64,000 bases of DNA from positions 1 to 64,000 of the forward strand of contig JAEPQH010000017.1 in NCBI GenBank assembly GCA_017640605.1, read 5' to 3'. The position numbers and the translations under genes are program-made. Of this stretch, positions 1 to 64,000 are shown piece after piece (the stretch's first letter is position 1; each line of letters opens with the position of its first letter). The notes beneath the pieces were generated by a model. The model made no database searches. It had not been told where the DNA came from and was given only the letters and a program-made list of their open reading frames with translations. The DNA comes from Balneolaceae bacterium (GTDB lineage Bacteria > Bacteroidota > Rhodothermia > Balneolales > Balneolaceae).

Positions 1-94
1 TGCGCAGGGGCCCCACCCGTTCCCATACCGAACACGGCCGTTAAGCCCTGCAGCGCCGATGGTACTGCTTACGCGGTAGAGTAGGTCGCCGCCT
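1..94 (+). rRNA. rrf: 5S ribosomal RNA, 3' part (5' end cut by window edge)
   Basis: The first bases contain the conserved 5S core (CCCATACCGAACACGG) followed by the typical 3' half ending in GTAGGTCGCCGCC. The gene is partial because its 5' end lies before the window. It should be the last gene of an rRNA operon whose 23S lies upstream. The exact 3' end is estimated to within a few bases. Confidence 0.95.
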
Positions 95-104
95 CTTCCC
101 CTTT

Positions 105-137
105 AACCCCGCATTCCTAGAATGACGGGGTTTTTTT
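105..137 (+). terminator. Rho-independent terminator of the rRNA operon
   Basis: A strong hairpin starts about 10 bases after the 5S end. The arm AACCCCG extends through CATTC and pairs with GAATG and CGGGGTT, with one bulged base. A run of seven T follows. This is a classic intrinsic terminator and ends the rRNA transcript. Confidence 0.9.
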
Positions 138-213
138 ATACTCATAATCGAGGAACTACTTCCAAAATAAAATCGTATATTGTAGCCTTATAACACTTTA
201 AAACACGATTTAT

Positions 214-1716
214 ATGATTGACTTCGAATCATTCTTATCTGAGTACAAGCAGAGATTATCAGAAATTTTTAAGAAGAACCAAGAGACTAGTAAAAGTGCA
301 TTGAAAAGAGGTATTTCTGAGGATTCGTTAACCAAAATCTTAGATGTTTCTCCACTGGCTGCATTTATACCAACAGAATATGGTGGATATGGCGGGAATA
401 CCGCCGAAGCTTTATCCATGCTTGAGGCTAGCTCTTATCAATCATTGCCTCTTTCTTTAATGATGGGAATAAATGGCGCTCTATTTCTTCAACCGGTTGC
501 AAATTATGCAGATGAATCGGTAAAAAAATCAATATATAAACGAGTGATTGAGAATAATAAGATGGGCGGTTTGATGATAACAGAACCCGATTATGGTTCT
601 GAAGCACTAAAAATGCAAACTTCTTATTCATACAATCCAAATAAAGGTGTTTACAATATTCAGGGTTTGAAGCATTGGGCTGGACTTACAGGTATGGCTG
701 ATTATTGGTTGATGACGGCACGTGGTGTTGATTCTAAAGGTGACTTGGGTAGAGATATTTCTTTCTTCATCCACGATACCAGAAATGGAGGTATAGAAGT
801 TGAGGAGTATTATAATAACCTTGGTCTGTATATGTTACCATATGGTCGTAATCGTGTAAATATCGAAGTACCGGAGGATCATAAATTAGAAGGTAAAGGG
901 ACTGGAATTACACTCATGTTAGATCTACTACATAGAAGTAGATTACAATTTCCCGGTATGGGCATGGGATTTTTGAAGCGAATGATGGAAGAAGCAGTTG
1001 ATCACTGTAAGTCTCGCTTTGTGGGTGGTAAAAATCTGATTGATTATGATCAAGTGAGAAACAGAATTTCTAAACTCCAATCGTATTTCACAGTATGTTC
1101 GGCTATGTGCAATTTCACAAGCCAACATGTTCCACTTCAAAAAAATACATCACGCATGGATGTTGAGGCGAATGCGATTAAATCTGTAGTAACAGATTAC
1201 ATGCAACGAGCTTCTCAATCTTTACTTCAATTAACGGGAGCGAAAGGTTACCGGTTGGATCATATTGCCGGGCGTTCTGTAGTGGATAGTAGGCCTTTCC
1301 AAATTTTTGAAGGTTCCAATGATATTCTGTATCAGCAGATAAGTGAATCTGTGTTGAAAATGATGAGAAAGATCAAAAGCACAAATTTATATGATTTTCT
1401 GAAAGAATATGAGCTCACCATACAATCATCAGACTATTTTAAAGATTATCTCAATTTTGAGATTGATGCAAAAATGCCTCAACGTAAACTAGTTCAACTA
1501 GGTAGAGCGCTGGGTAGAATTATATCTATGGAGTTTACCATCAATTTAGGTGAACAAGGTTTTAATCGTGATCTTGTGGATAATGCACTTAAATCGTTAC
1601 AAGATGAAGTGAATGAATTGCTATCGTCTTTCAATTCAGATACTATGAGTCAAGTAGTAGAAGACTTTAGTCTAGACAGTTCTTGGTTCAATCTTCAACT
1701 GATGGATGCAAAATAA
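214..1716 (+). CDS. Acyl-CoA dehydrogenase family protein
   Basis: This 500-residue protein has the acyl-CoA dehydrogenase fold: an alpha-helical N-terminal domain, a beta-domain motif MITEPDYGSEA near residues 120-130, and a C-terminal helical domain with QIFEGSNDILYQ near residue 370, where family members bind FAD and place the catalytic region. It should oxidise an acyl-CoA thioester and pass electrons to ETF; the substrate cannot be read from sequence. It is longer than the usual 380-400 residues because of an extra C-terminal helical region. It is more divergent than the two other acyl-CoA dehydrogenases in this window. It starts the three-gene operon with the sirtuin (11-bp overlap) and the SGNH hydrolase. 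Family assignment is firm; specificity is unknown. Confidence 0.85.
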   Translation: MIDFESFLSEYKQRLSEIFKKNQETSKSALKRGISEDSLTKILDVSPLAAFIPTEYGGYGGNTAEALSMLEASSYQSLPLSLMMGINGALFLQPVANYADESVKKSIYKRVIENNKMGGLMITEPDYGSEALKMQTSYSYNPNKGVYNIQGLKHWAGLTGMADYWLMTARGVDSKGDLGRDISFFIHDTRNGGIEVEEYYNNLGLYMLPYGRNRVNIEVPEDHKLEGKGTGITLMLDLLHRSRLQFPGMGMGFLKRMMEEAVDHCKSRFVGGKNLIDYDQVRNRISKLQSYFTVCSAMCNFTSQHVPLQKNTSRMDVEANAIKSVVTDYMQRASQSLLQLTGAKGYRLDHIAGRSVVDSRPFQIFEGSNDILYQQISESVLKMMRKIKSTNLYDFLKEYELTIQSSDYFKDYLNFEIDAKMPQRKLVQLGRALGRIISMEFTINLGEQGFNRDLVDNALKSLQDEVNELLSSFNSDTMSQVVEDFSLDSSWFNLQLMDAK

Positions 1717-2398
1717 AAGACTGGTAGTACTTTCAGGGGCAGGTGCAAGTGCTGAAAGTGGATTGAAAACTTTCCGCGATTCAGGTGGATTGTGGGAAGG
1801 TCATGATGTGTACGAAGTGGCTAGTATCGATGGTTGGAATCGAAATCAGAAACTCGTTCTTGATTTTTACAATCAACGAAGAAGGCAACTTAAATCAGTA
1901 AAACCGAACAACGCTCATTACTCAATTGCAGATCTAGAAAAAGCATTTGATGTAACTGTAATTACTCAAAACGTAGATAATCTACACGAACGTGCTGGTT
2001 CATCTAATGTAGTACACTTACACGGTGAGCTGACGAAAGCTTGTAGCTCAATCGATACATCTTCGATAGTAGAAATTGGTTATAACGATATTTCTCTAGG
2101 AGATTGCCATAGTGATGGTAGTGCATTGCGACCTGCCGTTGTTTGGTTTGGGGAGTTGGTGCCGATGATTGAATTCGCTGCAGAAATTATCGCTAAGGCT
2201 GATATTTTGGTTGTAGTAGGTACTTCTTTAGTCGTATATCCGGCCGCGGGCTTAATTAATTATGCAACTAGCGCACATCAAAAATATATAATTGATCCAA
2301 GTCCAATGGACGCCTTTTCTTTACAAGGCTGGCATCATATTAAACAACCGGCAACCATTGGAATGGTAGAATTATCAACAAAGATTTTAAAACAATAA
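1706..2398 (+). CDS. cobB: NAD-dependent protein deacylase, SIR2 family (class III, CobB/SIRT5-like)
   Basis: The 230-residue protein carries the sirtuin NAD-binding signature GAGASAESGLKTFRD at the N-terminus, the TQNVDNLHERAG motif, and the catalytic HLHGE histidine. Zinc-ribbon cysteines are largely missing, with only isolated Cys residues. That is usual for bacterial class III sirtuins, but it means zinc binding is not supported. A FYNQRR segment supplies the Tyr-x-x-Arg pair that in CobB/SIRT5 recognises succinyl or other acidic acyl groups, so desuccinylase/demalonylase activity is plausible. It overlaps the end of the acyl-CoA dehydrogenase gene by 11 bp and is followed after one base by the SGNH hydrolase gene. 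That arrangement implies translational coupling and a shared role in acyl metabolism. Confidence 0.9.
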   Translation: MQNKRLVVLSGAGASAESGLKTFRDSGGLWEGHDVYEVASIDGWNRNQKLVLDFYNQRRRQLKSVKPNNAHYSIADLEKAFDVTVITQNVDNLHERAGSSNVVHLHGELTKACSSIDTSSIVEIGYNDISLGDCHSDGSALRPAVVWFGELVPMIEFAAEIIAKADILVVVGTSLVVYPAAGLINYATSAHQKYIIDPSPMDAFSLQGWHHIKQPATIGMVELSTKILKQ

Positions 2399-2399
2399 A

Positions 2400-3245
2400 A
2401 TGAGTAACTCAAAAGAAGAAACACGGACTATAGTTGAACAATTTATTGTGCCATTCTTTCATTTAAAGAAGCGATTTCCCTTAATGCCGGCGGTGGATTT
2501 TGTATCAGCAGAAGCAAATATGTTGGGTTTAAAGAAAGAAGAATTGAATGCCAGCAGAAAGAACTTAGCAGATCATGTAAAACAGGCTGCGCTTGAGCTT
2601 TTAAAGGAAGATGAAATAACCGACTTAATCGATAAACTTCCTTTTGATGGCTCAGAAACAATTATTGGCTTAGGTGATTCTTATACAGAAGATGCTCAGG
2701 GTTGGTTTGCTATTATACAGGAAGTATTAGAACTATCGGTTGAAGGTGCTGACTTCACATTCATAAACGCAGGAATATCTGCCAATACAACGACAGACGT
2801 TCTCCGTAGACTGGATCGTGATGTGGTATTACATGAGCCGGATTGGGTTTTGATAAATGTTGGTACTTTTGATGCTCAGCGTTTAAATATTGCTCCAAAT
2901 CGAACACTAATTCCACTGTCTGAAACTTGGGAAAACCTAAATACCATTCAGGATGTATTACAGGAATTCGTATCTAACCCGCTAATTTGGATAACACCAT
3001 CAAAGATAGTTCAGGAATTAATCAGCACACACCCATTGCACGAATTTTCGATTGAACCTAAAGACTTAGATCAAGTGATAGAAGTTGTTTCTGGAAAAAA
3101 TGGAATTGTAATCGATCCACAAGGCAATAGAATGGGTAAAGAAACAGAAGCATGGAATTTTTTAAGTGATGGCTTAAACCACTCACTTATTGGGCACATC
3201 AACACAGCTCGAGAAATTCTGAAAGGATTAGTTCGGGATAAATAA
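2400..3245 (+). CDS. SGNH/GDSL-family hydrolase
   Basis: The 281-residue cytoplasmic protein has a GDSL/SGNH block (IGLGDSYTED, nucleophile Ser in GDS near residue 95), a block II/III region (NAGISANTT and INVGTFDAQ), and a C-terminal DGLNHS carrying the Asp-x-x-His pair. These residues form the catalytic triad and oxyanion hole of ester hydrolases in this superfamily. The substrate is unknown. The first 90 residues form a helical N-terminal extension not typical of small GDSL esterases. No signal peptide is seen. It is the last gene of the operon with the dehydrogenase and sirtuin, starting one base after the sirtuin stop. Its stop faces the leftward gene at 3248. Confidence 0.8.
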   Translation: MSNSKEETRTIVEQFIVPFFHLKKRFPLMPAVDFVSAEANMLGLKKEELNASRKNLADHVKQAALELLKEDEITDLIDKLPFDGSETIIGLGDSYTEDAQGWFAIIQEVLELSVEGADFTFINAGISANTTTDVLRRLDRDVVLHEPDWVLINVGTFDAQRLNIAPNRTLIPLSETWENLNTIQDVLQEFVSNPLIWITPSKIVQELISTHPLHEFSIEPKDLDQVIEVVSGKNGIVIDPQGNRMGKETEAWNFLSDGLNHSLIGHINTAREILKGLVRDK

Positions 3246-3247
3246 TC

Positions 3248-3946
3248 CTAAAACTCCATTCTGAGATTAAAAACTTCAAGTGTTGGCTGAGTATTCAACT
3301 TTAATGAAGCAGCATCAAACTGCAGGATATTAGTTAAGGTTGGATTAACGAAGCCTATGGAATTGCCGTTTTCAAAATCTATTGAAGCAATTCCGGGTGC
3401 TAGTGTAGGACCTGAATTACCTAATGCAATAGGTTGAGTAGACCGCTCTGCAATCATGAACATGTCAACCAGACCAAAACCGAAACCAATAAAAGCTCCA
3501 TAGCCAATTCCGTATTGCATAGCTTCTATAATAGGATCGTTCGATACTAGGCTAACGGATAAGGCAATAATCCCACCAGCGGCAGCTCCATAAAAAGTAT
3601 CCATCAAGGCAATGATTGAGCTATTGTCACCATCGTTAAAAAAACCGGATACTAAAATATGTCGACCCTCACCGGTTACAACATCATATGCGCCCATACT
3701 AACACCATACAGAGTTCCAATTCCCAATCCTACTTGAAGTGCGTAGAGGTCTTCAAGATTTTTATTGAATGGTGCATTTACTTTTTTATCGGTCACAAAC
3801 ATGGTAGCCCCACCTAGTACAACTCCATTAATGGCTCCATTTAAGCTGTTTGAGCCAAATATTTTTACAGACTGTGCATTTGAGTTAACAGTGCCTAGGC
3901 TAAGTAAACAACATACTCCTATCAATAAAGTAGTAGTAAATTTCAT
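3248..3946 (-). CDS. Secreted/membrane-associated hypothetical protein with glycine-rich hydrophobic segments
   Basis: I do not recognise a family. The 232-residue product begins with a clear signal peptide (cleavage near NSNAQS, about residue 25). It then has several Gly/Ala-rich hydrophobic stretches, such as GAAAGGIIALSVS and GYGAFIGFGFG. These resemble the glycine-zipper helices of small outer- or inner-membrane proteins. The C-terminus ends in aromatic Phe (LRMEF), which fits an outer-membrane protein. It is convergent with the SGNH hydrolase, with 2 bp between stops, and probably forms its own transcript. Confidence 0.6.
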   Translation of the reverse strand: MKFTTTLLIGVCCLLSLGTVNSNAQSVKIFGSNSLNGAINGVVLGGATMFVTDKKVNAPFNKNLEDLYALQVGLGIGTLYGVSMGAYDVVTGEGRHILVSGFFNDGDNSSIIALMDTFYGAAAGGIIALSVSLVSNDPIIEAMQYGIGYGAFIGFGFGLVDMFMIAERSTQPIALGNSGPTLAPGIASIDFENGNSIGFVNPTLTNILQFDAASLKLNTQPTLEVFNLRMEF

Positions 3947-3985
3947 GGTGTTGATGTAATAGTTAGATGTTTGTTAATACCTCAG

Positions 3986-4672
3986 TTATTCCGGGTCGCT
4001 GAAAGATATAGGTAAAATTTTCCCATTCATAAAAGTATGACCATTTAGTGCAAAATCAGAAATAAATTTACTCATAGCTTCGGCTGACACAGGAGCATCG
4101 AAATCTGGAAATGCTGACTTCTGCATTTCAGTTGAAACAGCGCCCAATGCAAGACAGTTTACCGAGATTTCATCCCTAGCAAATTCGAGAGCAAGGCACT
4201 CTGTTAAAATAGATAATGCGCCTTTACTTGCACTATATGCACTTAGTCCTGTGAATTTTTTACTGGATTGCACTCCTCCCATGCTGCCAATGTTTACAAT
4301 ATGGCTACCACTTTTCATGAAAGGTTTACAACGCTGTATTAACTCGACAATCGAAAAAAGATTGACGTCAAATTGTTGTTTCCACATTGCTATACTAGTT
4401 TCCATAAAGGGGCTGTTTACCAACATAGCAGCATTGTTGATCAGAATATCAATCTGTCCAATATTTTGTAATTCATGCTCTACTTTAGTTAAACCTGCTT
4501 CGGTTGTTAAATCTGCCGGTAGCGCAAGAATATTCTTGTCCTCATTGGCAAGTGTTTCTAGCGAGGTTGAAGTTCTCGCAATGGCAATTACTTTTTGACC
4601 GTTCTCAGCCAACCTACGGCTAAGTTGATATCCGATTCCTCGGCTTGCTCCTGTTACTACAATGTGTTTCAT
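3986..4672 (-). CDS. Short-chain dehydrogenase/reductase (SDR) family oxidoreductase
   Basis: The protein shows the classical SDR Rossmann motif TGASRGIG at its N-terminus, the NNAA motif in the middle, and the catalytic Ser plus YSASK (Tyr-x-x-x-Lys). The open frame extends 16 codons upstream. The start at ATG 4672 is chosen because it places MKHIVVTGAS at the usual distance from the glycine motif, giving 228 residues. It should be an NAD(P)-dependent alcohol/ketone oxidoreductase; the substrate is not predictable. It is transcribed leftward, divergent from hisC. Confidence 0.85.
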   Translation of the reverse strand: MKHIVVTGASRGIGYQLSRRLAENGQKVIAIARTSTSLETLANEDKNILALPADLTTEAGLTKVEHELQNIGQIDILINNAAMLVNSPFMETSIAMWKQQFDVNLFSIVELIQRCKPFMKSGSHIVNIGSMGGVQSSKKFTGLSAYSASKGALSILTECLALEFARDEISVNCLALGAVSTEMQKSAFPDFDAPVSAEAMSKFISDFALNGHTFMNGKILPISFSDPE

Positions 4673-4771
4673 GGTGGAAAATAGGCAATTAAAATGGAAG
4701 GCATCAAAATGAAAAACCAACGGAGAGAAAGTGAGAACATCAGTATCTTGTTACAAAAGTTGGAGTAATTC

Positions 4772-5896
4772 ATGAGTAATAAAAAATCATTAGTACCACA
4801 TAATATCGACGAACTTAAAGCTTACGTGCCGGGAAAAACTATTGCTGAGGTGAAAGAGCAGTTTAAACCAGAACGTATTTCCAAGCTTGCCTCGAATGAG
4901 AACAGGCTTGGCAGAAGTAAAAAAGTAGATGAGGCTGTAAATAAAGCGTTAGAGATAGTTCATGATTATCCAGACCCGGCCGCACATGCACTGCGCAATG
5001 CAATTGCTTCGCGATATTCCATTACAGCTGATCGGATAATGTGTGGAGCCGGCTCTGAGAGTTTGCTTGCAGGATTATGCCGTACTTTTTTTCTCAACAA
5101 GGAAAATTTGATTACTGCTGATGCTACTTTTATCGGAATTTACGTGCAAGCCAAAATTCGAGGTATCAAAGTAAAACGAATTCCACTTACCAAAGGCTAT
5201 AGGTTTGATGTGAAGGCGATTGTAAATGCCGTTGATGAACAAACCAAGATGATTTACATAGCCAATCCGAATAATCCAACCGGATCATACATTACAAAAG
5301 ATGAATATGCGTTGTTGCTTGGTCAGGTTCCTGAAGATGTGCTAATAGTGATGGATGAGGCTTATTACGAATATGCTAATTCGGTATCTGATTATCCTGA
5401 TGTTATGAGCAATCAACCAAAAAATGTAATTATTCTTCGAACATTCTCGAAAGGATATGGCTTAGCAGGATTCCGGGTAGGATATGCTATTGCAGATCCT
5501 GAGATTATCACTTATTTGATGAAAACAAGATTAGCCTTTGAGCCGGGTACACTGGCTCAAGCTGCCGCATTAGCTGCGTTCGATGATAACGATTTCATGA
5601 AAAAAAGCACTCAAATCGTTGAAGAAGGAAAAAGGGATTTATATCAATTTTTTGATAACCATTCTATTAAATATGTTAGGTCGGCTGCCAATTTTGTGAT
5701 GATAGAAATGCTTGATGGAGAAGCTGCAGAATTTGTGACATCAGAGATGTTAAAAAAAGGGGTAATCCTAAGAAGAATAAATGCTTTTGGGTTACCGGAC
5801 TGTATAAGAATTACGATTGGTATCCCAGAAGAGATGGAACATTTTAAAACCACTTTTCGAGAAATTTATTTAAACTCATCGCGCACAAAAAGTTGA
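4772..5896 (+). CDS. hisC: Histidinol-phosphate aminotransferase (class I/II aminotransferase)
   Basis: This 374-residue PLP enzyme converts imidazole-acetol phosphate plus glutamate to histidinol phosphate, or a related aromatic/2-oxo acid transamination. Features seen are the SNENRLG block near the N-terminus, PNNPTG around residue 167, DEAYYEY, and the PLP-binding Lys227 in TFSKGYGLAGFRVGY. The length is normal for HisC. No other histidine genes are nearby, so it is either an orphan hisC or a paralogue with aromatic aminotransferase activity; bacteria without TyrB often use such paralogues. The start ATG 4772 is preceded by a weak purine-rich GGAG. Confidence 0.85.
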   Translation: MSNKKSLVPHNIDELKAYVPGKTIAEVKEQFKPERISKLASNENRLGRSKKVDEAVNKALEIVHDYPDPAAHALRNAIASRYSITADRIMCGAGSESLLAGLCRTFFLNKENLITADATFIGIYVQAKIRGIKVKRIPLTKGYRFDVKAIVNAVDEQTKMIYIANPNNPTGSYITKDEYALLLGQVPEDVLIVMDEAYYEYANSVSDYPDVMSNQPKNVIILRTFSKGYGLAGFRVGYAIADPEIITYLMKTRLAFEPGTLAQAAALAAFDDNDFMKKSTQIVEEGKRDLYQFFDNHSIKYVRSAANFVMIEMLDGEAAEFVTSEMLKKGVILRRINAFGLPDCIRITIGIPEEMEHFKTTFREIYLNSSRTKS

Positions 5897-6090
5897 GTAA
5901 AAAATTAAAGTCACAGAACTAAAGCACTGCGAGTCGTTCATTCTGAGAGTAGAAAAAGTATAATAGAGTGTATATGTGAAGTTGAGATTAATTTTTATTA
6001 CTAGACTCAACTTTGTTACATGATTATTTTCTAATAATTAAAGCAGGACAATTCATAGCCTGAGTGGTAAGTTCTTTTTAAAAAAATTCG

Positions 6091-7893
6091 TTGATTCTGG
6101 GTAAGAAAATAATTTTGAGCTTCTTCTCGATAAGTATGCTAATTGCAGCTATTGGGATAACTTCGAATAAGTACAGCAATTCACTTCAAAAACAATTGGT
6201 TTCTGAGAATTCCACAGCTACCCGAATGGTAGAATTAACAGCATCAATAGAATCCTATTTGTATCAATCCCTGTTTTCACTGTCATCGCTGAATGAAGTG
6301 GAAGACGTGGGAGACGATCAAATCACATTCGACGAACCAAATGCCGAAATGCTCATTGAGCGCTTCGAGTACAACATAAAACAGGTACACCAAGCTTTTG
6401 ATGCATTGGAACAGGTAATCCAAATCAATCAGGAAGTTGAGTACGAAGAGATCAACCAACTAATTGCATTAAGTACCGAGAGATTTTTACTGTACGAACA
6501 GTTAAGTATTGAATGGCTTGAATTGAGAAAAGAGGAAATTGATCCACACTCCACATTCTTTACCACTTCGATTAATCCTTATTTTAGGGTTAATATATTG
6601 CCAATCATAAACGAACTACGCCAAGAAGTAATTCACCGACAATTCTCTGAAAATGCTCGTTTAGATGCTCAAATTCAGATGGCTGGCTATGTAATTATTA
6701 TACTATCCGCCATTTTATTGCTGATTAGTGTTGGTATAGCATTTTATTTATACCGTTCGATAGCTAACCCGCTACGTATGCTTAGCAAAAGTGCAGAGGC
6801 TCTGGGTGCCGGAGATTTGGAACAACAAGTAGAGATTAAAAATGAAGATGAAATTGGGGAATTAGCCAACTCTTTTAACACAATGGCATTAAATCTCCGA
6901 AAACGAACCTTAGCCAGAGATTACTTAGACAGTATTATCGAGTCGATAAATGAGGCTCTTTTTGTTACGGATGATCATCAGCATATCGTTGGCTGTAACA
7001 AAGCTGCATTGAATTTGCTTAAACTTGAACGATCTGCGCTGATTGATCGACCACTAAAATCTGTATTTGGACAAGAATTTCAGTCTGATATTTCTGGGAA
7101 TACGCATACCGTAGCAAATTTAGAGGCTGAAGTTGTTGATGCGCATGGCAAGCATGTACCGATTTTATATTCATCAAATGACTTAAAAAATGCCAAAAAT
7201 GAAATTGTTGGTAAAGTGCTTGTTGCAACCGATATCACCCAAAGAAAAATGGCAAATGAGCAGATAAGAAAGAATCTGCATGAAAAAAATATTCTGCTTG
7301 CAGAGATTCATCACCGAGTGAAAAATAATCTGGCAGTGATTTCAGGAATACTTCAATTACAACAACAATCGAGCTCGAATAATCAGGTTAAAGAGGTATT
7401 AACAGAAAGTCAGGCGAGAATTCAATCAATCTCGTTAGTGCACGAGCGCCTTTATCAAAGTGAGACATTAGCGAATATAGATTATAGCTATTACATCAAG
7501 GATCTATTACGTGAATTGTCGAAGAGTCAGGTCATGCAGGGTAAAAGAATTGAGTTGTCTGCTGATGTTTCTCCGGTAAAACTGGATTTGGTAAAAGCAG
7601 TGCCTTGTTCATTACTGTTGAATGAGATAATCGTAGATCGAATTAAACATGCTTTTAAAAAGGGAGAGGAAGGCTTCATCAACGTTCATTTAAAGCAAAT
7701 AGATTCTGATGTTTTTCTTAGTGTAAGTCATAGCGGAAGCAATGCCAGAGGGTTTGATTCTAATCCTAAAGAGTCGTTAGGACTTACTCTGATTCAAACC
7801 TTGATTAAACAAATTCATGGTGAATACTCTGAGCAGAGATCATCGGAAAATGAGACTGAACAAATCAATATCCGCTTTCCAATCATAGAATAA
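6091..7893 (+). CDS. Membrane sensor histidine kinase homologue with HAMP, PAS and HisKA_2; ATPase domain degenerate
   Basis: Domains over 600 residues: N-terminal membrane helix (residues 5-23), a periplasmic helical sensor region to about 195, a second membrane helix (about 198-222), a HAMP segment (about 223-275), a PAS domain (about 280-385), then a HisKA_2 box (HHRVKNNL, His408) and an HATPase-like domain. The HATPase domain is unusual. The N-box Asn of the paralogues at 16117 and 19359 is Asp516, and the G1 motif DNGxG is replaced by SHSGSN (His547). Phosphotransfer from ATP is therefore doubtful. The start is TTG, because an in-frame stop lies 9 bp upstream and the next ATG is inside the first membrane helix. 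A loose inverted repeat (AAGTTGAG/CTCAACTT, 5979-6013) lies in the leader. No response-regulator gene is adjacent. Confidence 0.8.
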   Translation: MILGKKIILSFFSISMLIAAIGITSNKYSNSLQKQLVSENSTATRMVELTASIESYLYQSLFSLSSLNEVEDVGDDQITFDEPNAEMLIERFEYNIKQVHQAFDALEQVIQINQEVEYEEINQLIALSTERFLLYEQLSIEWLELRKEEIDPHSTFFTTSINPYFRVNILPIINELRQEVIHRQFSENARLDAQIQMAGYVIIILSAILLLISVGIAFYLYRSIANPLRMLSKSAEALGAGDLEQQVEIKNEDEIGELANSFNTMALNLRKRTLARDYLDSIIESINEALFVTDDHQHIVGCNKAALNLLKLERSALIDRPLKSVFGQEFQSDISGNTHTVANLEAEVVDAHGKHVPILYSSNDLKNAKNEIVGKVLVATDITQRKMANEQIRKNLHEKNILLAEIHHRVKNNLAVISGILQLQQQSSSNNQVKEVLTESQARIQSISLVHERLYQSETLANIDYSYYIKDLLRELSKSQVMQGKRIELSADVSPVKLDLVKAVPCSLLLNEIIVDRIKHAFKKGEEGFINVHLKQIDSDVFLSVSHSGSNARGFDSNPKESLGLTLIQTLIKQIHGEYSEQRSSENETEQINIRFPIIE

Positions 7894-7897
7894 ATCA

Positions 7898-8623
7898 TTA
7901 AACAGTGCCGGACAAGAACTTTTGGCGTAATTCAGGTTCGAATTGTTCGATGGCATACCGTAACATGGTTCTAGGCATTTTTTGATAGCGATCGTCTTCT
8001 ACCAAAAAAGCATATTCTGCGTCAAAATCGATCTTTCCGATTTCTCGCAACATCCAGCCAACGGCTTTTTGGATCAAATCCTGAGTATCGGTTAACAGGA
8101 TATCGGATATTCTCAAAGCGTCATCAAAATCTCGTTGCTTAATAAAGTGCAGGCAGGTGATGATGGATATTCTACGTTCCCAGAGATTATCAGAAATCGC
8201 AAAATCATAGAGCAACGAGCGATCTCTTTGCTCAAGATATCTTCCAATAATAAAACGGCAACTGGTGTCCACCAAATCCCAATTATTTACATAGGAGATA
8301 TGATTTAAATAAAATTGAGTTAGTTTCTCTAGTTCTATTGTACCGGCTTTTTCAGATTTATAAACCAATAAGCAAAGCGCCATGTGCCGCACATCATGAA
8401 CAGGATGAACGAGTAATTTTTTCAACTCTTCTAATTAAAGGTGCTGATATTTCTTGGCAATTTTGCGTTGCTCAGGTACTGGCACTCCCCAAAACTGATC
8501 ACCTTCCGCATATTCCCCTTCATCTGTTTTAAAGTAGCGCTTCATTTTTTGCGCTTTTTCAGGATTCAAGTGTACTTCGAGTTCAGAAATTAAATGTTCA
8601 GCATTTGTTGATGAAGTCTTCAC
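7898..8623 (-). pseudogene. DNA alkylation repair protein (AlkD-like), interrupted by one in-frame TAA
   Basis: Two adjacent open stretches in the same frame together make one HEAT-like AlkD-family protein (PF08713 type). The first carries the family block GEYAEGDQFWGVPVPEQR and ends ...KKYQHL. A single TAA at 8435-8437 interrupts it. Translation then resumes in frame with LEELKKLLVHPVHDVRHMAL through to the normal C-terminus. Family members usually have a residue such as Ser at the stop position, so one change (for example TCA to TAA) explains it. No frameshift is needed. A GTG start at 8623, just after the stop of the upstream gene, is the likeliest start; a TTG at 8641 is the alternative. 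An intact AlkD paralogue of a different subfamily lies at 57124. Confidence 0.8.
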
Positions 8624-8624
8624 G

Positions 8625-11600
8625 TTATTCTTCTTCTTCAAAAAACTCTTCTCTCGTTAGTTTTGTCAAAGGAGTGTTACCGGAATCCGTTAATTGCTGT
8701 TGAATGTTTGCAAATTCTTCGGAGGTCAGTACTGCATTTACCTCGTCGTTATTCATTGCAACTTCGACTTCGAGTACTTCTAATGCGTCGATTTGTGTTT
8801 GGGTTGGTCGACCTTGATAATTCACAATGGAGCCATAAATATTGGAAATCCTTTCACGGAGCTGTTCTTCTACGGTAATACCACCGGTTTGTGTAGCAAC
8901 CATTTTTTTATGTAACTCATCGAGAGAAGCGTGCAGTTCTTCTAAACTTTGTGAGAGTGAAGAATCTAAAGTCGAATCTTCTAAATGTTCCTTAATCTGA
9001 TCCATGACGTGTACCGCTTTTCCATCCACAAATCCAAGTTCGCCAAGCATATCATATGCTTTGTTTACGGCTGCTAATCGTACTTTTCGATCTTCTTCAG
9101 TATGTCTCGAATCCGGATCAAGTTGTAAAGTGATTTCACTTTCATATACCTCATCACCTTTCACTAATTTTATGGAATAGGTACCGGGCGGATAAGCCGG
9201 ACCAAACAAAGCGCCAAAGGTAAGTGTATTTGAGCGAGGTACTTTTGGCGGATCTTTGCGGATATTAAACGATACCCGATTTATGCCTTTTCGCTTACCT
9301 GCAGGCAATTTTTTGAGGAAATTCCCTGCTTCGTCGTACACTTCGATAAACATATCTCCAAAAATATGTCTGCGTTTTAAATAGTACGTGATTTCGGCTG
9401 TTTGTGGAGGATTATTACCCGAAAACTCTCCGTCTCCGGCAAAAGTTTGCTCAAAACCAATTGGGCCGGAGATGAGAAAAGGCTTCATCTCGAGAAAAGC
9501 CACATCTTGTTGCAGAAGTTCATTAGATATTCCTCGAAGTGGCGAAATATCGTCCACGATCATAATTCCACGGCCATGCGTACCAAGTACCAAATCGTCT
9601 TCTTGTGGATGAATAACTAAATCACGAACAGATACTTTGGGCAAATTCCCTTTAAAGCGAACCCAGTTTTCACCACGATCGAAACTTACATACAGGCCAA
9701 ATTCGGTACCTAAAAAAAGCAGATTTTCGTTTTCAAGATCTTCAATAATTTTGTGGGAATAGCCTTCGATATTGTCGTCGGTTATAAGCGTCCAATCCTT
9801 TCCGTAATTCTCTGTTTTGTACACATACACGCCCATGTTACCTACACGATGTGCATCGATAGTTACATACGCACGTGCTTTATCAAATTTACTTGCGGTA
9901 ATGCTACTCACCCAGGCGTGCTCGGGGTAACCATCGATATTTTTAGAAACTTCGGACCACTGCTCACCACCATTTCGAGTAAATTGAATGTTACCATCAT
10001 CCGTACCCACCCAAATCAGATTTTTATCCAATGGCGATTCGCTGATATCAAAAATGGTAGTATTATTTTCGGCCGTGCTGTTATCTATGGTGATTCCACC
10101 ACTTTCGCTTTGTTTCTGTTTTTCGGGATCGTTGGTGGTTAAATCATCCGAAATGCGTGTCCAACTATCTCCCATATCTTCAGAAACATACAAATACTGA
10201 GCACCAACATATAAACGATCGCCATCGGGACTAAATAGAATCGGAGTATTCCAGTTAAAGCGAAGCTCGTCGGTTTGGGCGTCTTTTAGTGGTTTGATAT
10301 CTTTTGATTCGCGTGTATCACGATAAGAACGCCGAACATTTCCACCCTGACTCTGCCAGAATACAATATTGGGATCATCAGGAGCTGTAAAAACATTAAA
10401 TCCATCGCCTCCTCCCAAGTTTACCCAGTCTTTATTTTCGATACCGCCGGGACTTTCGTTTGGTGCGGCCCAAGACCCGTTGTCTTGTAATCCACCATAA
10501 ACCCAATAAGGTTTCTGATTATCTACATTTACGTGATAAAACTGCGAAATAGGTAGATCGCGGCTGAACTGCCAAGTTGCTCCACGATCGTTTGATATGT
10601 ATAGCCCGCCATCGGTTCCAAGGTATAAGCGTTGATTATCCACCGGACTAACATAAAATGCATGATGATCAACATGGATATTTCCTCCACCTGCTGGCCC
10701 GCCGGCAGCAAAGGTTAGTCGGAAAGTTTCACCAGCATCGGTGCTTACATTAATGTTAAAACTAGGTTTGTACACGGTATTTGAGTCTACCGGATCGGAA
10801 TAAATATTCGAGAAATAGAATGGGCGTTCTTTTACAACGGCTGTACTGTTTGTCTTTTCCCAGGATTTGCCAAAATCATCCGATCGATACAAACCACCTT
10901 CCTCTTTTGCTTCGATTAAAGCATAAACCCGGCCTTCAACGACAGGGGAAACGCTAACAGCAATTCGGCCTAATTCTTCTTCAGGTAATCCATTACCGGT
11001 AATTTCGGTCCAATTATTTCCACCATCGGCAGAAGTATATAATCCGCTGCCGGGTCCACCCGAACGAAATGTCCATGCTTTTCGCTCGAAATCCCACATT
11101 CCGGCATATAGAATATCAGGATTATTTGGATCTATACTGATATCGGCTGCACCGGTATTTTCATCCAAAAAGAGAATATTCTCCCAAGTTTCACCGCCAT
11201 CTATTGTCCTGAATATTCCACGTTCCTGATTAGGCGCCCATAGTGTGCCCAATGTTGCTACATAAACAATGTCAGAATTTTCGGGATGAACAATTATTCG
11301 GCTGATTCTTTCGGTGTTTTCCAGGCCCATAAATTCCCAGCTTTCGCCACCATCAGTAGTTTTGTATACACCTTTACCGATTGAAACGCTATTTCGAGTC
11401 CATGGTTCTCCGGTTCCAACCCAAACGGTGTCAGGGTGATTTTGATCAATATCAATGGCACCAATCGACATTATATGGTCATCGAAAATCGGTTGAAAGC
11501 TCAAACCACGATTATTTGATTTCCAAACACCTCCGCTTGCTGCACCTATATAAATTATCCGATCGTCGGAGTCGACCGCATCAAGCGCAGCTATGCGACC

Positions 11601-11729
11601 ACTCATCACAGCCGGGCCGATTTGTCGGGCTTCTATTGCCCCGAATGTATTCGAATTAAATTGTTGAGCTTGTGCCGGAAGTGAGAGGAGCAGGCAAAAA
11701 ATACCTGCCATAAATATTCGATTGCTCAT
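8625..11729 (-). CDS. Secreted BNR/sortilin-like (VPS10-type) beta-propeller protein
   Basis: The 1034-residue protein starts with a signal peptide ending in PAQAQ. It then contains many Asp-box/BNR-type repeats of the form S-x-D-G-G-x-x-W, for example YKTTDGGESWE and YTSADGGNNWT. These build the ten-bladed propeller of the sortilin/glycosyl-hydrolase-like family common in Bacteroidota. The last 200 residues form a different, helical region. Databases often name such proteins glycosyl hydrolase, but no catalytic site can be seen and the function is unknown; binding or turnover of extracellular polymers or peptides is plausible. The stop is two bases from the GTG start of the interrupted alkD gene, so the two are probably co-transcribed. 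Confidence 0.75.
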   Translation of the reverse strand: MSNRIFMAGIFCLLLSLPAQAQQFNSNTFGAIEARQIGPAVMSGRIAALDAVDSDDRIIYIGAASGGVWKSNNRGLSFQPIFDDHIMSIGAIDIDQNHPDTVWVGTGEPWTRNSVSIGKGVYKTTDGGESWEFMGLENTERISRIIVHPENSDIVYVATLGTLWAPNQERGIFRTIDGGETWENILFLDENTGAADISIDPNNPDILYAGMWDFERKAWTFRSGGPGSGLYTSADGGNNWTEITGNGLPEEELGRIAVSVSPVVEGRVYALIEAKEEGGLYRSDDFGKSWEKTNSTAVVKERPFYFSNIYSDPVDSNTVYKPSFNINVSTDAGETFRLTFAAGGPAGGGNIHVDHHAFYVSPVDNQRLYLGTDGGLYISNDRGATWQFSRDLPISQFYHVNVDNQKPYWVYGGLQDNGSWAAPNESPGGIENKDWVNLGGGDGFNVFTAPDDPNIVFWQSQGGNVRRSYRDTRESKDIKPLKDAQTDELRFNWNTPILFSPDGDRLYVGAQYLYVSEDMGDSWTRISDDLTTNDPEKQKQSESGGITIDNSTAENNTTIFDISESPLDKNLIWVGTDDGNIQFTRNGGEQWSEVSKNIDGYPEHAWVSSITASKFDKARAYVTIDAHRVGNMGVYVYKTENYGKDWTLITDDNIEGYSHKIIEDLENENLLFLGTEFGLYVSFDRGENWVRFKGNLPKVSVRDLVIHPQEDDLVLGTHGRGIMIVDDISPLRGISNELLQQDVAFLEMKPFLISGPIGFEQTFAGDGEFSGNNPPQTAEITYYLKRRHIFGDMFIEVYDEAGNFLKKLPAGKRKGINRVSFNIRKDPPKVPRSNTLTFGALFGPAYPPGTYSIKLVKGDEVYESEITLQLDPDSRHTEEDRKVRLAAVNKAYDMLGELGFVDGKAVHVMDQIKEHLEDSTLDSSLSQSLEELHASLDELHKKMVATQTGGITVEEQLRERISNIYGSIVNYQGRPTQTQIDALEVLEVEVAMNNDEVNAVLTSEEFANIQQQLTDSGNTPLTKLTREEFFEEEE

Positions 11730-11745
11730 AATTGTACCCTATATA

Positions 11746-11775
11746 GTAAAAAAGAAAAGCCGGATTAGTCCGGCT
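11746..11775 (-). terminator. Rho-independent terminator after the LolA-like gene
   Basis: Read leftward, an AGCCGGA arm pairs with TCCGGCT around a 4-base loop and is followed by a T-rich run (complement of AAAAAAGAAAA). It lies 10 bp after the stop of the gene at 11786 and just before the start of the propeller gene. The two genes therefore have separate transcripts. Confidence 0.8.
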
Positions 11776-11785
11776 GTAAATTCAA

Positions 11786-12526
11786 TTAATTAGTACCCGG
11801 TTTTTTGAAGTAAGAATCTTCAATTTCGGGATTAACAATAACTTCGTTAACGGTGATCTGAAGTGCTGTATTTCCCATCACTTTAGTTTCGATGCTATGT
11901 GCTACTGCAAAGCCGTCAACCATTTTATAATTGCTTAAGAATTGTTCTTGCTCAAATTCTTGCCCTTCCATGGTTGTTTTAGAAGTAATTTTGATAGGTA
12001 CATATGCTTCTGTATCTAAAAAATAATAAAGCACATCGCCCGACTTCATAGTCAATTTAAGCTTATAGGTTTCTGTGCCTTCTACTTCCTCCGTACCTTC
12101 TAATTCAAGGCTATGACCTTTCTCTTCGTAATTGAATAAAGGTCCATCTAGGTCGGCTTGTTGCATCGCTTCTTTTAATTGGTCTTCGGGTAAATCGATT
12201 GGATCGATGGTTCCTGTCCAAGGTTGTATTGCCCAGCCATTGGTTCCATCGTAAGCCATAAATACAGCTTCTGCTCCACCAATATTGGCATTTATCCGCA
12301 TCATATTTGGGCGTTTCAGCATCATGGTCATTGGAATGGATAAGCCTTGAGTAAGGATCGTACCCGTTTGCTTGATGGTTTGGACATCAGCCAGATTTTC
12401 CTGCCCAACAACTTCGAAATGGGCTTCCAAAATTTCATCCAATGATTCATCCTGAGCAATAGCTAACGATGAAGTCAGGGTTAAGAATAGAATTAAACAG
12501 GTGGAAGTGGTTCTAAGAAATTTCAT
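11786..12526 (-). CDS. LolA-like outer-membrane lipoprotein-sorting protein (secreted)
   Basis: The 246-residue product has a Sec signal peptide (cleavage near SLAIAQD, residue 25). The following domain resembles the LolA/LppX half-barrel found in periplasmic lipid carriers: alternating strands with conserved patterns such as LKRPNMMRI and YFLDTEAYVPIKI. In Bacteroidota, such proteins are usually annotated as outer membrane lipoprotein-sorting protein. It is not a canonical LolA by sequence, so lipoprotein transport is a family-level inference. Terminators on both sides mark it as monocistronic. Confidence 0.65.
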   Translation of the reverse strand: MKFLRTTSTCLILFLTLTSSLAIAQDESLDEILEAHFEVVGQENLADVQTIKQTGTILTQGLSIPMTMMLKRPNMMRINANIGGAEAVFMAYDGTNGWAIQPWTGTIDPIDLPEDQLKEAMQQADLDGPLFNYEEKGHSLELEGTEEVEGTETYKLKLTMKSGDVLYYFLDTEAYVPIKITSKTTMEGQEFEQEQFLSNYKMVDGFAVAHSIETKVMGNTALQITVNEVIVNPEIEDSYFKKPGTN

Positions 12527-12635
12527 AGTATTTATTCATTGATTAGTTGCTGATCGAAGTAATCCATAAATATGACGAGATGCAATGCAACGCATTAAAT
12601 TCTTGATTAAGAGTTGAATAGAGAATTACATAGCA

Positions 12636-12665
12636 CAAAAAAACCCTCACCAAATGGTGAGGGTT
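12636..12665 (-). terminator. Rho-independent terminator after the amidohydrolase gene
   Basis: A perfect stem (ACCCTCACC paired with GGTGAGGGT, loop of four) is followed leftward by a T7 run. It lies 27 bp downstream of the stop at 12692. This is a strong intrinsic terminator. Confidence 0.9.
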
Positions 12666-12691
12666 AGGTTAAGCTTTATTAAGCAATTTGG

Positions 12692-15600
12692 TTAATTCTG
12701 TCCAAAGCAAGAGCACTCAAGTCCGGCAGGCTGTAACGTAATTGCGTGCCAGTCGAATTCGTCACCAAATCCATCACGTTCCCACCAGAATGGTAAACGT
12801 TCATTAGGTTGGTTACCAATTTCGTTCATGGTTGCTGCATCAAATAATCGACCATTTACCATGGTATAACTAACCGTGTTAGTGTTGTTGATGTCCTCCA
12901 ACGGATTGCCATCCAAAACAATTAAATCAGCGAGTTTCCCAACTTCTAGAGAGCCAATATCATCATCGAGGCCAAGGTAATGTGCACCATTTAATGTTGC
13001 GGCACGTAAAGCCTCCATATTTGTCATCCCACCTTGCGACAGCATCCATAATTCCCAGTGTGCTCCCAAGCCTTGAAGTTGGCCATGTGCCCCAACATTT
13101 ACTTTAACACCTGCATCATTCAACAATTTGGAAGATTCTGCGGTTAAAATGTGTCCGTGATCATACTCTTCATCCGGCACCATGGTACGATGACGAGAAC
13201 GCGGATCGATAACACTTCTCGGGGTAAAGGTGAGAAGCTTTTCATTCTCCCAAACATTGTATTTTTGATAGAAATAATATTCACCGCTTATACTTCCATA
13301 GTTTACGATGTGTGTGGGTGTATATCCGGTTTCGCTGGCTCCCCAAAGCTCACGCACATCTTTATAAAGTGGTACAACGGGAACGTTATGCTCTACACCG
13401 GTATGGCCATCTAAAATCATGCTCATGTTGTGGAAAAAGAATGAACCACCTTCCGGAACCACCAACATCTCGAGTTCCTTTGCTGCTTTCATAACTTGTT
13501 GGCGCTGGTCACGGCGTGGTTGATTGTAGCTTTTTACTGAAAACGCACCAAAAGCTTTCGTACGTTTTAGTGCAAAGTAGGCGTCTTCATAGCTATTTAT
13601 TTCTGCTTTAAAATCACCATCAGCACCGTAGAGAATTATACCGGTTGAGTAGATGCGGGGGCCAACCATATTGCCGGCTTTTATAGCTTCTGAATGGGAA
13701 AACACCATCTCGGTATTTGATGAAGGATCGTGGGCGGTAGTAACGCCATAAGCCAAATTAGCCATGTATTCCCACTGTTGCTGTGGACTTACACCCAACC
13801 TGAAATTCCCCAAATGTGCATGTACATCAACAATGCCCGGCATGATAGTTTTACCACTTACATCCATAACCGTTGCTGTTGATGGAATGTCAATATTTTG
13901 CCCGATTGCTTTAATTCGATTTCCATCTACTAAGATGCTGCCATTTTCGATCACCTCATCTCCATTCATAGTGATAATTCTGGCATTCGTAAACGCAATC
14001 AAGCCCTCAGGAATATGAGTTGGTAAATCCAGACCTATCTCAGTTCCTGTTTTTGGTGGTTCAGGTAAACTGTCTGGTGCATTTTCTGCAAATGAGAAAA
14101 CTTCGTTTAAATCAACCGAGAAGTATTCGTCGCCTAACGTCCAGCGAAGTGTTTTGCTATCGCCCGACCAATGCATGTGATATCCACCCTCAGAAGCTAC
14201 CAACTGTACCGGAATGGAAGTTGTAGTTGGTGATAAGGAAATTTCTTTGCCCGCTTGGGTTAATGGTGCGATATACACTTTATATAAATTCGAAAAAGCG
14301 ATCCATTTATTGTCGGGGCTTGGCACAAATTTGTGTGCATAGCTTGATGTAAAGTGTGTTTTTTCATCATTACCATTTAAATCGACACTGTTGTACGATT
14401 TATTGATGGCGCCAAATAAATAGCCTCCTCCTTGATAAAAAATACGCGTGCCGTCTGCACTAAATCGCGGAAAGGAACCTCCATTTATTACTTTATTTTC
14501 ATCACCACCAGAGGCCGGAATGGTGTAAATACCGGGCTCAACGGTGTAAGCAAATCCTTGTTGGCCATTTCCGCTTTCCCTTCGAAAAACGATCGTTTCA
14601 CCATCGGGAGAGAATGCAGGCTCCCGGTAAATTCCTTTTTTCGATGTGATTTTAACAGGCTCATTGATATTGCCTCGTCGCCCACGGCGCTGTAAATCAA
14701 CAATATGTATAGCACCCATGTCAAGGTCACTCCAGCTTACGTAAGTAAGGTATCTTCCATCTTTACTGAATGAGGGATCAAACTCGAAGTGAGAAGCACT
14801 TGTTAAGCGTTTTGGTGTGCCATTTGGCATTTCTTTTATCCACAAGTAACCGGCAGCATTAAAAACAAGGGTTTTACCATCCGGGCTGGTAATGGCGTTT
14901 CGGATAGCTTTTGCGCGGAAAGTTTCGGGAGCAACTTCCTGTTTAAATCGGGCGGCTTTTACAATTTCGTGATTTGATTCAACCACAAATGGAATCTCTT
15001 GTGCATTTCCTGTTTCAACGTTTATTCGATTGATTTTGCCATTTGCCCAAATAATGATTTCTTTGGAATCAGGCGTCCAATTAAAGCCCGTGTACACTCC
15101 AAAAATTGCCCAAGCTTCTTGCTGATCTTTACTCAAATTCTGATAAATCGGTCGCTCTAAACCACTAGATAATTCCCGTACATACAAAACCGATTTTGTT
15201 CGAACACGGCGAACAAAAGCTAAATGCTCTCCATCGGGAGAAACTTGAGGCCGAGCTGCACCACCATTTCCTCCGGTTACAAATTCGAAGTTGCCTGTTT
15301 CCCGATCGTACCGACGTATCACATAAATCTGGCTATTCGGATCTTTATTATACTGAAAGAATCCACCCGGGTAATTATCTTCGCTGTAATACACATAGCG
15401 CCCGTCAGGGCTTACAGATGGTTCACCAATATCCTGCTGGGCGTTTTTCTTTTCTACGAGTTGAATACCAGCTCCACCGGATTTATGATACATCCAGATT
15501 TCACCGGCACCTAACGAACGTGTAGAACTGAAATGCTTTTTTGCGATGAAATATTCACCGTCAGGCATCCAAGTGGCATTATTTAGCAGTCGGAAATTTT

Positions 15601-15979
15601 CTTTGGTGAGTTGAGCGGCATTCTTCCCGTTTATATCCATCACCCAAATATTATCTCCACCGCCAGCATCACTGGTGAATAAAATTTTAGACCCATCGGG
15701 GCTAAATCGTGGTTGCACCTCAAATGCGTGGCCGGTTCGAAGCGGTGTTGCCACTCCACCGGTTGCCGGCATGGAATAAATGTCACCTAACAAATCAAAA
15801 ACAATGGTTTCCCCATCCGGGCTTACATCCAAATTTATCCACGTGCCTTCATCGGTAGTGAAAGAAAGTGAGGTTGATTCGCCTAAATCCGGTTCTGAAA
15901 CATTCCAGGATTCTTGTGCCAATATAGAGCTCGATAGCAAGATTAGAGTTAGATAACTATATAGTATTTTAGAATTCAT
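12692..15979 (-). CDS. Secreted amidohydrolase with N-terminal TolB/WD40-like propellers
   Basis: The 1095-residue protein has a signal peptide (cleavage near SILAQES). Residues about 40-640 hold PD40/TolB-like propeller repeats (SPDGK, SPDGE, FSxDG motifs repeated many times). A C-terminal amidohydrolase domain follows, with the metal-binding His720-x-His722 in VDVHAHL and later conserved His/Asp positions ending in a LADLIVLDGNPL segment typical of imidazolonepropionase/dipeptidase-like amidohydrolases. Hydrolysis of a cyclic amide or dipeptide outside the cytoplasm is the family expectation; the substrate is unknown. It stands alone between a terminator and the divergent kinase gene at 16117. 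Confidence 0.85.
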   Translation of the reverse strand: MNSKILYSYLTLILLSSSILAQESWNVSEPDLGESTSLSFTTDEGTWINLDVSPDGETIVFDLLGDIYSMPATGGVATPLRTGHAFEVQPRFSPDGSKILFTSDAGGGDNIWVMDINGKNAAQLTKENFRLLNNATWMPDGEYFIAKKHFSSTRSLGAGEIWMYHKSGGAGIQLVEKKNAQQDIGEPSVSPDGRYVYYSEDNYPGGFFQYNKDPNSQIYVIRRYDRETGNFEFVTGGNGGAARPQVSPDGEHLAFVRRVRTKSVLYVRELSSGLERPIYQNLSKDQQEAWAIFGVYTGFNWTPDSKEIIIWANGKINRINVETGNAQEIPFVVESNHEIVKAARFKQEVAPETFRAKAIRNAITSPDGKTLVFNAAGYLWIKEMPNGTPKRLTSASHFEFDPSFSKDGRYLTYVSWSDLDMGAIHIVDLQRRGRRGNINEPVKITSKKGIYREPAFSPDGETIVFRRESGNGQQGFAYTVEPGIYTIPASGGDENKVINGGSFPRFSADGTRIFYQGGGYLFGAINKSYNSVDLNGNDEKTHFTSSYAHKFVPSPDNKWIAFSNLYKVYIAPLTQAGKEISLSPTTTSIPVQLVASEGGYHMHWSGDSKTLRWTLGDEYFSVDLNEVFSFAENAPDSLPEPPKTGTEIGLDLPTHIPEGLIAFTNARIITMNGDEVIENGSILVDGNRIKAIGQNIDIPSTATVMDVSGKTIMPGIVDVHAHLGNFRLGVSPQQQWEYMANLAYGVTTAHDPSSNTEMVFSHSEAIKAGNMVGPRIYSTGIILYGADGDFKAEINSYEDAYFALKRTKAFGAFSVKSYNQPRRDQRQQVMKAAKELEMLVVPEGGSFFFHNMSMILDGHTGVEHNVPVVPLYKDVRELWGASETGYTPTHIVNYGSISGEYYFYQKYNVWENEKLLTFTPRSVIDPRSRHRTMVPDEEYDHGHILTAESSKLLNDAGVKVNVGAHGQLQGLGAHWELWMLSQGGMTNMEALRAATLNGAHYLGLDDDIGSLEVGKLADLIVLDGNPLEDINNTNTVSYTMVNGRLFDAATMNEIGNQPNERLPFWWERDGFGDEFDWHAITLQPAGLECSCFGQN

Positions 15980-16116
15980 CCGCTTAAGTTAGTTGCGAGT
16001 TGACTGATAATACTTATTTGAGGAGTTAAGAAATAATGGCTACGGTGTTTTTAATAAAAGGACAAAATACTAAGCTGATGTGATGGCACTATTTATAATG
16101 CTTTTTTTCTGGGGAA

Positions 16117-19100
16117 GTGATGCTGTTTAAAAAAATGTGGGTATTAAACATATTCTGCATTCTAATTCTACTAACGTCATGGACGAGTGCGCAGCAGTAT
16201 AACATTCAAAGTTATACCGTAAATGATGGTTTACCTACGAGCAGTATTTACGATTTATATACTGATGAAAAGGGATTTCTTTGGTTTGCTACCCCATACG
16301 GTGTTGTTCGTTTCGATGGCGAAAACTACACGACCTTTGATGAAGATGACGGGATTAAAGACGCTTTAATTTATGATTTCCATTTTGAGGCCGATGGCGA
16401 CATTTGGGTAACCAGCGAGGGTGGAGGCATTGTAAAGTTTGATGGGAAGAAATTTTCATATCTGCCAGAGCTTGCTGCATTAGATACCATGGTTATTAAC
16501 TACGTGACAAGTATCAGAAAAGATGAATTATGGATTGCCACAAATAATGCCGGTGTAATCATTTGGGATCAGGTAGAAAACACTTTCAAATATTTAACTG
16601 AAGAAGATCAGCTTCCGGACAATCAGGTTTGGGATATTTATTTTCAAGATGATAATGAAGTGTGGGTTTCAACAATGTCAGGTATTGCGGTTTATAATCG
16701 CGAAACCGGAATAAGTGAACTGATTACGGTCGAGGATGGCTTAAGTGGGGAGGCTATCTACGAATTGGTTAGTGATCCATTGGGTAGAAAATGGGTAGCA
16801 ACCAGTAATGGAGTGTCCATCATTCAGCCTGATAAAAGTATTGATACCATTACAGAAGTAGATGGAGTGACTCTAGATTATGTATACACCATAGAAACCG
16901 ATAACGACGGAAATATCTGGATTGGAACAGAGCGGAAAGGAATAGTTATTGTTGAGCAAAATGGCGAAATGGCTCACATCACAAAAAAAGAGGGGCTAAC
17001 TTCGAATTTTATTTACCGAATTGTTAAAGACTCTCAGGGAAATATTTGGATTGCATCAGATGGTAATGGCGTAAGTATTTTTAAAGATCGTAGTTTCAAT
17101 TTTTTCGATGTTAACTCACCCTTAAAATCAAATAGTGTATACGCGTTGGAATATGGTAGAAATGGAGAGCTTTGGATATCTACTGATGCAGGAATTACAC
17201 GATTTGAGGATGGAGTTTTCTCAAGTTTCTCAATTCCTGAAAGCTTACTCACCTACGATGAGATATGGATTATCGAACAGCTCGCTAATGGTGATTTACT
17301 TTTTCTTACCCAAAACTTTGAATTGTTACAATTCGATGGAAATCAATTTTTTAAGCCCGAGTTCTACGACGATCTGTATCCCTATTACTTAAATGATATT
17401 CTGGTAGATGATGACGGCTCAATTTGGTTTAGCAGCACTGATGTATTACTCCATTATAAAAATGGGGAACTCGAGGTTTATAAATCCGAGGCAGAAGATG
17501 TTTGGAAGAATTACTTAAGCACATTGTTCAAAGATTCAAGAGGAATTTTATGGATCGGAACCGAGCATGGAGTTGCAACATTCGAGAATGATACATTTAA
17601 CTATTTTGATGAGAAACATGGTATAAATGGAAGATCGGTGTATGAAATTACCGAAGACCAATCGGGGAATGTATGGTTTGGCACCAACGGTGGTATTTAT
17701 TACCTAATGGAAGAAGACATATTGAACACCAATTTTACGTTCAATGCTTTTTTGCAAAATAACCCATCACTTAGCGAAACTATTTTCTTACAGTTCGATG
17801 ATAATGGTGACCTATGGCAAGGCACTAATTTTGGAATGAATTATTTCAAGTTTTCAGAGGAAAACAATTTTTCAAACCCATTGCATCTGCAGTATACTTT
17901 AACAACTTCAGGTAATGGATTAGAGTTTAATGGAGATGCCTCTGCATTAGATGATCAGGGGAACTTATGGTTTGGATCTGCTACCCGAGGATTAGTTAGA
18001 TACCAATCCGAAAAATCATCATTAGCGAAGACTTATGTAGATCCGCCACGTATCTTTCTGAGAACGGTTTTTGCCAACGATAATCTGGTATACTCTCAAA
18101 CAAGCGACACATTAAACTCCACGCAGTTGGACATTGCTTACGATCAAAACGATCTTACTTTTAATTTTAATACAGTGGATTACTTAAACATTGACGGAAT
18201 TTCAATTCGATATTTTTTAGAGGGATACGACAGTAACTGGAAGCAAGAGTTTGATCTAACCCAAATCAGATACACAAATTTACCACCGGGCACATACAAT
18301 CTTCAAGTTGCTGCAAAATCAAAACTTTCGGATTGGACCGAGCCTCAAGAACTTTCATCAATTACTGTATTAAAACCATTTTATTTTACAGTTCCATTTT
18401 TTGTGATTGTAGGCCTTGCACTTCTAGGTATGATCAGTGCCTATATAAAAGCAAGAGTAAACCGTATTGAGAAAAAAGAACTCCAACTTCTTGTTGATAA
18501 ACAGACAGGAGAGCTAAAAGAAGCATTAGCAGAGAAGGAAGTATTGATTAAAGAAATCCATCATCGGGTTAAGAATAATTTAGCAGTTATATCAGGCTTG
18601 CTGGAATTGCAAGGCTTTAGAATGCCCGCTGGTGATGCTAAAATGGCCATTCAAGAGAGTAAAATGCGGGTTATAGCCATGTCAAAAATACATGAGAACT
18701 TGTATCAAAACCATGATTTAGCCAATGTTGATTTCCGTAAGTTTATTCAGGATTTGATAAAAAGTATCCAGCAAACCATGGATTTAGCTGAAAAAAACAT
18801 CGAAGTGATTTCATATATCGATGATGTACAATTTGATGTGAATATTGGAGTACCACTTGGTTTAATAATAAATGAGTTGCTGAGCAATGCCTACAAACAC
18901 GCTTTTATAGGGAAAAAAGAAGGTTCTATAAATATCTTATTTAAGGAAAAGGAAGAAGTCTTTGAACTATGCGTTACCGACAACGGTGTTGGTGCGGACC
19001 CAAACATCTTAAATCAAAAATCGAAGTCGCTTGGCCTTACCTTAATTAAATCGTTATGTGTTCAAATTGGAGGCTATATTGAGTACGAGACAGAGGAAGG

Positions 19101-19143
19101 TTCGCAATTTAAACTCATACTCCCGAAGAAATCGTTAGAATGA
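16117..19143 (+). CDS. Two-component-regulator-propeller sensor histidine kinase, HisKA_2 type (paralogue 1)
   Basis: The 1008-residue protein has a signal-anchor/signal peptide (ending near WTSAQQ). A long periplasmic double propeller follows, built of repeats of the form G-x-L/I-W-(F/I)-(A/G)-T. Next come a Y_Y_Y immunoglobulin-like domain (about 680-755), one membrane helix (about 762-782), a coiled-coil, the HisKA_2 box HHRVKNNL (His816) and an HATPase domain with N-box NELLSNAYKHAF (Asn924) and DNGVG (Asp955). All key kinase residues are present. It lacks the AraC or receiver domains of full hybrid two-component systems and has no adjacent response regulator, so its partner is elsewhere. 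The ligand is likely an extracellular polymer or oligosaccharide, by analogy only. Confidence 0.85.
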   Translation: MMLFKKMWVLNIFCILILLTSWTSAQQYNIQSYTVNDGLPTSSIYDLYTDEKGFLWFATPYGVVRFDGENYTTFDEDDGIKDALIYDFHFEADGDIWVTSEGGGIVKFDGKKFSYLPELAALDTMVINYVTSIRKDELWIATNNAGVIIWDQVENTFKYLTEEDQLPDNQVWDIYFQDDNEVWVSTMSGIAVYNRETGISELITVEDGLSGEAIYELVSDPLGRKWVATSNGVSIIQPDKSIDTITEVDGVTLDYVYTIETDNDGNIWIGTERKGIVIVEQNGEMAHITKKEGLTSNFIYRIVKDSQGNIWIASDGNGVSIFKDRSFNFFDVNSPLKSNSVYALEYGRNGELWISTDAGITRFEDGVFSSFSIPESLLTYDEIWIIEQLANGDLLFLTQNFELLQFDGNQFFKPEFYDDLYPYYLNDILVDDDGSIWFSSTDVLLHYKNGELEVYKSEAEDVWKNYLSTLFKDSRGILWIGTEHGVATFENDTFNYFDEKHGINGRSVYEITEDQSGNVWFGTNGGIYYLMEEDILNTNFTFNAFLQNNPSLSETIFLQFDDNGDLWQGTNFGMNYFKFSEENNFSNPLHLQYTLTTSGNGLEFNGDASALDDQGNLWFGSATRGLVRYQSEKSSLAKTYVDPPRIFLRTVFANDNLVYSQTSDTLNSTQLDIAYDQNDLTFNFNTVDYLNIDGISIRYFLEGYDSNWKQEFDLTQIRYTNLPPGTYNLQVAAKSKLSDWTEPQELSSITVLKPFYFTVPFFVIVGLALLGMISAYIKARVNRIEKKELQLLVDKQTGELKEALAEKEVLIKEIHHRVKNNLAVISGLLELQGFRMPAGDAKMAIQESKMRVIAMSKIHENLYQNHDLANVDFRKFIQDLIKSIQQTMDLAEKNIEVISYIDDVQFDVNIGVPLGLIINELLSNAYKHAFIGKKEGSINILFKEKEEVFELCVTDNGVGADPNILNQKSKSLGLTLIKSLCVQIGGYIEYETEEGSQFKLILPKKSLE

Positions 19144-19358
19144 AGGGACATGCTCTATAATCCGATTAATATTCCTCTAACTCTGCATGTATAGGATTAA
19201 ATTTAATTGGATGACACTAATTTTTAATTCTGCCTGAAATTTATTCTCTTTAACATCGGAAGGAAAAGTCGATAAGGAAACTAGAGTACACCTCGTTTTG
19301 GTTGTTATCAGTATCCCTTCAATTAAGGTATCAAGATTTAAAAATGGATTGTTCGTTT

Positions 19359-22300
19359 ATGAGGAAGCGAGGGAATTCCCCACTTTTTTTATTGATTTTG
19401 ATCGTCGGCTTTTCGTTGTATGATGGTGTCTTTGCTCAAAAATTCAACATTCAACAATACACCGCCAATACCGGTTTACCTTCAAATAATGTTTTTGATG
19501 TCGAATTCGACAAACTAGGCAACGTTTGGTTTGCTACTTCCGATGGGGTAGTTAAATACGACGGAGCAGTATATAAAACATACAATCAAGACGATGGTTT
19601 AAAGGACCCGGTACTATTTGATCTATTTATTGACCATAGCGGAATATTATGGGCAAGTACCGATCAAGGTGGCGTTGCGAAATACGAAAAAGGAACCTTT
19701 ACCTATCCGCCACAACTCGATTGGATAGATTCGACCATTGTGCATTATATCGGGCAAGATCCTCAGGGGAACCTTTGGCTTTCGTTAGATAACGCCGGTT
19801 TTGTGATTTTAGATGAAAACCTGGAAACGAAACATCGCTTTACCATTGCAGAGGGGCTTCCGTCCGATTTGATGTTTCATTTCAATTTTCAGCTTCAAGA
19901 TCGAGTACTTATTTCTACCTATGCAGGAGTTGCTGCTTATGATTATGAATTAAATGAGATTACTGACATTTGGAATCTGGAAGACGGGCTTAGCGGTGAA
20001 AAAACCTACGAAGTTCTGGTAGATAAAAGCCAAAATATATGGGTAGGTACAGATCAGGGTATTTCTGAGATTCATTCGGATGGAAAAGTAACAAACCGGG
20101 AGAAAGTTGCCGATTACAAATTAGGTTATGTGTTTGCGATCGAACAAACAGAAGATGGCAAAATTTGGATAGCAACTGATCGGAATGGTCTGTTTTGGAT
20201 TGAGGATAAGGCTGAGACCCACATCACTGTAAAAAATGGTATTAGTTCGAACAATATTTTCAATTTGGCTAAAAGCCCGAGCGGCGAAGTCTGGATCACA
20301 ACGGATGGCAACGGTGTAAACGTTTTTGTTGACGACGAATTTCGGATTTATGACGAATCGAGCACTCTAGATGCCTACAGCGCTACTACAGTATTACAAA
20401 CTAGAGATGGCACCATCTGGATAACCACCGAGAATGGAATAAGCTCGGTTAAAAACGGAGAATTCAAGAATTATCCACTGTTACTACAAGACTACGAAAA
20501 TGAATTGATTCTAAGAGCAAGTGAATTGCCAAACGGTAACATTTTGATGATTACGAATAACTACTCATTACTTGAGTTTGATGGTTCCCAATTTTTTAAG
20601 TCCCCGTACGATTCAATCTTCGAGAATGAATTAATAAATGAAGTTGAAGTGATAGACGGAACAGTTTGGTTTATGGCATTAAGGAGGGTAATAACAGATA
20701 CAAATGGATCAATTAACTATTATGAGCCAGTTACAACAGATCAGTGGCAAAGCGAATTCAATGTAATATTCAAAGATAGTAGGGGAATTTACTGGTTTGG
20801 CACACAAGGTGGTTTGGTTCGTTTTGAAGATGGAGCATTCACCTATTTTACCATAGAAGATGGGCTTCGAAACAATCGCATTTCACACATTAAAGAAGAT
20901 GACCACGGCAACCTTTGGTTAGTGCATAATGTTGGGGTAGACATACTGCGCGGAATTCAAGAAGATGGTTCATTCTCAGAAATCACACCATTCGAAACAG
21001 AAGAATTATATATCGATGAAACGAATTTTTTACAGTTTGATGCAAGCGGAAACCTATGGCAAGGTACTAACGCCGGGCTAAATTACTACAACCTGGAAGA
21101 ATTTGAGGCTTTCGGCCGATATCAGCATATACATATTCCGCTTCAAAATTATGGCTATGGTACAGAGTTTAGCGTATATGGTAGCCTGTTAAGCACAGAC
21201 TCAACACTTTATTTTGGTACGTATAACAATGGATTAATTACTTATAAATTTAGAAATGGTGAGTACCAACTTCACCCCGACGAAGCACCAAGAGTATTTA
21301 TTCGCTCCATTACAGCCGGTTCAGATGTGGTATATAATCAAGAAAATGGCGAACAAGATGTAGATCGTATTGTTGTTGATAACAGCCAAAATAATATAAC
21401 CATAAAACTAAGTGCGATTAGTGAAAAGTATCCGCGAAGAATAAATTATCGATATCGGCTGGAAGGGTTACAGAACGAGTGGGTAGTGGCAGAAAATATT
21501 TCTCAAATCCGCTACGAAAGTTTGCCCTCAGGAACCTTCGACTTAATTTTACAAACAAAAGCACCCAATTCAGATTGGTCGGAAGTGCAACAGGGAATTC
21601 GCATTGTGGTTGAAAAACCCTTTTATCTGCAGTTATGGTTTTTGGGGCTGATAATTCTTGCCCTTGGTTTTCTGATCTATGCCATCGACAAAGGCAGAGT
21701 TTCATTAATAGAAAAGAATTTATTAGAAAGCATTGTTTTTGAACAAACCAAAGACATAAAAAAAGCCCTCGACGAGAAAGAAGTTCTCATCAAAGAAATT
21801 CATCATCGTGTAAAAAATAATCTGGCTGTAATTTCTGGATTATTAGATTTACAGAGCCGCCAAATTGAAGAAGGTCCTGCCACCGAAGCTTTACAAAACT
21901 CGATGACACGAGTGCTGGCGATGGCTAAAATCCATGAGCAGCTGTACCAAAACGAAGATTTAGCAAATGTAAATTTTAAAAGCTTCATAACCAATCTTGT
22001 TCGCTCTTTAGATAACACGATAAGTGATGCAGATCATCCTATACTCATAAACGAACAAGTAGCAGATATTTTTGTCGACGTTAACATTGGAGTGCCACTT
22101 GGATTAATGATCAATGAAATCCTCAGTAACAGCTTCAAGCATGCTTTCCAAGATCATGACGCAACAAAATTAGCTACGATTAACATCGATTTTTCAAAAC
22201 TTGACGAGCACTATTACTTCATGCGGATTGGAGACAATGGCATTGGTTCTGAAGAAAATCTGCTAGAAATTGAACATCAATCTCTTGGCATGACCCTCAT

Positions 22301-22385
22301 AAAATCGTGGGCAATGCAATTGGATGCGGAATTAACGTACGACGGCTCTGATGGGGCTGTATTTGAAGCTAAGATCCCTGTTTAA
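19359..22385 (+). CDS. Two-component-regulator-propeller sensor histidine kinase, HisKA_2 type (paralogue 2)
   Basis: This is a tandem paralogue of the kinase at 16117. With the ATG at 19359 it has the same length (1008 residues) and the conserved His falls at the same position, His816. That supports this start over upstream TTG codons. Domain order is signal peptide (ending VFAQKF), propeller repeats, Y_Y_Y domain, membrane helix, HisKA_2 box HHRVKNNLAVISGLLDL, N-box NEILSNSFKHAF and G1 motif DNGIG. The kinase should be active. The propeller regions diverge more than the cytoplasmic domains, so the two probably sense different ligands. The 3' end overlaps the convergent enoyl-CoA hydratase gene by 17 bp. 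Confidence 0.85.
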   Translation: MRKRGNSPLFLLILIVGFSLYDGVFAQKFNIQQYTANTGLPSNNVFDVEFDKLGNVWFATSDGVVKYDGAVYKTYNQDDGLKDPVLFDLFIDHSGILWASTDQGGVAKYEKGTFTYPPQLDWIDSTIVHYIGQDPQGNLWLSLDNAGFVILDENLETKHRFTIAEGLPSDLMFHFNFQLQDRVLISTYAGVAAYDYELNEITDIWNLEDGLSGEKTYEVLVDKSQNIWVGTDQGISEIHSDGKVTNREKVADYKLGYVFAIEQTEDGKIWIATDRNGLFWIEDKAETHITVKNGISSNNIFNLAKSPSGEVWITTDGNGVNVFVDDEFRIYDESSTLDAYSATTVLQTRDGTIWITTENGISSVKNGEFKNYPLLLQDYENELILRASELPNGNILMITNNYSLLEFDGSQFFKSPYDSIFENELINEVEVIDGTVWFMALRRVITDTNGSINYYEPVTTDQWQSEFNVIFKDSRGIYWFGTQGGLVRFEDGAFTYFTIEDGLRNNRISHIKEDDHGNLWLVHNVGVDILRGIQEDGSFSEITPFETEELYIDETNFLQFDASGNLWQGTNAGLNYYNLEEFEAFGRYQHIHIPLQNYGYGTEFSVYGSLLSTDSTLYFGTYNNGLITYKFRNGEYQLHPDEAPRVFIRSITAGSDVVYNQENGEQDVDRIVVDNSQNNITIKLSAISEKYPRRINYRYRLEGLQNEWVVAENISQIRYESLPSGTFDLILQTKAPNSDWSEVQQGIRIVVEKPFYLQLWFLGLIILALGFLIYAIDKGRVSLIEKNLLESIVFEQTKDIKKALDEKEVLIKEIHHRVKNNLAVISGLLDLQSRQIEEGPATEALQNSMTRVLAMAKIHEQLYQNEDLANVNFKSFITNLVRSLDNTISDADHPILINEQVADIFVDVNIGVPLGLMINEILSNSFKHAFQDHDATKLATINIDFSKLDEHYYFMRIGDNGIGSEENLLEIEHQSLGMTLIKSWAMQLDAELTYDGSDGAVFEAKIPV

Positions 22386-23127
22386 ATCGGGCGAGGATAA
22401 ACTGAGTAACCTCACTCTGCGATAGCGAGCCGCTTAATTTCGCGCGTTCTTCAAAGGTAGATTCAATATCTTCAAATCCCTCCCAAAGTGTAGTTTTTAT
22501 TGCTCTCATTGCCGCCAAGCTGTAGCCGGCTAGTTGTTCGGTGAGTGAATGCACTTCATGCTCCAATTTCTCAAAATCTTGAACTACTGCATTGTACAAT
22601 CCCTTTTCCTCGGCCCAATCACTGCTTTTCCAATTGGTTGAGTCGATAGTAAGTGTTGAAAAAGCGGAGATTCCAATTTTTCGAATTACAGCCGGCGCAA
22701 TAACAAATGGGCCAAATCCAATAGAGAGTTCACTTAATTTGATGGATGCAGTTTCACTTGCAATGGCATAATCACAGGCTGCAATAATGCCAACCCCACC
22801 GCCAACGGCTTTACCCTGCACACTAGCAATTACAAATTTAGGGCAGTTTTTAATGGCTAAGATCAAATGCCCAAATCCTTTAAAAAAAGTGTTCGCTGTT
22901 TCCTCAGAGTCAATTGCTAATAACTCATCAAAAGAAGCTCCGGCACAAAAAGCGCCATCACCTTTGCTACGTAACACAATCACTTTAACCTCAGCATCAT
23001 TTCCAAGCCGGGTTATCGACTCAGCCAATTTACTTAGTAATGCAGATGGCAGGGAATTCCCTTTAGGATGATAAAAATCCAGCGTTGCAATACTGTTTGT
23101 AACAGAAAGGGATAATTCACCGGTCAT
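22369..23127 (-). CDS. Enoyl-CoA hydratase/isomerase family protein
   Basis: The 252-residue protein shows the crotonase fold. The oxyanion-hole motif GAFCAGASFDEL lies in the first half, then the second block GKAVGGGVGIIAACDYAIAS, and a Glu in KLSELSIGFGP aligned with the first catalytic Glu of enoyl-CoA hydratases. The second catalytic Glu position looks replaced (FGPFVIAPAV), so a strict hydratase reaction is uncertain. Isomerase or another crotonase activity is possible. It likely works in acyl-CoA degradation. It overlaps the small secreted-protein gene upstream by 11 bp and the kinase gene by 17 bp. Confidence 0.8.
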   Translation of the reverse strand: MTGELSLSVTNSIATLDFYHPKGNSLPSALLSKLAESITRLGNDAEVKVIVLRSKGDGAFCAGASFDELLAIDSEETANTFFKGFGHLILAIKNCPKFVIASVQGKAVGGGVGIIAACDYAIASETASIKLSELSIGFGPFVIAPAVIRKIGISAFSTLTIDSTNWKSSDWAEEKGLYNAVVQDFEKLEHEVHSLTEQLAGYSLAAMRAIKTTLWEGFEDIESTFEERAKLSGSLSQSEVTQFILARFKQGS

Positions 23128-23470
23128 AATAACTCGGATGCGTGTTTAGAATTAATTGAGCATTGTTGAGTGATTGATTAAATCTACTATACGAAACCGG
23201 TCGAAAAGCGCGCTGATCAAATGGCACGAGGGCATTAAACTGGTCTATTGGGGAGCTGAACTTGAGTGACTGTAAAAAAGCACCGGTGTGGAAGAGAAAG
23301 TCACTCCTCGATTCAAATTGAGTTAAAATTGTTAAATCATCAGTTAATGATGGAACCAGGTTAACCTGCACAAAACGAAACTCTGCATCTTTAGGAACAT
23401 CAGCATTGGACTGTGCAAAGGCAACAGATGCTGAAACACTCAATAAAAGGGTAACCATCAAAGTTTTCAT
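23117..23470 (-). CDS. Small secreted hypothetical protein
   Basis: The 117-residue product begins with a textbook signal peptide (SASVAFAQS, cleavage about residue 20), leaving a mature chain of about 97 residues with no recognisable domain. It has no Cys in the mature part and several Phe/Gln-rich stretches (FHTGAFLQSLKF). It overlaps the start of the downstream enoyl-CoA hydratase gene by 11 bp, so translation of the two is probably coupled. That is odd, because one product is exported and the other is cytoplasmic. Function unknown. Confidence 0.6.
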   Translation of the reverse strand: MKTLMVTLLLSVSASVAFAQSNADVPKDAEFRFVQVNLVPSLTDDLTILTQFESRSDFLFHTGAFLQSLKFSSPIDQFNALVPFDQRAFRPVSYSRFNQSLNNAQLILNTHPSYYDR

Positions 23471-23563
23471 GCTCCTAAGATAGATGAAAATGTGTGTAAA
23501 AGAGAAATTACTTTAGGGATTTTACAACTACTTTCTTGCCCTAGAGCATTCAAAAAAGCCATT

Positions 23564-25360
23564 ATGATTAAGATTCTTCGATTTGTACTGATATTAACTA
23601 ATGTCAGTATTCCACTGCAAGCTCAAACCGTTCATAAGTATGAAATCTCGTTCGAAAATGCTATTCATCACGAAGCTCAAATCAAAGCTACCTTTACCAA
23701 TTTAGATGACGGACCTTTTGAAGTGCGAATGAGCCGAACCTCACCCGGCAGATATGCTATCCATAATTTCGCAAAAAATGTATATGCGGTTTCCGCAAGA
23801 GATGGACAAGGCAATGAGCTCAAAATTTCTCGTCCGAATCCTCAACAATGGGATGTTACCGGCCATGATGGAACCGTTGTTTTTGAATACACCCTGTTTG
23901 CAAATCGAGGAGATGGAACCTACTCTCAGATTGATGAAACTCACGCCAGCCTGAATATTCCTGCAACATTTGCTTATGCAAGAAATTATATGCATCGCCC
24001 GGTAGAAATTACGTTTAATGTGCGGGAAGATTTAAACTGGAGCGTAGCCACTCAATTAAAATATGAGGGTGGTACAACCTATAGCGCACCGGACGGGTAC
24101 TATTTCATGGACAGCCCGGTGTTGATTGGTGATTTCCATTTACGTGAAGAAATGGTTGACGATCAATTAATACGGCTTGCATTGCAATCTCCCGCAAACG
24201 ATAGCGAAGTGAATGAATATTTCTCTAAAGTGATGGCTATTGTGAAAGCACAAAAAGAGATTTTCGGCGAACTTCCAAGTTTTGATTACGGTGAATACAC
24301 CTTCCTTTTATTGTATATGCCAAATGCGAGTCGGGATGGGATGGAGCATCGAAATTCAACCATTGTTACCAATCAAAAGGCTTTTGAAGAACCTTTGGCA
24401 GAAACTAGTATTGGTACCATTTCGCATGAGTTTTTCCATGTATGGAATATAGAGCGAATTCGTCCTGCGAGTTTGGAGCCATTCGATTTTGAAGAAGCAA
24501 ATATGAGTGGTGAATTATGGTTTGCTGAAGGATTTACAAGCTATTATACCACATTAACACTTGTTAGAGCGGGCATCTGGAGCGAAGAAGAATACGCGGA
24601 TCGATTGGTGGGATCGATAAATCGAGTATTTAATTCTCCGGGTTTACAGTTTTTCAATCCCATTGAAATGAGTTATCGAGCACCTTTTGTGGATGCAGCC
24701 ACATCCATCGACCCGACAAACAACGAGAATATTTTTGTTAGTTATTACACCTATGGAAGCGTTTTAGGTTTAGCACTAGATCTCTCACTCAGAACTCGAA
24801 GCGACGACAAAAATCTGGATGATTATTTTAAATTGATTTGGGAGCTATACGGAAAAACTGAAATCCCTTATTCCATTCGCGATCTTAAAGCGGCATTGGC
24901 TTCTTATACAGATCAATCTTTTGCGGATGATTTCTTTTCACGCTTTGTGTACCAATCTCAAATGCCGGACTTTGCCGGTTTGCTCAGAGAATTTGGGATT
25001 GTTATGGAAAAAGCGAATCCGGGTCGACCAACTTTAGGAAATCGATTACTTAGGGTTGATGGTGGCTTTCAACTCAGTGGCAATGCTGTTAAAGGTTCTC
25101 CCTTATACGAAGCTGGTATACAATCATCCGATATAATTACTTCGATCGGTGGCAGAACAATTTTACCCGGAGTGGAAGTAGAGGAAATACTAGAAGAACG
25201 CCGACCCGGACAAACTATCACTATTAAGTACGTACGATTTGGAGAAGAACGAACTGCGAGAGTTCGATTAATGGAGGATCAAAATTATAAAACCTCATTA
25301 GTACGTCGGCCAACTCGATCGGTACGAGAAAATCGAAATGCCTGGCTGGGGATTGAATAA
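23564..25360 (+). CDS. M61 family metallopeptidase with PDZ domain (glycyl-aminopeptidase-like)
   Basis: The start is ATG 23564, the codon before MIKILRF, which gives a proper signal peptide ending in LQAQ; the frame remains open a further 24 codons upstream. The 598-residue protein has an N-terminal beta domain, then the zinc site HEFFH (His288, Glu289, His292) with the third ligand Glu322 in FAEGFTSYY, and a C-terminal PDZ domain (about 485-580). This order is characteristic of family M61. It is probably an exported broad aminopeptidase or peptide-degrading enzyme. It is followed after 57 bp by another secreted peptidase (M24), and the pair likely shares a promoter. Confidence 0.85.
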   Translation: MIKILRFVLILTNVSIPLQAQTVHKYEISFENAIHHEAQIKATFTNLDDGPFEVRMSRTSPGRYAIHNFAKNVYAVSARDGQGNELKISRPNPQQWDVTGHDGTVVFEYTLFANRGDGTYSQIDETHASLNIPATFAYARNYMHRPVEITFNVREDLNWSVATQLKYEGGTTYSAPDGYYFMDSPVLIGDFHLREEMVDDQLIRLALQSPANDSEVNEYFSKVMAIVKAQKEIFGELPSFDYGEYTFLLLYMPNASRDGMEHRNSTIVTNQKAFEEPLAETSIGTISHEFFHVWNIERIRPASLEPFDFEEANMSGELWFAEGFTSYYTTLTLVRAGIWSEEEYADRLVGSINRVFNSPGLQFFNPIEMSYRAPFVDAATSIDPTNNENIFVSYYTYGSVLGLALDLSLRTRSDDKNLDDYFKLIWELYGKTEIPYSIRDLKAALASYTDQSFADDFFSRFVYQSQMPDFAGLLREFGIVMEKANPGRPTLGNRLLRVDGGFQLSGNAVKGSPLYEAGIQSSDIITSIGGRTILPGVEVEEILEERRPGQTITIKYVRFGEERTARVRLMEDQNYKTSLVRRPTRSVRENRNAWLGIE

Positions 25361-25417
25361 GTATTTGCTGCAAAATCAAAAGCTTTACATATTCCCGCTC
25401 CAATTAAAACAGATACA

Positions 25418-26764
25418 ATGAAAAAGCTACTCTTTACTCTACTATTCATCGGATGTTCATTTTCGGCGAATGCACAAACGATGCCGCATATCTTACCCAT
25501 GAAAGAACGTGCAGCTGTTATCGATGATGTGCTAAAAGATCGCATCGAAACCGTGCTTCCGGAAATAATGCGACGCGAAGGCTTAGAGATGTGGTTGATC
25601 ATTTCCCGTGAATACAACGAAGATCCGGTGATGAAAACCATGCTCCCGGCTACTTGGTTAAATGCTCGTCGCCGTACAATTTTGGTGATTTACGATCGCG
25701 GACCGGAAGAAGGCTTGGAAACACTAGCCGTTGCTCGTTATGATGTAGGTGAGGTATTCAAAAAAGCGTGGGATAAAGAAGTACAGCCGGATCAATGGGC
25801 TCGATTGAAAGAAATCATTGAAGAGCGAGATCCAAAAAACATCGGGATAAATCAGTCGGAGCATTGGCAACACGCAGATGGAATGGTGTTAACCGACTAT
25901 CAAGAGTTAGTTGAAGGAATTGGGAAGAAGTATTCTGATCGATTAGTGTCTGCCGAGATGGTAGCTGTTGGCTGGTTAGAAACCCGATCAGCTAAAGAAA
26001 TGGAATTATATCCGCAGATTGTGCGTATTGCGCATGAAATCATTGCGGAAGGTTTCTCATCTGCGGTAATTCAACCTGGTGTTACCACCACAGAGGACGT
26101 AAAATGGTGGTATAGAGAGCGAATTCGAGAATTGAAACTAGTTACATGGTTTCACCCAAGTGTTTCTATCCAACGTGCCGATCCGGAATCCTTCGATCAC
26201 CTTCGAACCTTTGATCGCGCTCCGGAAAACAATGTGATTCAACATGGCGATTTATTGCATGTCGATTTCGGTATCACATATCTCCGTTTAAATACCGACA
26301 CTCAGCAACACGCCTATGTTCTCCGTCCAAAAGAAACTGAAGTACCTGATTACTTGAAAGTTGCTTTCGATAATGGAAATCGATTACAGGATATCTTCAC
26401 CAACAATTTTAAAGAGGGTAGAACCGGAAACGAAGTGTTGGCAATGTCGCGCAAGCAAGCAATTGATGAAGGCTTAAAACCTTCGATATACACACACCCG
26501 ATAGGTTTTCATGGTCATGCAGCAGGAACAACGTTAGGAATGTGGGACGCCCAAGGTGGTGTGCCCGGTGATGGTGATTATCCGTTAAAACTCAATACCG
26601 CATATTCTATCGAATTAAATAACGCGACTTATATTGAAGAATGGGGTAAAGAAATTCGCATTATGCTGGAAGAGGATGCATTTTTTGATGAAACCGGCGT
26701 TTGGTATATCGATGGTCGACAGCGTGAGATTATGACGATTCCGAGAGTGCCGGCGAAGCAGTAG
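25418..26764 (+). CDS. Secreted M24 family peptidase (Xaa-Pro aminopeptidase-like)
   Basis: The 448-residue protein has a signal peptide (SANAQTM, cleavage near residue 20), a creatinase-type N-terminal domain and a pita-bread catalytic domain. Metal ligands seen are Asp283 and Asp294 (DFG...NTD), a His in HPIGFHGHAAGT, a Glu in SIELNN, and a Glu in IMLEEDAF. All five ligands of the dinuclear site are plausible. It should remove N-terminal residues from peptides, preferring X-Pro, outside the cytoplasm. It lies downstream of the M61 peptidase gene in the same orientation. No clear terminator follows; the next 500 bp are non-coding. Confidence 0.85.
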   Translation: MKKLLFTLLFIGCSFSANAQTMPHILPMKERAAVIDDVLKDRIETVLPEIMRREGLEMWLIISREYNEDPVMKTMLPATWLNARRRTILVIYDRGPEEGLETLAVARYDVGEVFKKAWDKEVQPDQWARLKEIIEERDPKNIGINQSEHWQHADGMVLTDYQELVEGIGKKYSDRLVSAEMVAVGWLETRSAKEMELYPQIVRIAHEIIAEGFSSAVIQPGVTTTEDVKWWYRERIRELKLVTWFHPSVSIQRADPESFDHLRTFDRAPENNVIQHGDLLHVDFGITYLRLNTDTQQHAYVLRPKETEVPDYLKVAFDNGNRLQDIFTNNFKEGRTGNEVLAMSRKQAIDEGLKPSIYTHPIGFHGHAAGTTLGMWDAQGGVPGDGDYPLKLNTAYSIELNNATYIEEWGKEIRIMLEEDAFFDETGVWYIDGRQREIMTIPRVPAKQ

Positions 26765-27277
26765 TCAATATTCAATATTCAACAAGGAGTTTTCAAGTTT
26801 CAATTGGTTGCTGTGAAATCTGTTTGACGGATTGAGTTTTAAGTTAAATGTAAAATTCGACCGACCACACCTGTCTTCATCATTGTAAGAACAGGGATTT
26901 GTTGATTGAATTCAGAGCAGTTTTATAGAGTCTCCCCTCCTTAATAAGGAGGGGAACAAGGGGAGGTCAGAATCAACCACGAATTTGTCTTATTAGCTCC
27001 AGCTCAAGCTTTAAACAATCGACCTCATCTGTCTTCTCCTTCGCAAGGAGAAGGACTCGTTGATATAATATCGAAGCGGGGAAAGTTTAGCAAAATGCTT
27101 TACGGAAGTAGTCCGTCTGACAGTTTATTTGAGTACTCAACTTACCTCAAACTTTCCCTCCTTGAGGAGGGAGTTTCTGCTTAGAAGTGAATTAACGACA
27201 TCGCGATAGGGAGGTGTTAAACCGAGAGTTCGTTAACATCTATTTTTTCAGTGCTTTGGTGTTTCAGTGGCTAACAA
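26765..27277. repeat. 513-bp non-coding stretch with three palindromic hairpins
   Basis: No credible gene is seen here. The stretch holds three GC-rich hairpins. The one at 26933-26955 is a perfect 11-bp stem TCCCCTCCTTA/TAAGGAGGGGA with a one-base centre. The one at 27033-27053 is CTTCTCCTT/AAGGAGAAG with loop CGC. The one at 27156-27171 is CCCTCC/GGAGGG with flanking AAACT/AGTTT. A partial unit (GGGGAGGT and GGGAGGTG) follows the first and third. The shared CTCC-rich arms suggest degraded copies of a small intergenic palindromic repeat family. The hairpins are not followed by T-runs, so they are not simple terminators, except perhaps as weak ones for the M24 gene. Confidence 0.6.
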
Positions 27278-28069
27278 TCAAAGCCTCTCAATCAACCCAA
27301 TTACCAGTTTCGCGAATTCGTCTTTTTTCAGCTCAGCGGCTTCTTTAACCTCGGCATGATCTAGTTTTTGATCGGTAACTCCGGCGGCGGCATTGGTTAT
27401 AAGTGAAACGGCGATTGCTTTCACTCCTAATCTATAAGCTTCCATTAACTCTGGTGCGGTGCTCATTCCAACCGCATCGCCACCTAAACCGCGAAAGGCT
27501 CGGATCTCTGCTTTGGTTTCGTAATTAGGTCCTGTGACATATAAATAAGCACCTTTTTTAACCGGAACATCTGATTCTGTAGCAATAGCAATTACCTTTT
27601 TAGAATTGGCTTTCAAATCCTCATGCCAGCTGTCATTTTCGGCAATATCAATTTCTACATGCGGGTGCATGATTCGTTCAATCACCATCAAATCGCCCAC
27701 ACGAAAATCCAGATTGATTCCACCGGCAGCATTAGAGATGATGAGTTTATCTACTTCGAATGCTTTCGCAAGCTGAACAGGTACCACCGTTTTTGAAAAT
27801 GGATATCCTTCATAAAAATGAAATCGACCTGAGAACGCCATCACCTTTTTCCCTGAAACCTCGCCGATAATTAACGAACCCGAATGACCAACAACTGTGG
27901 ATTGAGGAAAGCCCGGAATCTCAGAATAAGGAATCACGGTAGATTGTTGAATATGAGTACCGAAATCACCCAAGCCTGAACCAAGAATAACTGCTGCATC
28001 CAATGTTGAGGCAACACCGTTTTGCACCAGCCAATTTTTAATCTGTATAATTTCTTCAGGAATGCTCAT
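27278..28069 (-). CDS. punA: Purine-nucleoside phosphorylase (trimeric, class I)
   Basis: The 263-residue enzyme cleaves inosine, guanosine or their deoxy forms with phosphate to base plus (deoxy)ribose-1-phosphate, in purine salvage. Seen are the phosphate-binding AVILGSGLGDF near the N-terminus, VVGHSGSLIIG, SGRFHFYEGY, NAAGGIN, the GPNYETKAEIR segment, and MSTAPELMEA followed by SLITNAAAG with the purine-site Asn. This matches the low-molecular-mass trimeric PNP family, and the length is normal. The gene overlaps the 3' end of the MBL-fold gene by 14 bp, so the two are translated together. Confidence 0.9.
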   Translation of the reverse strand: MSIPEEIIQIKNWLVQNGVASTLDAAVILGSGLGDFGTHIQQSTVIPYSEIPGFPQSTVVGHSGSLIIGEVSGKKVMAFSGRFHFYEGYPFSKTVVPVQLAKAFEVDKLIISNAAGGINLDFRVGDLMVIERIMHPHVEIDIAENDSWHEDLKANSKKVIAIATESDVPVKKGAYLYVTGPNYETKAEIRAFRGLGGDAVGMSTAPELMEAYRLGVKAIAVSLITNAAAGVTDQKLDHAEVKEAAELKKDEFAKLVIGLIERL

Positions 28070-28865
28070 AGTCTGTTATCGGCTCGGTAATGTACCCTGT
28101 TTTATCCTCGTGTCCGGTAATTTTTACTATAGGATGATAATCATCATGATATCCTAAAATCCAATACTCGTTTTTATAGGCAAATCGAGTTAAGCGTTCG
28201 CGTTGCGACTGACTCACTTCCGGCTCAAAATCATACTTTGCAGCGAACTTTCTGTTAATCTGATTACGAGTAGCAATTACATCACCGGCTTTCATGTATT
28301 TGTTTTCGCCGTCATCATAAAAAAGAGCGAGATGATGTTTAGTATGCCCACCAATCGTTTCGATGTGAATTTCAGGATAGGGATTGTCCACTTCATCCAT
28401 CAGGTGAAAATCTGCTTTAGCATCCAAAAAAGCGATAAACTCCGTTTTTTCTTCGTCGTAGTATTCTTCCTTATTTCGTACCTCTTCCCAATCAGCACGG
28501 GATGCCCAAATTTTAGCCTCAGGAAAAGTTAACTCCCAAAAACCATGCTCGCGATGCGCCAGTCCTCCAATATGATCGTAATGAAGATGACTTAAAAAAA
28601 TGTCTGTGATTTCGTAATCCTGCAAATCATACCTTTCTAGATTTTCGCGCATGATTTTAGGACCTGTATCTTCACCAAACTCACCAATGCCCGCATCAAA
28701 CAGAATTTTTTTATCCGGAGTATTGATCAAAAAAGGATTAAGAGAAATCTTAAGCGAAGCTCTGTTCGGGCGTCCATCTCTCGGAATTCGTATAAACTTC
28801 TTATCCAATCCCACCGAGAAAGTGCCTTCGTATAATGCTGCTACGTATGTTTGTTTAGTTTTCAG
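28056..28865 (-). CDS. MBL-fold metallo-hydrolase; 5' end apparently altered (CTG start)
   Basis: The protein has the metallo-beta-lactamase zinc motif SHLHYDHIGG, an early NPFLINTPDKKILFDAG strand pair, a later GGHTKHH with the third His, and GDVIA with the bridging Asp. It is probably a quorum-quenching-like lactonase or other hydrolase of this superfamily. The first usual start codon is GTG 28814, but recognisable coding sequence (YEGTFSVGLDKKF) continues 17 codons upstream to a CTG at 28863-28865 with no ATG. The CTG lies exactly at the inner end of an 8-bp tandem repeat array, which suggests that repeat insertion converted an ATG to CTG. Usual length about 250-270 residues. It overlaps the PNP gene by 14 bp. 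Confidence 0.75.
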   Translation of the reverse strand: MKTKQTYVAALYEGTFSVGLDKKFIRIPRDGRPNRASLKISLNPFLINTPDKKILFDAGIGEFGEDTGPKIMRENLERYDLQDYEITDIFLSHLHYDHIGGLAHREHGFWELTFPEAKIWASRADWEEVRNKEEYYDEEKTEFIAFLDAKADFHLMDEVDNPYPEIHIETIGGHTKHHLALFYDDGENKYMKAGDVIATRNQINRKFAAKYDFEPEVSQSQRERLTRFAYKNEYWILGYHDDYHPIVKITGHEDKTGYITEPITDYEHS

Positions 28866-28893
28866 AGTTACAGAGTTACAGAGTTACAGAGTT
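28863..28893. repeat. Left octamer array (about 4 units)
   Basis: On the plus strand the unit is CAGAGTTA, repeated about four times without error; on the minus strand it reads GTAACTCT. Two more units recur at about 28927-28942, overlapping the 3' end of the four-helix-bundle gene. The array ends at the CTG that begins the MBL reading frame. Confidence 0.85.
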
Positions 28894-28922
28894 ATCAACT
28901 GCGCTCAATGAGCTTCGTTGAT
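28894..28922. repeat. Imperfect hairpin inside the cassette
   Basis: ATCAAC pairs with GTTGAT, and inside these GCTC pairs with GAGC, giving a cruciform-like hairpin between the two blocks of the left octamer array. It is not followed by a T-run. Its role is unknown; it could be a recombination or replication-slippage site. Confidence 0.55.
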
Positions 28923-28932
28923 TGAAACAGAG

Positions 28933-29289
28933 TTACAGAGTTCGCATGAAGCTGCTCATCATGCGTTCAATTTCACGAGAATATTCATAAAGCTCGTTAA
29001 AGGTCGATTCATCCAGTTATCCAAGTCTTGTTGTTAGTTCAATTTCAGTTTGTAATTCAAATAATGAGCCCATCGAAATATTTAAAAATCGTTTAAAATC
29101 CCCATTTGATCTTCTTCCATAACCTTCAGCTATATTAGCAGGAACTGAGACAGCCGCTCTTCGGGCTTGTGAGGTAAGACCAAATTTTTCAGAATCAGGA
29201 AAGTGATTAGTTGAAGAATAAATCATAGATACAAAATCCATAGACTTCTGCCATATTTGTAAATCTCGGTGTGTTTTTACGCTTCCCAT
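28933..29289 (-). pseudogene. Four-helix-bundle protein (23S rRNA intervening-sequence type), interrupted by in-frame TAA
   Basis: The N-terminal 90 residues match the four-helix-bundle/S23 family: HRDLQIWQKSMDFV, FGLTSQARRAAVSVPANIAEGYGR and FLNISMGSLFELQTEI. A TAA at 29017-29019 follows RLG. The same frame then continues with LDESTFNELYEYSREIERMM and ends at a second TAA at 28933. Removing the first stop gives 118 residues, the normal family length, and the position usually carries Tyr (RLGY), so a single change (TAT or TAC to TAA) is enough. Such proteins occur inside 23S rRNA intervening sequences or as orphan genes. Function is not established. Confidence 0.8.
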
Positions 29290-29294
29290 TCTAT

Positions 29295-29350
29295 GTCACT
29301 TTGAATCTTTGTCACTTTGTAACACTGTCACTTTGAATCTTTATCACTTT
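29295..29350. repeat. Right array of GTCACTTT-type octamers (16-bp tandem units)
   Basis: Units GTCACTTTGAATCTTT, GTCACTTTGTAACACT, GTCACTTTGAATCTTT and ATCACTTTT follow each other with an exact 16-bp period, itself made of two related 8-bp halves. The phoH stop codon (29328-29330) lies in the third unit, and the array encodes the last residues of PhoH. The octamer consensus GTMACTYT is the inverse of the left array. Confidence 0.85.
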
Positions 29351-30359
29351 TCTCTCTCATCTCCTCTCTCTTCGCATCATGCACTTCATAGGCGTTGATG
29401 ATGTCTTTTACCAAGCGATGACGCACTACATCTTTTTCATCGAGATATACAAAGTCGATGCCCTCCACATCTTTCAATATTTGTTGGATGGAGATCAGTC
29501 CCGATTGATGCTTTCTCGGTAAATCGGTTTGAGTCACATCGCCGGTAATAATCGCACGACTATTAAACCCAATACGAGTCAAAAACATCTTCATTTGAGT
29601 GTTCGTAGCGTTTTGCGCTTCATCCAAAATCACAAATGCGTTATTTAGTGTACGCCCTCGCATATATGCCAGAGGTGCAATCTCAATTACATTCTTTTGA
29701 AGATGCAGGTTCAACTTATCCTGATCAATCATGTCTTCCAGTGCATCATACAAAGGACGCAAATACGGATCGATTTTTTCTTTTAAATCTCCCGGAAGAA
29801 ACCCGAGGTTTTCACCGGCTTCAACCGCAGGTCGTGCAAGGATAATTTTCTCAACCCGGCGTTCTTTCAATGCTTTTACTGCCAACGCTACGGATGTATA
29901 AGTTTTTCCCGTTCCTGCCGGACCAATGGCAAATACGATATCATGTTTGGCTGATGATTTGTAAATCTGTTTTTGCCCGGGAGTTTTCGCAAGAACTGCT
30001 TGTCCTTTGTGCGTGTAAAGAATCAGTTCGCCATCACCAATATCGATAGGTTCTACCGTGCGCGACATCTGCCCGGATTTCAAAGTGATGAGCGTGTTTA
30101 CATCGTCTTTGGTGATTTTATTCTTACGAGAGACAATTTCAATCATCCCGGTAATTACTTCTTTCAGAATAGCAACTTCCTGAGAAGGTCCGGTGAGTTT
30201 TACTCGTTCTCCACGTATGTTGATGTTGGTTTCGGGAAAAGCATCATCTAAAACCCGTAACTGTTGATCTTGAAGCCCAAATAAAGTGATGGGGTCTACG
30301 CCCGTGAGCTCAATTTTTTGTTCTAGTAAAGTTCTTGCGTCTTCGATTTCGATAATTAT
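29328..30359 (-). CDS. phoH: PhoH family protein (ATPase); 5' end lacks a standard start codon
   Basis: PhoH-type cytoplasmic P-loop protein with Walker A GPAGTGKT, Walker B FVILDEAQNAT, and the following TRIGFNSRAIITGDVTQ typical of PhoH/PhoL. Its function is probably ATP-dependent RNA handling linked to ribosome metabolism, by family. The first ATG is at 30146 (272 residues), but the conserved N-terminal domain continues 71 codons upstream in the same frame (KIELTGVDPITLFGLQDQQ and later RGERVKLTGP). It ends at an in-frame TAA at 30360-30362. That stretch has no ATG, GTG or TTG, so initiation would need ATA/ATT at 30359/30356 or the gene lost its start. Full length would be about 343 residues, close to family size. 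It lies 21 bp after rpe. The 3' end runs into the octamer array. Confidence 0.8.
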   Translation of the reverse strand: MIIEIEDARTLLEQKIELTGVDPITLFGLQDQQLRVLDDAFPETNINIRGERVKLTGPSQEVAILKEVITGMIEIVSRKNKITKDDVNTLITLKSGQMSRTVEPIDIGDGELILYTHKGQAVLAKTPGQKQIYKSSAKHDIVFAIGPAGTGKTYTSVALAVKALKERRVEKIILARPAVEAGENLGFLPGDLKEKIDPYLRPLYDALEDMIDQDKLNLHLQKNVIEIAPLAYMRGRTLNNAFVILDEAQNATNTQMKMFLTRIGFNSRAIITGDVTQTDLPRKHQSGLISIQQILKDVEGIDFVYLDEKDVVRHRLVKDIINAYEVHDAKREEMREKSDKDSK

Positions 30360-30380
30360 TTAAACCTTAGATTATTTTTC

Positions 30381-31046
30381 TTAAATCAATGCAGATAACT
30401 CTTGTACTCGGGCAGTAATGTCCTGTGCTTTAAATACACTGCTCCCTGCCACTAAAACATCCGCTCCTGCTTCTTTTACAGCAGCAATATTTTTAAGATT
30501 CACACCACCATCAACTTGAATAAGAAATCCGTGTTCGCCGGTTTCACGTAAATCAACCAATTCCTGCAATCGTTGATAGGTTTGTTCAATAAAACTTTGT
30601 CCGCCAAAACCCGGATTCACACTCATTAAAACAACCATATCTACATCAGCAAGTATGGGCTCAATATTGTACAAAGAAGTTGCCGGATTAACAGCAACAC
30701 CACTCATTATGCCATGGCTTTTAATCTTTTGTAATGAGCGATGTAAATGCGGACAAGCTTCATAGTGAACTGAAATCAGATCGGCTCCTGCATCTACAAA
30801 CTCATCAACATAAAAATCAGGATTTTCGATCATTAGGTGCACATCAATAAAAGCACTATCAGATATTTTAGAAACCTGTTTTACTATTCCCGGGCCGTAA
30901 CTGATATTCGGTACAAAATGCCCGTCCATAATATCGCAATGAATCCATTGGGTGCCCCCTTTAATTGCTTGTTCAATATCAGATTGCAGCGTAAGAAAGT
31001 TTGCTGCAAGGATGGAGGGAGCCAAAATTGGCAGATTAAAATTCAT
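30381..31046 (-). CDS. rpe: Ribulose-phosphate 3-epimerase
   Basis: The 221-residue TIM-barrel enzyme interconverts ribulose-5-phosphate and xylulose-5-phosphate in the pentose-phosphate pathway. Seen are APSILAANF at the N-terminus, HCDIMDGHFVPNISYGP, DVHLMIENP, VLMSVNPGFGGQSF, IQVDGGVNLKNI and LVAGSSVF. These carry the metal-binding His/Asp and the catalytic Asp residues, and all are intact. Length is normal. It sits between the PASTA protein gene (4 bp gap) and phoH (21 bp gap) in the long leftward operon that starts at porU. Confidence 0.95.
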   Translation of the reverse strand: MNFNLPILAPSILAANFLTLQSDIEQAIKGGTQWIHCDIMDGHFVPNISYGPGIVKQVSKISDSAFIDVHLMIENPDFYVDEFVDAGADLISVHYEACPHLHRSLQKIKSHGIMSGVAVNPATSLYNIEPILADVDMVVLMSVNPGFGGQSFIEQTYQRLQELVDLRETGEHGFLIQVDGGVNLKNIAAVKEAGADVLVAGSSVFKAQDITARVQELSALI

Positions 31047-31050
31047 GAAT

Positions 31051-31872
31051 TTATTCGGGTTGATTGTCGGGAGTTTGGTTGTTATTTCCTGTAGAATCAG
31101 TGATGATTACTCCGCCTTCAATCTCTTCGGTAACATCGAATCGCTCTGAGATTACCAACGTGAGGGTTTCGCCTTCAACTAATGTGCTTACTTTTGGGGT
31201 GTAATCAAGAACAACATTCGGCGCTATTTCTTTTACAGGTTGAAAACGGATTTCACCAACTCGTAAACCGGCTTCTCTGATTTTCAACTGCGCATCAGGT
31301 AATCGTAAGCCTACGATTTCCGGAATTTCTACGACTTTATCTCCAAGTCCATCACTTACTACTAGATCAATGGTTGTTCCACGATCTACAATACTGCCTT
31401 CGTTTACACTTTGGCGAAGTACCACATTTTTAAATCGAGACGATTCGTAGCTGATAGAACCAACGCCTAGCCCATAATTTTGTAGTTGAACTTGTGCATT
31501 TCGTAACGAAAGGTTTACCACATTTGGAACTTCAACTGTTGGTCGTACTGCAGCATTAACCGTGAGATACACTTTTCGATTTGGCTTTACTAAAATGGAT
31601 GCAGAAGGCGTTTGATCAATCACATAATTCGCTGGAAATGCAGAATTAGCCCGCCGATCAGCAACTTCAAATCGAAGGCCAATACTCGTTAACATTTCTT
31701 CGGCTTCTTCCAGAGAAACGCGTGTTACGTCGGGCACAGTTACACCTTCGTTATACTTGGTATATTCCGGCATTATTACTTTATCGACGGCAAGCAATGT
31801 AATTGAGCCAATGGCGATAAATGAGAATATTATGATGTATAAATATTTGTTGGTAAGAATTGCTTTCAGCAT
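31051..31872 (-). CDS. Membrane-anchored protein with three PASTA domains
   Basis: The 273-residue protein has a short cytoplasmic N-terminus, one membrane helix (about residues 10-29), and three PASTA repeats (about 43-107, 112-180 and 183-252), each with the pattern V-P-x-V/I-x-x-x-S/R-L. PASTA domains bind uncrosslinked peptidoglycan and are usually attached to Ser/Thr kinases or PBPs. This protein has neither, as is common in Bacteroidota. A cell-wall-sensing or scaffolding role is possible. It is followed at once by rpe (4 bp gap). Confidence 0.85.
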   Translation of the reverse strand: MLKAILTNKYLYIIIFSFIAIGSITLLAVDKVIMPEYTKYNEGVTVPDVTRVSLEEAEEMLTSIGLRFEVADRRANSAFPANYVIDQTPSASILVKPNRKVYLTVNAAVRPTVEVPNVVNLSLRNAQVQLQNYGLGVGSISYESSRFKNVVLRQSVNEGSIVDRGTTIDLVVSDGLGDKVVEIPEIVGLRLPDAQLKIREAGLRVGEIRFQPVKEIAPNVVLDYTPKVSTLVEGETLTLVISERFDVTEEIEGGVIITDSTGNNNQTPDNQPE

Positions 31873-31902
31873 GGTGGTAAAAATACGAGAAGATCGTTGC
31901 TA

Positions 31903-32901
31903 TTAAAAGTGCCAGATCAACGATACGGATTCTTCACCCAGCATGGTTGCCTGGGTTTCGATGCGGCTGTTTTTAAGCTTCACAGTGAAGAATGCATCGA
32001 AGGCTGATACCACGTGGTTTACCAATAAAAACTTGAGGATGTTCCCTGCCTGACGGTAATTATTATTGAACTCTTCAGCGCGGTTTCTACCTTCCACAAA
32101 ATCAGCCGTAATCATGTTTGGATCCCATGTATACTGATATTGATGCGCATCACCTTCCGCTATTCGACGAGCGTGGAAATCTTGCCACCCAGAGCTGAAT
32201 TGATAATATTTACTCATCAATTCGTAGTATTGCTGTGACCCATAATCCTGAACCACATGAGAGAATTCACTGCAAATATTAGCGGCAATAGTAGCACATC
32301 GTTGTGGGCTGTTATGAACGAATCGCGTCTCAACCTCAACGGTTCGTAGCGTTGTAAGATTTACCTTTCTCCAGTCGTTGGTTGTGTTGGTGTAATCCGG
32401 ATTTTGATCAGCTGGATTTAGTTGAGCGAGCTGGGCTTCTAATTGTTGATACCCGTTTTCGAGTCCATTCGCCGCGGAATAGTCAACTAACCATTGAGCA
32501 TAAGCTAATACGCTCCAATTTTGATTTGCATACCGTTCGTAGGCTTGCTCATTTCTATTGGCTGTCGCATTTCGTTCAAAATAATAAGCTACACTTAAGG
32601 CTTCGGCAATGAAGTACACAGCCGCCCGTCCCCATTTACCATTCATAGCTTGACCAGAGCCCGGTAGGATAGCAGAGGATAACATGGCTACACCGGGTTT
32701 GGCTTGAGCATACGTAAACACATTGGTACTGTTTGAACTTTGCAGAGCCTGATTTGGAAGAAAAGAAACTGGTAACTCCGATTTTTTCGTAGCTGATTGC
32801 TCCTCAACAAATAATGCATTCTGAAAAGCTGATTTAACCGGCTGAGCTTGGGCGATGGTGCAAATAACCATCAAAAGAATAAGAGTTAGGAAAAATCTCA
32901 T
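31903..32901 (-). CDS. Secreted/membrane hypothetical protein (possible DUF5683-like segment)
   Basis: The 332-residue protein has a signal peptide (cleavage near IAQAQP, residue 19). A hydrophobic segment SAILPGSGQAMNGKWGRAAVYF follows, which resembles the DUF5683-type motif of small Bacteroidota envelope proteins. The rest is hydrophilic and rich in Tyr/Asn/Gln, and ends in an aromatic residue (WHF), as many outer-membrane proteins do. The gene overlaps the upstream gluzincin-barrel gene by 4 bp, so it is co-translated with it. Function unknown. Confidence 0.6.
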   Translation of the reverse strand: MRFFLTLILLMVICTIAQAQPVKSAFQNALFVEEQSATKKSELPVSFLPNQALQSSNSTNVFTYAQAKPGVAMLSSAILPGSGQAMNGKWGRAAVYFIAEALSVAYYFERNATANRNEQAYERYANQNWSVLAYAQWLVDYSAANGLENGYQQLEAQLAQLNPADQNPDYTNTTNDWRKVNLTTLRTVEVETRFVHNSPQRCATIAANICSEFSHVVQDYGSQQYYELMSKYYQFSSGWQDFHARRIAEGDAHQYQYTWDPNMITADFVEGRNRAEEFNNNYRQAGNILKFLLVNHVVSAFDAFFTVKLKNSRIETQATMLGEESVSLIWHF

Positions 32902-35900
32902 AGCAGTTCAAAGTCAAAAGTTAATCCAAAATGGAAGAGAATTTCACCACCATATTTAACGCGATTACTTTGAGTTCCTGTTTGGAAGGCATCCGGCAGG
33001 GTAACGTTAAACTCATTGAATCCATAACTTGCACTCATGAAAAATTTGAGCGGGAATAAATAGTAGCCACTTGAAGCCAATCGAAGCTCGGCTCCAATTC
33101 CACTTTTAAGATTGTTTCCTGTGCTAAGTCTATCAGCGGTATCAGATCCTGCACTGTTTCCCAAGAACCAACCATTTCCGGTTTCAAAAAAGAAGCGGGC
33201 ATACATTTTATCGAACATGTATGGACCAACTTGTGTGTTGATGTTTTTGAATACAGGCATAAACCAGCTCAAACTTGTAAACGCAGTGGTATTTCCGGCG
33301 ATGGCAAAAAACGGATAACTACGCATTCCTAAAAATCCGCCCACATAGTCGGTGTAAAAGGTGTCTTTCGGATCATTGAAGTAAGTAAATCCACGAACCC
33401 GAGCTTGAAAGGCCTGATCACCAAAGGTTTTGAATCCATAACGAACATGCAGTTCGGTACTGTGATTTCGCGAGGTTTTAAAAATAGGCACCAGCGCTCC
33501 ATCTTTGATCTGATATTCTTCGAGCAATTTCGAAGGTTGGTATTGATACCGCATATATCCTTTTAACCCAATTGGGGCGATATCTGCATCCACGGTGTAG
33601 GTGTAATAATTGAAAGTATATGCAGCTGAGAGCGTTGTGGCTTTAAAATATTCAGAAGAAGATCCACTGATAAACGCCTGTAATTCTCTCGAGAAAAAGT
33701 TATCCGTTTGTACTTGATAGGGAGAATAGCCAATTCCCAACTCAAGCAAACTACGCCTACTTAATTTCGAACGTAGAAATAAATTAGCTTCCCAAACTTC
33801 ATAGCCAATATCCACATTGGTGGTATCAGGAAGGCAGGAAGTACATGGAAATTCTTCGATGGAAAGTCCATCATCTACATTCCGATGCAGGTTAAATACT
33901 TCGAACGAAACTGTAGGTGACCAGCTTTTTTTGATAAATGGAAGTCCACGATATTCTGCCTGGAAAAATATGTCGCGATCGAGAGAGAAAATTCGGCTTG
34001 GGGAGAAAAAATCGGCAATTCCATCAGCGGGAGATGAGGTTAATCCAAGCATCACCCCACCAAACAGAGAAAGTTTGTCGATGGCATCGCGGTTTGCGAA
34101 ATAAACACCCGGTTTCATATCCCTTAGTAGATTCTCGCCTAATTTACCAAACTCACCTTGCCGTAAAAGTGCGCCGTTCGAACCATTCAACTTCGTGTAA
34201 TTATCGAATCGGAGCACCGGAAAGAACGAGTAATCGAGAAAAGTATCTTCATATTCCCGGTATTGGCGTTCGTTTGAAGCGTTTAACGTTTCCAGATCGA
34301 AAGTATAAGTTCCGGTATCGGCAATGGCTTCAGCAGTTTCACCAAAGGCGTCGATGTCTTTGTCGTTAAAATCATTTAGAGTGATTTCTGTATCTCCAAT
34401 TCGGCCACCGATTCGCTTTGGTGGGAAAAATGCAGGGAGTTGAGACTCAACCAGAGCACGTTTCTTTATTTTGTAACCGTCTTTCTCATATTCTGAAAAG
34501 AATAGCGTGTCGCCAAAAGCAAAAGGCATAAATGCGCCACCAAGAACATTGGTTAACTGCTTGTTCTCTTGGTTGATGAGATTTCTTCGGTAGATATTAA
34601 ATCGGCCGTTATGACTAGCTGAGTAATACAATTGCATTCCATCCTCAGAAATAAATGGATCTCGATAATCGGTGTATACATCATCCAAAACGGGGGTAAT
34701 TCGCTTTGTATCGAGATTAATTTTACGAATACTTCGCTGACCTAAATCGGCATAGGAGAAATAAATCTCGCGGCCATTTGGATGCCAAACCGGTGAGTAA
34801 ATGGTTTCTGCATCCTGATAATCGGTGAGTTTAGTTTGCTGTTCTGCACTATCGGGATGGAATACCACTAAATTTTGTGTGCCGGCTTCGTATTCAATGG
34901 CTACGATATTTCCATTTGGTCCCCAAGCAGGAGATTGCAATCGCGCAGAATGGGTTAATCGTTTGTTTTCTTTGGTTGAAATATCATATATAAACAAATC
35001 GCGGTACGATTCTCCAAACTGATTTTTCTTGTTAACCGAATACACAATTTGATCACCATCAGGAGAAAACGAGAAGGAGGTAGCAATAAATGGAATGGCA
35101 GGTTTTACTGATAAATGTTGTTCATGATCATGATGATGTGCGTCGGGATCAATTTCTTCCACTTTATTAATGCTGGAAGTATCACCTTGTTCAACGATGT
35201 ACAAAGAAGCGAGGGAGAAGTCGCGCCCTTTATTCGATAGATAAGCTAATCGAGAACCATCCCTACTAAGTTTTGGGTAGAAATTGAAAAAACCGCTTGG
35301 TTCCACATAGTCAGAGTTGGATAAGATTACACCGTTAAATTCTGCTTCGTATTCAGCTCGCCGTTCAGCAATCCAATCCTCGAATACTTCATTACCAGGT
35401 ATTCCGGTAGACATTTCGATGGCTTCTTCGACAGTAAACACGTTTTTTTCACCCAGATTTTCTGAGATTTTTCGGAGCACATCATCCCCAAAACGTTCTG
35501 CCAAATAAATCACAAAAGCAAAGCCCTGATTGTAAACCGTTTCACGCTCGATGCTGGTTTTAGAGCTAAAAGTGCCCATTTCTTTAAGTGAAAAATAAGT
35601 ATCAGACATAATTCGGGTTCGCAGAATCATGTCGCGGTGGGCATCCCATCTATCATATTTAATATCTTTGGTTTGATATTGAGCCGTTCCTTCGGCGAGC
35701 CAAGCGGGGACATTAATCGATGCAAAAGGCATGGAAATAATGCCATTAGGGAAACCATAAAGTACATCAGGTCGACGAACTTTTTCGTACGAAAGCCACT
35801 GAAGATAAAGCACAGGAACTTTACGCTCGCGCTTCATCGCCGCCTGAATTTGTACGATGTGCACAAACTCGTGGGTGATGACGTTACGCATCCAATTATG

Positions 35901-36260
35901 CGTGCCACGTAATGGTGTATCAAGCGAGGGTACCCAAATATCAATTTTGTTATCGAAAAAGTAAGCGGCACCGTTACTATAATCTTCCCGATCCTTTAGA
36001 ACGATATTAACTTTTGAATCCGGTTCGTGCTGATACAATTCTGTGATCGGATCATATATTTCTTCAGCAATTCTCGATACAACCTGCGCCGATCTGGAAT
36101 TCCCTTCCTGAAAATGCACCATAAAATGTTCGCTTTCGATGGTGTACCATTGTAGATGGTTGTAGCTGTAATCGTAGAACTCAGGATTAGTTTGGGCCTG
36201 CAATCCCATCGTAAAAAAAAGAGCCAGCAAAAGCAGGAGGTATGTGCGGATTGATCTCAT
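32898..36260 (-). CDS. Large outer-membrane protein: gluzincin peptidase, PD40 propeller and C-terminal beta-barrel
   Basis: The 1120-residue protein has a signal peptide (LQAQTN). An M1-like gluzincin domain follows with HEFVH (His130, Glu131, His134) and a third-ligand candidate Glu190 in WLAEGTAQY. Next is a propeller of PD40/TolB-like repeats (SRDGSRLAY, SPDGDQIVYS, PNGREIYFS; about 330-620), then a C-terminal region (about 690-1120) of alternating aromatic strands ending in FDFELL, like a surface-antigen/BamA-type barrel. The fusion would place a protease and a propeller on an outer-membrane barrel. It shares one base with the stop of the M6-like gene, so they are tightly coupled. Confidence 0.75.
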   Translation of the reverse strand: MRSIRTYLLLLLALFFTMGLQAQTNPEFYDYSYNHLQWYTIESEHFMVHFQEGNSRSAQVVSRIAEEIYDPITELYQHEPDSKVNIVLKDREDYSNGAAYFFDNKIDIWVPSLDTPLRGTHNWMRNVITHEFVHIVQIQAAMKRERKVPVLYLQWLSYEKVRRPDVLYGFPNGIISMPFASINVPAWLAEGTAQYQTKDIKYDRWDAHRDMILRTRIMSDTYFSLKEMGTFSSKTSIERETVYNQGFAFVIYLAERFGDDVLRKISENLGEKNVFTVEEAIEMSTGIPGNEVFEDWIAERRAEYEAEFNGVILSNSDYVEPSGFFNFYPKLSRDGSRLAYLSNKGRDFSLASLYIVEQGDTSSINKVEEIDPDAHHHDHEQHLSVKPAIPFIATSFSFSPDGDQIVYSVNKKNQFGESYRDLFIYDISTKENKRLTHSARLQSPAWGPNGNIVAIEYEAGTQNLVVFHPDSAEQQTKLTDYQDAETIYSPVWHPNGREIYFSYADLGQRSIRKINLDTKRITPVLDDVYTDYRDPFISEDGMQLYYSASHNGRFNIYRRNLINQENKQLTNVLGGAFMPFAFGDTLFFSEYEKDGYKIKKRALVESQLPAFFPPKRIGGRIGDTEITLNDFNDKDIDAFGETAEAIADTGTYTFDLETLNASNERQYREYEDTFLDYSFFPVLRFDNYTKLNGSNGALLRQGEFGKLGENLLRDMKPGVYFANRDAIDKLSLFGGVMLGLTSSPADGIADFFSPSRIFSLDRDIFFQAEYRGLPFIKKSWSPTVSFEVFNLHRNVDDGLSIEEFPCTSCLPDTTNVDIGYEVWEANLFLRSKLSRRSLLELGIGYSPYQVQTDNFFSRELQAFISGSSSEYFKATTLSAAYTFNYYTYTVDADIAPIGLKGYMRYQYQPSKLLEEYQIKDGALVPIFKTSRNHSTELHVRYGFKTFGDQAFQARVRGFTYFNDPKDTFYTDYVGGFLGMRSYPFFAIAGNTTAFTSLSWFMPVFKNINTQVGPYMFDKMYARFFFETGNGWFLGNSAGSDTADRLSTGNNLKSGIGAELRLASSGYYLFPLKFFMSASYGFNEFNVTLPDAFQTGTQSNRVKYGGEILFHFGLTFDFELL

Positions 36261-39200
36261 TAATGCACCACTCCAATTTTAATCGTTTTAGATTCTTTTT
36301 TCCCGTTTACATTGGCTTCAATACGGCCGAAATAGGCACCACTTGCCCAAGCACTTGTGTTTACGGTGATTTCTTCCGGGGCCCCACCAAAAGCTTGTAC
36401 CGTTCGTTCGAAAACTACACGACCAGAATAATCGATGATGGTAATATCAACGGTGCCGGCAGAGGCTAACTCAAAACGGATGTTGGTTTCTTCATTTGCC
36501 GGATTGGGCCAATTATAGGTTTCTGATTTATTTAGAACCGAAAAATCAGACCCGGAAGTCTCTTCAAACTCTATATATGCCGAAACTTTATTATATGGGT
36601 TCTCGCCATAGCGCCCCGGCCACTGTGTAGTTGTGTGATTCAAAAATCGCCATGCGCGAAGATCGCCGGTATGGCTCACGGCGTATAAAACATCGTTGTA
36701 CATAACGGGATGAATCGGCTGAACATCCTTACCAACTGCACCACCAACATACAATGGAAAGCCTTCGATAGGATTTCCGTCTGTTTCGTATGCGAAAATG
36801 TTTACCGAATATTCATCCTGACCAACCACTAACATATCCTGTCGGTTATCTCCGGTGATATCGGTAATAATGGGCGTTCCGAGAAATTGAATACTATCGG
36901 GAGCTAAAATTGGAGTGTTCGCCAGCAACGCACCATTGAAGTTGTAACCTTCAATTTGATTGTCGGTGCGGTTAATTCGATAAATATGACCTTCATCAAC
37001 GATGGCAGGCCATTCGGCTTTTGCTTCGTCAAAAATCTGGATGATGGGCTCCGACTTAGATGGATCAACTAGGGAAAAACGCCCATCTTCGAAAAGGTAG
37101 TAGTAGTTCCTGAGATTACTTTCGATGGTTCCGGCAAATAAGCGGTATTCGTAATCTGCGAGATAATCCGGAATATTTTCGCCCACAAACTCGATGGCAT
37201 TACCGTTTATGCCTACGAATTTGTTGTTGATGATTTCAGAGCGGAATTCGTAATCACTTGGGCTAGAAATAGAATCACCGTTGATTGGATCTATTGAATA
37301 ATCTATAAAATCAAGTTCAATAGTTGAACCATTGTCATTTGAGCTTAAAAATTTGAAATCGGTGAATGATACCCCATCTTGTCCTTTTCTCAATGGAATT
37401 GAATTAGTTGTCCATTCAAAAGTTAAACTATTATCTCCTGCAAGTGTGTACTTAATTATACGTAACAAACTAAATGGTATTACGGAACTAGCTAGTGGAT
37501 CGACATAAGTAGTAAAGAATGGGAGGTATATTGCTTCATCATCTACAATTGGCCTTGTAGTATTTGCAATGAAAAGAGTATCGATTGTTGTTTTATTTGA
37601 TAAATCTAAAATGTAAGTGAAATTAAAGGAGGGGATAATTAACTTTTCATTTTTAAAGATTTCTAGAGTAAGAGGATATAAATCCCAATACCAAAAGCTT
37701 GGATTAAATGTATAATAATCTATGCCGTTTATACTTAGAATGGATTCGATGTTCTGATCCAAAGAGTTAACCTCCCGAATCTTAAAACTAGCCACCGGCA
37801 GATTATCCGAAAAATCATACAACTCAAATCCTGATCGGGCACCGGAATTGGAGTTATTGTTGGGATAAGATTCCGGACCGAAAATATTATCAGGATTTAG
37901 ATCAATTTCGGAAGTTGGAGTAATTACTCTAAAATCGTTACCTGCCCACCAAAAATCGAAGGCATAACCGAAGGTAGGGGAGTTCTCGAGCAGGCCTACA
38001 CTTTTACCAATATCTTGAGCTCCATCACCTTCTTCTAAATCCACACCCCGGCGATTTTCATTGGCGTTAACGCGATCGCGAGCTAATTGCTGCGCCAACA
38101 CACCTTCATCAATGTGCCAGATGAGAATTCCGCCGTTCAAATGTCGATCATCTTCAGTGCCTTCATCACCATCTTCGCCAACATCCAATCCACCGGGCAG
38201 GCTCCAATCGAAGTTGCTTACATCCACGATGGTGCCGGGAATTAATAAGGTGTCAAAACCTGCCGCCTGAAAGATGAAATCTTCATCGAAATTAGAATAA
38301 GCGCGTTCACGAATTTCGAAATTACTATAGGTTGAAATTACCACTTCAGCATCGGTTTCGCCCAATAATTCAGGATCACGATGTCGGTTTTCAATCAAAA
38401 AATATTCGGTTGACGAGAGCGAAATCTTTGCGATGCTATTGGGTAGATTGAGTGATGCTGCAGGAAGTTCAATGGCATCCGTTTCGCCAACTGAAACTTC
38501 AAAAGGTGTTTCCCATCCCAAAAAAATCTTTTCCCAAGCAGAGGGTTCAGGAGGAAGGAGTCCGTTATAAGCAAAAAATCCTGCTCCATCCATTAAACCA
38601 AATCGACCAATTGCCGGCTGACCGTTTTCGGTATTAAATAAATCCGGAAGCCCTAAATAACTACCAATTGAAGCGCAAAGCAATCCATTTATCGAAAGTG
38701 GAAATACAATTTCGTTATCGCTGATGTTGGTTCCACGACGAGATTGCGTGCGTGGAATTAACATCGAATTATTAACTCTAAAGCTGCCGTTATTGATGGA
38801 AAAGCCATCAAAAGTAGGATCATCAAGTAAATCACCAAGACTTTCTTCATCTAGTGTGATAGATGGTAAATCAAAAGGAGTGATGTCGAGGCTGGTGCCC
38901 AATAATTCTACATCACGACCGATTCCTGCATGGAAAATCACAAAAGCAGTATTTTCGGGATCAAGCCCTGATGCATCGAATCCACCTTGTTCGTCTACTT
39001 TTGTCCACACATCCTGCATTAAGAGCGCAATTTTTTCAAGTGTAAAGGTTTCTCCGATAGGTGCATACTCTTCCATCATTTTGTCCAATTGATACACTTG
39101 AGGTAATACTTGGTACTCGATAGTTAGCTGCTGATCGGAAGATTTTAGGAAGTAGTTTTTTGCAAACTCTAAGTGGTTCTCGAAATAAGTTTGATTGTGC

Positions 39201-39496
39201 GGGAGCGGATCGATGTAAGTTTTTTCTTCGCGTGTGAGATAAGGAAGCCCATCAAAACCATTTTCCCCGAAAACACCGGTTCCGGAAGTTAGTCGGTTAG
39301 TATCCGGCTGAAATTCGACCATCACTGCAACCACATTTAATGTGCCTATGGCAGGAGTAGATCGGCGCACTTCTTTATTGAGCGAAATCGGATGGCTTCG
39401 TTTTAGTTGTATCTCTTGACTATGAGAGGAAGGGCTAAGAAATAGAAAGAGCATGCCAATAACGAACATGCTCTTGAGTGGGGGAAAAAGTCTCAT
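36260..39496 (-). CDS. M6-like protein with type IX secretion C-terminal sorting domain; zinc motif lost
   Basis: The 1078-residue protein has a signal peptide (PSSHSQE) and an M6/immune-inhibitor-A-like domain recognised by GLPDLFN followed by FGLMDG. The expected HExxH just before it is replaced by Ala275-Ser276-Ile-Gly-Ser279, so both histidines and the glutamate are absent and peptidase activity is unlikely. After a repeat-containing middle part (VDDEGHIYRINRT type), the C-terminus is a type A T9SS sorting domain (NWPNPANEET, then a YSGRVV strand and final ...TIKIGVVH). It should be exported by the T9SS and its tail cut by PorU, whose gene is upstream. It begins 5 bp after porV. Confidence 0.85.
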   Translation of the reverse strand: MRLFPPLKSMFVIGMLFLFLSPSSHSQEIQLKRSHPISLNKEVRRSTPAIGTLNVVAVMVEFQPDTNRLTSGTGVFGENGFDGLPYLTREEKTYIDPLPHNQTYFENHLEFAKNYFLKSSDQQLTIEYQVLPQVYQLDKMMEEYAPIGETFTLEKIALLMQDVWTKVDEQGGFDASGLDPENTAFVIFHAGIGRDVELLGTSLDITPFDLPSITLDEESLGDLLDDPTFDGFSINNGSFRVNNSMLIPRTQSRRGTNISDNEIVFPLSINGLLCASIGSYLGLPDLFNTENGQPAIGRFGLMDGAGFFAYNGLLPPEPSAWEKIFLGWETPFEVSVGETDAIELPAASLNLPNSIAKISLSSTEYFLIENRHRDPELLGETDAEVVISTYSNFEIRERAYSNFDEDFIFQAAGFDTLLIPGTIVDVSNFDWSLPGGLDVGEDGDEGTEDDRHLNGGILIWHIDEGVLAQQLARDRVNANENRRGVDLEEGDGAQDIGKSVGLLENSPTFGYAFDFWWAGNDFRVITPTSEIDLNPDNIFGPESYPNNNSNSGARSGFELYDFSDNLPVASFKIREVNSLDQNIESILSINGIDYYTFNPSFWYWDLYPLTLEIFKNEKLIIPSFNFTYILDLSNKTTIDTLFIANTTRPIVDDEAIYLPFFTTYVDPLASSVIPFSLLRIIKYTLAGDNSLTFEWTTNSIPLRKGQDGVSFTDFKFLSSNDNGSTIELDFIDYSIDPINGDSISSPSDYEFRSEIINNKFVGINGNAIEFVGENIPDYLADYEYRLFAGTIESNLRNYYYLFEDGRFSLVDPSKSEPIIQIFDEAKAEWPAIVDEGHIYRINRTDNQIEGYNFNGALLANTPILAPDSIQFLGTPIITDITGDNRQDMLVVGQDEYSVNIFAYETDGNPIEGFPLYVGGAVGKDVQPIHPVMYNDVLYAVSHTGDLRAWRFLNHTTTQWPGRYGENPYNKVSAYIEFEETSGSDFSVLNKSETYNWPNPANEETNIRFELASAGTVDITIIDYSGRVVFERTVQAFGGAPEEITVNTSAWASGAYFGRIEANVNGKKESKTIKIGVVH

Positions 39497-39501
39497 TTCA
39501 T

Positions 39502-40650
39502 TTAAAAGTTGACTAAGAGACTAAACCTGAGGGTATTTGCGAGGGGATGATCAGATTCCAGCGTTTTTATATAACTGAAATCGACTCCAATAGCGTTGTA
39601 GCGTAATCCAGCGCCAAATGTGATGTACTTACGGTCGCCATTATTCGGATCTTCGTAGTAATAGCCACCACGTAATGCGAAGGTGTTGTTGTACCAATAT
39701 TCTAAGCCAGCACCAACCATAAACTGTTGAAGCAAACTTACTTCTACATTTTCTTGACCGTTGAAATGTGTCCAAGAATCCCAAGAGTCGATTAAAGCCT
39801 CAAGAGGACCGGAGGCAACCCGCATGGTATCTTGCGTACCATCCTGATTGGTGGTGATTTGATCTTTAGTTCGGGCCATTATCTTAGAAACATCTAAGGC
39901 AACGTTTATTCTGTTGAATCCTTCAGGATCTAATTCATAACTAAATGCTGTTCCAAATCGCAGAAGCGTAGGTAGTGGATCTTTTTGGGCATTATCGGTG
40001 TATTGCATGCCCGGTCCAATATTCGACAAATTAAATCCGGCACTGAATTGGGCATTGTTTCCACCTAAAGAAAAGTAATTTGTTTTATAAAGCGCGGCTA
40101 AATCGATAGCTACACTACTACCTGGATTAACTCGCTGTTGGCCCACCGAAGTACCGCTCGCTAAACTTGAATAGATAAAGCGTAAGCTTGAACCAAGAGC
40201 AAGATTTTTGTTCACTTCAAAACCGTACGATAAACCAACGGCAACTTCATAACTGTTGAAGCGAGAAATCACATCCGGGCTGTCTTCTCGGGTAACGGCT
40301 TGTTCACCCAAATTCAGAAAAGTGATATGCCCACCCACGGTTCCAATACCGTCGATATACATTTTTCCAACTACGTAATCGTAAAAGAGATCACTCACAT
40401 TAAAGTTTTTCAACCAGTTAGAGTGTGTTAGGCTGATTTGATTATCGCGCTGAAAAGCCAAGCCGGCCGGGTTCCAGAACATAGCAGCGGCATTGTCTGC
40501 AAGTGCAACTCCGGTGTTACCCATGGCTGCGCCACGCGAATCGGGTTCAATTTGCAGAAATGGTACTGCTGTTATTGCGATTTGTGCCTTGCTTACTGCA
40601 GGAAAAACGCTGATCACGGTGATCAGTGCCAACAAGATAGTTTTTTTCAT
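39502..40650 (-). CDS. porV: PorV/PorQ family outer-membrane protein of the type IX secretion system
   Basis: The 382-residue protein (ATG at 40650) has a signal peptide (AVSKAQI). It then has the family opening FLQIEPDSRGAAMGNTGVAL and DNAAAMFWNPAGLAF, typical of PorV/LptO and related UPF0164 proteins, and ends in a barrel strand (LRFSLLVNF). In T9SS, PorV is a 14-strand barrel that shuttles cargo from the translocon to PorU and the attachment complex. Its place directly downstream of porU (62 bp gap) and upstream of a cargo-like gene fits PorV. PorQ is the alternative, but the porU linkage favours PorV. Confidence 0.9.
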   Translation of the reverse strand: MKKTILLALITVISVFPAVSKAQIAITAVPFLQIEPDSRGAAMGNTGVALADNAAAMFWNPAGLAFQRDNQISLTHSNWLKNFNVSDLFYDYVVGKMYIDGIGTVGGHITFLNLGEQAVTREDSPDVISRFNSYEVAVGLSYGFEVNKNLALGSSLRFIYSSLASGTSVGQQRVNPGSSVAIDLAALYKTNYFSLGGNNAQFSAGFNLSNIGPGMQYTDNAQKDPLPTLLRFGTAFSYELDPEGFNRINVALDVSKIMARTKDQITTNQDGTQDTMRVASGPLEALIDSWDSWTHFNGQENVEVSLLQQFMVGAGLEYWYNNTFALRGGYYYEDPNNGDRKYITFGAGLRYNAIGVDFSYIKTLESDHPLANTLRFSLLVNF

Positions 40651-40712
40651 AAATGACAAATAGTTTGGTCGTCAAATATAACGGATTCGATCCAATTATA
40701 TGTGGAAGATAG

Positions 40713-43700
40713 TTATCTGATTATAACGAGCTTTTCGATTTTTTCGGTTGATTTTTTTCCTTCGGGGGTATCTGCTGTAACCCGAAGCACATAAATATAA
40801 GTACCGTTACCCAGGCGATCATAATCCCTGTCACGGCCATTCCATGGAATACTGGCATAAGAACTAGATGTATTTGTAATATACTCTTGAAGGTGCTGCA
40901 CCGGTTTGCCCGAAAGCGTGTAGATTTTAATGTCTACTTCCAATGCATTTCCTTGTTGGTTATGTTCGAACGTAAAAGCGGTCTTATTATTCATTGGATT
41001 TGGATAATTATACACTTGGTCAATTACCAAATCTTCCGATTCTGCCACTTCAAAGAAAATACTTTCCTCTGATGGGTTGTTATGCACATCCCATGCCCGA
41101 ACTTTTAGCGAATAGTTACCCTGCGGAAGTTCATCCAGCGGGTACTCGATACGCCCCTTTGAGAAATCATTAAGTGCACCTTCGTAAAACTCGTTGAGTA
41201 CGAATGTGCGGGTTGGTTTTGTATCGATGGTAGCGATTATTTCATGTCCTACTCCTGTTCCTGTAGCGTTAATTCCGGAACTGTCGGCCAGCTCCACAAT
41301 TAGTGTTGGTTTATCGGTGGTTAAATCACCATTGAAAAAAGATTCGTCGTTTAGAAAAATATCCAGTTCCGGTCCCGATCCGTCGTTTACAGCATTTTCA
41401 TTAATTCCATTGAAAATTATGTTGGTAAAAGAACCTCCGGCGGTGTATTCATCACCACTTGCAAAAAGCACAATCCGTGCCTGATCAGGGCTGTAGCTTA
41501 TATCCTTAGGCAGCACAAAATCTATGCTAAAATCTCCGCCTGTTACATTTGCTTTCCCTTTAAATAGAACAGTGTTCTCAACTTCATAGGTGCATTCCCG
41601 CTCAGTAAATTCATACAGATAGCAGCCGTCATCTTCAATCCATTCTAAATTTTGCGGTAGGGTAACATTTCGTTTAGCATCTAATAAGGTGACGTTTACG
41701 AGCCCATTGTAGCCGGAGTCTTTGGTGCCATCTGCCTTTAATACTTCTCCTTTAAGAGTTACCTGATCTAATGCTTTAATAGTTAGTACGGTATCATTTT
41801 CGGCAACGTTAATGTTATTAATTGCCGTTAATTGTGCAGGTTTATCAGGCAATGCGAGTCGAAGGGCAGGATCGCCCAATAAAATAAATCTTCTAGAGTT
41901 GGATGAAGCACCCGCTGACGTATTCTTAGTTCTGTAAAAAATATCACCCAATCTTGATGGCAACCCGTTTTCATCTCGAACCAACATTTCTTGTGACAGC
42001 GCAATGTTTAGCGCAAAATTCTGTCCGCCATTGGGATTACTACTCGTATATACAATTCGTGTGGTAGTAAAGCTTGCTATCGCGCCCCCATTATCAGCAA
42101 AAAATAATTGTTCGGCTCCCGATTGCTGACTGATATCATCGTAGCGCCCAAACTGACATGTAGCGGTAACGATTACCGATAACCGATTACTGTTGGTGAG
42201 ATTTGGGATGTCCTCAATAGTGAATAACTCCTCATCCGACAAAACATCGGTGTTACCATGCCCCGAATAATTCATCACCAACGTGCCATTATTTAAAGTA
42301 TTAATAAAATCCTCGGAGGCTCCGGGAATTTCACGCCCCGAACCGGTGATTTCTTCTTGATAGGCGAATAGGTAGATTTTTTTTAAGCGCAATCCCGAAT
42401 CAATAATATTCATTCTATCAGCGGTACCATCGGCATTCCAAACGTGTAAATCCCGGTTTGTTTCTCGATCAGGGAAGTCATCATCACCAGCAAATGTAAA
42501 CAGATTTTGCCAGTCGCCGTCATGTTCAGGATTTTCGTATCGATAAATTTTATCCAGAGCTACACGGGCTTCTCTTCGGGTTTGAGCGGGAATTCTGCCT
42601 ATACCAATGTCAATTCTTGATCCACTTACAAAGCCACCTTCTCCCGCATCCATAAATCCGAAATAATCGTCGGATGCATAGCTCCCAATCCGACTTAGAG
42701 AGTTCGGACTTTGATACGTAAGTACATAATTCGTATACGCATTATTGATGATATTTTTTGTGTCGTAAGTAGTATCTCCGAATAGCAAGAGATATCGTGG
42801 TAGTGTAGCATTATCATTTGAGGCACGATCGTAGAGAAACTTTACAAAATCACGAATAGCAGTAGGATCTTTAGCTCCACCTGAAAACTCATTCAGTATC
42901 TGACTTTGCGTTACCACTAATGGCGTCAGGCCTTCATTTGCACGATGTTGAGCTAGTTCATCAGCAAAAGGTTTAAATAATTCGCTGGTAACTACGATGT
43001 AATCTGGATAAGAAGTAATTCCCCTTAGATTTTGATTAGGGATAGATGTGCCGGGCTTTGGCGTAAAATAGTTGACTTGAGCAATGAAACGGCGGGTATC
43101 ATTTTGTTCGGTAACTATCTCGTAATTTGTGCCGGATGAAGCCGCATTTATATGCACGGGGTTAGTTGTATCGGTAACATCTAACACTAATGGGGAAGAA
43201 GTAAAACCTTGGAGAATGAAACGAGCTAAATCGTTAGGTGAATCATTTAGCGGAGGCATAAACATCAGGTAGTTATTCTCAGCGATTAGTTCTCTTTCTA
43301 CTTGCAAGCGTAAGTAATCTACAAATCCATTTGCTCCATCATCAGCATTACTCATAGTTGCTGTTATTGTAATGATATTGTCACTTAGCGAGGGTGAAAC
43401 CGTTGAAGCAAAAGTGCGACCATTGGCTGCATCACCATTGTAGGATAGATATCCTCCACTCACGCGATTGATACTTAGTTGGCTTAACGTGGTTCCATTA
43501 ATGTCGAGACGGAAATTTGTTGTACGTAAGGCACGCGCATACATCCTTCCCGAAACCTTTAAATTACTAGCACTTGATATTCCGGGAATCGTATCCTGAA
43601 AAATAGTAACGGCTGAGTTTTGTGCAGTTGCAGGAATTCGTTGTCCTAGCCAGTAGCGCCCACTTTTTTGCCGATCTTCTGCTTTTGTAAGCTCTTCTTC

Positions 43701-44591
43701 TTTCCAGATAAAATCAGTAAAACTGGTGATTGTTCTGGTTGGCGAACCCGTTACCGATTCTGTATTCAGCCTCTGACCATTTTCATCTCCAATAGTTAAG
43801 AAAACAAAACTAGAGTCACTGTAAGGATGGATACTATGACTGAAATTATCGGAAGATCTTGTTATTTGATGAGGTGAATTACCATAAAAAACCACTCGGT
43901 CACTAGTATCGAAAGAACCATCGTTTTCGCCTTCAACTAAAATTGGAAGTTCTTTGAATTCCGGACGTGGCGCATTATTGCTCTCCGGAAGCATATAACC
44001 ATTGGTTCCCCAAAGCTGGATTCTCCGCGGATCAACTTGGTCAACATTTATCCCAAGATCACTTAAATAGGCAGCATTCAATTGATAAATTCCACTTTTC
44101 GCGACTGGGATTTTAAACCAACTACCGGAGGAAAGTGGTTCTTCGTTGATGGTAGTAACTTGTTTAGTCCTGAGTTGAGTTGCGTATACCGGTTTTTTAA
44201 CTCGAACACGCAAAAATTCAGTAACGAAGGTTTTTTGATCGGATACTCTGGCTACGTGTATTTTTAAGGAAGCAACTTGTTTACCTCTAGTTACTCCAGG
44301 GTTTAGTACTTCGGTAACACCCACGGAATCAGTTGATAATGCCAGACCTAAAACCTGATCAGCGGATAAAACAGCGTTTTTTTCAACAATACGTTGTTCT
44401 AATATTTGGAAAGGATTTGCTGAAAGTACATCAAAAAGGACCTCGAAAGGCGGAGCTATTTGTAAGTTTGCATTTTCAAGTACATACTCCGTGTATTCAG
44501 CATTTTCCGAAATAGGATAAAACTGTTGAGCGAAAAGTTGCAAAGGACTCCCGCAAATAAATAATAACAGGTAGAAGAGTCTTCTACGCAT
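40713..44591 (-). CDS. porU: Type IX secretion system sortase PorU (C25 peptidase)
   Basis: The 1292-residue protein has a signal peptide (LQLFAQQF) and an N-terminal beta region. Its gingipain-type C25 catalytic domain carries His778 in NYSGHGNTDV and Cys812 in TATCQFGRYDD. The domain is preceded by PDYIVVTSELFKPFAD and RYLLLFGDTTYD, both hallmark PorU segments. After an Ig-like part the C-terminus is a type IX-like sorting domain (YNYPNPMNNKTAFTF to the end), as in known PorU, where it anchors the sortase. It removes CTDs of secreted cargo and transfers them to lipopolysaccharide. ATG 44591 is chosen over an upstream TTG. This is the first gene of the long operon down to phoH. Confidence 0.95.
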   Translation of the reverse strand: MRRRLFYLLLFICGSPLQLFAQQFYPISENAEYTEYVLENANLQIAPPFEVLFDVLSANPFQILEQRIVEKNAVLSADQVLGLALSTDSVGVTEVLNPGVTRGKQVASLKIHVARVSDQKTFVTEFLRVRVKKPVYATQLRTKQVTTINEEPLSSGSWFKIPVAKSGIYQLNAAYLSDLGINVDQVDPRRIQLWGTNGYMLPESNNAPRPEFKELPILVEGENDGSFDTSDRVVFYGNSPHQITRSSDNFSHSIHPYSDSSFVFLTIGDENGQRLNTESVTGSPTRTITSFTDFIWKEEELTKAEDRQKSGRYWLGQRIPATAQNSAVTIFQDTIPGISSASNLKVSGRMYARALRTTNFRLDINGTTLSQLSINRVSGGYLSYNGDAANGRTFASTVSPSLSDNIITITATMSNADDGANGFVDYLRLQVERELIAENNYLMFMPPLNDSPNDLARFILQGFTSSPLVLDVTDTTNPVHINAASSGTNYEIVTEQNDTRRFIAQVNYFTPKPGTSIPNQNLRGITSYPDYIVVTSELFKPFADELAQHRANEGLTPLVVTQSQILNEFSGGAKDPTAIRDFVKFLYDRASNDNATLPRYLLLFGDTTYDTKNIINNAYTNYVLTYQSPNSLSRIGSYASDDYFGFMDAGEGGFVSGSRIDIGIGRIPAQTRREARVALDKIYRYENPEHDGDWQNLFTFAGDDDFPDRETNRDLHVWNADGTADRMNIIDSGLRLKKIYLFAYQEEITGSGREIPGASEDFINTLNNGTLVMNYSGHGNTDVLSDEELFTIEDIPNLTNSNRLSVIVTATCQFGRYDDISQQSGAEQLFFADNGGAIASFTTTRIVYTSSNPNGGQNFALNIALSQEMLVRDENGLPSRLGDIFYRTKNTSAGASSNSRRFILLGDPALRLALPDKPAQLTAINNINVAENDTVLTIKALDQVTLKGEVLKADGTKDSGYNGLVNVTLLDAKRNVTLPQNLEWIEDDGCYLYEFTERECTYEVENTVLFKGKANVTGGDFSIDFVLPKDISYSPDQARIVLFASGDEYTAGGSFTNIIFNGINENAVNDGSGPELDIFLNDESFFNGDLTTDKPTLIVELADSSGINATGTGVGHEIIATIDTKPTRTFVLNEFYEGALNDFSKGRIEYPLDELPQGNYSLKVRAWDVHNNPSEESIFFEVAESEDLVIDQVYNYPNPMNNKTAFTFEHNQQGNALEVDIKIYTLSGKPVQHLQEYITNTSSSYASIPWNGRDRDYDRLGNGTYIYVLRVTADTPEGKKSTEKIEKLVIIR

Positions 44592-44812
44592 ATTATACAA
44601 TCTATTGTTATTGACTTGAACGTCGTTACAGTAGCGGGTCTAGTCTATAGGAAACCTGTTTAATTATCGATTAAGAGAGGATTTCTCCATACTCTGCTTA
44701 TTTCATAAAAAGAAAGAAATAGTAGCGGTAGTGTATGGTAATACAGGTTTTGTTGCTGTTTGAGTGTCAATAATAGCTTAGAACCAAGATAATGTCAATG
44801 CTTTAGGAAAAA

Positions 44813-45991
44813 TTACAGCATTTCTACAACTAACGCAGAAGCACCGCCACCACCATTGCAAATACCGGCACAGCCATATTTGCCGCCTGTTTTTTTAAGA
44901 GCATGCAGCAGAGTTACTACAATACGTGCACCCGAACAACCAATTGGATGTCCAATACTTACAGCACCGCCATGAATATTTACTTTTGCAGGATCGAGTT
45001 CTAAAATTTGGTTATTAGCCAGCGAAACAACCGAAAAGGCTTCATTTATTTCAAATAGATCTATTTCATCTTTTGTTTTTCCGGCTCTTTCGAGTGCGAT
45101 TGGAATAGCATCAGCAGGAGCTGTAGTAAACCACTCAGGAGCTTTTGCAGCACTTGCGTGGCTAACGATTCGAGCGATTGGAGTTAATCCTAGTTCATCT
45201 GCTTTTTCTTCGCTCATCATCAAAACAGCAGCGGCACCATCATTAATGCTGGATGCATTTGCGGCAGTAACTGTTCCTTCTTTTTCAAAAACAGGACGAA
45301 GCGAAGGTATTTTATCGAAGTTTACACGATCAATTTCCTCATCTTTTTCCACCATCGTTACATTACCACGTCGATCGGTCACTTTCACTTTAATCAACTC
45401 ACCGGCAAAATCTCCATCTTCAAAGGCTTTTAAAGCTCTTTTGTAAGATTCGATCGCAAATTCATCTTGTTGCTCTCGGCTGATATTACATTCCTTAGCA
45501 CAAAGCTCTGCAGCATTCCCCATCGCATAGTTATTGTATACATCCCACAAACCATCTTTTAAAATACCATCTTCAGTTTGCACATGACCGTATTTTGATC
45601 CAAATCGCTGCTTTGGCAAGTAATAAGGAACATTGCTCATGCTTTCCATACCACCGGCAACCATGATGTCGGCTTGACCTAACATAATTTGATCGGCTGC
45701 AATCATAATTGCTTTCATCCCGGATGCACAAACTTTATTTACCGTAGTAGAAGGTGTTTTCTGAGATAAACCGGCTTTGATGGCGGCTTGCCGAGCGGGA
45801 GCTTGTCCTACACCAGCACTTAAAACGTTACCCATCACAACTTCCTGAACATCATCAGGTTTAATACCTGCAGACTTTACCACCTCAAGAATTGCCATTG
45901 CACCCAGTTCAGGCGCTGTAAAGGAGGCGAGTGATCCGCCAAATGATCCGATTGGTGTTCTCTTTGCTTCTACAATTACTACGTTTTTCAT
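44813..45991 (-). CDS. Acetyl-CoA C-acyltransferase (thiolase)
   Basis: The 392-residue thiolase has the nucleophilic Cys88 in NKVCASGMKA, the NEAFSV block, GGAVSIGHPIGCSGAR with the general-base His, and the C-terminal CAGICNGGGGASA with the second Cys. All catalytic residues are present and the length is typical. It either condenses two acetyl-CoA (AtoB-type) or cleaves 3-ketoacyl-CoA in beta-oxidation; sequence alone does not separate these. Given the dehydrogenase and hydratase genes in the window, beta-oxidation is plausible. The gene is monocistronic, with no close neighbours on its strand within 80 bp. Confidence 0.9.
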   Translation of the reverse strand: MKNVVIVEAKRTPIGSFGGSLASFTAPELGAMAILEVVKSAGIKPDDVQEVVMGNVLSAGVGQAPARQAAIKAGLSQKTPSTTVNKVCASGMKAIMIAADQIMLGQADIMVAGGMESMSNVPYYLPKQRFGSKYGHVQTEDGILKDGLWDVYNNYAMGNAAELCAKECNISREQQDEFAIESYKRALKAFEDGDFAGELIKVKVTDRRGNVTMVEKDEEIDRVNFDKIPSLRPVFEKEGTVTAANASSINDGAAAVLMMSEEKADELGLTPIARIVSHASAAKAPEWFTTAPADAIPIALERAGKTKDEIDLFEINEAFSVVSLANNQILELDPAKVNIHGGAVSIGHPIGCSGARIVVTLLHALKKTGGKYGCAGICNGGGGASALVVEML

Positions 45992-46016
45992 GTATAAACT
46001 GATGGGAAATTGAAAT

Positions 46017-46040
46017 TTAAAAAAGCGCTTTTTCAGCGCC
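46017..46040 (-). terminator. Rho-independent terminator after metB
   Basis: Read leftward, the arm GGCGCT pairs with AGCGC around GAAAA and is followed by six T. It lies about 35 bp after the metB stop. It separates metB from the thiolase gene. Confidence 0.7.
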
Positions 46041-46074
46041 TTTCAAGATAAAAATTGTACTCTAAAAAAATGGG

Positions 46075-47211
46075 TTAAAATGCCTGATCTAAATCAGCGA
46101 TTAAATCTTTTACATCTTCGATTCCTACTGAAATTCTTATCAAAGAATCTTCTAAACCGGATTTTTGGCGCAGTTCTTTTGGGATGGAACCATGTGTCAT
46201 CGAAGCAGGATTACTGATTAGTGATTCTACACCACCAAGGCTTTCTGCAAGAGTGAAAATTTTAGTGCTACTCATAAATTTTGTGGCGGCTTCGATCGAG
46301 TTATCCTTTAGTGTAAAAGATAACATCGCCCCAAAATCGTCCATTTGTGTTTTAGCAAGTTCATGCTGTGGGTGATGCGATAAACCCGGATATAGAACCT
46401 TGCCCACTTTTGGGTGTTGATCAAGAAATGTGGCTATTTCTTTTGCATTTTCTACCGATCGTTGAACACGAACGGCTAAGGTTTTAATACCTCTTAGAGT
46501 GAGGTAGCAATCCATTGGGCCGGGAACAGCGCCACCTGCTTTTACCTGAAATCTCAAATTTTCCATAATTGCAGGATGAGAGCTCGCAACTGCACCATGT
46601 ATAACATCAGAGTGTCCGGCCAGGTATTTTGTTGCACTGTGCAGTACAGCATCTGCACCAAATTCGAGTGGGCGTTGCAAGTACGGTGAAGCAAAAGTAT
46701 TGTCTACAATGGTGAGAATATCCCTTTCCTTTGCGATCTCAATCAGACTTTTCATGTCTACGATTCGCAGAAGTGGATTGGTAGGAGTTTCGATCCACAT
46801 CATTTTTGTATTTGGACGAATCGATTTTTTTACCAAATCGAGATCAGTCATATTTATAAAAGTAAATTCGATTCCGTAAGGTTCGAAAATACTGGTAAAC
46901 AATCGGTATGATCCACCATATAAATCATCAGAAGATAAAATGTGATCGCCCGGGCGGAACATTTTCATTAAAGCATCCATCGCAGCAACACCACTCGAAA
47001 AACAAGCAGCTTCATCAGCTCCCTCTAATCCTGCAATCAGTTTTTCTAAAGCTGTTCGGGTAGGATTGCCAACGCGGGCATAATCATAACCTTGATGCAC
47101 ATTAGGCGCAGCTTGTTTATAGGTGGAAGTTTGAAAAATTGGGGGCATTACAGCACCGGAGGTTTCTTCCGGTTGTTGCCCTGCATGGATGGCTTTAGTA
47201 TTAAATTTCAT
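46075..47211 (-). CDS. metB: Cystathionine gamma-synthase / trans-sulfuration PLP enzyme
   Basis: The 378-residue PLP enzyme of the Cys/Met metabolism family makes cystathionine from an activated homoserine and cysteine, or acts as cystathionine gamma-lyase. Seen are the N-terminal HAGQQPEETSGAVMPPI, the YARVGNPTR motif, WIETPTNP, and the PLP-binding Lys195 in HSATKYLAGHSD. The sequence is of the MetB/CGL type; gamma-lyase activity cannot be excluded. It is the last gene after the two TPR lipoproteins on the same strand (5 bp gap), with a terminator behind it. Confidence 0.85.
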   Translation of the reverse strand: MKFNTKAIHAGQQPEETSGAVMPPIFQTSTYKQAAPNVHQGYDYARVGNPTRTALEKLIAGLEGADEAACFSSGVAAMDALMKMFRPGDHILSSDDLYGGSYRLFTSIFEPYGIEFTFINMTDLDLVKKSIRPNTKMMWIETPTNPLLRIVDMKSLIEIAKERDILTIVDNTFASPYLQRPLEFGADAVLHSATKYLAGHSDVIHGAVASSHPAIMENLRFQVKAGGAVPGPMDCYLTLRGIKTLAVRVQRSVENAKEIATFLDQHPKVGKVLYPGLSHHPQHELAKTQMDDFGAMLSFTLKDNSIEAATKFMSSTKIFTLAESLGGVESLISNPASMTHGSIPKELRQKSGLEDSLIRISVGIEDVKDLIADLDQAF

Positions 47212-47216
47212 AAGAA

Positions 47217-48416
47217 TTAAGAGTTGCCAAAACGGTTAGTTTTTAGCTTTTCCAGCATATCTATGCTGGCATTAATCTCAGCATCTCCGGGATTCATCGA
47301 GCTAAGAATTTGATAATATTGTATGGAAAGGTCGAGAAGTGCTTCTGCTTTATTTAAGAATAACTCTTTGTCTTCTTCAGGCGATATCGCTGAAAGAGAT
47401 AAATAGATAGCCGTCATATTGTTATAAAATACAGCAAGGCTTTGAACGTATTCTTGCTCAGTATTTTCCAGTTCGTAGGCAGTGATAAGTTGTTCTTCTG
47501 CTTGTTCGCTTACGCCTTCAGCTTCAAATTTAAGCTGGTCGATAAACGTTGGATCGTTAGCGATATACGCATCGGTAAGATCTTCGAGAATGCCTTCCGC
47601 AATAAAGAAGAGTTGGGTTCCATATACATTACGTATGCGAGCATCATCGGGAAATTGAACGGTTAATTGTTCAAGCAAATCGATGGCCTTTTCACGCCTT
47701 TGATTTAGTATGTAGGTGTTTACTAGACCAAAAGCGATGTTCTTGTTGGCAGTAACATCAGTATTGGCAAGCTCATAGTAAAAGATGGCTTGCTCTGAGT
47801 TATTATTCTGCAGGTGTAAAAAGCCCAGATATTCGTAAAGTTTGTCTGGTACATCTTCGAGCGTTGTTTGGGCAGAATTCAAAGTTTCAATGGCGTCGGT
47901 AGTCTTATTTGAATTGTACAAAGCTACCGCTTGCGACATATACGCTTTTGGGTCTTGTGGATTCAAAATGATTGCATTGCTAAAATGAGCAATAGCTACA
48001 TCAATTCGGTCAGAAAGTGATTGATTTTCATACAAATCAGTTCCGGTATTAAGTTCATCTGCCCAAGCTGAATTCAGTTCATTAGAAACGGTTATTGATT
48101 GGTCATTAGTTAGATCCATAGCAGACGCAGCATTAAACGATTCTACTGCATTTTGGTAGAACTCAATTCGGTCGTAAACTTCCACATCTTTTGCAAGAGT
48201 GAGGTAGATTTGTCCACGCTGAATTAATAGTTCCGGCTGATTTGGATTGTTAGAAAGTGATGCCTCAATGGCATTAAGCGCCTCGGTATATTGTTGCTCA
48301 TCCACTAAAGTGGTTATAGTTGGCGCAGAAGATGAACATGAGAAAAAAAACCCGATTGCAAGCACGAAGCCTGCAAATCGGGAATATTGATTTTTTTTGG
48401 ATAAAGTATTGTGCAT
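47217..48416 (-). CDS. TPR-containing lipoprotein
   Basis: The 399-residue protein (ATG 48416) has a lipoprotein signal peptide with the lipobox GFFFSC (Cys about residue 27). Tetratricopeptide repeats follow, such as NPNQPELLIQRGQIYL and NPQDPKAYMSQAVALY, forming an alpha-solenoid for protein binding. It resembles the upstream lipoprotein at 48416 in layout and is probably a paralogue by duplication. Its start shares one base with the stop of that gene (TAATG). The codons of its signal peptide contain a terminator-like hairpin (see the separate entry). Upstream extension in the open frame is ignored because it lacks any signal. Confidence 0.75.
   Translation of the reverse strand: MHNTLSKKNQYSRFAGFVLAIGFFFSCSSSAPTITTLVDEQQYTEALNAIEASLSNNPNQPELLIQRGQIYLTLAKDVEVYDRIEFYQNAVESFNAASAMDLTNDQSITVSNELNSAWADELNTGTDLYENQSLSDRIDVAIAHFSNAIILNPQDPKAYMSQAVALYNSNKTTDAIETLNSAQTTLEDVPDKLYEYLGFLHLQNNNSEQAIFYYELANTDVTANKNIAFGLVNTYILNQRREKAIDLLEQLTVQFPDDARIRNVYGTQLFFIAEGILEDLTDAYIANDPTFIDQLKFEAEGVSEQAEEQLITAYELENTEQEYVQSLAVFYNNMTAIYLSLSAISPEEDKELFLNKAEALLDLSIQYYQILSSMNPGDAEINASIDMLEKLKTNRFGNS
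48343..48382 (-). terminator. Terminator-like hairpin within the signal-peptide codons of the TPR lipoprotein gene
   Basis: On the minus strand CCCGATT/AATCGGG form a stem that extends through GCA/TGC around a TTCGT loop and is followed at once by T8. It begins about 34 bases after the stop of the upstream TPR gene and lies within codons 12-25 of the downstream one. By position it could end the upstream transcript or act as an intra-operon attenuator. Confidence 0.6.
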
Positions 48417-49705
48417 TACATGCCTGCTTTTTCCATAGCTGCTTCCGCTTTTTCGCGGTAGTCTAGCAAGGTGTAGATTCTGAATAGCGTTTCCCAAATA
48501 CCTTGATCGTCAGGATTTAGTTCCGCTGCTTTCTCATAATTGAGCATTGCCTTTTCAGCTTCTGCACGTGCTAATTGATCCAATCTCTCAGCTTCGTCAT
48601 TATCAGTAGTCATATTGCGCTGCTCAAATAAAGCCGCTGCTTTATTCTGATAAAGAATACCAAGTGTGTTAAAGCTTACCGGATTAGAGTCATCAAGTTC
48701 GATAGCATTTAAAAGTGCAGCTTCTGCACGATTCGTTAAGTCGTCCTGTTGATTAAGGATTTCTTCGTTTCTTTCTTCAAGTGCTTGAATTTCGGCTTCA
48801 TTTCCATCACCGTTTCTTAAATCGTACAACTTATCGTTGTTATCCTGATACTCATCACTCAATTCCTGAACTCGTTGATAGATCTGAGTTCCAACCACTA
48901 AGTGATATTGTGGATTGCTAGGCTCGCGAGCGATTAATTCAGCAACTACTTCTAAAGCAGCATCCGTTTGCCCGGTTTGGAATAAAGCATCGGCTTTCTT
49001 TTGTACAAGAAATACGCTGTCAGGGTAAATTTCGAGTCCTGTATTTACAGATTCGAGAGCGGAATCGAAATCATCTAACATGAAATAATAAGAAGCTAAA
49101 CGATCGTAATCGGCTGCGTCAGCTTCGCCACGAATTTCCATAGCTCGTTCAAGTGATTGCGATGCACCGGTATAATTACCGTCCATGTGATAAATTTGTG
49201 CAAGTACATCATGCGATAGTGCACTATCAGGGTTGATAGTTACAGCGTTTTGTAAATGAGCGATAGCCACTTTAAGTGGTTCATCTACAGTTGCCATTAC
49301 ACTGTCGTCGGTTGCATAGCCAATTGCAGCATTATGCTCACGGCTCCAGCTTTCAATGGTTAGTTCGGTGATCTGCTCTGATTCGAATGGAGGATCTTCC
49401 ATATTGTCGAATTTCTCACGGGCAATCATAAGGTTCTCTCTCATATCTGCGAGTATAGGCTTACGATCGGTGATAACGGGCTCGTTCGCGGCAATTCTAC
49501 CTAAAGCATAAGCTTTGTAGTAGTTTGCTTGACCATTCATTGGTTCAGCGGCAATTGCTGAATCTGCAGCAACTAGTGCCGCTTCATAATTTTGCGAATT
49601 GATACCCTGCTTAATTGGTGTTATTAACTCGTTCTCAGGTCCACAACTTATGAGTAGAAAAGTAAGAGCAAACACGCTAAAGAGACTATAAAAGTGCTTT
49701 TTCAT
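48416..49705 (-). CDS. TPR-containing lipoprotein
   Basis: The 429-residue protein begins with a lipoprotein signal peptide (lipobox LLISC, Cys about residue 21). It holds several TPR units, for example PDSALSHDVLAQIYHM, EADAADYDRLASYYFM and DSNPVSFNTLGILYQN. It should be anchored in the envelope and act as a scaffold; no catalytic domain is present. It precedes the second TPR lipoprotein with a one-base TAATG overlap. The gap to ridA upstream on the other strand is about 125 bp and holds the likely promoter. Confidence 0.8.
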   Translation of the reverse strand: MKKHFYSLFSVFALTFLLISCGPENELITPIKQGINSQNYEAALVAADSAIAAEPMNGQANYYKAYALGRIAANEPVITDRKPILADMRENLMIAREKFDNMEDPPFESEQITELTIESWSREHNAAIGYATDDSVMATVDEPLKVAIAHLQNAVTINPDSALSHDVLAQIYHMDGNYTGASQSLERAMEIRGEADAADYDRLASYYFMLDDFDSALESVNTGLEIYPDSVFLVQKKADALFQTGQTDAALEVVAELIAREPSNPQYHLVVGTQIYQRVQELSDEYQDNNDKLYDLRNGDGNEAEIQALEERNEEILNQQDDLTNRAEAALLNAIELDDSNPVSFNTLGILYQNKAAALFEQRNMTTDNDEAERLDQLARAEAEKAMLNYEKAAELNPDDQGIWETLFRIYTLLDYREKAEAAMEKAGM

Positions 49706-49830
49706 TGCAAGTGTTTTGAGTGTGTATGATTAAAATAGTTACTAGATTAGGAAAAGTAACCATATAATGAACTTTGTGCAATAAATCGGCCATCTAGTTC
49801 TATCAAAAAAATGCAATTGGAGTATCAAAA

Positions 49831-50208
49831 ATGAAGGAAATCATTTCTACAGAAAAAGCACCGGCGGCAATAGGCCCGTATAGTCAGGCAACTAGTTATA
49901 ACAACATCATTTATTGTTCAGGACAAATTCCATTGGACCCGCAAACTATGCAGATTGTTGGTGAAGATGTGACAACTCAAGCTAAGCAGGTGATGAAAAA
50001 TTTAGAAGCTGTATTAGCGGCAGCAGGATCCGATTTTTCAAAAGTGCTAAAATGTTCAATCTTCTTAGATAGTATGGATGATTTTGGAGCAGTAAACGAA
50101 GTTTATGGAGGATATTTTACCGAGAACCCACCCGCTCGTGAAACGGTAGCTGTTCAAACTTTGCCAAAAAATGTGCTTGTCGAAATCAGCTGCATCGCAC
50201 ATAAATAA
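49831..50208 (+). CDS. ridA: RidA family protein (2-iminobutanoate/2-iminopropanoate deaminase)
   Basis: The 125-residue protein matches the Rid family: APAAIGPYSQA, IYCSGQIPLDP, VLKCSIFLDSMDDF, and the C-terminal PPARETVAVQTLPKNVLVEISCIAHK with the substrate-binding Arg. It hydrolyses reactive enamines and imines formed by PLP enzymes such as the cystathionine enzyme encoded nearby. It is divergent from the TPR gene and faces the M23 peptidase gene. Length and motifs are normal. Confidence 0.95.
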   Translation: MKEIISTEKAPAAIGPYSQATSYNNIIYCSGQIPLDPQTMQIVGEDVTTQAKQVMKNLEAVLAAAGSDFSKVLKCSIFLDSMDDFGAVNEVYGGYFTENPPARETVAVQTLPKNVLVEISCIAHK

Positions 50209-50216
50209 GTGCTTGT

Positions 50217-52031
50217 TTATCTATTAAACGTTTGAAACGTCGAATTGCCCGCATTGTCGCTTACAATAACTTCAATGCGGTTTAATTCTTGGGGGTTGAA
50301 TTCCGGATGGAGATAAATTAAGATCTCTTCCTCAAAATCGTATTCAGTAATCCCTCTTGTACCATTTACTTTGATTTCAGAGTTTTTAAAATCAATTCCG
50401 GAAAACTCGTCAGCTACTGCAACTTCAACCTGCCAAATTCCCCAATCAGTTTGAACTATATTTACTGCAGATATCTCAGGTGGATTGGCGTCTGAAAATA
50501 CTACAAATTCGCCGAGTTGATTTGTTCTAGCATGAATAGTTTTTCCTTTTAAGGTAGAAGGGACGTGCGAAAATCTATCTCTTAAGCGATCGAAGTGAAA
50601 CAATTGTGGATTAGCACCCAGAGTATCTAGTTCGTTCACATAATATTCGATGAAAATGTTATCACGCAAAGCGGCTGTGTGTGGTTGTATCTGAAGAGCA
50701 GGAAAACCATCAAAACTGCCAGTAAAAAGTGCTATACTTAGTTCATCAAAAGTGCTTTGACTTGGAAAATGGATTTTAGCGTTGCGATCAGTGCTCCAAA
50801 TAGTGGAAGACTGATCGGGAAAAATGCGAGTGAAAAGTAGTTTATTTTCATCAACATATAGTAGCCGTTGCTGGCTATCCCTGTTCCAGTTTACACCAAA
50901 GCTGCTCGAGGTTAAATCAATTACAGAAGCATTATGCTGCACCAACCAATCATTTTGCCAATACCAATTTTCTTTATCCGGCAGATCATTTGAGGAAGCA
51001 ATCTGCACATCTTCTTCAAGCTTTAAACCTATTGTAGCCAATGTTTTATTGCCGTAATAGTCTGAAACAGAAACTAGATATTCTTTAGAAACTGAATCTG
51101 GCATGATTAATCCATTTCCATATTTCTGTTTATAAAAAGGTACTTTAGTAATTGAATTATCAAATAAGGTTTGAAAGGAGCGACGTGATGCACCAAAAGC
51201 GGCGATTCTATCTAATGGCATTGTTATAGCTTCATCGAAATGAAAAGATTTATGTACGCTTTGAAATAACGTATCAGACTGTTGAGTTAGAGTGTAATCG
51301 AAGGAAGCGTATTTATTGGTTACATTATCGGCGCCATCATACTCTGAAATAGCAATTTTCACTGGGCCTCGAGCTTCTAGGTTTCCAAAAGTTAGAGTGT
51401 CGTTTTTTTGATTTTCAGGATAGAAAAGTTGAGGAAATCTGCTTCCATTAACAGTGGAGGAATCAGAAGCCGGGATCACCAACATCGAAGAAATAGTGGG
51501 GGAAATAGAGTCTGATACTTTTAAATTGGTATGTAGAGCATTCACCGCTACGTCATCTCCGTCTCTAATCTCAAAATGCAAGTGCGGCGGACCAACGCCG
51601 GTTGATCCGGTATAGCCAATCACATCACCTTGATTAAACCGCCACTTATTATCAGATAAACTAATATCTATTTCAAAGCGATGATCAATTAAGCGTAGTG
51701 AATCGATGTAGCTTTGCAGCTCCGGGATAAATCGTTGAAGGTGCGCATATACTGTTACGGAACCATCGGAATGCGTGAGATACAATACCCTGCCATAACC
51801 ACGCGATGAGATCGCCATTCTGCTCACAAAACCATCTTTGCTGGCAAATACTCGATAGCCTTCTCTGCCCCAGGTTTTTATGTCAAGCCCGGAATGGAAA
51901 TGCGCAGACCTCGTTTCCGCAAAAGTTGAGCTAAGGTAGGGACTAGCATCGGTAGGCCAGATATAGTCTTGAGTTTGAGAGAATAATAAATTGGATTGAA
52001 TGCTAAGAAAGCAGAAAACAAGTATTCTCAT
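50217..52031 (-). CDS. Secreted M23 family metallopeptidase (LytM-type)
   Basis: The 604-residue protein has a signal peptide (LLFSQTQ) and, near the N-terminus, an M23 domain: HFHSGLDIKTWG (first His and Asp ligands), VYAHL, and GPPHLHFEIR (HxH motif with catalytic His). These are the zinc and catalytic residues of LytM/lysostaphin peptidoglycan endopeptidases. A long region of beta-sandwich-like character follows (about 200-604). It likely trims or remodels cell-wall cross-links. The gene is co-transcribed with the FAH-family gene (one-base overlap). Confidence 0.85.
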   Translation of the reverse strand: MRILVFCFLSIQSNLLFSQTQDYIWPTDASPYLSSTFAETRSAHFHSGLDIKTWGREGYRVFASKDGFVSRMAISSRGYGRVLYLTHSDGSVTVYAHLQRFIPELQSYIDSLRLIDHRFEIDISLSDNKWRFNQGDVIGYTGSTGVGPPHLHFEIRDGDDVAVNALHTNLKVSDSISPTISSMLVIPASDSSTVNGSRFPQLFYPENQKNDTLTFGNLEARGPVKIAISEYDGADNVTNKYASFDYTLTQQSDTLFQSVHKSFHFDEAITMPLDRIAAFGASRRSFQTLFDNSITKVPFYKQKYGNGLIMPDSVSKEYLVSVSDYYGNKTLATIGLKLEEDVQIASSNDLPDKENWYWQNDWLVQHNASVIDLTSSSFGVNWNRDSQQRLLYVDENKLLFTRIFPDQSSTIWSTDRNAKIHFPSQSTFDELSIALFTGSFDGFPALQIQPHTAALRDNIFIEYYVNELDTLGANPQLFHFDRLRDRFSHVPSTLKGKTIHARTNQLGEFVVFSDANPPEISAVNIVQTDWGIWQVEVAVADEFSGIDFKNSEIKVNGTRGITEYDFEEEILIYLHPEFNPQELNRIEVIVSDNAGNSTFQTFNR

Positions 52032-52681
52032 TACTTAATTTTTACACTCACCGATATATTAAGTTGAGGTAATTGAGAGGTGACAACATCACCGGATTCT
52101 ATAGCAGAAACTCCGGCCGGAGTTCCGGTGAAAATGAGATCTCCCGCTTGAAGTGTGAAAATGGTAGATAAATAAGAAATCAGTTTCTCGAAAGAGAAGA
52201 TTAACTGTGAAGTATTTCCCGATTGACGAATTTGTTCGTTAACTCTCAACTCAAGTTCAATAGAGTCAGTAATTAAATCCGATAAAGGCTTAAATGAACT
52301 AATGGGTGCGAAACCGTCAAAGCCTTTTGCAACCGACCAGGGTAATCCGGCTTTCTTTGCTTCCGATTGGATATCTCTCGCCGTAAAGTCGATACCTGCT
52401 CCAATACCTGCTACGTACTCAAACGCTTTAGTCTCTTCAATATTTTTGCCGGATTTACCAATTGCCAAAACAATTTCACCTTCATGATGCACATTTTTAC
52501 TCTGTGGTGGAATGGAAATGGTATCTCCATCGTAGCAAATTGAAGAAGTAGGTTTTAGAAATACGATGGGAGCGGAGGGTGTTTCCGCATTCATTTCTTT
52601 TGCATGATCTGCAAAGTTTCTACCAATGCAGTAAATATTTCGAATGGGAAGCTCAAGTCCCGGAATAGTTTTTTGATCCAT
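52031..52681 (-). CDS. Fumarylacetoacetate hydrolase family protein
   Basis: The 216-residue protein is a single FAH domain: IYCIGRNFADHAKEM, FLKPTSSICYDGD, the metal-binding Glu in HHEGEIVLAIG, the GIDFTARDIQ segment, and DLIFTGTPAGVSAIESGD near the end. Members act as acylpyruvate hydrolases or oxaloacetate decarboxylases; the substrate is not fixed by sequence. It overlaps the M23 gene start by one base on the downstream side. A strong bidirectional terminator lies 10 bp before its start. Confidence 0.9.
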   Translation of the reverse strand: MDQKTIPGLELPIRNIYCIGRNFADHAKEMNAETPSAPIVFLKPTSSICYDGDTISIPPQSKNVHHEGEIVLAIGKSGKNIEETKAFEYVAGIGAGIDFTARDIQSEAKKAGLPWSVAKGFDGFAPISSFKPLSDLITDSIELELRVNEQIRQSGNTSQLIFSFEKLISYLSTIFTLQAGDLIFTGTPAGVSAIESGDVVTSQLPQLNISVSVKIK

Positions 52682-52691
52682 TGAGCAAATA

Positions 52692-52725
52692 TAAAAAAAG
52701 CCACGCTGTAGTAGCGCGGCTTTTT
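52692..52725. terminator. Bidirectional rho-independent terminator after rpmA
   Basis: The arms GCCACGCT and AGCGCGGC pair with one G-U wobble around a 5-base loop, with A7 on the left and T5 on the right. On the minus strand it terminates rplU-rpmA about 20 bp after the rpmA stop. Confidence 0.9.
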
Positions 52726-52745
52726 AAAATCTTAAAAAAGATCGT

Positions 52746-53000
52746 TTATGCAGTTTCTACATTAACGAACTTTCGTCCGCCTTGTGCAGTACTGAACGAA
52801 ACGTGACCTTCAGCAATGGCAAACAAAGTGTCATCGCCTCCACGTTTAACATTTAATCCGGGGTGAAATTTTGTGCCACGCTGACGTACGATAATACCAC
52901 CAGCTCTCACGAATTCCCCACCAAATTTCTTTACACCAAGTCGTTTACTTTCAGAATCTCTACCGTTTTTGGTTGAACCCTGACCTTTCTTATGTGCCAT
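52746..53000 (-). CDS. rpmA: 50S ribosomal protein L27
   Basis: The 84-residue protein starts [16 protein letters not shown] and continues with [23 protein letters not shown] and TKFHPG, the full bacterial L27 signature. The N-terminal part lies near the peptidyl-transferase centre. No N-terminal extension before AHKKG is present, so no prior cleavage as in Firmicutes is expected. It is transcribed with rplU upstream (25 bp gap) and followed by a strong terminator. Confidence 0.97.
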
Positions 53001-53025
53001 TGATTATTCGATTAAAGTTATTGGT

Positions 53026-53511
53026 TTAGCTGAGGGCTTCGATTAGTTCAGCTTTTTTCATGCTGCTATAACCTTCAAGGCCTCTTTCTTTTGCGAGTGC
53101 TTTTAATTCAGCAACAGTCATCGACGATAAGTCGCTAGCCTCAGTAGCTTCCGCTTGTTCTGTTTTAGCTTCTGCTTTTGCAGGAGCGGCTTTTTTAGCA
53201 CCGTTCAGAGAAATTCCGTCAATTTTAATTTGTGACATGATTTGACGGTGGCCATTCATTTTTTGATAGCCTTTTCTTCTCTTCTTTTTGAAAACTAATA
53301 CTTTGTCAGCTTTTACTTCTTCAAGTAAGGTAGCATTTACCACAGCACCATCTACCGTTGGAGTGCCAACTTTAACTCCATTGTCATCTTTTACTAATAA
53401 TACATCTTCAAAAGTGATGGCAGAACCTTCAACATTTTGTCTGTCTACAAACAAGGTGTCGTTTTCTGCAACTTTGTATTGATGTCCGCCAATTTTTACG
53501 ACCGCGTACAT
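53026..53511 (-). CDS. rplU: 50S ribosomal protein L21 with C-terminal SAP/Rho-N-like extension
   Basis: From ATG 53511 (161 residues), residues 1-100 are L21: MYAVVKIGGHQYKV, VLVFKKKRRKGYQK and HRQIMSQIKI. A linker rich in Ala, Lys and Glu follows (about 105-125). The tail SSMTVAELKALAKERGLEGY looks like a SAP or Rho N-terminal helix-loop-helix. Typical L21 is about 103 residues, so the extension adds about 60. Similar extensions are known in Bacteroidota. The extra domain may bind nucleic acid. The upstream TTG codon is not used. Confidence 0.95.
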   Translation of the reverse strand: MYAVVKIGGHQYKVAENDTLFVDRQNVEGSAITFEDVLLVKDDNGVKVGTPTVDGAVVNATLLEEVKADKVLVFKKKRRKGYQKMNGHRQIMSQIKIDGISLNGAKKAAPAKAEAKTEQAEATEASDLSSMTVAELKALAKERGLEGYSSMKKAELIEALS

Positions 53512-53550
53512 GATCAAATATCTTAATTTTGCGATTTCTTCAGAGCTTGA

Positions 53551-53582
53551 TAAGATACGGTACTAATTTATTTATTTCAAAA
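53551..53582 (-). promoter_or_regulatory. Candidate promoter for rplU-rpmA (Bacteroidota-type)
   Basis: Read leftward, TTTTG is followed after 20 bases by TATCTTA, about 40 bases before the rplU ATG. This resembles the Bacteroidota -33 TTTG and -7 TAnnTTTG elements, with an imperfect -7. It is the only near-consensus site seen in the lexA-rplU gap. Confidence 0.3.
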
Positions 53583-53618
53583 GTAAAGTTGTGCAACCGT
53601 ATTAAAATTTCTAAGTGT

Positions 53619-54275
53619 TCAAGCTACTTTGCTGGCGGCTCTTTGAAATCCCTGTCGATTAACATGTCCGATATATTTTCCGATGATCCGAACTTCTTCA
53701 AAAACATCGGGAGCAACATGAATATCGTCATATTCTTCATTGGCGGCTTCAAGGCGTAATCCATTTTCATCCCAGAAAATCCGTTTTAACGTGGTTTCAC
53801 CATTATAAAGAACCGCTCCTATTTCGCCATTATTTAGTTCCGTATCCATCAACAGTACAAAATCACCGTCATATATATTGGCATCTTTCATACTGAAGCC
53901 AGAAACGCGGAGCGCAAAAAGCTTATCAAGGTTTGGGAAAAGAGTGGACATGGTGATGCTCCCCAAGTCTGCTTCAACAGCCTCTTGAAGATAACCGGCT
54001 GCAATTAAACCACGAACGGGTATGCCTTCTTCCTGCACATCGTTACTGTATACTGCTTTCTTTTCAGGAGGGAGATCGTATTCTTCATCATTTTTCTTAA
54101 CGAGGTATCCCTTTTTCAATAAAGCCTGTATGTTCTGGGTAACAGAATTCGGAGATTTGTAACCAAAATAATCGGCAATTTCTCGATAGGTAGGCCATAC
54201 ATCATGCTCGTTTTTATAGTCGATGATGTAGTTAAAAAATTCCTGTTGTTTTCTGGTTAAATGCGCATTATCCAT
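53619..54275 (-). CDS. lexA: LexA repressor (SOS response)
   Basis: The 218-residue protein has an N-terminal winged helix (LTRKQQEFFNYIIDY to about residue 65) and a C-terminal S24 self-cleavage domain. The cleavage site is Ala93-Gly94 in IAAGYL, the nucleophile is Ser128 in SGFSMKDA, and the general base is Lys164 in TTLKRIF. All three are intact, so RecA-stimulated autocleavage should work. It represses SOS genes including itself. It is divergent from the PPIase lipoprotein gene; the 50-bp gap and the start of that gene hold two related candidate operators. Confidence 0.93.
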   Translation of the reverse strand: MDNAHLTRKQQEFFNYIIDYKNEHDVWPTYREIADYFGYKSPNSVTQNIQALLKKGYLVKKNDEEYDLPPEKKAVYSNDVQEEGIPVRGLIAAGYLQEAVEADLGSITMSTLFPNLDKLFALRVSGFSMKDANIYDGDFVLLMDTELNNGEIGAVLYNGETTLKRIFWDENGLRLEAANEEYDDIHVAPDVFEEVRIIGKYIGHVNRQGFQRAASKVA

Positions 54276-54291
54276 AGCAAAAGTGGTTTAA

Positions 54292-54308
54292 TGTATAAAA
54301 CATGTGTA
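54292..54308. promoter_or_regulatory. Candidate LexA operator 1
   Basis: TGTATAAAACATGTGTA lies 17 bp upstream of the lexA start in the divergent gap. It has an internal TGTATA...TGTGTA direct pair and resembles site 2 at 54344. LexA autoregulation is common, but the box in this group is not known to me, so this is only a positional inference. Confidence 0.35.
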
Positions 54309-54325
54309 AGTAAAGGAGAATCTAA

Positions 54326-56350
54326 ATGAACTGCAATAAAAAATGTGTACAAAATATGTATAAAGCACTTGCTTGTATTATTTTGTTTTTAAGCATGGCT
54401 TGTACATCTGTTGATCCTGAGATTAAGCGTGTCTTAACAGAAGAGTACCCATTAGTTTATGAGCACATTTATGCGAGAGATGGTGATGCATTACTAGAAT
54501 TTGTAGATCATTCGGATTCGTTAGTAAGCACGTTAGCTTGGCGTGGGATCATGAACTCAGAAGTTGAAGATTTGGATTTGCAGATCCAAAAGGTGATGGA
54601 ATCTAACACAGATGCAGCTTGGGCATCACTTTGGTTCAAAGAATTAAATGAAAAGCATTTAGAGTATTTTCATTCGCTTTGGAATGATATGCCGCACTTG
54701 CGAAGTGGATTGTTAACCCTGTTTGCAGAACAAGGGAATAGAGAAACTTTCGAGTTGTTGCTCTCAGAAGGCGTAATTGGAGAACCAACTTTTGATTATA
54801 AGCTCGCTTTCGCAACGGGTAGTCGTTCAAGGCTGATAGAATTAACGGAAGAAGAAGAAATCATCCTTATCGACAAGGCGCTTTCCACCAAAACTGCAAA
54901 AATTACAGAAGCCTATCTCTATGGATATTATCGGGCGAGAAAGGCATTCTCTTCGCAAGCAGAAACCCATCTTTTAAATGAATGGCAGAATTATTACCCG
55001 ATTGGTGAAGCAGGTAATCAAAGTATAGTGCGGATTCTTTCAGCGAATCATTTAGACCAAATTCTTCTAAAATTTAGCTTGGAAAAATATGAAAGGATGA
55101 ATGTACAGCTTGCCGTTGAAATTGCAAGAGCAATAGCCAGAAATGAGCCTACAGAACGTACGCCAATTGTGTTAAACGCACTGTTAGATCATAGAAATCC
55201 TAATGTGCAGATAACCGCTTTGCAAGCCATTCAGCAACATCCCGAAATAGCTGAACGGTTATTCGGCGATATCATGAACAAAATTGCATTGGTCGATTAT
55301 CGAGACCCATTGGCTCGAATGGAGGCATTTAACACCATTCTGAATCCGGGAGAATATCGAAACGAAATGCTTGCCGTGGCAGATGGCGCACCTTTTTTGC
55401 AAAGCTTGAAGTATCAGATTTTGGATAAGATTTATGAGTCTAACAAGATGATGAACACCTTTTCCGATGATTTAAATCGAGAAGAGTATTTATTACAATT
55501 TCAGGCAGCAGCAGGATTGAGTACCTGGTGGGGGAGATTGGAAATAGAAGAGAAAGCAGCTTCATCAGAAGAAGTAAAAGAGTTAGTTGATCGTGCTTTT
55601 GAAAAAGAAGACCGTAGCATTGCATTTGTAATGGGCGGATTAATGGAGGATTCTTTGCTACTACCGAGAGAGAATTATCCGGAGTTGGAGCAACATTTAC
55701 GAGCATTTTCACTCCCTGAAGATGTTGAACTATTTCAAGCGTATGCAAGATTACTTTATGATCGATTTAAGGATGAATCACAAGATTTTATCCAGGAATT
55801 AGCTAGTGAAGGTAATACGGCGCTTAACAATACATTGGCAGAAATTGGCTGGGAGGTAGATAGACCAGCAACAATAACAAAAGAATTCAGACAACCGGAC
55901 TGGAATCGTGTTGCTAAAATCACTGCGAATCCATTCGTTGTGATCGAAACCGCAAAAGGTGATTTTATTATGAAACTTGAGGTTACAAAAGCGCCTGTCA
56001 CCATTGCCGGAATGGATGAATTAATTAATGAACGAGCGTACAATGGAACACCCTTTCACAGAGTAATTCCCAATTTTGTAGCCCAAGGTGGTGATGTAGA
56101 CACCGGAAATGGTATGGACGGACCAGATTTTGTGGTTCCTACTGAGGGTAGTGAAAGTATGTACAATCGCGGCGTAGTGGGAATAGCAAGTGCCGGCTTA
56201 GATACAGAAGGCAGTCAGTTTTTTGTAATGCACCAGTGGCATCCACATTTAAATGGTCGATATACAGTGATTGGCGAAGTGGTTGAAGGGATGGATGTGG
56301 TAGACCGAATCACCCAAGGCGATGTGATTGAGCGTATGCGTTGGTTCTAA
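54326..56350 (+). CDS. HEAT-like repeat lipoprotein with C-terminal cyclophilin peptidyl-prolyl isomerase
   Basis: The 674-residue protein has a lipoprotein signal peptide (lipobox LSMAC, Cys about 26). A long helical HEAT/armadillo-like region follows (about 40-510), then a cyclophilin domain at the end (about 535-674: FHRVIPNFVAQGGD, GSQFFVMH, NGRYTVIGEV). The cyclophilin residues for proline isomerisation (Arg, Phe, Gln) are present. It probably assists folding of periplasmic or outer-membrane proteins. ATG 54326 has a good Shine-Dalgarno (AAGGAG, 8 bp spacing), which is unusual in this window and decides the start over the second ATG at 54356. Confidence 0.85.
   Translation: MNCNKKCVQNMYKALACIILFLSMACTSVDPEIKRVLTEEYPLVYEHIYARDGDALLEFVDHSDSLVSTLAWRGIMNSEVEDLDLQIQKVMESNTDAAWASLWFKELNEKHLEYFHSLWNDMPHLRSGLLTLFAEQGNRETFELLLSEGVIGEPTFDYKLAFATGSRSRLIELTEEEEIILIDKALSTKTAKITEAYLYGYYRARKAFSSQAETHLLNEWQNYYPIGEAGNQSIVRILSANHLDQILLKFSLEKYERMNVQLAVEIARAIARNEPTERTPIVLNALLDHRNPNVQITALQAIQQHPEIAERLFGDIMNKIALVDYRDPLARMEAFNTILNPGEYRNEMLAVADGAPFLQSLKYQILDKIYESNKMMNTFSDDLNREEYLLQFQAAAGLSTWWGRLEIEEKAASSEEVKELVDRAFEKEDRSIAFVMGGLMEDSLLLPRENYPELEQHLRAFSLPEDVELFQAYARLLYDRFKDESQDFIQELASEGNTALNNTLAEIGWEVDRPATITKEFRQPDWNRVAKITANPFVVIETAKGDFIMKLEVTKAPVTIAGMDELINERAYNGTPFHRVIPNFVAQGGDVDTGNGMDGPDFVVPTEGSESMYNRGVVGIASAGLDTEGSQFFVMHQWHPHLNGRYTVIGEVVEGMDVVDRITQGDVIERMRWF
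54344..54362. promoter_or_regulatory. Candidate LexA operator 2 (within the first codons of the PPIase gene)
   Basis: TGTGTACAAAATATGTATA repeats the TGTRTA half-sites of site 1 in nearly the same layout, 50 bp further. It overlaps codons 7-13 of the lipoprotein gene. If it is a true operator, it could affect both genes. Confidence 0.25.
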
Positions 56351-57075
56351 AAATTCGAATTCAAAAATTCTACTAAGTCTTGAGTAGCAAACTCCAAAGA
56401 TAGTAAAGTTGCTTGTTGAATCGTTTTTGAAATTGCTTCAGAATCGTCTAAATCACTAGGCGTTTTTCTCCTCTGCGCTTCCTGAGTTTCAATATGGGTA
56501 TATGGAATAATACCGGTTCGAGTATGAATCAACACCATTTCTATGGTAGCGAAGGCTTTAAACTCATTGGGTCTAAATGCTCGGTATTTACTGTAAATGT
56601 TACTATTGATTTTATACACCAATATGTACTCAGCTTGAAGGCGAACTGCAGCTTCCCTTATTAGCGGAATACTTGGTTGACTAGGAGTGAGTAGGTTTGG
56701 CAGCAATACCACCTTTTCAAAGAATTCTGTTCTTGCTAGTACTGAAGAAACCGTATCTAAATACGACTGTGTATTCTTTAGATAGGTTTCGCTTAAGTAA
56801 TTGCGATATGGATTCGAGTAGATATCAGGAAATTTCAAAATAGCGATGTTCGCGCCTTCCACATATTCAATTTCATGAGCTAAAATTTGATTAACTGCTT
56901 CGTTATCCAATACCGAATTATCGGAATTGAAGAGCGATTCGGCCAACGTTTCGTCTTGACTGGTGCTATAAGAAGAACTAGCCATATATGAACTGGGATA
57001 CGGTGCGCATGCAAAGAAAAGCGACACGAGCATTAGACTCAGACCACATCTTATTTTGATTACATTAAAATCCAT
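56347..57075 (-). CDS. Hypothetical lipoprotein
   Basis: I do not recognise a family. The 242-residue product has a lipoprotein signal peptide (lipobox LFFAC, Cys about 23), a Ser/Tyr-rich linker and a globular domain with the run YVEGANIAILKFPDIYSNPY, then AEYILVYKINSNIYS. The pattern of an AEY-L-V-strand plus periplasmic export is reminiscent of CsgG/GNA1162-type outer-membrane lipoproteins, but the match is weak. The stop overlaps the convergent PPIase gene by 4 bp. Confidence 0.6.
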   Translation of the reverse strand: MDFNVIKIRCGLSLMLVSLFFACAPYPSSYMASSSYSTSQDETLAESLFNSDNSVLDNEAVNQILAHEIEYVEGANIAILKFPDIYSNPYRNYLSETYLKNTQSYLDTVSSVLARTEFFEKVVLLPNLLTPSQPSIPLIREAAVRLQAEYILVYKINSNIYSKYRAFRPNEFKAFATIEMVLIHTRTGIIPYTHIETQEAQRRKTPSDLDDSEAISKTIQQATLLSLEFATQDLVEFLNSNF

Positions 57076-57123
57076 CGACTATTTTTTATGTGAGGTTTAA
57101 TAATTTCTCATCGAGTTTAGAAT

Positions 57124-57831
57124 TCAGCACCGTGCCATTTTCTTTTTTTTCCCGATGTAGCCTTTAGTTTTCATTTTGTTTAGATACGGAACAATCTCTG
57201 GGACTTTGCAATTGGTTTCTCCCATATATACTGTCACTTTTCCGATTTCTTCACCCAATTTCATTGCTTTTTCGGTAAGTGATTCCACAAAAGCACCGGC
57301 GCCTAAAATAAATCCATTCATGGCGTAGCTTACTCTGCTTTCATCGTCATGAACATGTTCAGCGGCTCTTTTCATCAGTAACTCAATAAGTGGTATATCA
57401 ATGTCATCATCAGAAGTGATAGACAGTAAACTTGTGTAGGTACTCCAACCGGCAGCGGCAATCATTTCTTTATCTGATTCAATCCACTCACCGGCCAACT
57501 CCCAACCAAATTTGCTTTCGGCGGCAACCCATGCTACGGTATATTCACTAATCATGTACCAATAGGCTTGCTCCACCCAATCTTGTAGCTTTTCTTTGGT
57601 AATTTCCTGCTCATCAGCAATGAGTCCGGCCAGATACATAGCGTCCGAGTTGCCCGTCTCATAGAGCTTGAGCGACAACCCATGATCTTTCTTAATCTTT
57701 TTTTGGATAGGCTTTAAATCCCCAACTTTTACCCCAAAAAACGGCTCTCTAGCACCATGCTTCATCAAAACCTTTTTGGTTTGATCGTTGCCTTTTTCTT
57801 CCAAATAAGCCATGATTTCATCAAAAGTCAT
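57124..57831 (-). CDS. DNA alkylation repair protein (AlkD-like HEAT-repeat fold), intact
   Basis: The 235-residue protein is helical throughout and belongs to the AlkD/alkylation-repair family: REPFFGVKVGDLKPIQKKI near residue 28, then YLAGLIADEQEIT, WVEQAYWYMISEYTVAWVAAE and RVSYAMNGFILGAGAFV. AlkD-type glycosylases remove bulky or positively charged alkylated bases. The catalytic Asp/Trp set of AlkD cannot be assigned with certainty. It differs clearly from the interrupted alkD gene at 7898. It lies 28 bp before the hydrolase gene stop on the same strand and probably follows it in one transcript. Confidence 0.85.
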   Translation of the reverse strand: MTFDEIMAYLEEKGNDQTKKVLMKHGAREPFFGVKVGDLKPIQKKIKKDHGLSLKLYETGNSDAMYLAGLIADEQEITKEKLQDWVEQAYWYMISEYTVAWVAAESKFGWELAGEWIESDKEMIAAAGWSTYTSLLSITSDDDIDIPLIELLMKRAAEHVHDDESRVSYAMNGFILGAGAFVESLTEKAMKLGEEIGKVTVYMGETNCKVPEIVPYLNKMKTKGYIGKKKKMARC

Positions 57832-57859
57832 ACTCGCTCCTTTTAAAGGCTTTGGGTGA

Positions 57860-58888
57860 TCAGAGATTATTCAACATCCAATTTTTAAAGACTTGCTTAA
57901 AAAACGAAGAGTAAGGCGCTTCTGCAATTTCTTGCGGACTTGCACACATTTCAGTCATTTTTAAATCGTGATTTGCACCCGGAATTATCTGAAGACTAAA
58001 ATGCTGAGGCACAGAATGCTGAAATGTTTCGTTTAAAACCCCAATTGCCCAACCCGGGTAGACATCGGCATCGTTTTCGGCAAATGCGAAGAAAGCAGGC
58101 ATTTCAATTTCCTGAAGATGTGGGGCTGGATCAAAAAATCTGAGCTCGCGTAGCTGTCGCCATTCTTTTTTTACAGGAAACCATGAAACCCAATTGATAT
58201 CAGAAATGGCTTTTTTCCCGGCTTTATCAAAAGCTTCGTTATCAGGCATTCCTTCGCATAAATTGTCGCTGTAATATTCGTTGGTTAGTTTTAGCTGCAT
58301 ATCGAAGGTAGGCGCTGCAAGCGATGCCATCACCTTAAATTCATCTTTGTAGCGATCGGCCATAATCTGTGCTACCCAACCGCCCTGACTATGCCCAACA
58401 ATTCCAATTCTGTCTGTGTCGATTCTTCCCTGAGTTTTAAGAAAGTCAATGGCAGCTTTGGCATCTGCTGCGCGTTCATACAAGTTCGTTCGTTGCCAGG
58501 CACCTTGCGATCGCCCAACCCCACGCTTATCGAAATACAATAGTGCAAAACCTTCTTCTAAAAATAACTGCTCCAGGTTCTGTTCAACAAAGTCTTTGTA
58601 CAGAGTACGATGAGAGGAATTTGCTCCGGAGCCTACTAGAAAAATTAAAACGGGCGCATTTTGAGCGGTATCCGGAATCACGAGCTCGCCATGTAAAGTG
58701 AATCGCCCGTTATCAAAAGTTATGTTAGTGCGAGTTACATCAAAAGATTGTGCGTGTGAACCCGAATAACTAGTAACAAGAAGCATGCTAATAGATGCAA
58801 ATAGCAGAAGAAATCGTTTTGTGATATTGATTAGATTAAAGAAGCGCTTCCTTGATATTGTTGTAATAGTGTCCAAAATTTTTACCAA
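57860..58888 (-). CDS. Secreted alpha/beta hydrolase
   Basis: The 342-residue protein has a hydrophobic N-terminal segment ending in SGSHAQS, suggesting a signal peptide in a long N-region. An alpha/beta-hydrolase domain follows, with oxyanion residues FLVGSGANSSHR, FDKRGVGRSQG, the nucleophile elbow GHSQGG (Ser about 170), and a late ENDADVYPG (acid) and PGANHDLKM (His). The triad is complete. It looks like a dienelactone-hydrolase or acyl-esterase/peptidase relative of the Bacteroidota alpha/beta hydrolase family. The exact start is uncertain because several Met codons precede the hydrophobic stretch. Confidence 0.8.
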   Translation of the reverse strand: MVKILDTITTISRKRFFNLINITKRFLLLFASISMLLVTSYSGSHAQSFDVTRTNITFDNGRFTLHGELVIPDTAQNAPVLIFLVGSGANSSHRTLYKDFVEQNLEQLFLEEGFALLYFDKRGVGRSQGAWQRTNLYERAADAKAAIDFLKTQGRIDTDRIGIVGHSQGGWVAQIMADRYKDEFKVMASLAAPTFDMQLKLTNEYYSDNLCEGMPDNEAFDKAGKKAISDINWVSWFPVKKEWRQLRELRFFDPAPHLQEIEMPAFFAFAENDADVYPGWAIGVLNETFQHSVPQHFSLQIIPGANHDLKMTEMCASPQEIAEAPYSSFFKQVFKNWMLNNL

Positions 58889-58954
58889 CTAGTATATACT
58901 GCTCAAATAGCCGATTTGTTTTCAACAAGTTATCTAATTTTAGCTATTAAATAA

Positions 58955-58984
58955 AAAAGGTATGTCGCTCAAAACATACCTTTT
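58955..58984. terminator. Bidirectional terminator-like hairpin
   Basis: AAAAGGTATGT pairs exactly with ACATACCTTTT around an 8-base loop, giving A- and T-runs on both sides. It lies 180 bp after the stop of the leftward uracil-DNA glycosylase gene, so the transcript of that gene has a long 3' tail. Confidence 0.8.
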
Positions 58985-59017
58985 ACATCTCGGGTTTGTT
59001 GGTCTCTGAAAATGATT

Positions 59018-59128
59018 TTATAAAAAGAGAACATCGGGGTGGTTGATGCTTGGTCGGTGCAATTCTCCCCGATGTTCTAAAGCAGATTGTGATCGTAATT
59101 CAGGATCAGAATGTGAGCCACAATCCAT
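59018..59128 (-). CDS. Possible 36-residue small ORF
   Basis: An ATG at 59126-59128 opens a short frame ending in TAA at 59018, coding MDCGSHSDPELRSQS and 21 more residues. It lies inside the 274-bp gap between the hydrolase and the glycosylase genes, just before a strong terminator. A 12-bp inverted repeat (AGAACATCGGGG, 59028-59039 and 59067-59078) falls within it. No ribosome-binding site is seen. The region may be a structured 3' UTR rather than a gene. Confidence 0.2.
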   Translation of the reverse strand: MDCGSHSDPELRSQSALEHRGELHRPSINHPDVLFL

Positions 59129-59162
59129 GTTTACAGTAATACACGCATCTGCCCAACATCCC

Positions 59163-59744
59163 CTAATTCGTTGAGGAAATTATTTTTAAAGGTTCGATTT
59201 TGGAGCGCAATGCAGGAAGAACATCTTGTTCAAACCAGGCATTTTTCCTTAGCCAAATATTGTTTCGTGGGGATGGATGAGGTAATGGAAAATAGGGAAT
59301 TGGGCAATTCTCGAAGGTTTTAACTCTTTCCGTTAAGGTAAGATTATCATCGAGATAGTACGATTGAGCATAACTTCCAACTAGAAGAATTAAGGATAGA
59401 TTTGGCATTGCCTGCAGTAACGCAGGATGCCAAGTTGGTGCGCATTCCGGTCGCGGTGGATTGTCACCCGATTTACCTTTTCCCGGATAACAGAAACCCA
59501 TCGGGACCAATGCAAATAGTTGAGGATCATAAAACTCATTGTTGGTAACACTTAACCAGCTTCTAAGTCGATTTCCACTCGGATCATCCCATGCAACTCC
59601 GGATTCATGCACTTTTTTCCCGGGGGCTTGACCAATAATACAGATTTTAGAATTTGAGGAAGCTTGAACTACCGGGTTTGCACCAAAGGGCAGCTCTGAT
59701 GCACAAATTGTGCATTTTTTTATTTCCTGAAGTAAATGCTGCAT
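59163..59744 (-). CDS. Uracil-DNA glycosylase superfamily protein
   Basis: The 193-residue protein has family motif I in IIGQAPGKKVHESG, followed by WDDPSGNRLRSW, and motif II FPLPHPSPRN near the end, matching family 4/5-type or small UDG-like proteins. Two Cys early (KCTICA) and one in the middle (RPECAP) are reminiscent of an iron-sulphur binding set, but the full four-Cys set is not evident. It should excise uracil or a related base from DNA. It follows the haem-binding gene with a one-base gap on the same strand. Confidence 0.85.
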   Translation of the reverse strand: MQHLLQEIKKCTICASELPFGANPVVQASSNSKICIIGQAPGKKVHESGVAWDDPSGNRLRSWLSVTNNEFYDPQLFALVPMGFCYPGKGKSGDNPPRPECAPTWHPALLQAMPNLSLILLVGSYAQSYYLDDNLTLTERVKTFENCPIPYFPLPHPSPRNNIWLRKNAWFEQDVLPALRSKIEPLKIISSTN

Positions 59745-59745
59745 C

Positions 59746-60216
59746 TTATTTGCCGGAAGTTGATTCCGAAAAAAGAATTACCCGTTGCTCTTCGAACCAA
59801 TCAGCAAGAAATTTACGCTCTTGATCTGTTAAACGAGCATCTGAATGTCCCCATGTATAGGAGGGAAGAGGCATTTCTTCATTCAGGGTATACTCAGCGG
59901 CTTCTTCTAATTTATGATCTGCGCGACCTTCGGTATAATTTCCGAACTCAGAAAAATTGAGTTCACTTCTACCGTGATCGATGTGATCTTTAACCCACCA
60001 AGCAACAGGTTGAATGTTTGTATACCACGGGTATCTTGTGTTGTAGGAATGGCAATCGTAACAGGCTGTTTTTAAGATAGTCGCAATTTCGTCGGGTGGA
60101 TTTGTGATGTTCATGAAATCCAGAGCTGGATTCGCGACAGGATTTGTTTTATCAATCTGAAAAAACTGTAAAACGGCAATTGCTAAAAGTAGTGTAAAGG
60201 CGAATTTTTGTACCAT
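59746..60216 (-). CDS. Haem-binding domain-containing (cytochrome-like) periplasmic protein
   Basis: The 156-residue protein has an N-terminal hydrophobic signal/anchor (FTLLLAIAVLQFFQI) and the haem-binding domain of Bacteroidota: ACYDCHSYNTRYPWY with the CxxCH motif, followed by IQPVAWWVKDHIDHGRSELNFSE. Haem c would be attached at the CxxCH. A role in electron transfer or sensing in the periplasm is likely. The stop is one base from the start of the glycosylase gene, so they are co-expressed. Confidence 0.85.
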   Translation of the reverse strand: MVQKFAFTLLLAIAVLQFFQIDKTNPVANPALDFMNITNPPDEIATILKTACYDCHSYNTRYPWYTNIQPVAWWVKDHIDHGRSELNFSEFGNYTEGRADHKLEEAAEYTLNEEMPLPSYTWGHSDARLTDQERKFLADWFEEQRVILFSESTSGK

Positions 60217-60260
60217 ATCAACACCTTTTTGCCGAATGTACTAAACGCCTTATAAGAATG

Positions 60261-61463
60261 CTATCCCTTTGGTGTAAAAGATTGAATGCCAGTGATTTCG
60301 CGACCAAGAATCAGCCCATGAATATCATACGTTCCTTCGTATGTATTTACCGATTCGAGGTTCATCATGTGATGAATAATTCGATAATCGCCTGTGATTC
60401 CATTCCCACCGTGCATGTCGCGGGCGATGCGAGATATTTCGAGCGCTTTGCCACAGTTATTTCGTTTAGCCAGAGAAGTCATTGATGGGTGATCTCTGCC
60501 TTCGTCTTTCAGTTTGCCCAAACGAAGAGCCAGCATTTGCATGGCGGTGATATCGGTAAGCATATTTGCAAGCTTGGTTTGAATCAGCTGATTTGCAGCT
60601 AATGGTTTACCAAACTGCTTCCGATCGAGTACGTATTGCCTGGATTTCTGATAACAAAATTCAGCGGCACCAATGGTTCCCCATGCGATTCCATATCGGG
60701 CACTGTTCAGGCACATGAATGGTCCTTTCAACCCTTTGATATCCGGAAAAGCATTTTCTTCCGGGACAAATACATCATCAAAAACCAATTCGCCGGTTTC
60801 TGAGGCTCTTAAACTCATTTTATACTTTGTGTGCGGAGCGGAAAATCCTTTCATTCCTTTTTCAACTATGAAGCCACGAATTACTCCTTCATCCGAGGGT
60901 GATTCTTTAGCTTTTGCCCACACAACAGCTACATCAGCGATAGGTGAGTTGGTGATCCACATTTTAGCGCCATTTATTTTCCATCCACCGTCCACTTTAA
61001 GCGCAGTAGTTACCATAGAGCCCGGATCGGAGCCGTGATCAGGTTCCGTGAGTCCAAAACAACCAATAATTTCACCGGCAGCTAATTTCGGGATAAAACG
61101 GTGCTTTTGCTCTTCGGTACCAAAAATTGAAATAGGATACATCACCAACGAAGACTGAACACTCATAAACGAGCGATAGCCGGAGTCCACGCGTTCAACT
61201 TCGCGCGCAACAAGTCCGTAAGCCGTATAGCTAGCACCAGCTCCACCATATTCTTCAGGAATGTTTACCCCCAATAAGCCCATTTCACCCATTTCGCGAG
61301 CAATGTCCTGATCGAAAAACTCTTCGGTATTTCCTTTTAAAGCTCTGGGTTCGAGTTTCGATTGAGCATAATCTCGAGCGGTTTCCATAATCAGGCGATC
61401 TTCTTCGCCAAGTTCAGATTCAAAAAGGAACGCGTCGTCGATGTTGAATAGGTTTTTAGCCAT
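60261..61463 (-). CDS. Acyl-CoA dehydrogenase, glutaryl-CoA dehydrogenase-like
   Basis: The 400-residue protein (ATG 61463) has the standard three-domain acyl-CoA dehydrogenase layout: FGLTEPDHGSDPGSM, KMWITNSP, a SARYGIAWGTIGAAEFC segment, and a C-terminal VNTYEGTYDIHGLILGREITG. The Glu in TYEGTYD is the catalytic base position of the glutaryl-CoA dehydrogenase group. It oxidises and may decarboxylate glutaryl-CoA (lysine/tryptophan degradation), or another short acyl-CoA. FAD would pass electrons to ETF. It precedes the terminator-like hairpin of the neighbouring dehydrogenase gene. Confidence 0.85.
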   Translation of the reverse strand: MAKNLFNIDDAFLFESELGEEDRLIMETARDYAQSKLEPRALKGNTEEFFDQDIAREMGEMGLLGVNIPEEYGGAGASYTAYGLVAREVERVDSGYRSFMSVQSSLVMYPISIFGTEEQKHRFIPKLAAGEIIGCFGLTEPDHGSDPGSMVTTALKVDGGWKINGAKMWITNSPIADVAVVWAKAKESPSDEGVIRGFIVEKGMKGFSAPHTKYKMSLRASETGELVFDDVFVPEENAFPDIKGLKGPFMCLNSARYGIAWGTIGAAEFCYQKSRQYVLDRKQFGKPLAANQLIQTKLANMLTDITAMQMLALRLGKLKDEGRDHPSMTSLAKRNNCGKALEISRIARDMHGGNGITGDYRIIHHMMNLESVNTYEGTYDIHGLILGREITGIQSFTPKG

Positions 61464-61532
61464 GAGCTTTAACAATTAGGCTTTTTGGTTAAGTAGGATG
61501 GTAAGAATAGTGTTCTTTTAAAAGAAGGAAAA

Positions 61533-61609
61533 AAGAAAAAATGTTAAGTGCTAAATGCTGAACTAGAAAAGCATTCATTCAACATTTAGCATTTATACTT
61601 TAACATTTT
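61533..61609 (-). terminator. AT-rich inverted repeat/terminator after the acyl-CoA dehydrogenase gene
   Basis: The arms AAAATGTTAA and TTAACATTTT, plus TGCTAAATG and its complement further inside, form a long imperfect hairpin. Reading leftward it is followed by a run rich in T (TTTTTTCTTTTTT). It spans the stop codon of the 61608 gene and likely ends its transcript. Confidence 0.55.
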
Positions 61610-62780
61610 AAGAAAGGCTTTTCTTCAATTCGCGAGCAATAACTAAACGCTGAACTTCTGAGGTTCCTTCGCCAATCGTCATCAATTTAGAATCGCGTAA
61701 GAATCGCTCAACATGATACTCTTTGGTGTAACCGTATCCACCGTGAATTTGAACTGCTTCAAGAGATGCTTTTACAGATAGTTCACTGGAGAATAGTTTC
61801 GCCATAGAGGCTTCTTTCGTAAAAGGTTTGCCATGATCCTTTAACCAAGCAGCTCTCCAAACCAGTAATTGAGCGGCATCAATTTCGGTAGCCATATCCA
61901 CCAGTTTACCTTCCAAGTATTGGAAATTTCCGATTGCTGTACCGAACTGTTTACGCTCCATCGAATATTTCAATGACTCTTCATAAGCGCCTCTAGCAAT
62001 TCCTACGGAAAGGGCGGCAATTCCAATACGACCGCCATCCAAAACCTTCATGGTATCAATAAAACCCATTCCTTCTTCACCGAGTAAGTTTTCCGCAGGA
62101 ACAACCACATTTTCAAATACCACTTCGGTGGTGTCGGATGAATTCATCCCGAGTTTATGCATTCCTGAACCGGGTTTAACACCGTCCCAGTTTCGCTCTA
62201 CGATAAAAGCGCTAATACCCTTAGTTCCTTTAGTTGGATCCGTTTTCGCCAAAACAACGTAAATATCCCCAACCGAACCTTGCGTAATAAATATTTTGGA
62301 ACCGTTGAGTATGTAATTATCACCGTCTTTTACGGCGGTTGTTTTCATTCCCGAAGCATCGGAGCCTGAACCCGGTTCTGTTAAACACCATGCTCCAAGT
62401 TTTTCGCCCGAACACATTGCGGGCATGTATTTCATTTTTTGCTCGTGATTTCCGGCGATTGCAATATGTCCGGTGCCTAATGAGGTATGTGATGCAACTG
62501 TCAAGGCTAGTGAGGCATCCCAGCGTGCAATTTCTTCTAGTGCAAGGCAAAAACTCATGGTGTCAAATCCAGCTCCGCCATATTGTTCTGGATGATAAAT
62601 CCCCAACATACCTAGTTCGCCGAGCTCTTTTACTATGTCCATGGGGAATTTTTTGCTCTGATCTCTCTCCATTACAGTGGGGGCAACTTTGCGTTCAACG
62701 AATTCTCGCACGCTGTCGCGAATCATTTTTTGATCTTCGCTTAATTCAAAAGAAAGGGCTTGTTCTGCTACTTCTTGCAT
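61608..62780 (-). CDS. Acyl-CoA dehydrogenase (short/branched-chain type)
   Basis: The 390-residue protein (ATG 62780) shows the canonical family: [60 protein letters not shown], and the C-terminal [23 protein letters not shown] with [12 protein letters not shown]. The Glu in GEGTSE fits the catalytic base. It is closest to butyryl/isovaleryl-type dehydrogenases; the chain length is not certain. The upstream TTG is rejected because the extra segment has no signal. Its terminator sits at its stop codon. Confidence 0.88.
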
Positions 62781-62885
62781 CTTGTAAATAGTATTGTTTT
62801 TTGTTTGTGGAACCGCTTCCAAAAATACAAAAAAGAGTGAAAGTTGAATGTTAAAAAATCACATAGAAAAGTGTATATTGGCAGA

Positions 62886-62907
62886 AATATGTAAATATGC
62901 TAATATG
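62886..62907 (+). promoter_or_regulatory. Three direct repeats AATATG at 8-bp spacing: candidate VapB operator
   Basis: AATATG occurs at 62886, 62894 and 62902, each exactly 8 bp apart, ending 5 bp before the vapB ATG. Ribbon-helix-helix antitoxins commonly bind such repeated half-sites to autorepress. Binding is inferred from position and spacing. Confidence 0.4.
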
Positions 62908-62912
62908 ACTCT

Positions 62913-63167
62913 ATGAGAACTACTGTAGATTTACCCGACGATTTAATGAAACGCGCCAAAATACGCGCAGTAGAAGAAGGCATTTCGTTGAAAGATTTGT
63001 TTATTCGGGCTCTAAAAAGTGAATTGGACCCAGCAGCTATGAAAGAGGTTAAAGAAGAACCGGTAAAGAAAATTGATACTAGTTTTAGGCAGGGTTTGAG
63101 TAAAGGAAATGCACAGTTAAAATCATCGAAATCAGGATTTTCAACCTTCAAACTGAATAAGCCATGA
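62913..63167 (+). CDS. vapB: VapB-type antitoxin (ribbon-helix-helix)
   Basis: The 84-residue protein begins MRTTVDLPDDLMKRAKIRA and EEGISLKDLFIRALKS, the ribbon-helix-helix DNA-binding fold of VapB-type antitoxins (about residues 1-40). A Lys-rich, likely disordered C-terminal tail follows that would bind the toxin. It overlaps the vapC start by four bases (ATGA), the usual coupling in TA pairs. It should repress its own promoter, in line with the three 8-bp spaced repeats just upstream. Confidence 0.85.
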   Translation: MRTTVDLPDDLMKRAKIRAVEEGISLKDLFIRALKSELDPAAMKEVKEEPVKKIDTSFRQGLSKGNAQLKSSKSGFSTFKLNKP

Positions 63168-63544
63168 TATTATTAGATACACATGTTTGGTTATGGTGGT
63201 TACTGGAAGAAGGTGACCTGGATGAATCGGAACGGGCTATCTTAGATGAACAGGCGTTAAACGGGGAAATCGTGATTTCAGCAGCAACTATTTGGGAGGC
63301 TGAGCTATTGCATCGTGGAGGAGATTTGGTGTTGGATCCCGATTTTGAAACCTGGATTCGAAGAGCAACCGATCCTCAAATTTGTAAAGTAATCCCCATT
63401 GATGAGGATGTTATTCTGGCTCAGCAAAAACTTCCGGAAAATTTCCCTGATGATCCGGCCGATAGAATTATAGTGGCTACTGCATTACTTAAAGACATTC
63501 CGTTAGCTACTAAAGATGAAGTGTTACAGGAGCTTGGTTTTTAA
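63164..63544 (+). CDS. vapC: VapC-type PIN-domain toxin (RNase)
   Basis: The 126-residue PIN domain has LLDTHVWLWWL (Asp5), ISAATIWEAELL (second acidic residue, Glu about 45), and FPDDPADRIIVATALL with the third and fourth acidic residues, plus TKDEVL at the end. These acidic residues coordinate magnesium or manganese in VapC ribonucleases, so the toxin looks intact. It follows vapB with a 4-bp overlap. A stand-alone chromosomal type II TA module. Confidence 0.9.
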   Translation: MILLDTHVWLWWLLEEGDLDESERAILDEQALNGEIVISAATIWEAELLHRGGDLVLDPDFETWIRRATDPQICKVIPIDEDVILAQQKLPENFPDDPADRIIVATALLKDIPLATKDEVLQELGF

Positions 63545-63598
63545 CCAGAATCGATCAATCAAACCGATTCTAACGAGTCTTCAACACTCTAATTTAAC

Positions 63599-63901
63599 TT
63601 ACCCAAAGTTCCAGTTTACGCCACGTCCAATTTCCGGATCAGGATAATTCCAATCCACCGCACCCTGATCGCATGCATACATACAGGTGCCACATTCGAT
63701 GCAGTCTTCCACTTGGAAATGCACTTTGTTTTCCTCATCCATGGTATAACAATTGGCCGGACAAACCCAGGTAGTACATTTATGCGGACAGCCTGAATTG
63801 CAAATATCTGTATCAACGATAATATGCGGCTTAATCTCCGACTTCGATTGATTTCGGTAGTTTACAAGTCCGAGTCGTTCGGTAAGTTTTAGTAATTTCA
63901 T
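63599..63901 (-). CDS. FixX-like ferredoxin family protein
   Basis: The 100-residue protein (ATG 63901) has two Cys-rich motifs: CNSGCPHKCTTWVCPANC in the middle and CIECGTCMYAC with CDQGAVDWNYP behind it. That is the FixX arrangement, with one [4Fe-4S] cluster site plus a partial second. FixX works with a FixC-type oxidoreductase to pass electrons from ETF to quinone. A fixC-like gene may lie just past the right edge. The upstream part of the frame is not counted because it lacks typical FixX sequence. Confidence 0.85.
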   Translation of the reverse strand: MKLLKLTERLGLVNYRNQSKSEIKPHIIVDTDICNSGCPHKCTTWVCPANCYTMDEENKVHFQVEDCIECGTCMYACDQGAVDWNYPDPEIGRGVNWNFG

Positions 63902-64000
63902 AGTGAAGTGTGATAAAAGTTTCGTTTTTTTAAATGAGACGGCAAAAGTCAAAAGTGAAACGTGTTAGGTCTTCATCATATTAGTAAGCATTGCGAATAC

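Follow-up and report, generated by a model that had tools for sequence, protein, structure and literature searches.

Can one stretch of DNA end one gene and, in the same letters, encode the beginning of the next? The question is raised by two adjoining genes on the minus strand of a 64-kb segment of Balneolaceae DNA (64,000 nucleotides, contig JAEPQH010000017.1), referred to here as the window. Gene 1 (48416..49705) encodes a TPR lipoprotein of 429 aa, and gene 2 (47217..48416) encodes another of 399 aa. For both, the term lipoprotein was read off the signal peptide and lipobox in the sequence. The stop codon of gene 1, TAA (48418-48416), overlaps the ATG of gene 2 (48416-48414) as TAATG. Between the stop codon of gene 1 and the lipobox of gene 2 lies a hairpin that looks like a transcription terminator.

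Directly behind gene 2, and thus downstream of the hairpin, is the gene for a PLP enzyme of Cys/Met metabolism (46075..47211, minus strand). The same order is found in the relatives examined; in 12 of the 13 loci inspected by eye, a PLP-enzyme-like gene starts at most about 90 nt downstream of gene 2. In one of the other genomes (G110, locus L093), gene 2 and the PLP-enzyme gene are separated by another terminator-like hairpin, at about 2284-2317. Among named genomes there is a single match, with 84% protein identity, in the Balneolaceae metagenome-assembled genome JAEPNO010000002.1. The host genome contains a tmRNA gene.

The minus strand from 48382 to 48351 reads CCCGATTTGCAGGCTTCGTGCTTGCAATCGGG, and a run of eight T residues (T8, the U-tract of the RNA) follows at 48350-48343. 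The first part forms a hairpin of 13 pairs with a 5-nt loop and one bulge, a structure supported by the predicted fold and by covariation in 75 aligned copies. It begins 33 nt after the stop codon of gene 1 and occupies codons 12-22 of gene 2; the T8 occupies codons 23-25 (F-F-F), where third-base T is enriched in relatives beyond what the amino acids need. Together, codons 12-25 read S-R-F-A-G-F-V-L-A-I-G-F-F-F, and S26 and the lipobox Cys27 come directly after. Like an intrinsic terminator, the gene 2 hairpin has a stable GC-rich stem directly before a U-tract. The initial annotation had placed a hairpin resembling a terminator across the signal-peptide codons. Sequence, fold and conservation in relatives strongly support that description, and its codon numbers and stop-to-stem distance proved correct when the sequence was read again.

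The fold of the minus strand between 48330 and 48440 (111 nt) has an energy of -27.8 kcal/mol and a z-score of -2.87, with 2 of 200 shuffled sequences equally stable. For a somewhat longer piece of the plus strand (48300-48440, 141 nt) the z-score is -1.32, and 20 of 200 shuffles are equally stable. The window was also scanned for terminators, defined as hairpins of -12 kcal/mol or lower with at least 6 T in 8. Among the 10 sites found, the gene 2 hairpin is the most stable (-19.7 kcal/mol) and the only one with T8. Four were judged to look like classic terminators, at 132, 12641, 52694 and the gene 2 hairpin, and of these only the last overlaps a listed ORF of at least 100 aa. A looser scan of 44000-53000 gave 14 terminator-like sites, the gene 2 hairpin included, compared with 7.3 in shuffled sequences. 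A search of 47000-50000 against Rfam, at E values up to 5, returned one match, which lies elsewhere and below its gathering cut-off. A run of eight A residues on the minus strand (window 48391-48398) precedes the hairpin, and thus the plus strand too has the hairpin, 8 nt and then T8. The nearest relative (L004) lacks this A8 run.

How widely is the arrangement conserved? The gene 2 protein, used as the query, matched 88 of the 92 family genomes and 122 of the 128 in the order, paralogues of gene 1 being counted in. The loci around 103 of these matches were read. Eight had no gene 2 or had its start off the contig (L096, L098, L099, L101-L105). At 94 of the other 95 gene 2 starts, the signal-peptide codons contain a hairpin with a T-rich tail; 93 were found by script and one (L085), dropped by the script's Cys filter, by eye. 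The sole miss is L035, from a genome of group g19, in which the lower stem is broken and the fold reaches -9.2. Another g19 genome (L030) has a weak hairpin. Four further loci, L218-L221, also carry the hairpin; they were fetched through matches to the RNA model and were therefore left out of the 95.

The RNA model is a covariance model of the element. In the host genome it finds the hairpin site with an E value of 2.3e-12, and the next-best site has 0.004. At E values of 1e-4 or lower it recovers the element from 92 of the order's 128 genomes. Among the 116 other genomes of the class it gives one match. The single match outside the order (G159, E 8.4e-5 under stricter filters) is an intergenic hairpin in another setting. 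At the same threshold the model misses 7 of the 99 genomes with a gene 2 start that was read: the single broken hairpin and others that are short or long. A second, weak match near 9e-5 occurs in two genomes of the family (G024, G064). Seventeen of the 128 order genomes are without a locus reading, either because there was no protein match (G048, G080, G081, G083, G113, G124) or because the neighbourhood of the match was left out (G094, G097, G098, G099, G108, G112, G116, G117, G120, G121, G125); the model has no match at 1e-4 in these 17. The protein profile, for which TPR proteins of any kind may count, matches 242 of 244 genomes of the class. Thus, the hairpin has a narrower distribution than the protein family.

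Selection on the RNA can be recognized by changes that preserve pairing. Of the 93 scripted copies, 75 have a hairpin of 32 nt and can be aligned without gaps. Standard pairs are formed in 94.7% of the 975 cells of this alignment, compared with 21.1-46.8% when the partner is slid by 1-3 columns. Double-change cells number 119, a value reached by 0 of 500 shuffles (mean 36.2). How many pairs show any double change says little: there are 8, compared with 6.5 in shuffles, and 64 of 500 shuffles reach 8. A single Fitch reconstruction, covering 12 pairs on a FastTree tree built from the flanking protein sequences, counts 41 double and 29 single changes from one pair to another, along with 16 losses; no support values were used, which makes the count a rough one. 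G-U cells outnumber A-C cells by 58 to 9, or by 53 to 6 without an ambiguous pair, which indicates that it is the sense (coding-strand) RNA that pairs. A palindromic DNA operator was also considered, and was rejected by inference because the letters of the stem change while the pairing is kept.

The pairing also leaves its mark on the codons. When the protein was held fixed and the codons were resampled, 25 of 46,500 versions were as stable as the natural ones, with a mean of -6.0 compared with -19.0 kcal/mol. All 93 copies use GGG for the Gly that closes the stem, compared with 14% GGG in the available gene 2 bodies; the script's pattern favoured such ends, yet L035 alone departs among the 95 loci. 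Residues that face each other across the stem are Ala/Ala in 38 of the 75 aligned copies, Thr/Val in 16, Ala/Val in 7 and Val/Thr in 4. Val/Ala, Ser/Ala and Leu/Ala occur twice each, and Val/Ile, Ile/Ile, Ala/Leu and Thr/Ala once each. Across these relatives, RNA pairing helps to set which amino acids the gene 2 signal peptide may have. The initial annotation had offered conservation of the hairpin in relatives despite codon drift as a check. Loss of pairing in relatives was looked for, and the opposite was found: the 94 of 95 starts, the covariation, the codon resampling and the double changes on the tree all speak strongly for conserved pairing.

The reading frame is kept at the same time. 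Hairpin lengths in the 93 copies are 29 (7 copies), 32 (75), 35 (3), 38 (1) and 41 nt (7), all in one phase, which implies that the frame is maintained as well. Seven intergenic hairpins of the same CCCG..CGGG kind, found in genomes without gene 2, are 24, 25 or 28 nt long. In the gene 2 signal peptides with hairpins of 38 or 41 nt (L044, L046, L047, L050, L054, L058, L059, L073), the inserts are paired too and extend or cap the stem, leaving the frame intact. The start codon shows a regular spacing too. In 85 of 93 copies the ATG precedes the Arg codon by 6 or 7 codons, which places the start of the stem at nt +17 or +20 of gene 2; in the window these values are 12 codons and +35. The distance from the gene 1 stop to the Thr codon is 29 to 65 nt in 62 of the 63 loci measured and 137 nt in one.

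In the U-tract, codon choice is biased at the third bases of the three codons after the stem. T is found there in 71, 90 and 80 of the 93 copies, where 54.6, 61.8 and 54.8 would be expected from the amino acids (binomial test, uncorrected for relatedness). A T run of at least six occurs in 76 of 93 copies, and one of eight in 46. In lineages g3, g6, g9, g12, g15, f2, f3 and f5 g36 the tract is interrupted (TTCTTT, GGGTTCTTTATT or similar), and thus a strong terminator has not been kept everywhere.

The same design is used elsewhere in the host genome. It holds 32 CGGGTTTTTT sites, compared with 21 for the pattern read backwards. One of the 32 is the gene 2 element, one (on C33) was left out, and 30 were read as loci. 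Nine of these show a CCCG..CGGG hairpin with an energy of at most -9 kcal/mol and overlap no sense frame longer than 80 codons and no antisense frame longer than 150. A loose hairpin at L121 (-12.3) lies in the middle of a gene, and the remaining loci have a weak hairpin or none. Likewise, 18 of 20 further covariance-model matches, with E values up to 10, overlap no sense frame longer than 90 codons. The other two are L177, 8 codons into an open frame without a preceding ATG, and L186, which matches poorly and lies in mid-frame. For four of the 20 there is an overlap with an antisense frame longer than 90 codons. The CCCG..CGGG-T6 design thus also makes ordinary intergenic terminators in this genome, and a genome-wide habit of terminators inside ORFs was not found among the CGGGTTTTTT sites and covariance-model matches.

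Genomes without gene 2 show what follows gene 1 in its place. An intergenic terminator separates gene 1 from the next gene in 9 of 12 such genomes, which are not independent, five being of genus g34 and two of g20. Seven of the nine terminators are of the CCCG..CGGG kind (L098, L101-L104, L223, L226) and two have another sequence (L099, L227). In the other three loci (L105, L224, L225), where 62, 8 and 8 nt lie between the genes, no terminator was found after gene 1. Gene 1 therefore tends to be followed by a terminator both where gene 2 is present and where it is absent.

Taken as a whole, the element is probably the intrinsic terminator of gene 1, placed in frame within the signal-peptide codons of gene 2, with gene 2 and the PLP-enzyme gene expressed by read-through. 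Several other explanations are conceivable. The hairpin could be a by-product of a conserved signal-peptide sequence, with no function as RNA. The peptide pattern around T-R...G-F-F is indeed itself conserved, but facing residues change in sets (Ala/Ala, Thr/Val, Val/Thr, Ile/Ile), and the rarity of equally stable resampled versions and the double changes on the tree led to the rejection of a constraint from the protein only. This explanation is thus extremely improbable. It is unlikely, to a much lesser degree, that the hairpin acts after transcription with little termination, whether by protecting the 3' end of gene 1 mRNA, as an RNase site, or by slowing early elongation for membrane targeting. 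Such a role would suit the lineages in which the hairpin is kept although the U-tract is interrupted. The enrichment of third-base T after the stem points instead to termination, as do the plain terminators built alike at other places in this genome and those that follow gene 1 in genomes lacking gene 2.

The hairpin might also be an attenuator that senses translation. Prompt initiation by a ribosome on gene 2, whose ATG comes a short way ahead of the stem and in the window overlaps the gene 1 stop as TAATG, would decide whether the hairpin forms, and read-through would report translation of gene 2 or its coupling to gene 1. The edge of an initiating ribosome's footprint lies at about nt +17 to +20, which is where the stem begins in 85 of 93 copies, with the window's +35 as a departure. 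However, short n-regions are normal in signal peptides and explain this spacing equally well, and the distance between the gene 1 stop and the Thr codon varies among loci. A sensor of this kind is rather improbable.

In the terminator reading, which comparison among genomes supports well, a polymerase leaving gene 1 would make a GC-rich hairpin and a U-tract 33 nt past the gene 1 stop. The last ribosome on gene 1 would be too far behind to cover the hairpin, and some of the polymerases would be released at the U-tract. Only read-through transcripts would carry gene 2 and the PLP-enzyme gene, leaving gene 1 in excess. The frame and lipoprotein signal of gene 2 would be under selection at the same time, so that one stretch carries two codes. 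We infer that polymerase does stop at the U-tract, as well as the placing of the ribosomes, the extent of read-through and the dosage that follows from it. The initial annotation suggested that the overlap may make the two lipoproteins unequally expressed, which is a reasonable prediction. If termination is effective, too little RNA would reach the PLP-enzyme gene, unless a promoter of its own drives it. In the available text of PMC13323073, which concerns ribosome-polymerase coupling, Bacteroidota are absent from the list of runaway phyla.

Terminated transcripts would contain the start codon of gene 2 without its stop codon. If the hairpin terminates, an ordinary lipoprotein operon would be a steady source of non-stop mRNA. 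One may go further and suppose that the normal mRNA of gene 1 is non-stop by design, with ribosomes running off the end on gene 2 and tmRNA rescue and decay controlling gene 1. This extension, which follows what is reported for zntR upstream of arfA, is improbable. If it were true, the gene 2 signal peptide would serve on most transcripts as a decoy ORF, one retained across much of the order.

Related arrangements are known. In the frd-ampC attenuator of E. coli, one hairpin is both the terminator of the upstream unit and the attenuator of the next gene. The gene 2 element would resemble it in this double role, but the frd-ampC hairpin sits before the ampC ORF and not in its codons.

Terminators inside ORFs have also been described. 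In brfA of B. subtilis, a Rho-independent terminator lies inside the ORF, and synonymous changes that break the hairpin raise expression of a downstream lacZ (PMC6881298). As in brfA, the hairpin of gene 2 lies inside an ORF ahead of its stop codon. The brfA terminator comes late in a 71-codon ORF; translation yields about 62 residues, and this shortened protein is a rescue factor. In gene 2, on the other hand, the hairpin comes at codons 12-25 of 399; the truncated product would be a signal-peptide stub, and the gene encodes a TPR lipoprotein. A second example is zntR-arfA of E. coli, where a hairpin inside the arfA ORF gives non-stop mRNA and the upstream zntR is repressed via trans-translation (PMC10107115). 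Gene 1 occupies the place of zntR, upstream of the ORF that bears the hairpin. Unlike the gene 2 element, the arfA hairpin falls late in its ORF, as that of brfA does; it is an RNase III site as well, and arfA codes for a rescue factor.

Other reports concern termination inside operons and ORFs more generally. In the archaeon Methanococcus maripaludis, terminators internal to operons set unequal dosage by lowering the genes behind them; the abstract, unlike the present case, describes no hairpin in signal-peptide codons (PMC10450193). Numerous RNA 3' ends of E. coli map within ORFs or in 5' UTRs, and some of the ORF-internal ones carry an intrinsic-terminator score. A terminator that covaries and sits in a signal peptide is not described in the available text of that report, in which the term "signal peptide" occurs 0 times (PMC7815308). 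A search of titles and abstract beginnings in open-access PMC found no literature on the gene 2 element. Terminators inside ORFs are thus already known; what is unusual here is the position at the start of the ORF, the signal peptide and the depth of conservation. The locus offers a clean natural case of one DNA stretch with two codes, RNA pairing and a membrane-targeting peptide, whose amino acids covary through base pairing. The some 99 genomes form a comparative set in which terminator strength can be set against U-tract and reading frame.

Some further observations were made in genomes without gene 2. In four g34 loci, a promoter-like sequence was seen by eye after the terminator. In L224 and L225, both of g20, the PLP-enzyme gene is also absent beside gene 1, and a thiolase-like gene starts 8 nt after gene 1. 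In genomes of f5, a repeat of about 60-80 nt whose arms face each other lies ahead of the PLP-enzyme gene; no Rfam family was found for it at gathering score in the nine loci searched. L101 has two copies on the minus strand that are 92% alike over 63 nt, and the element was also recognized by eye in L226 and L227.
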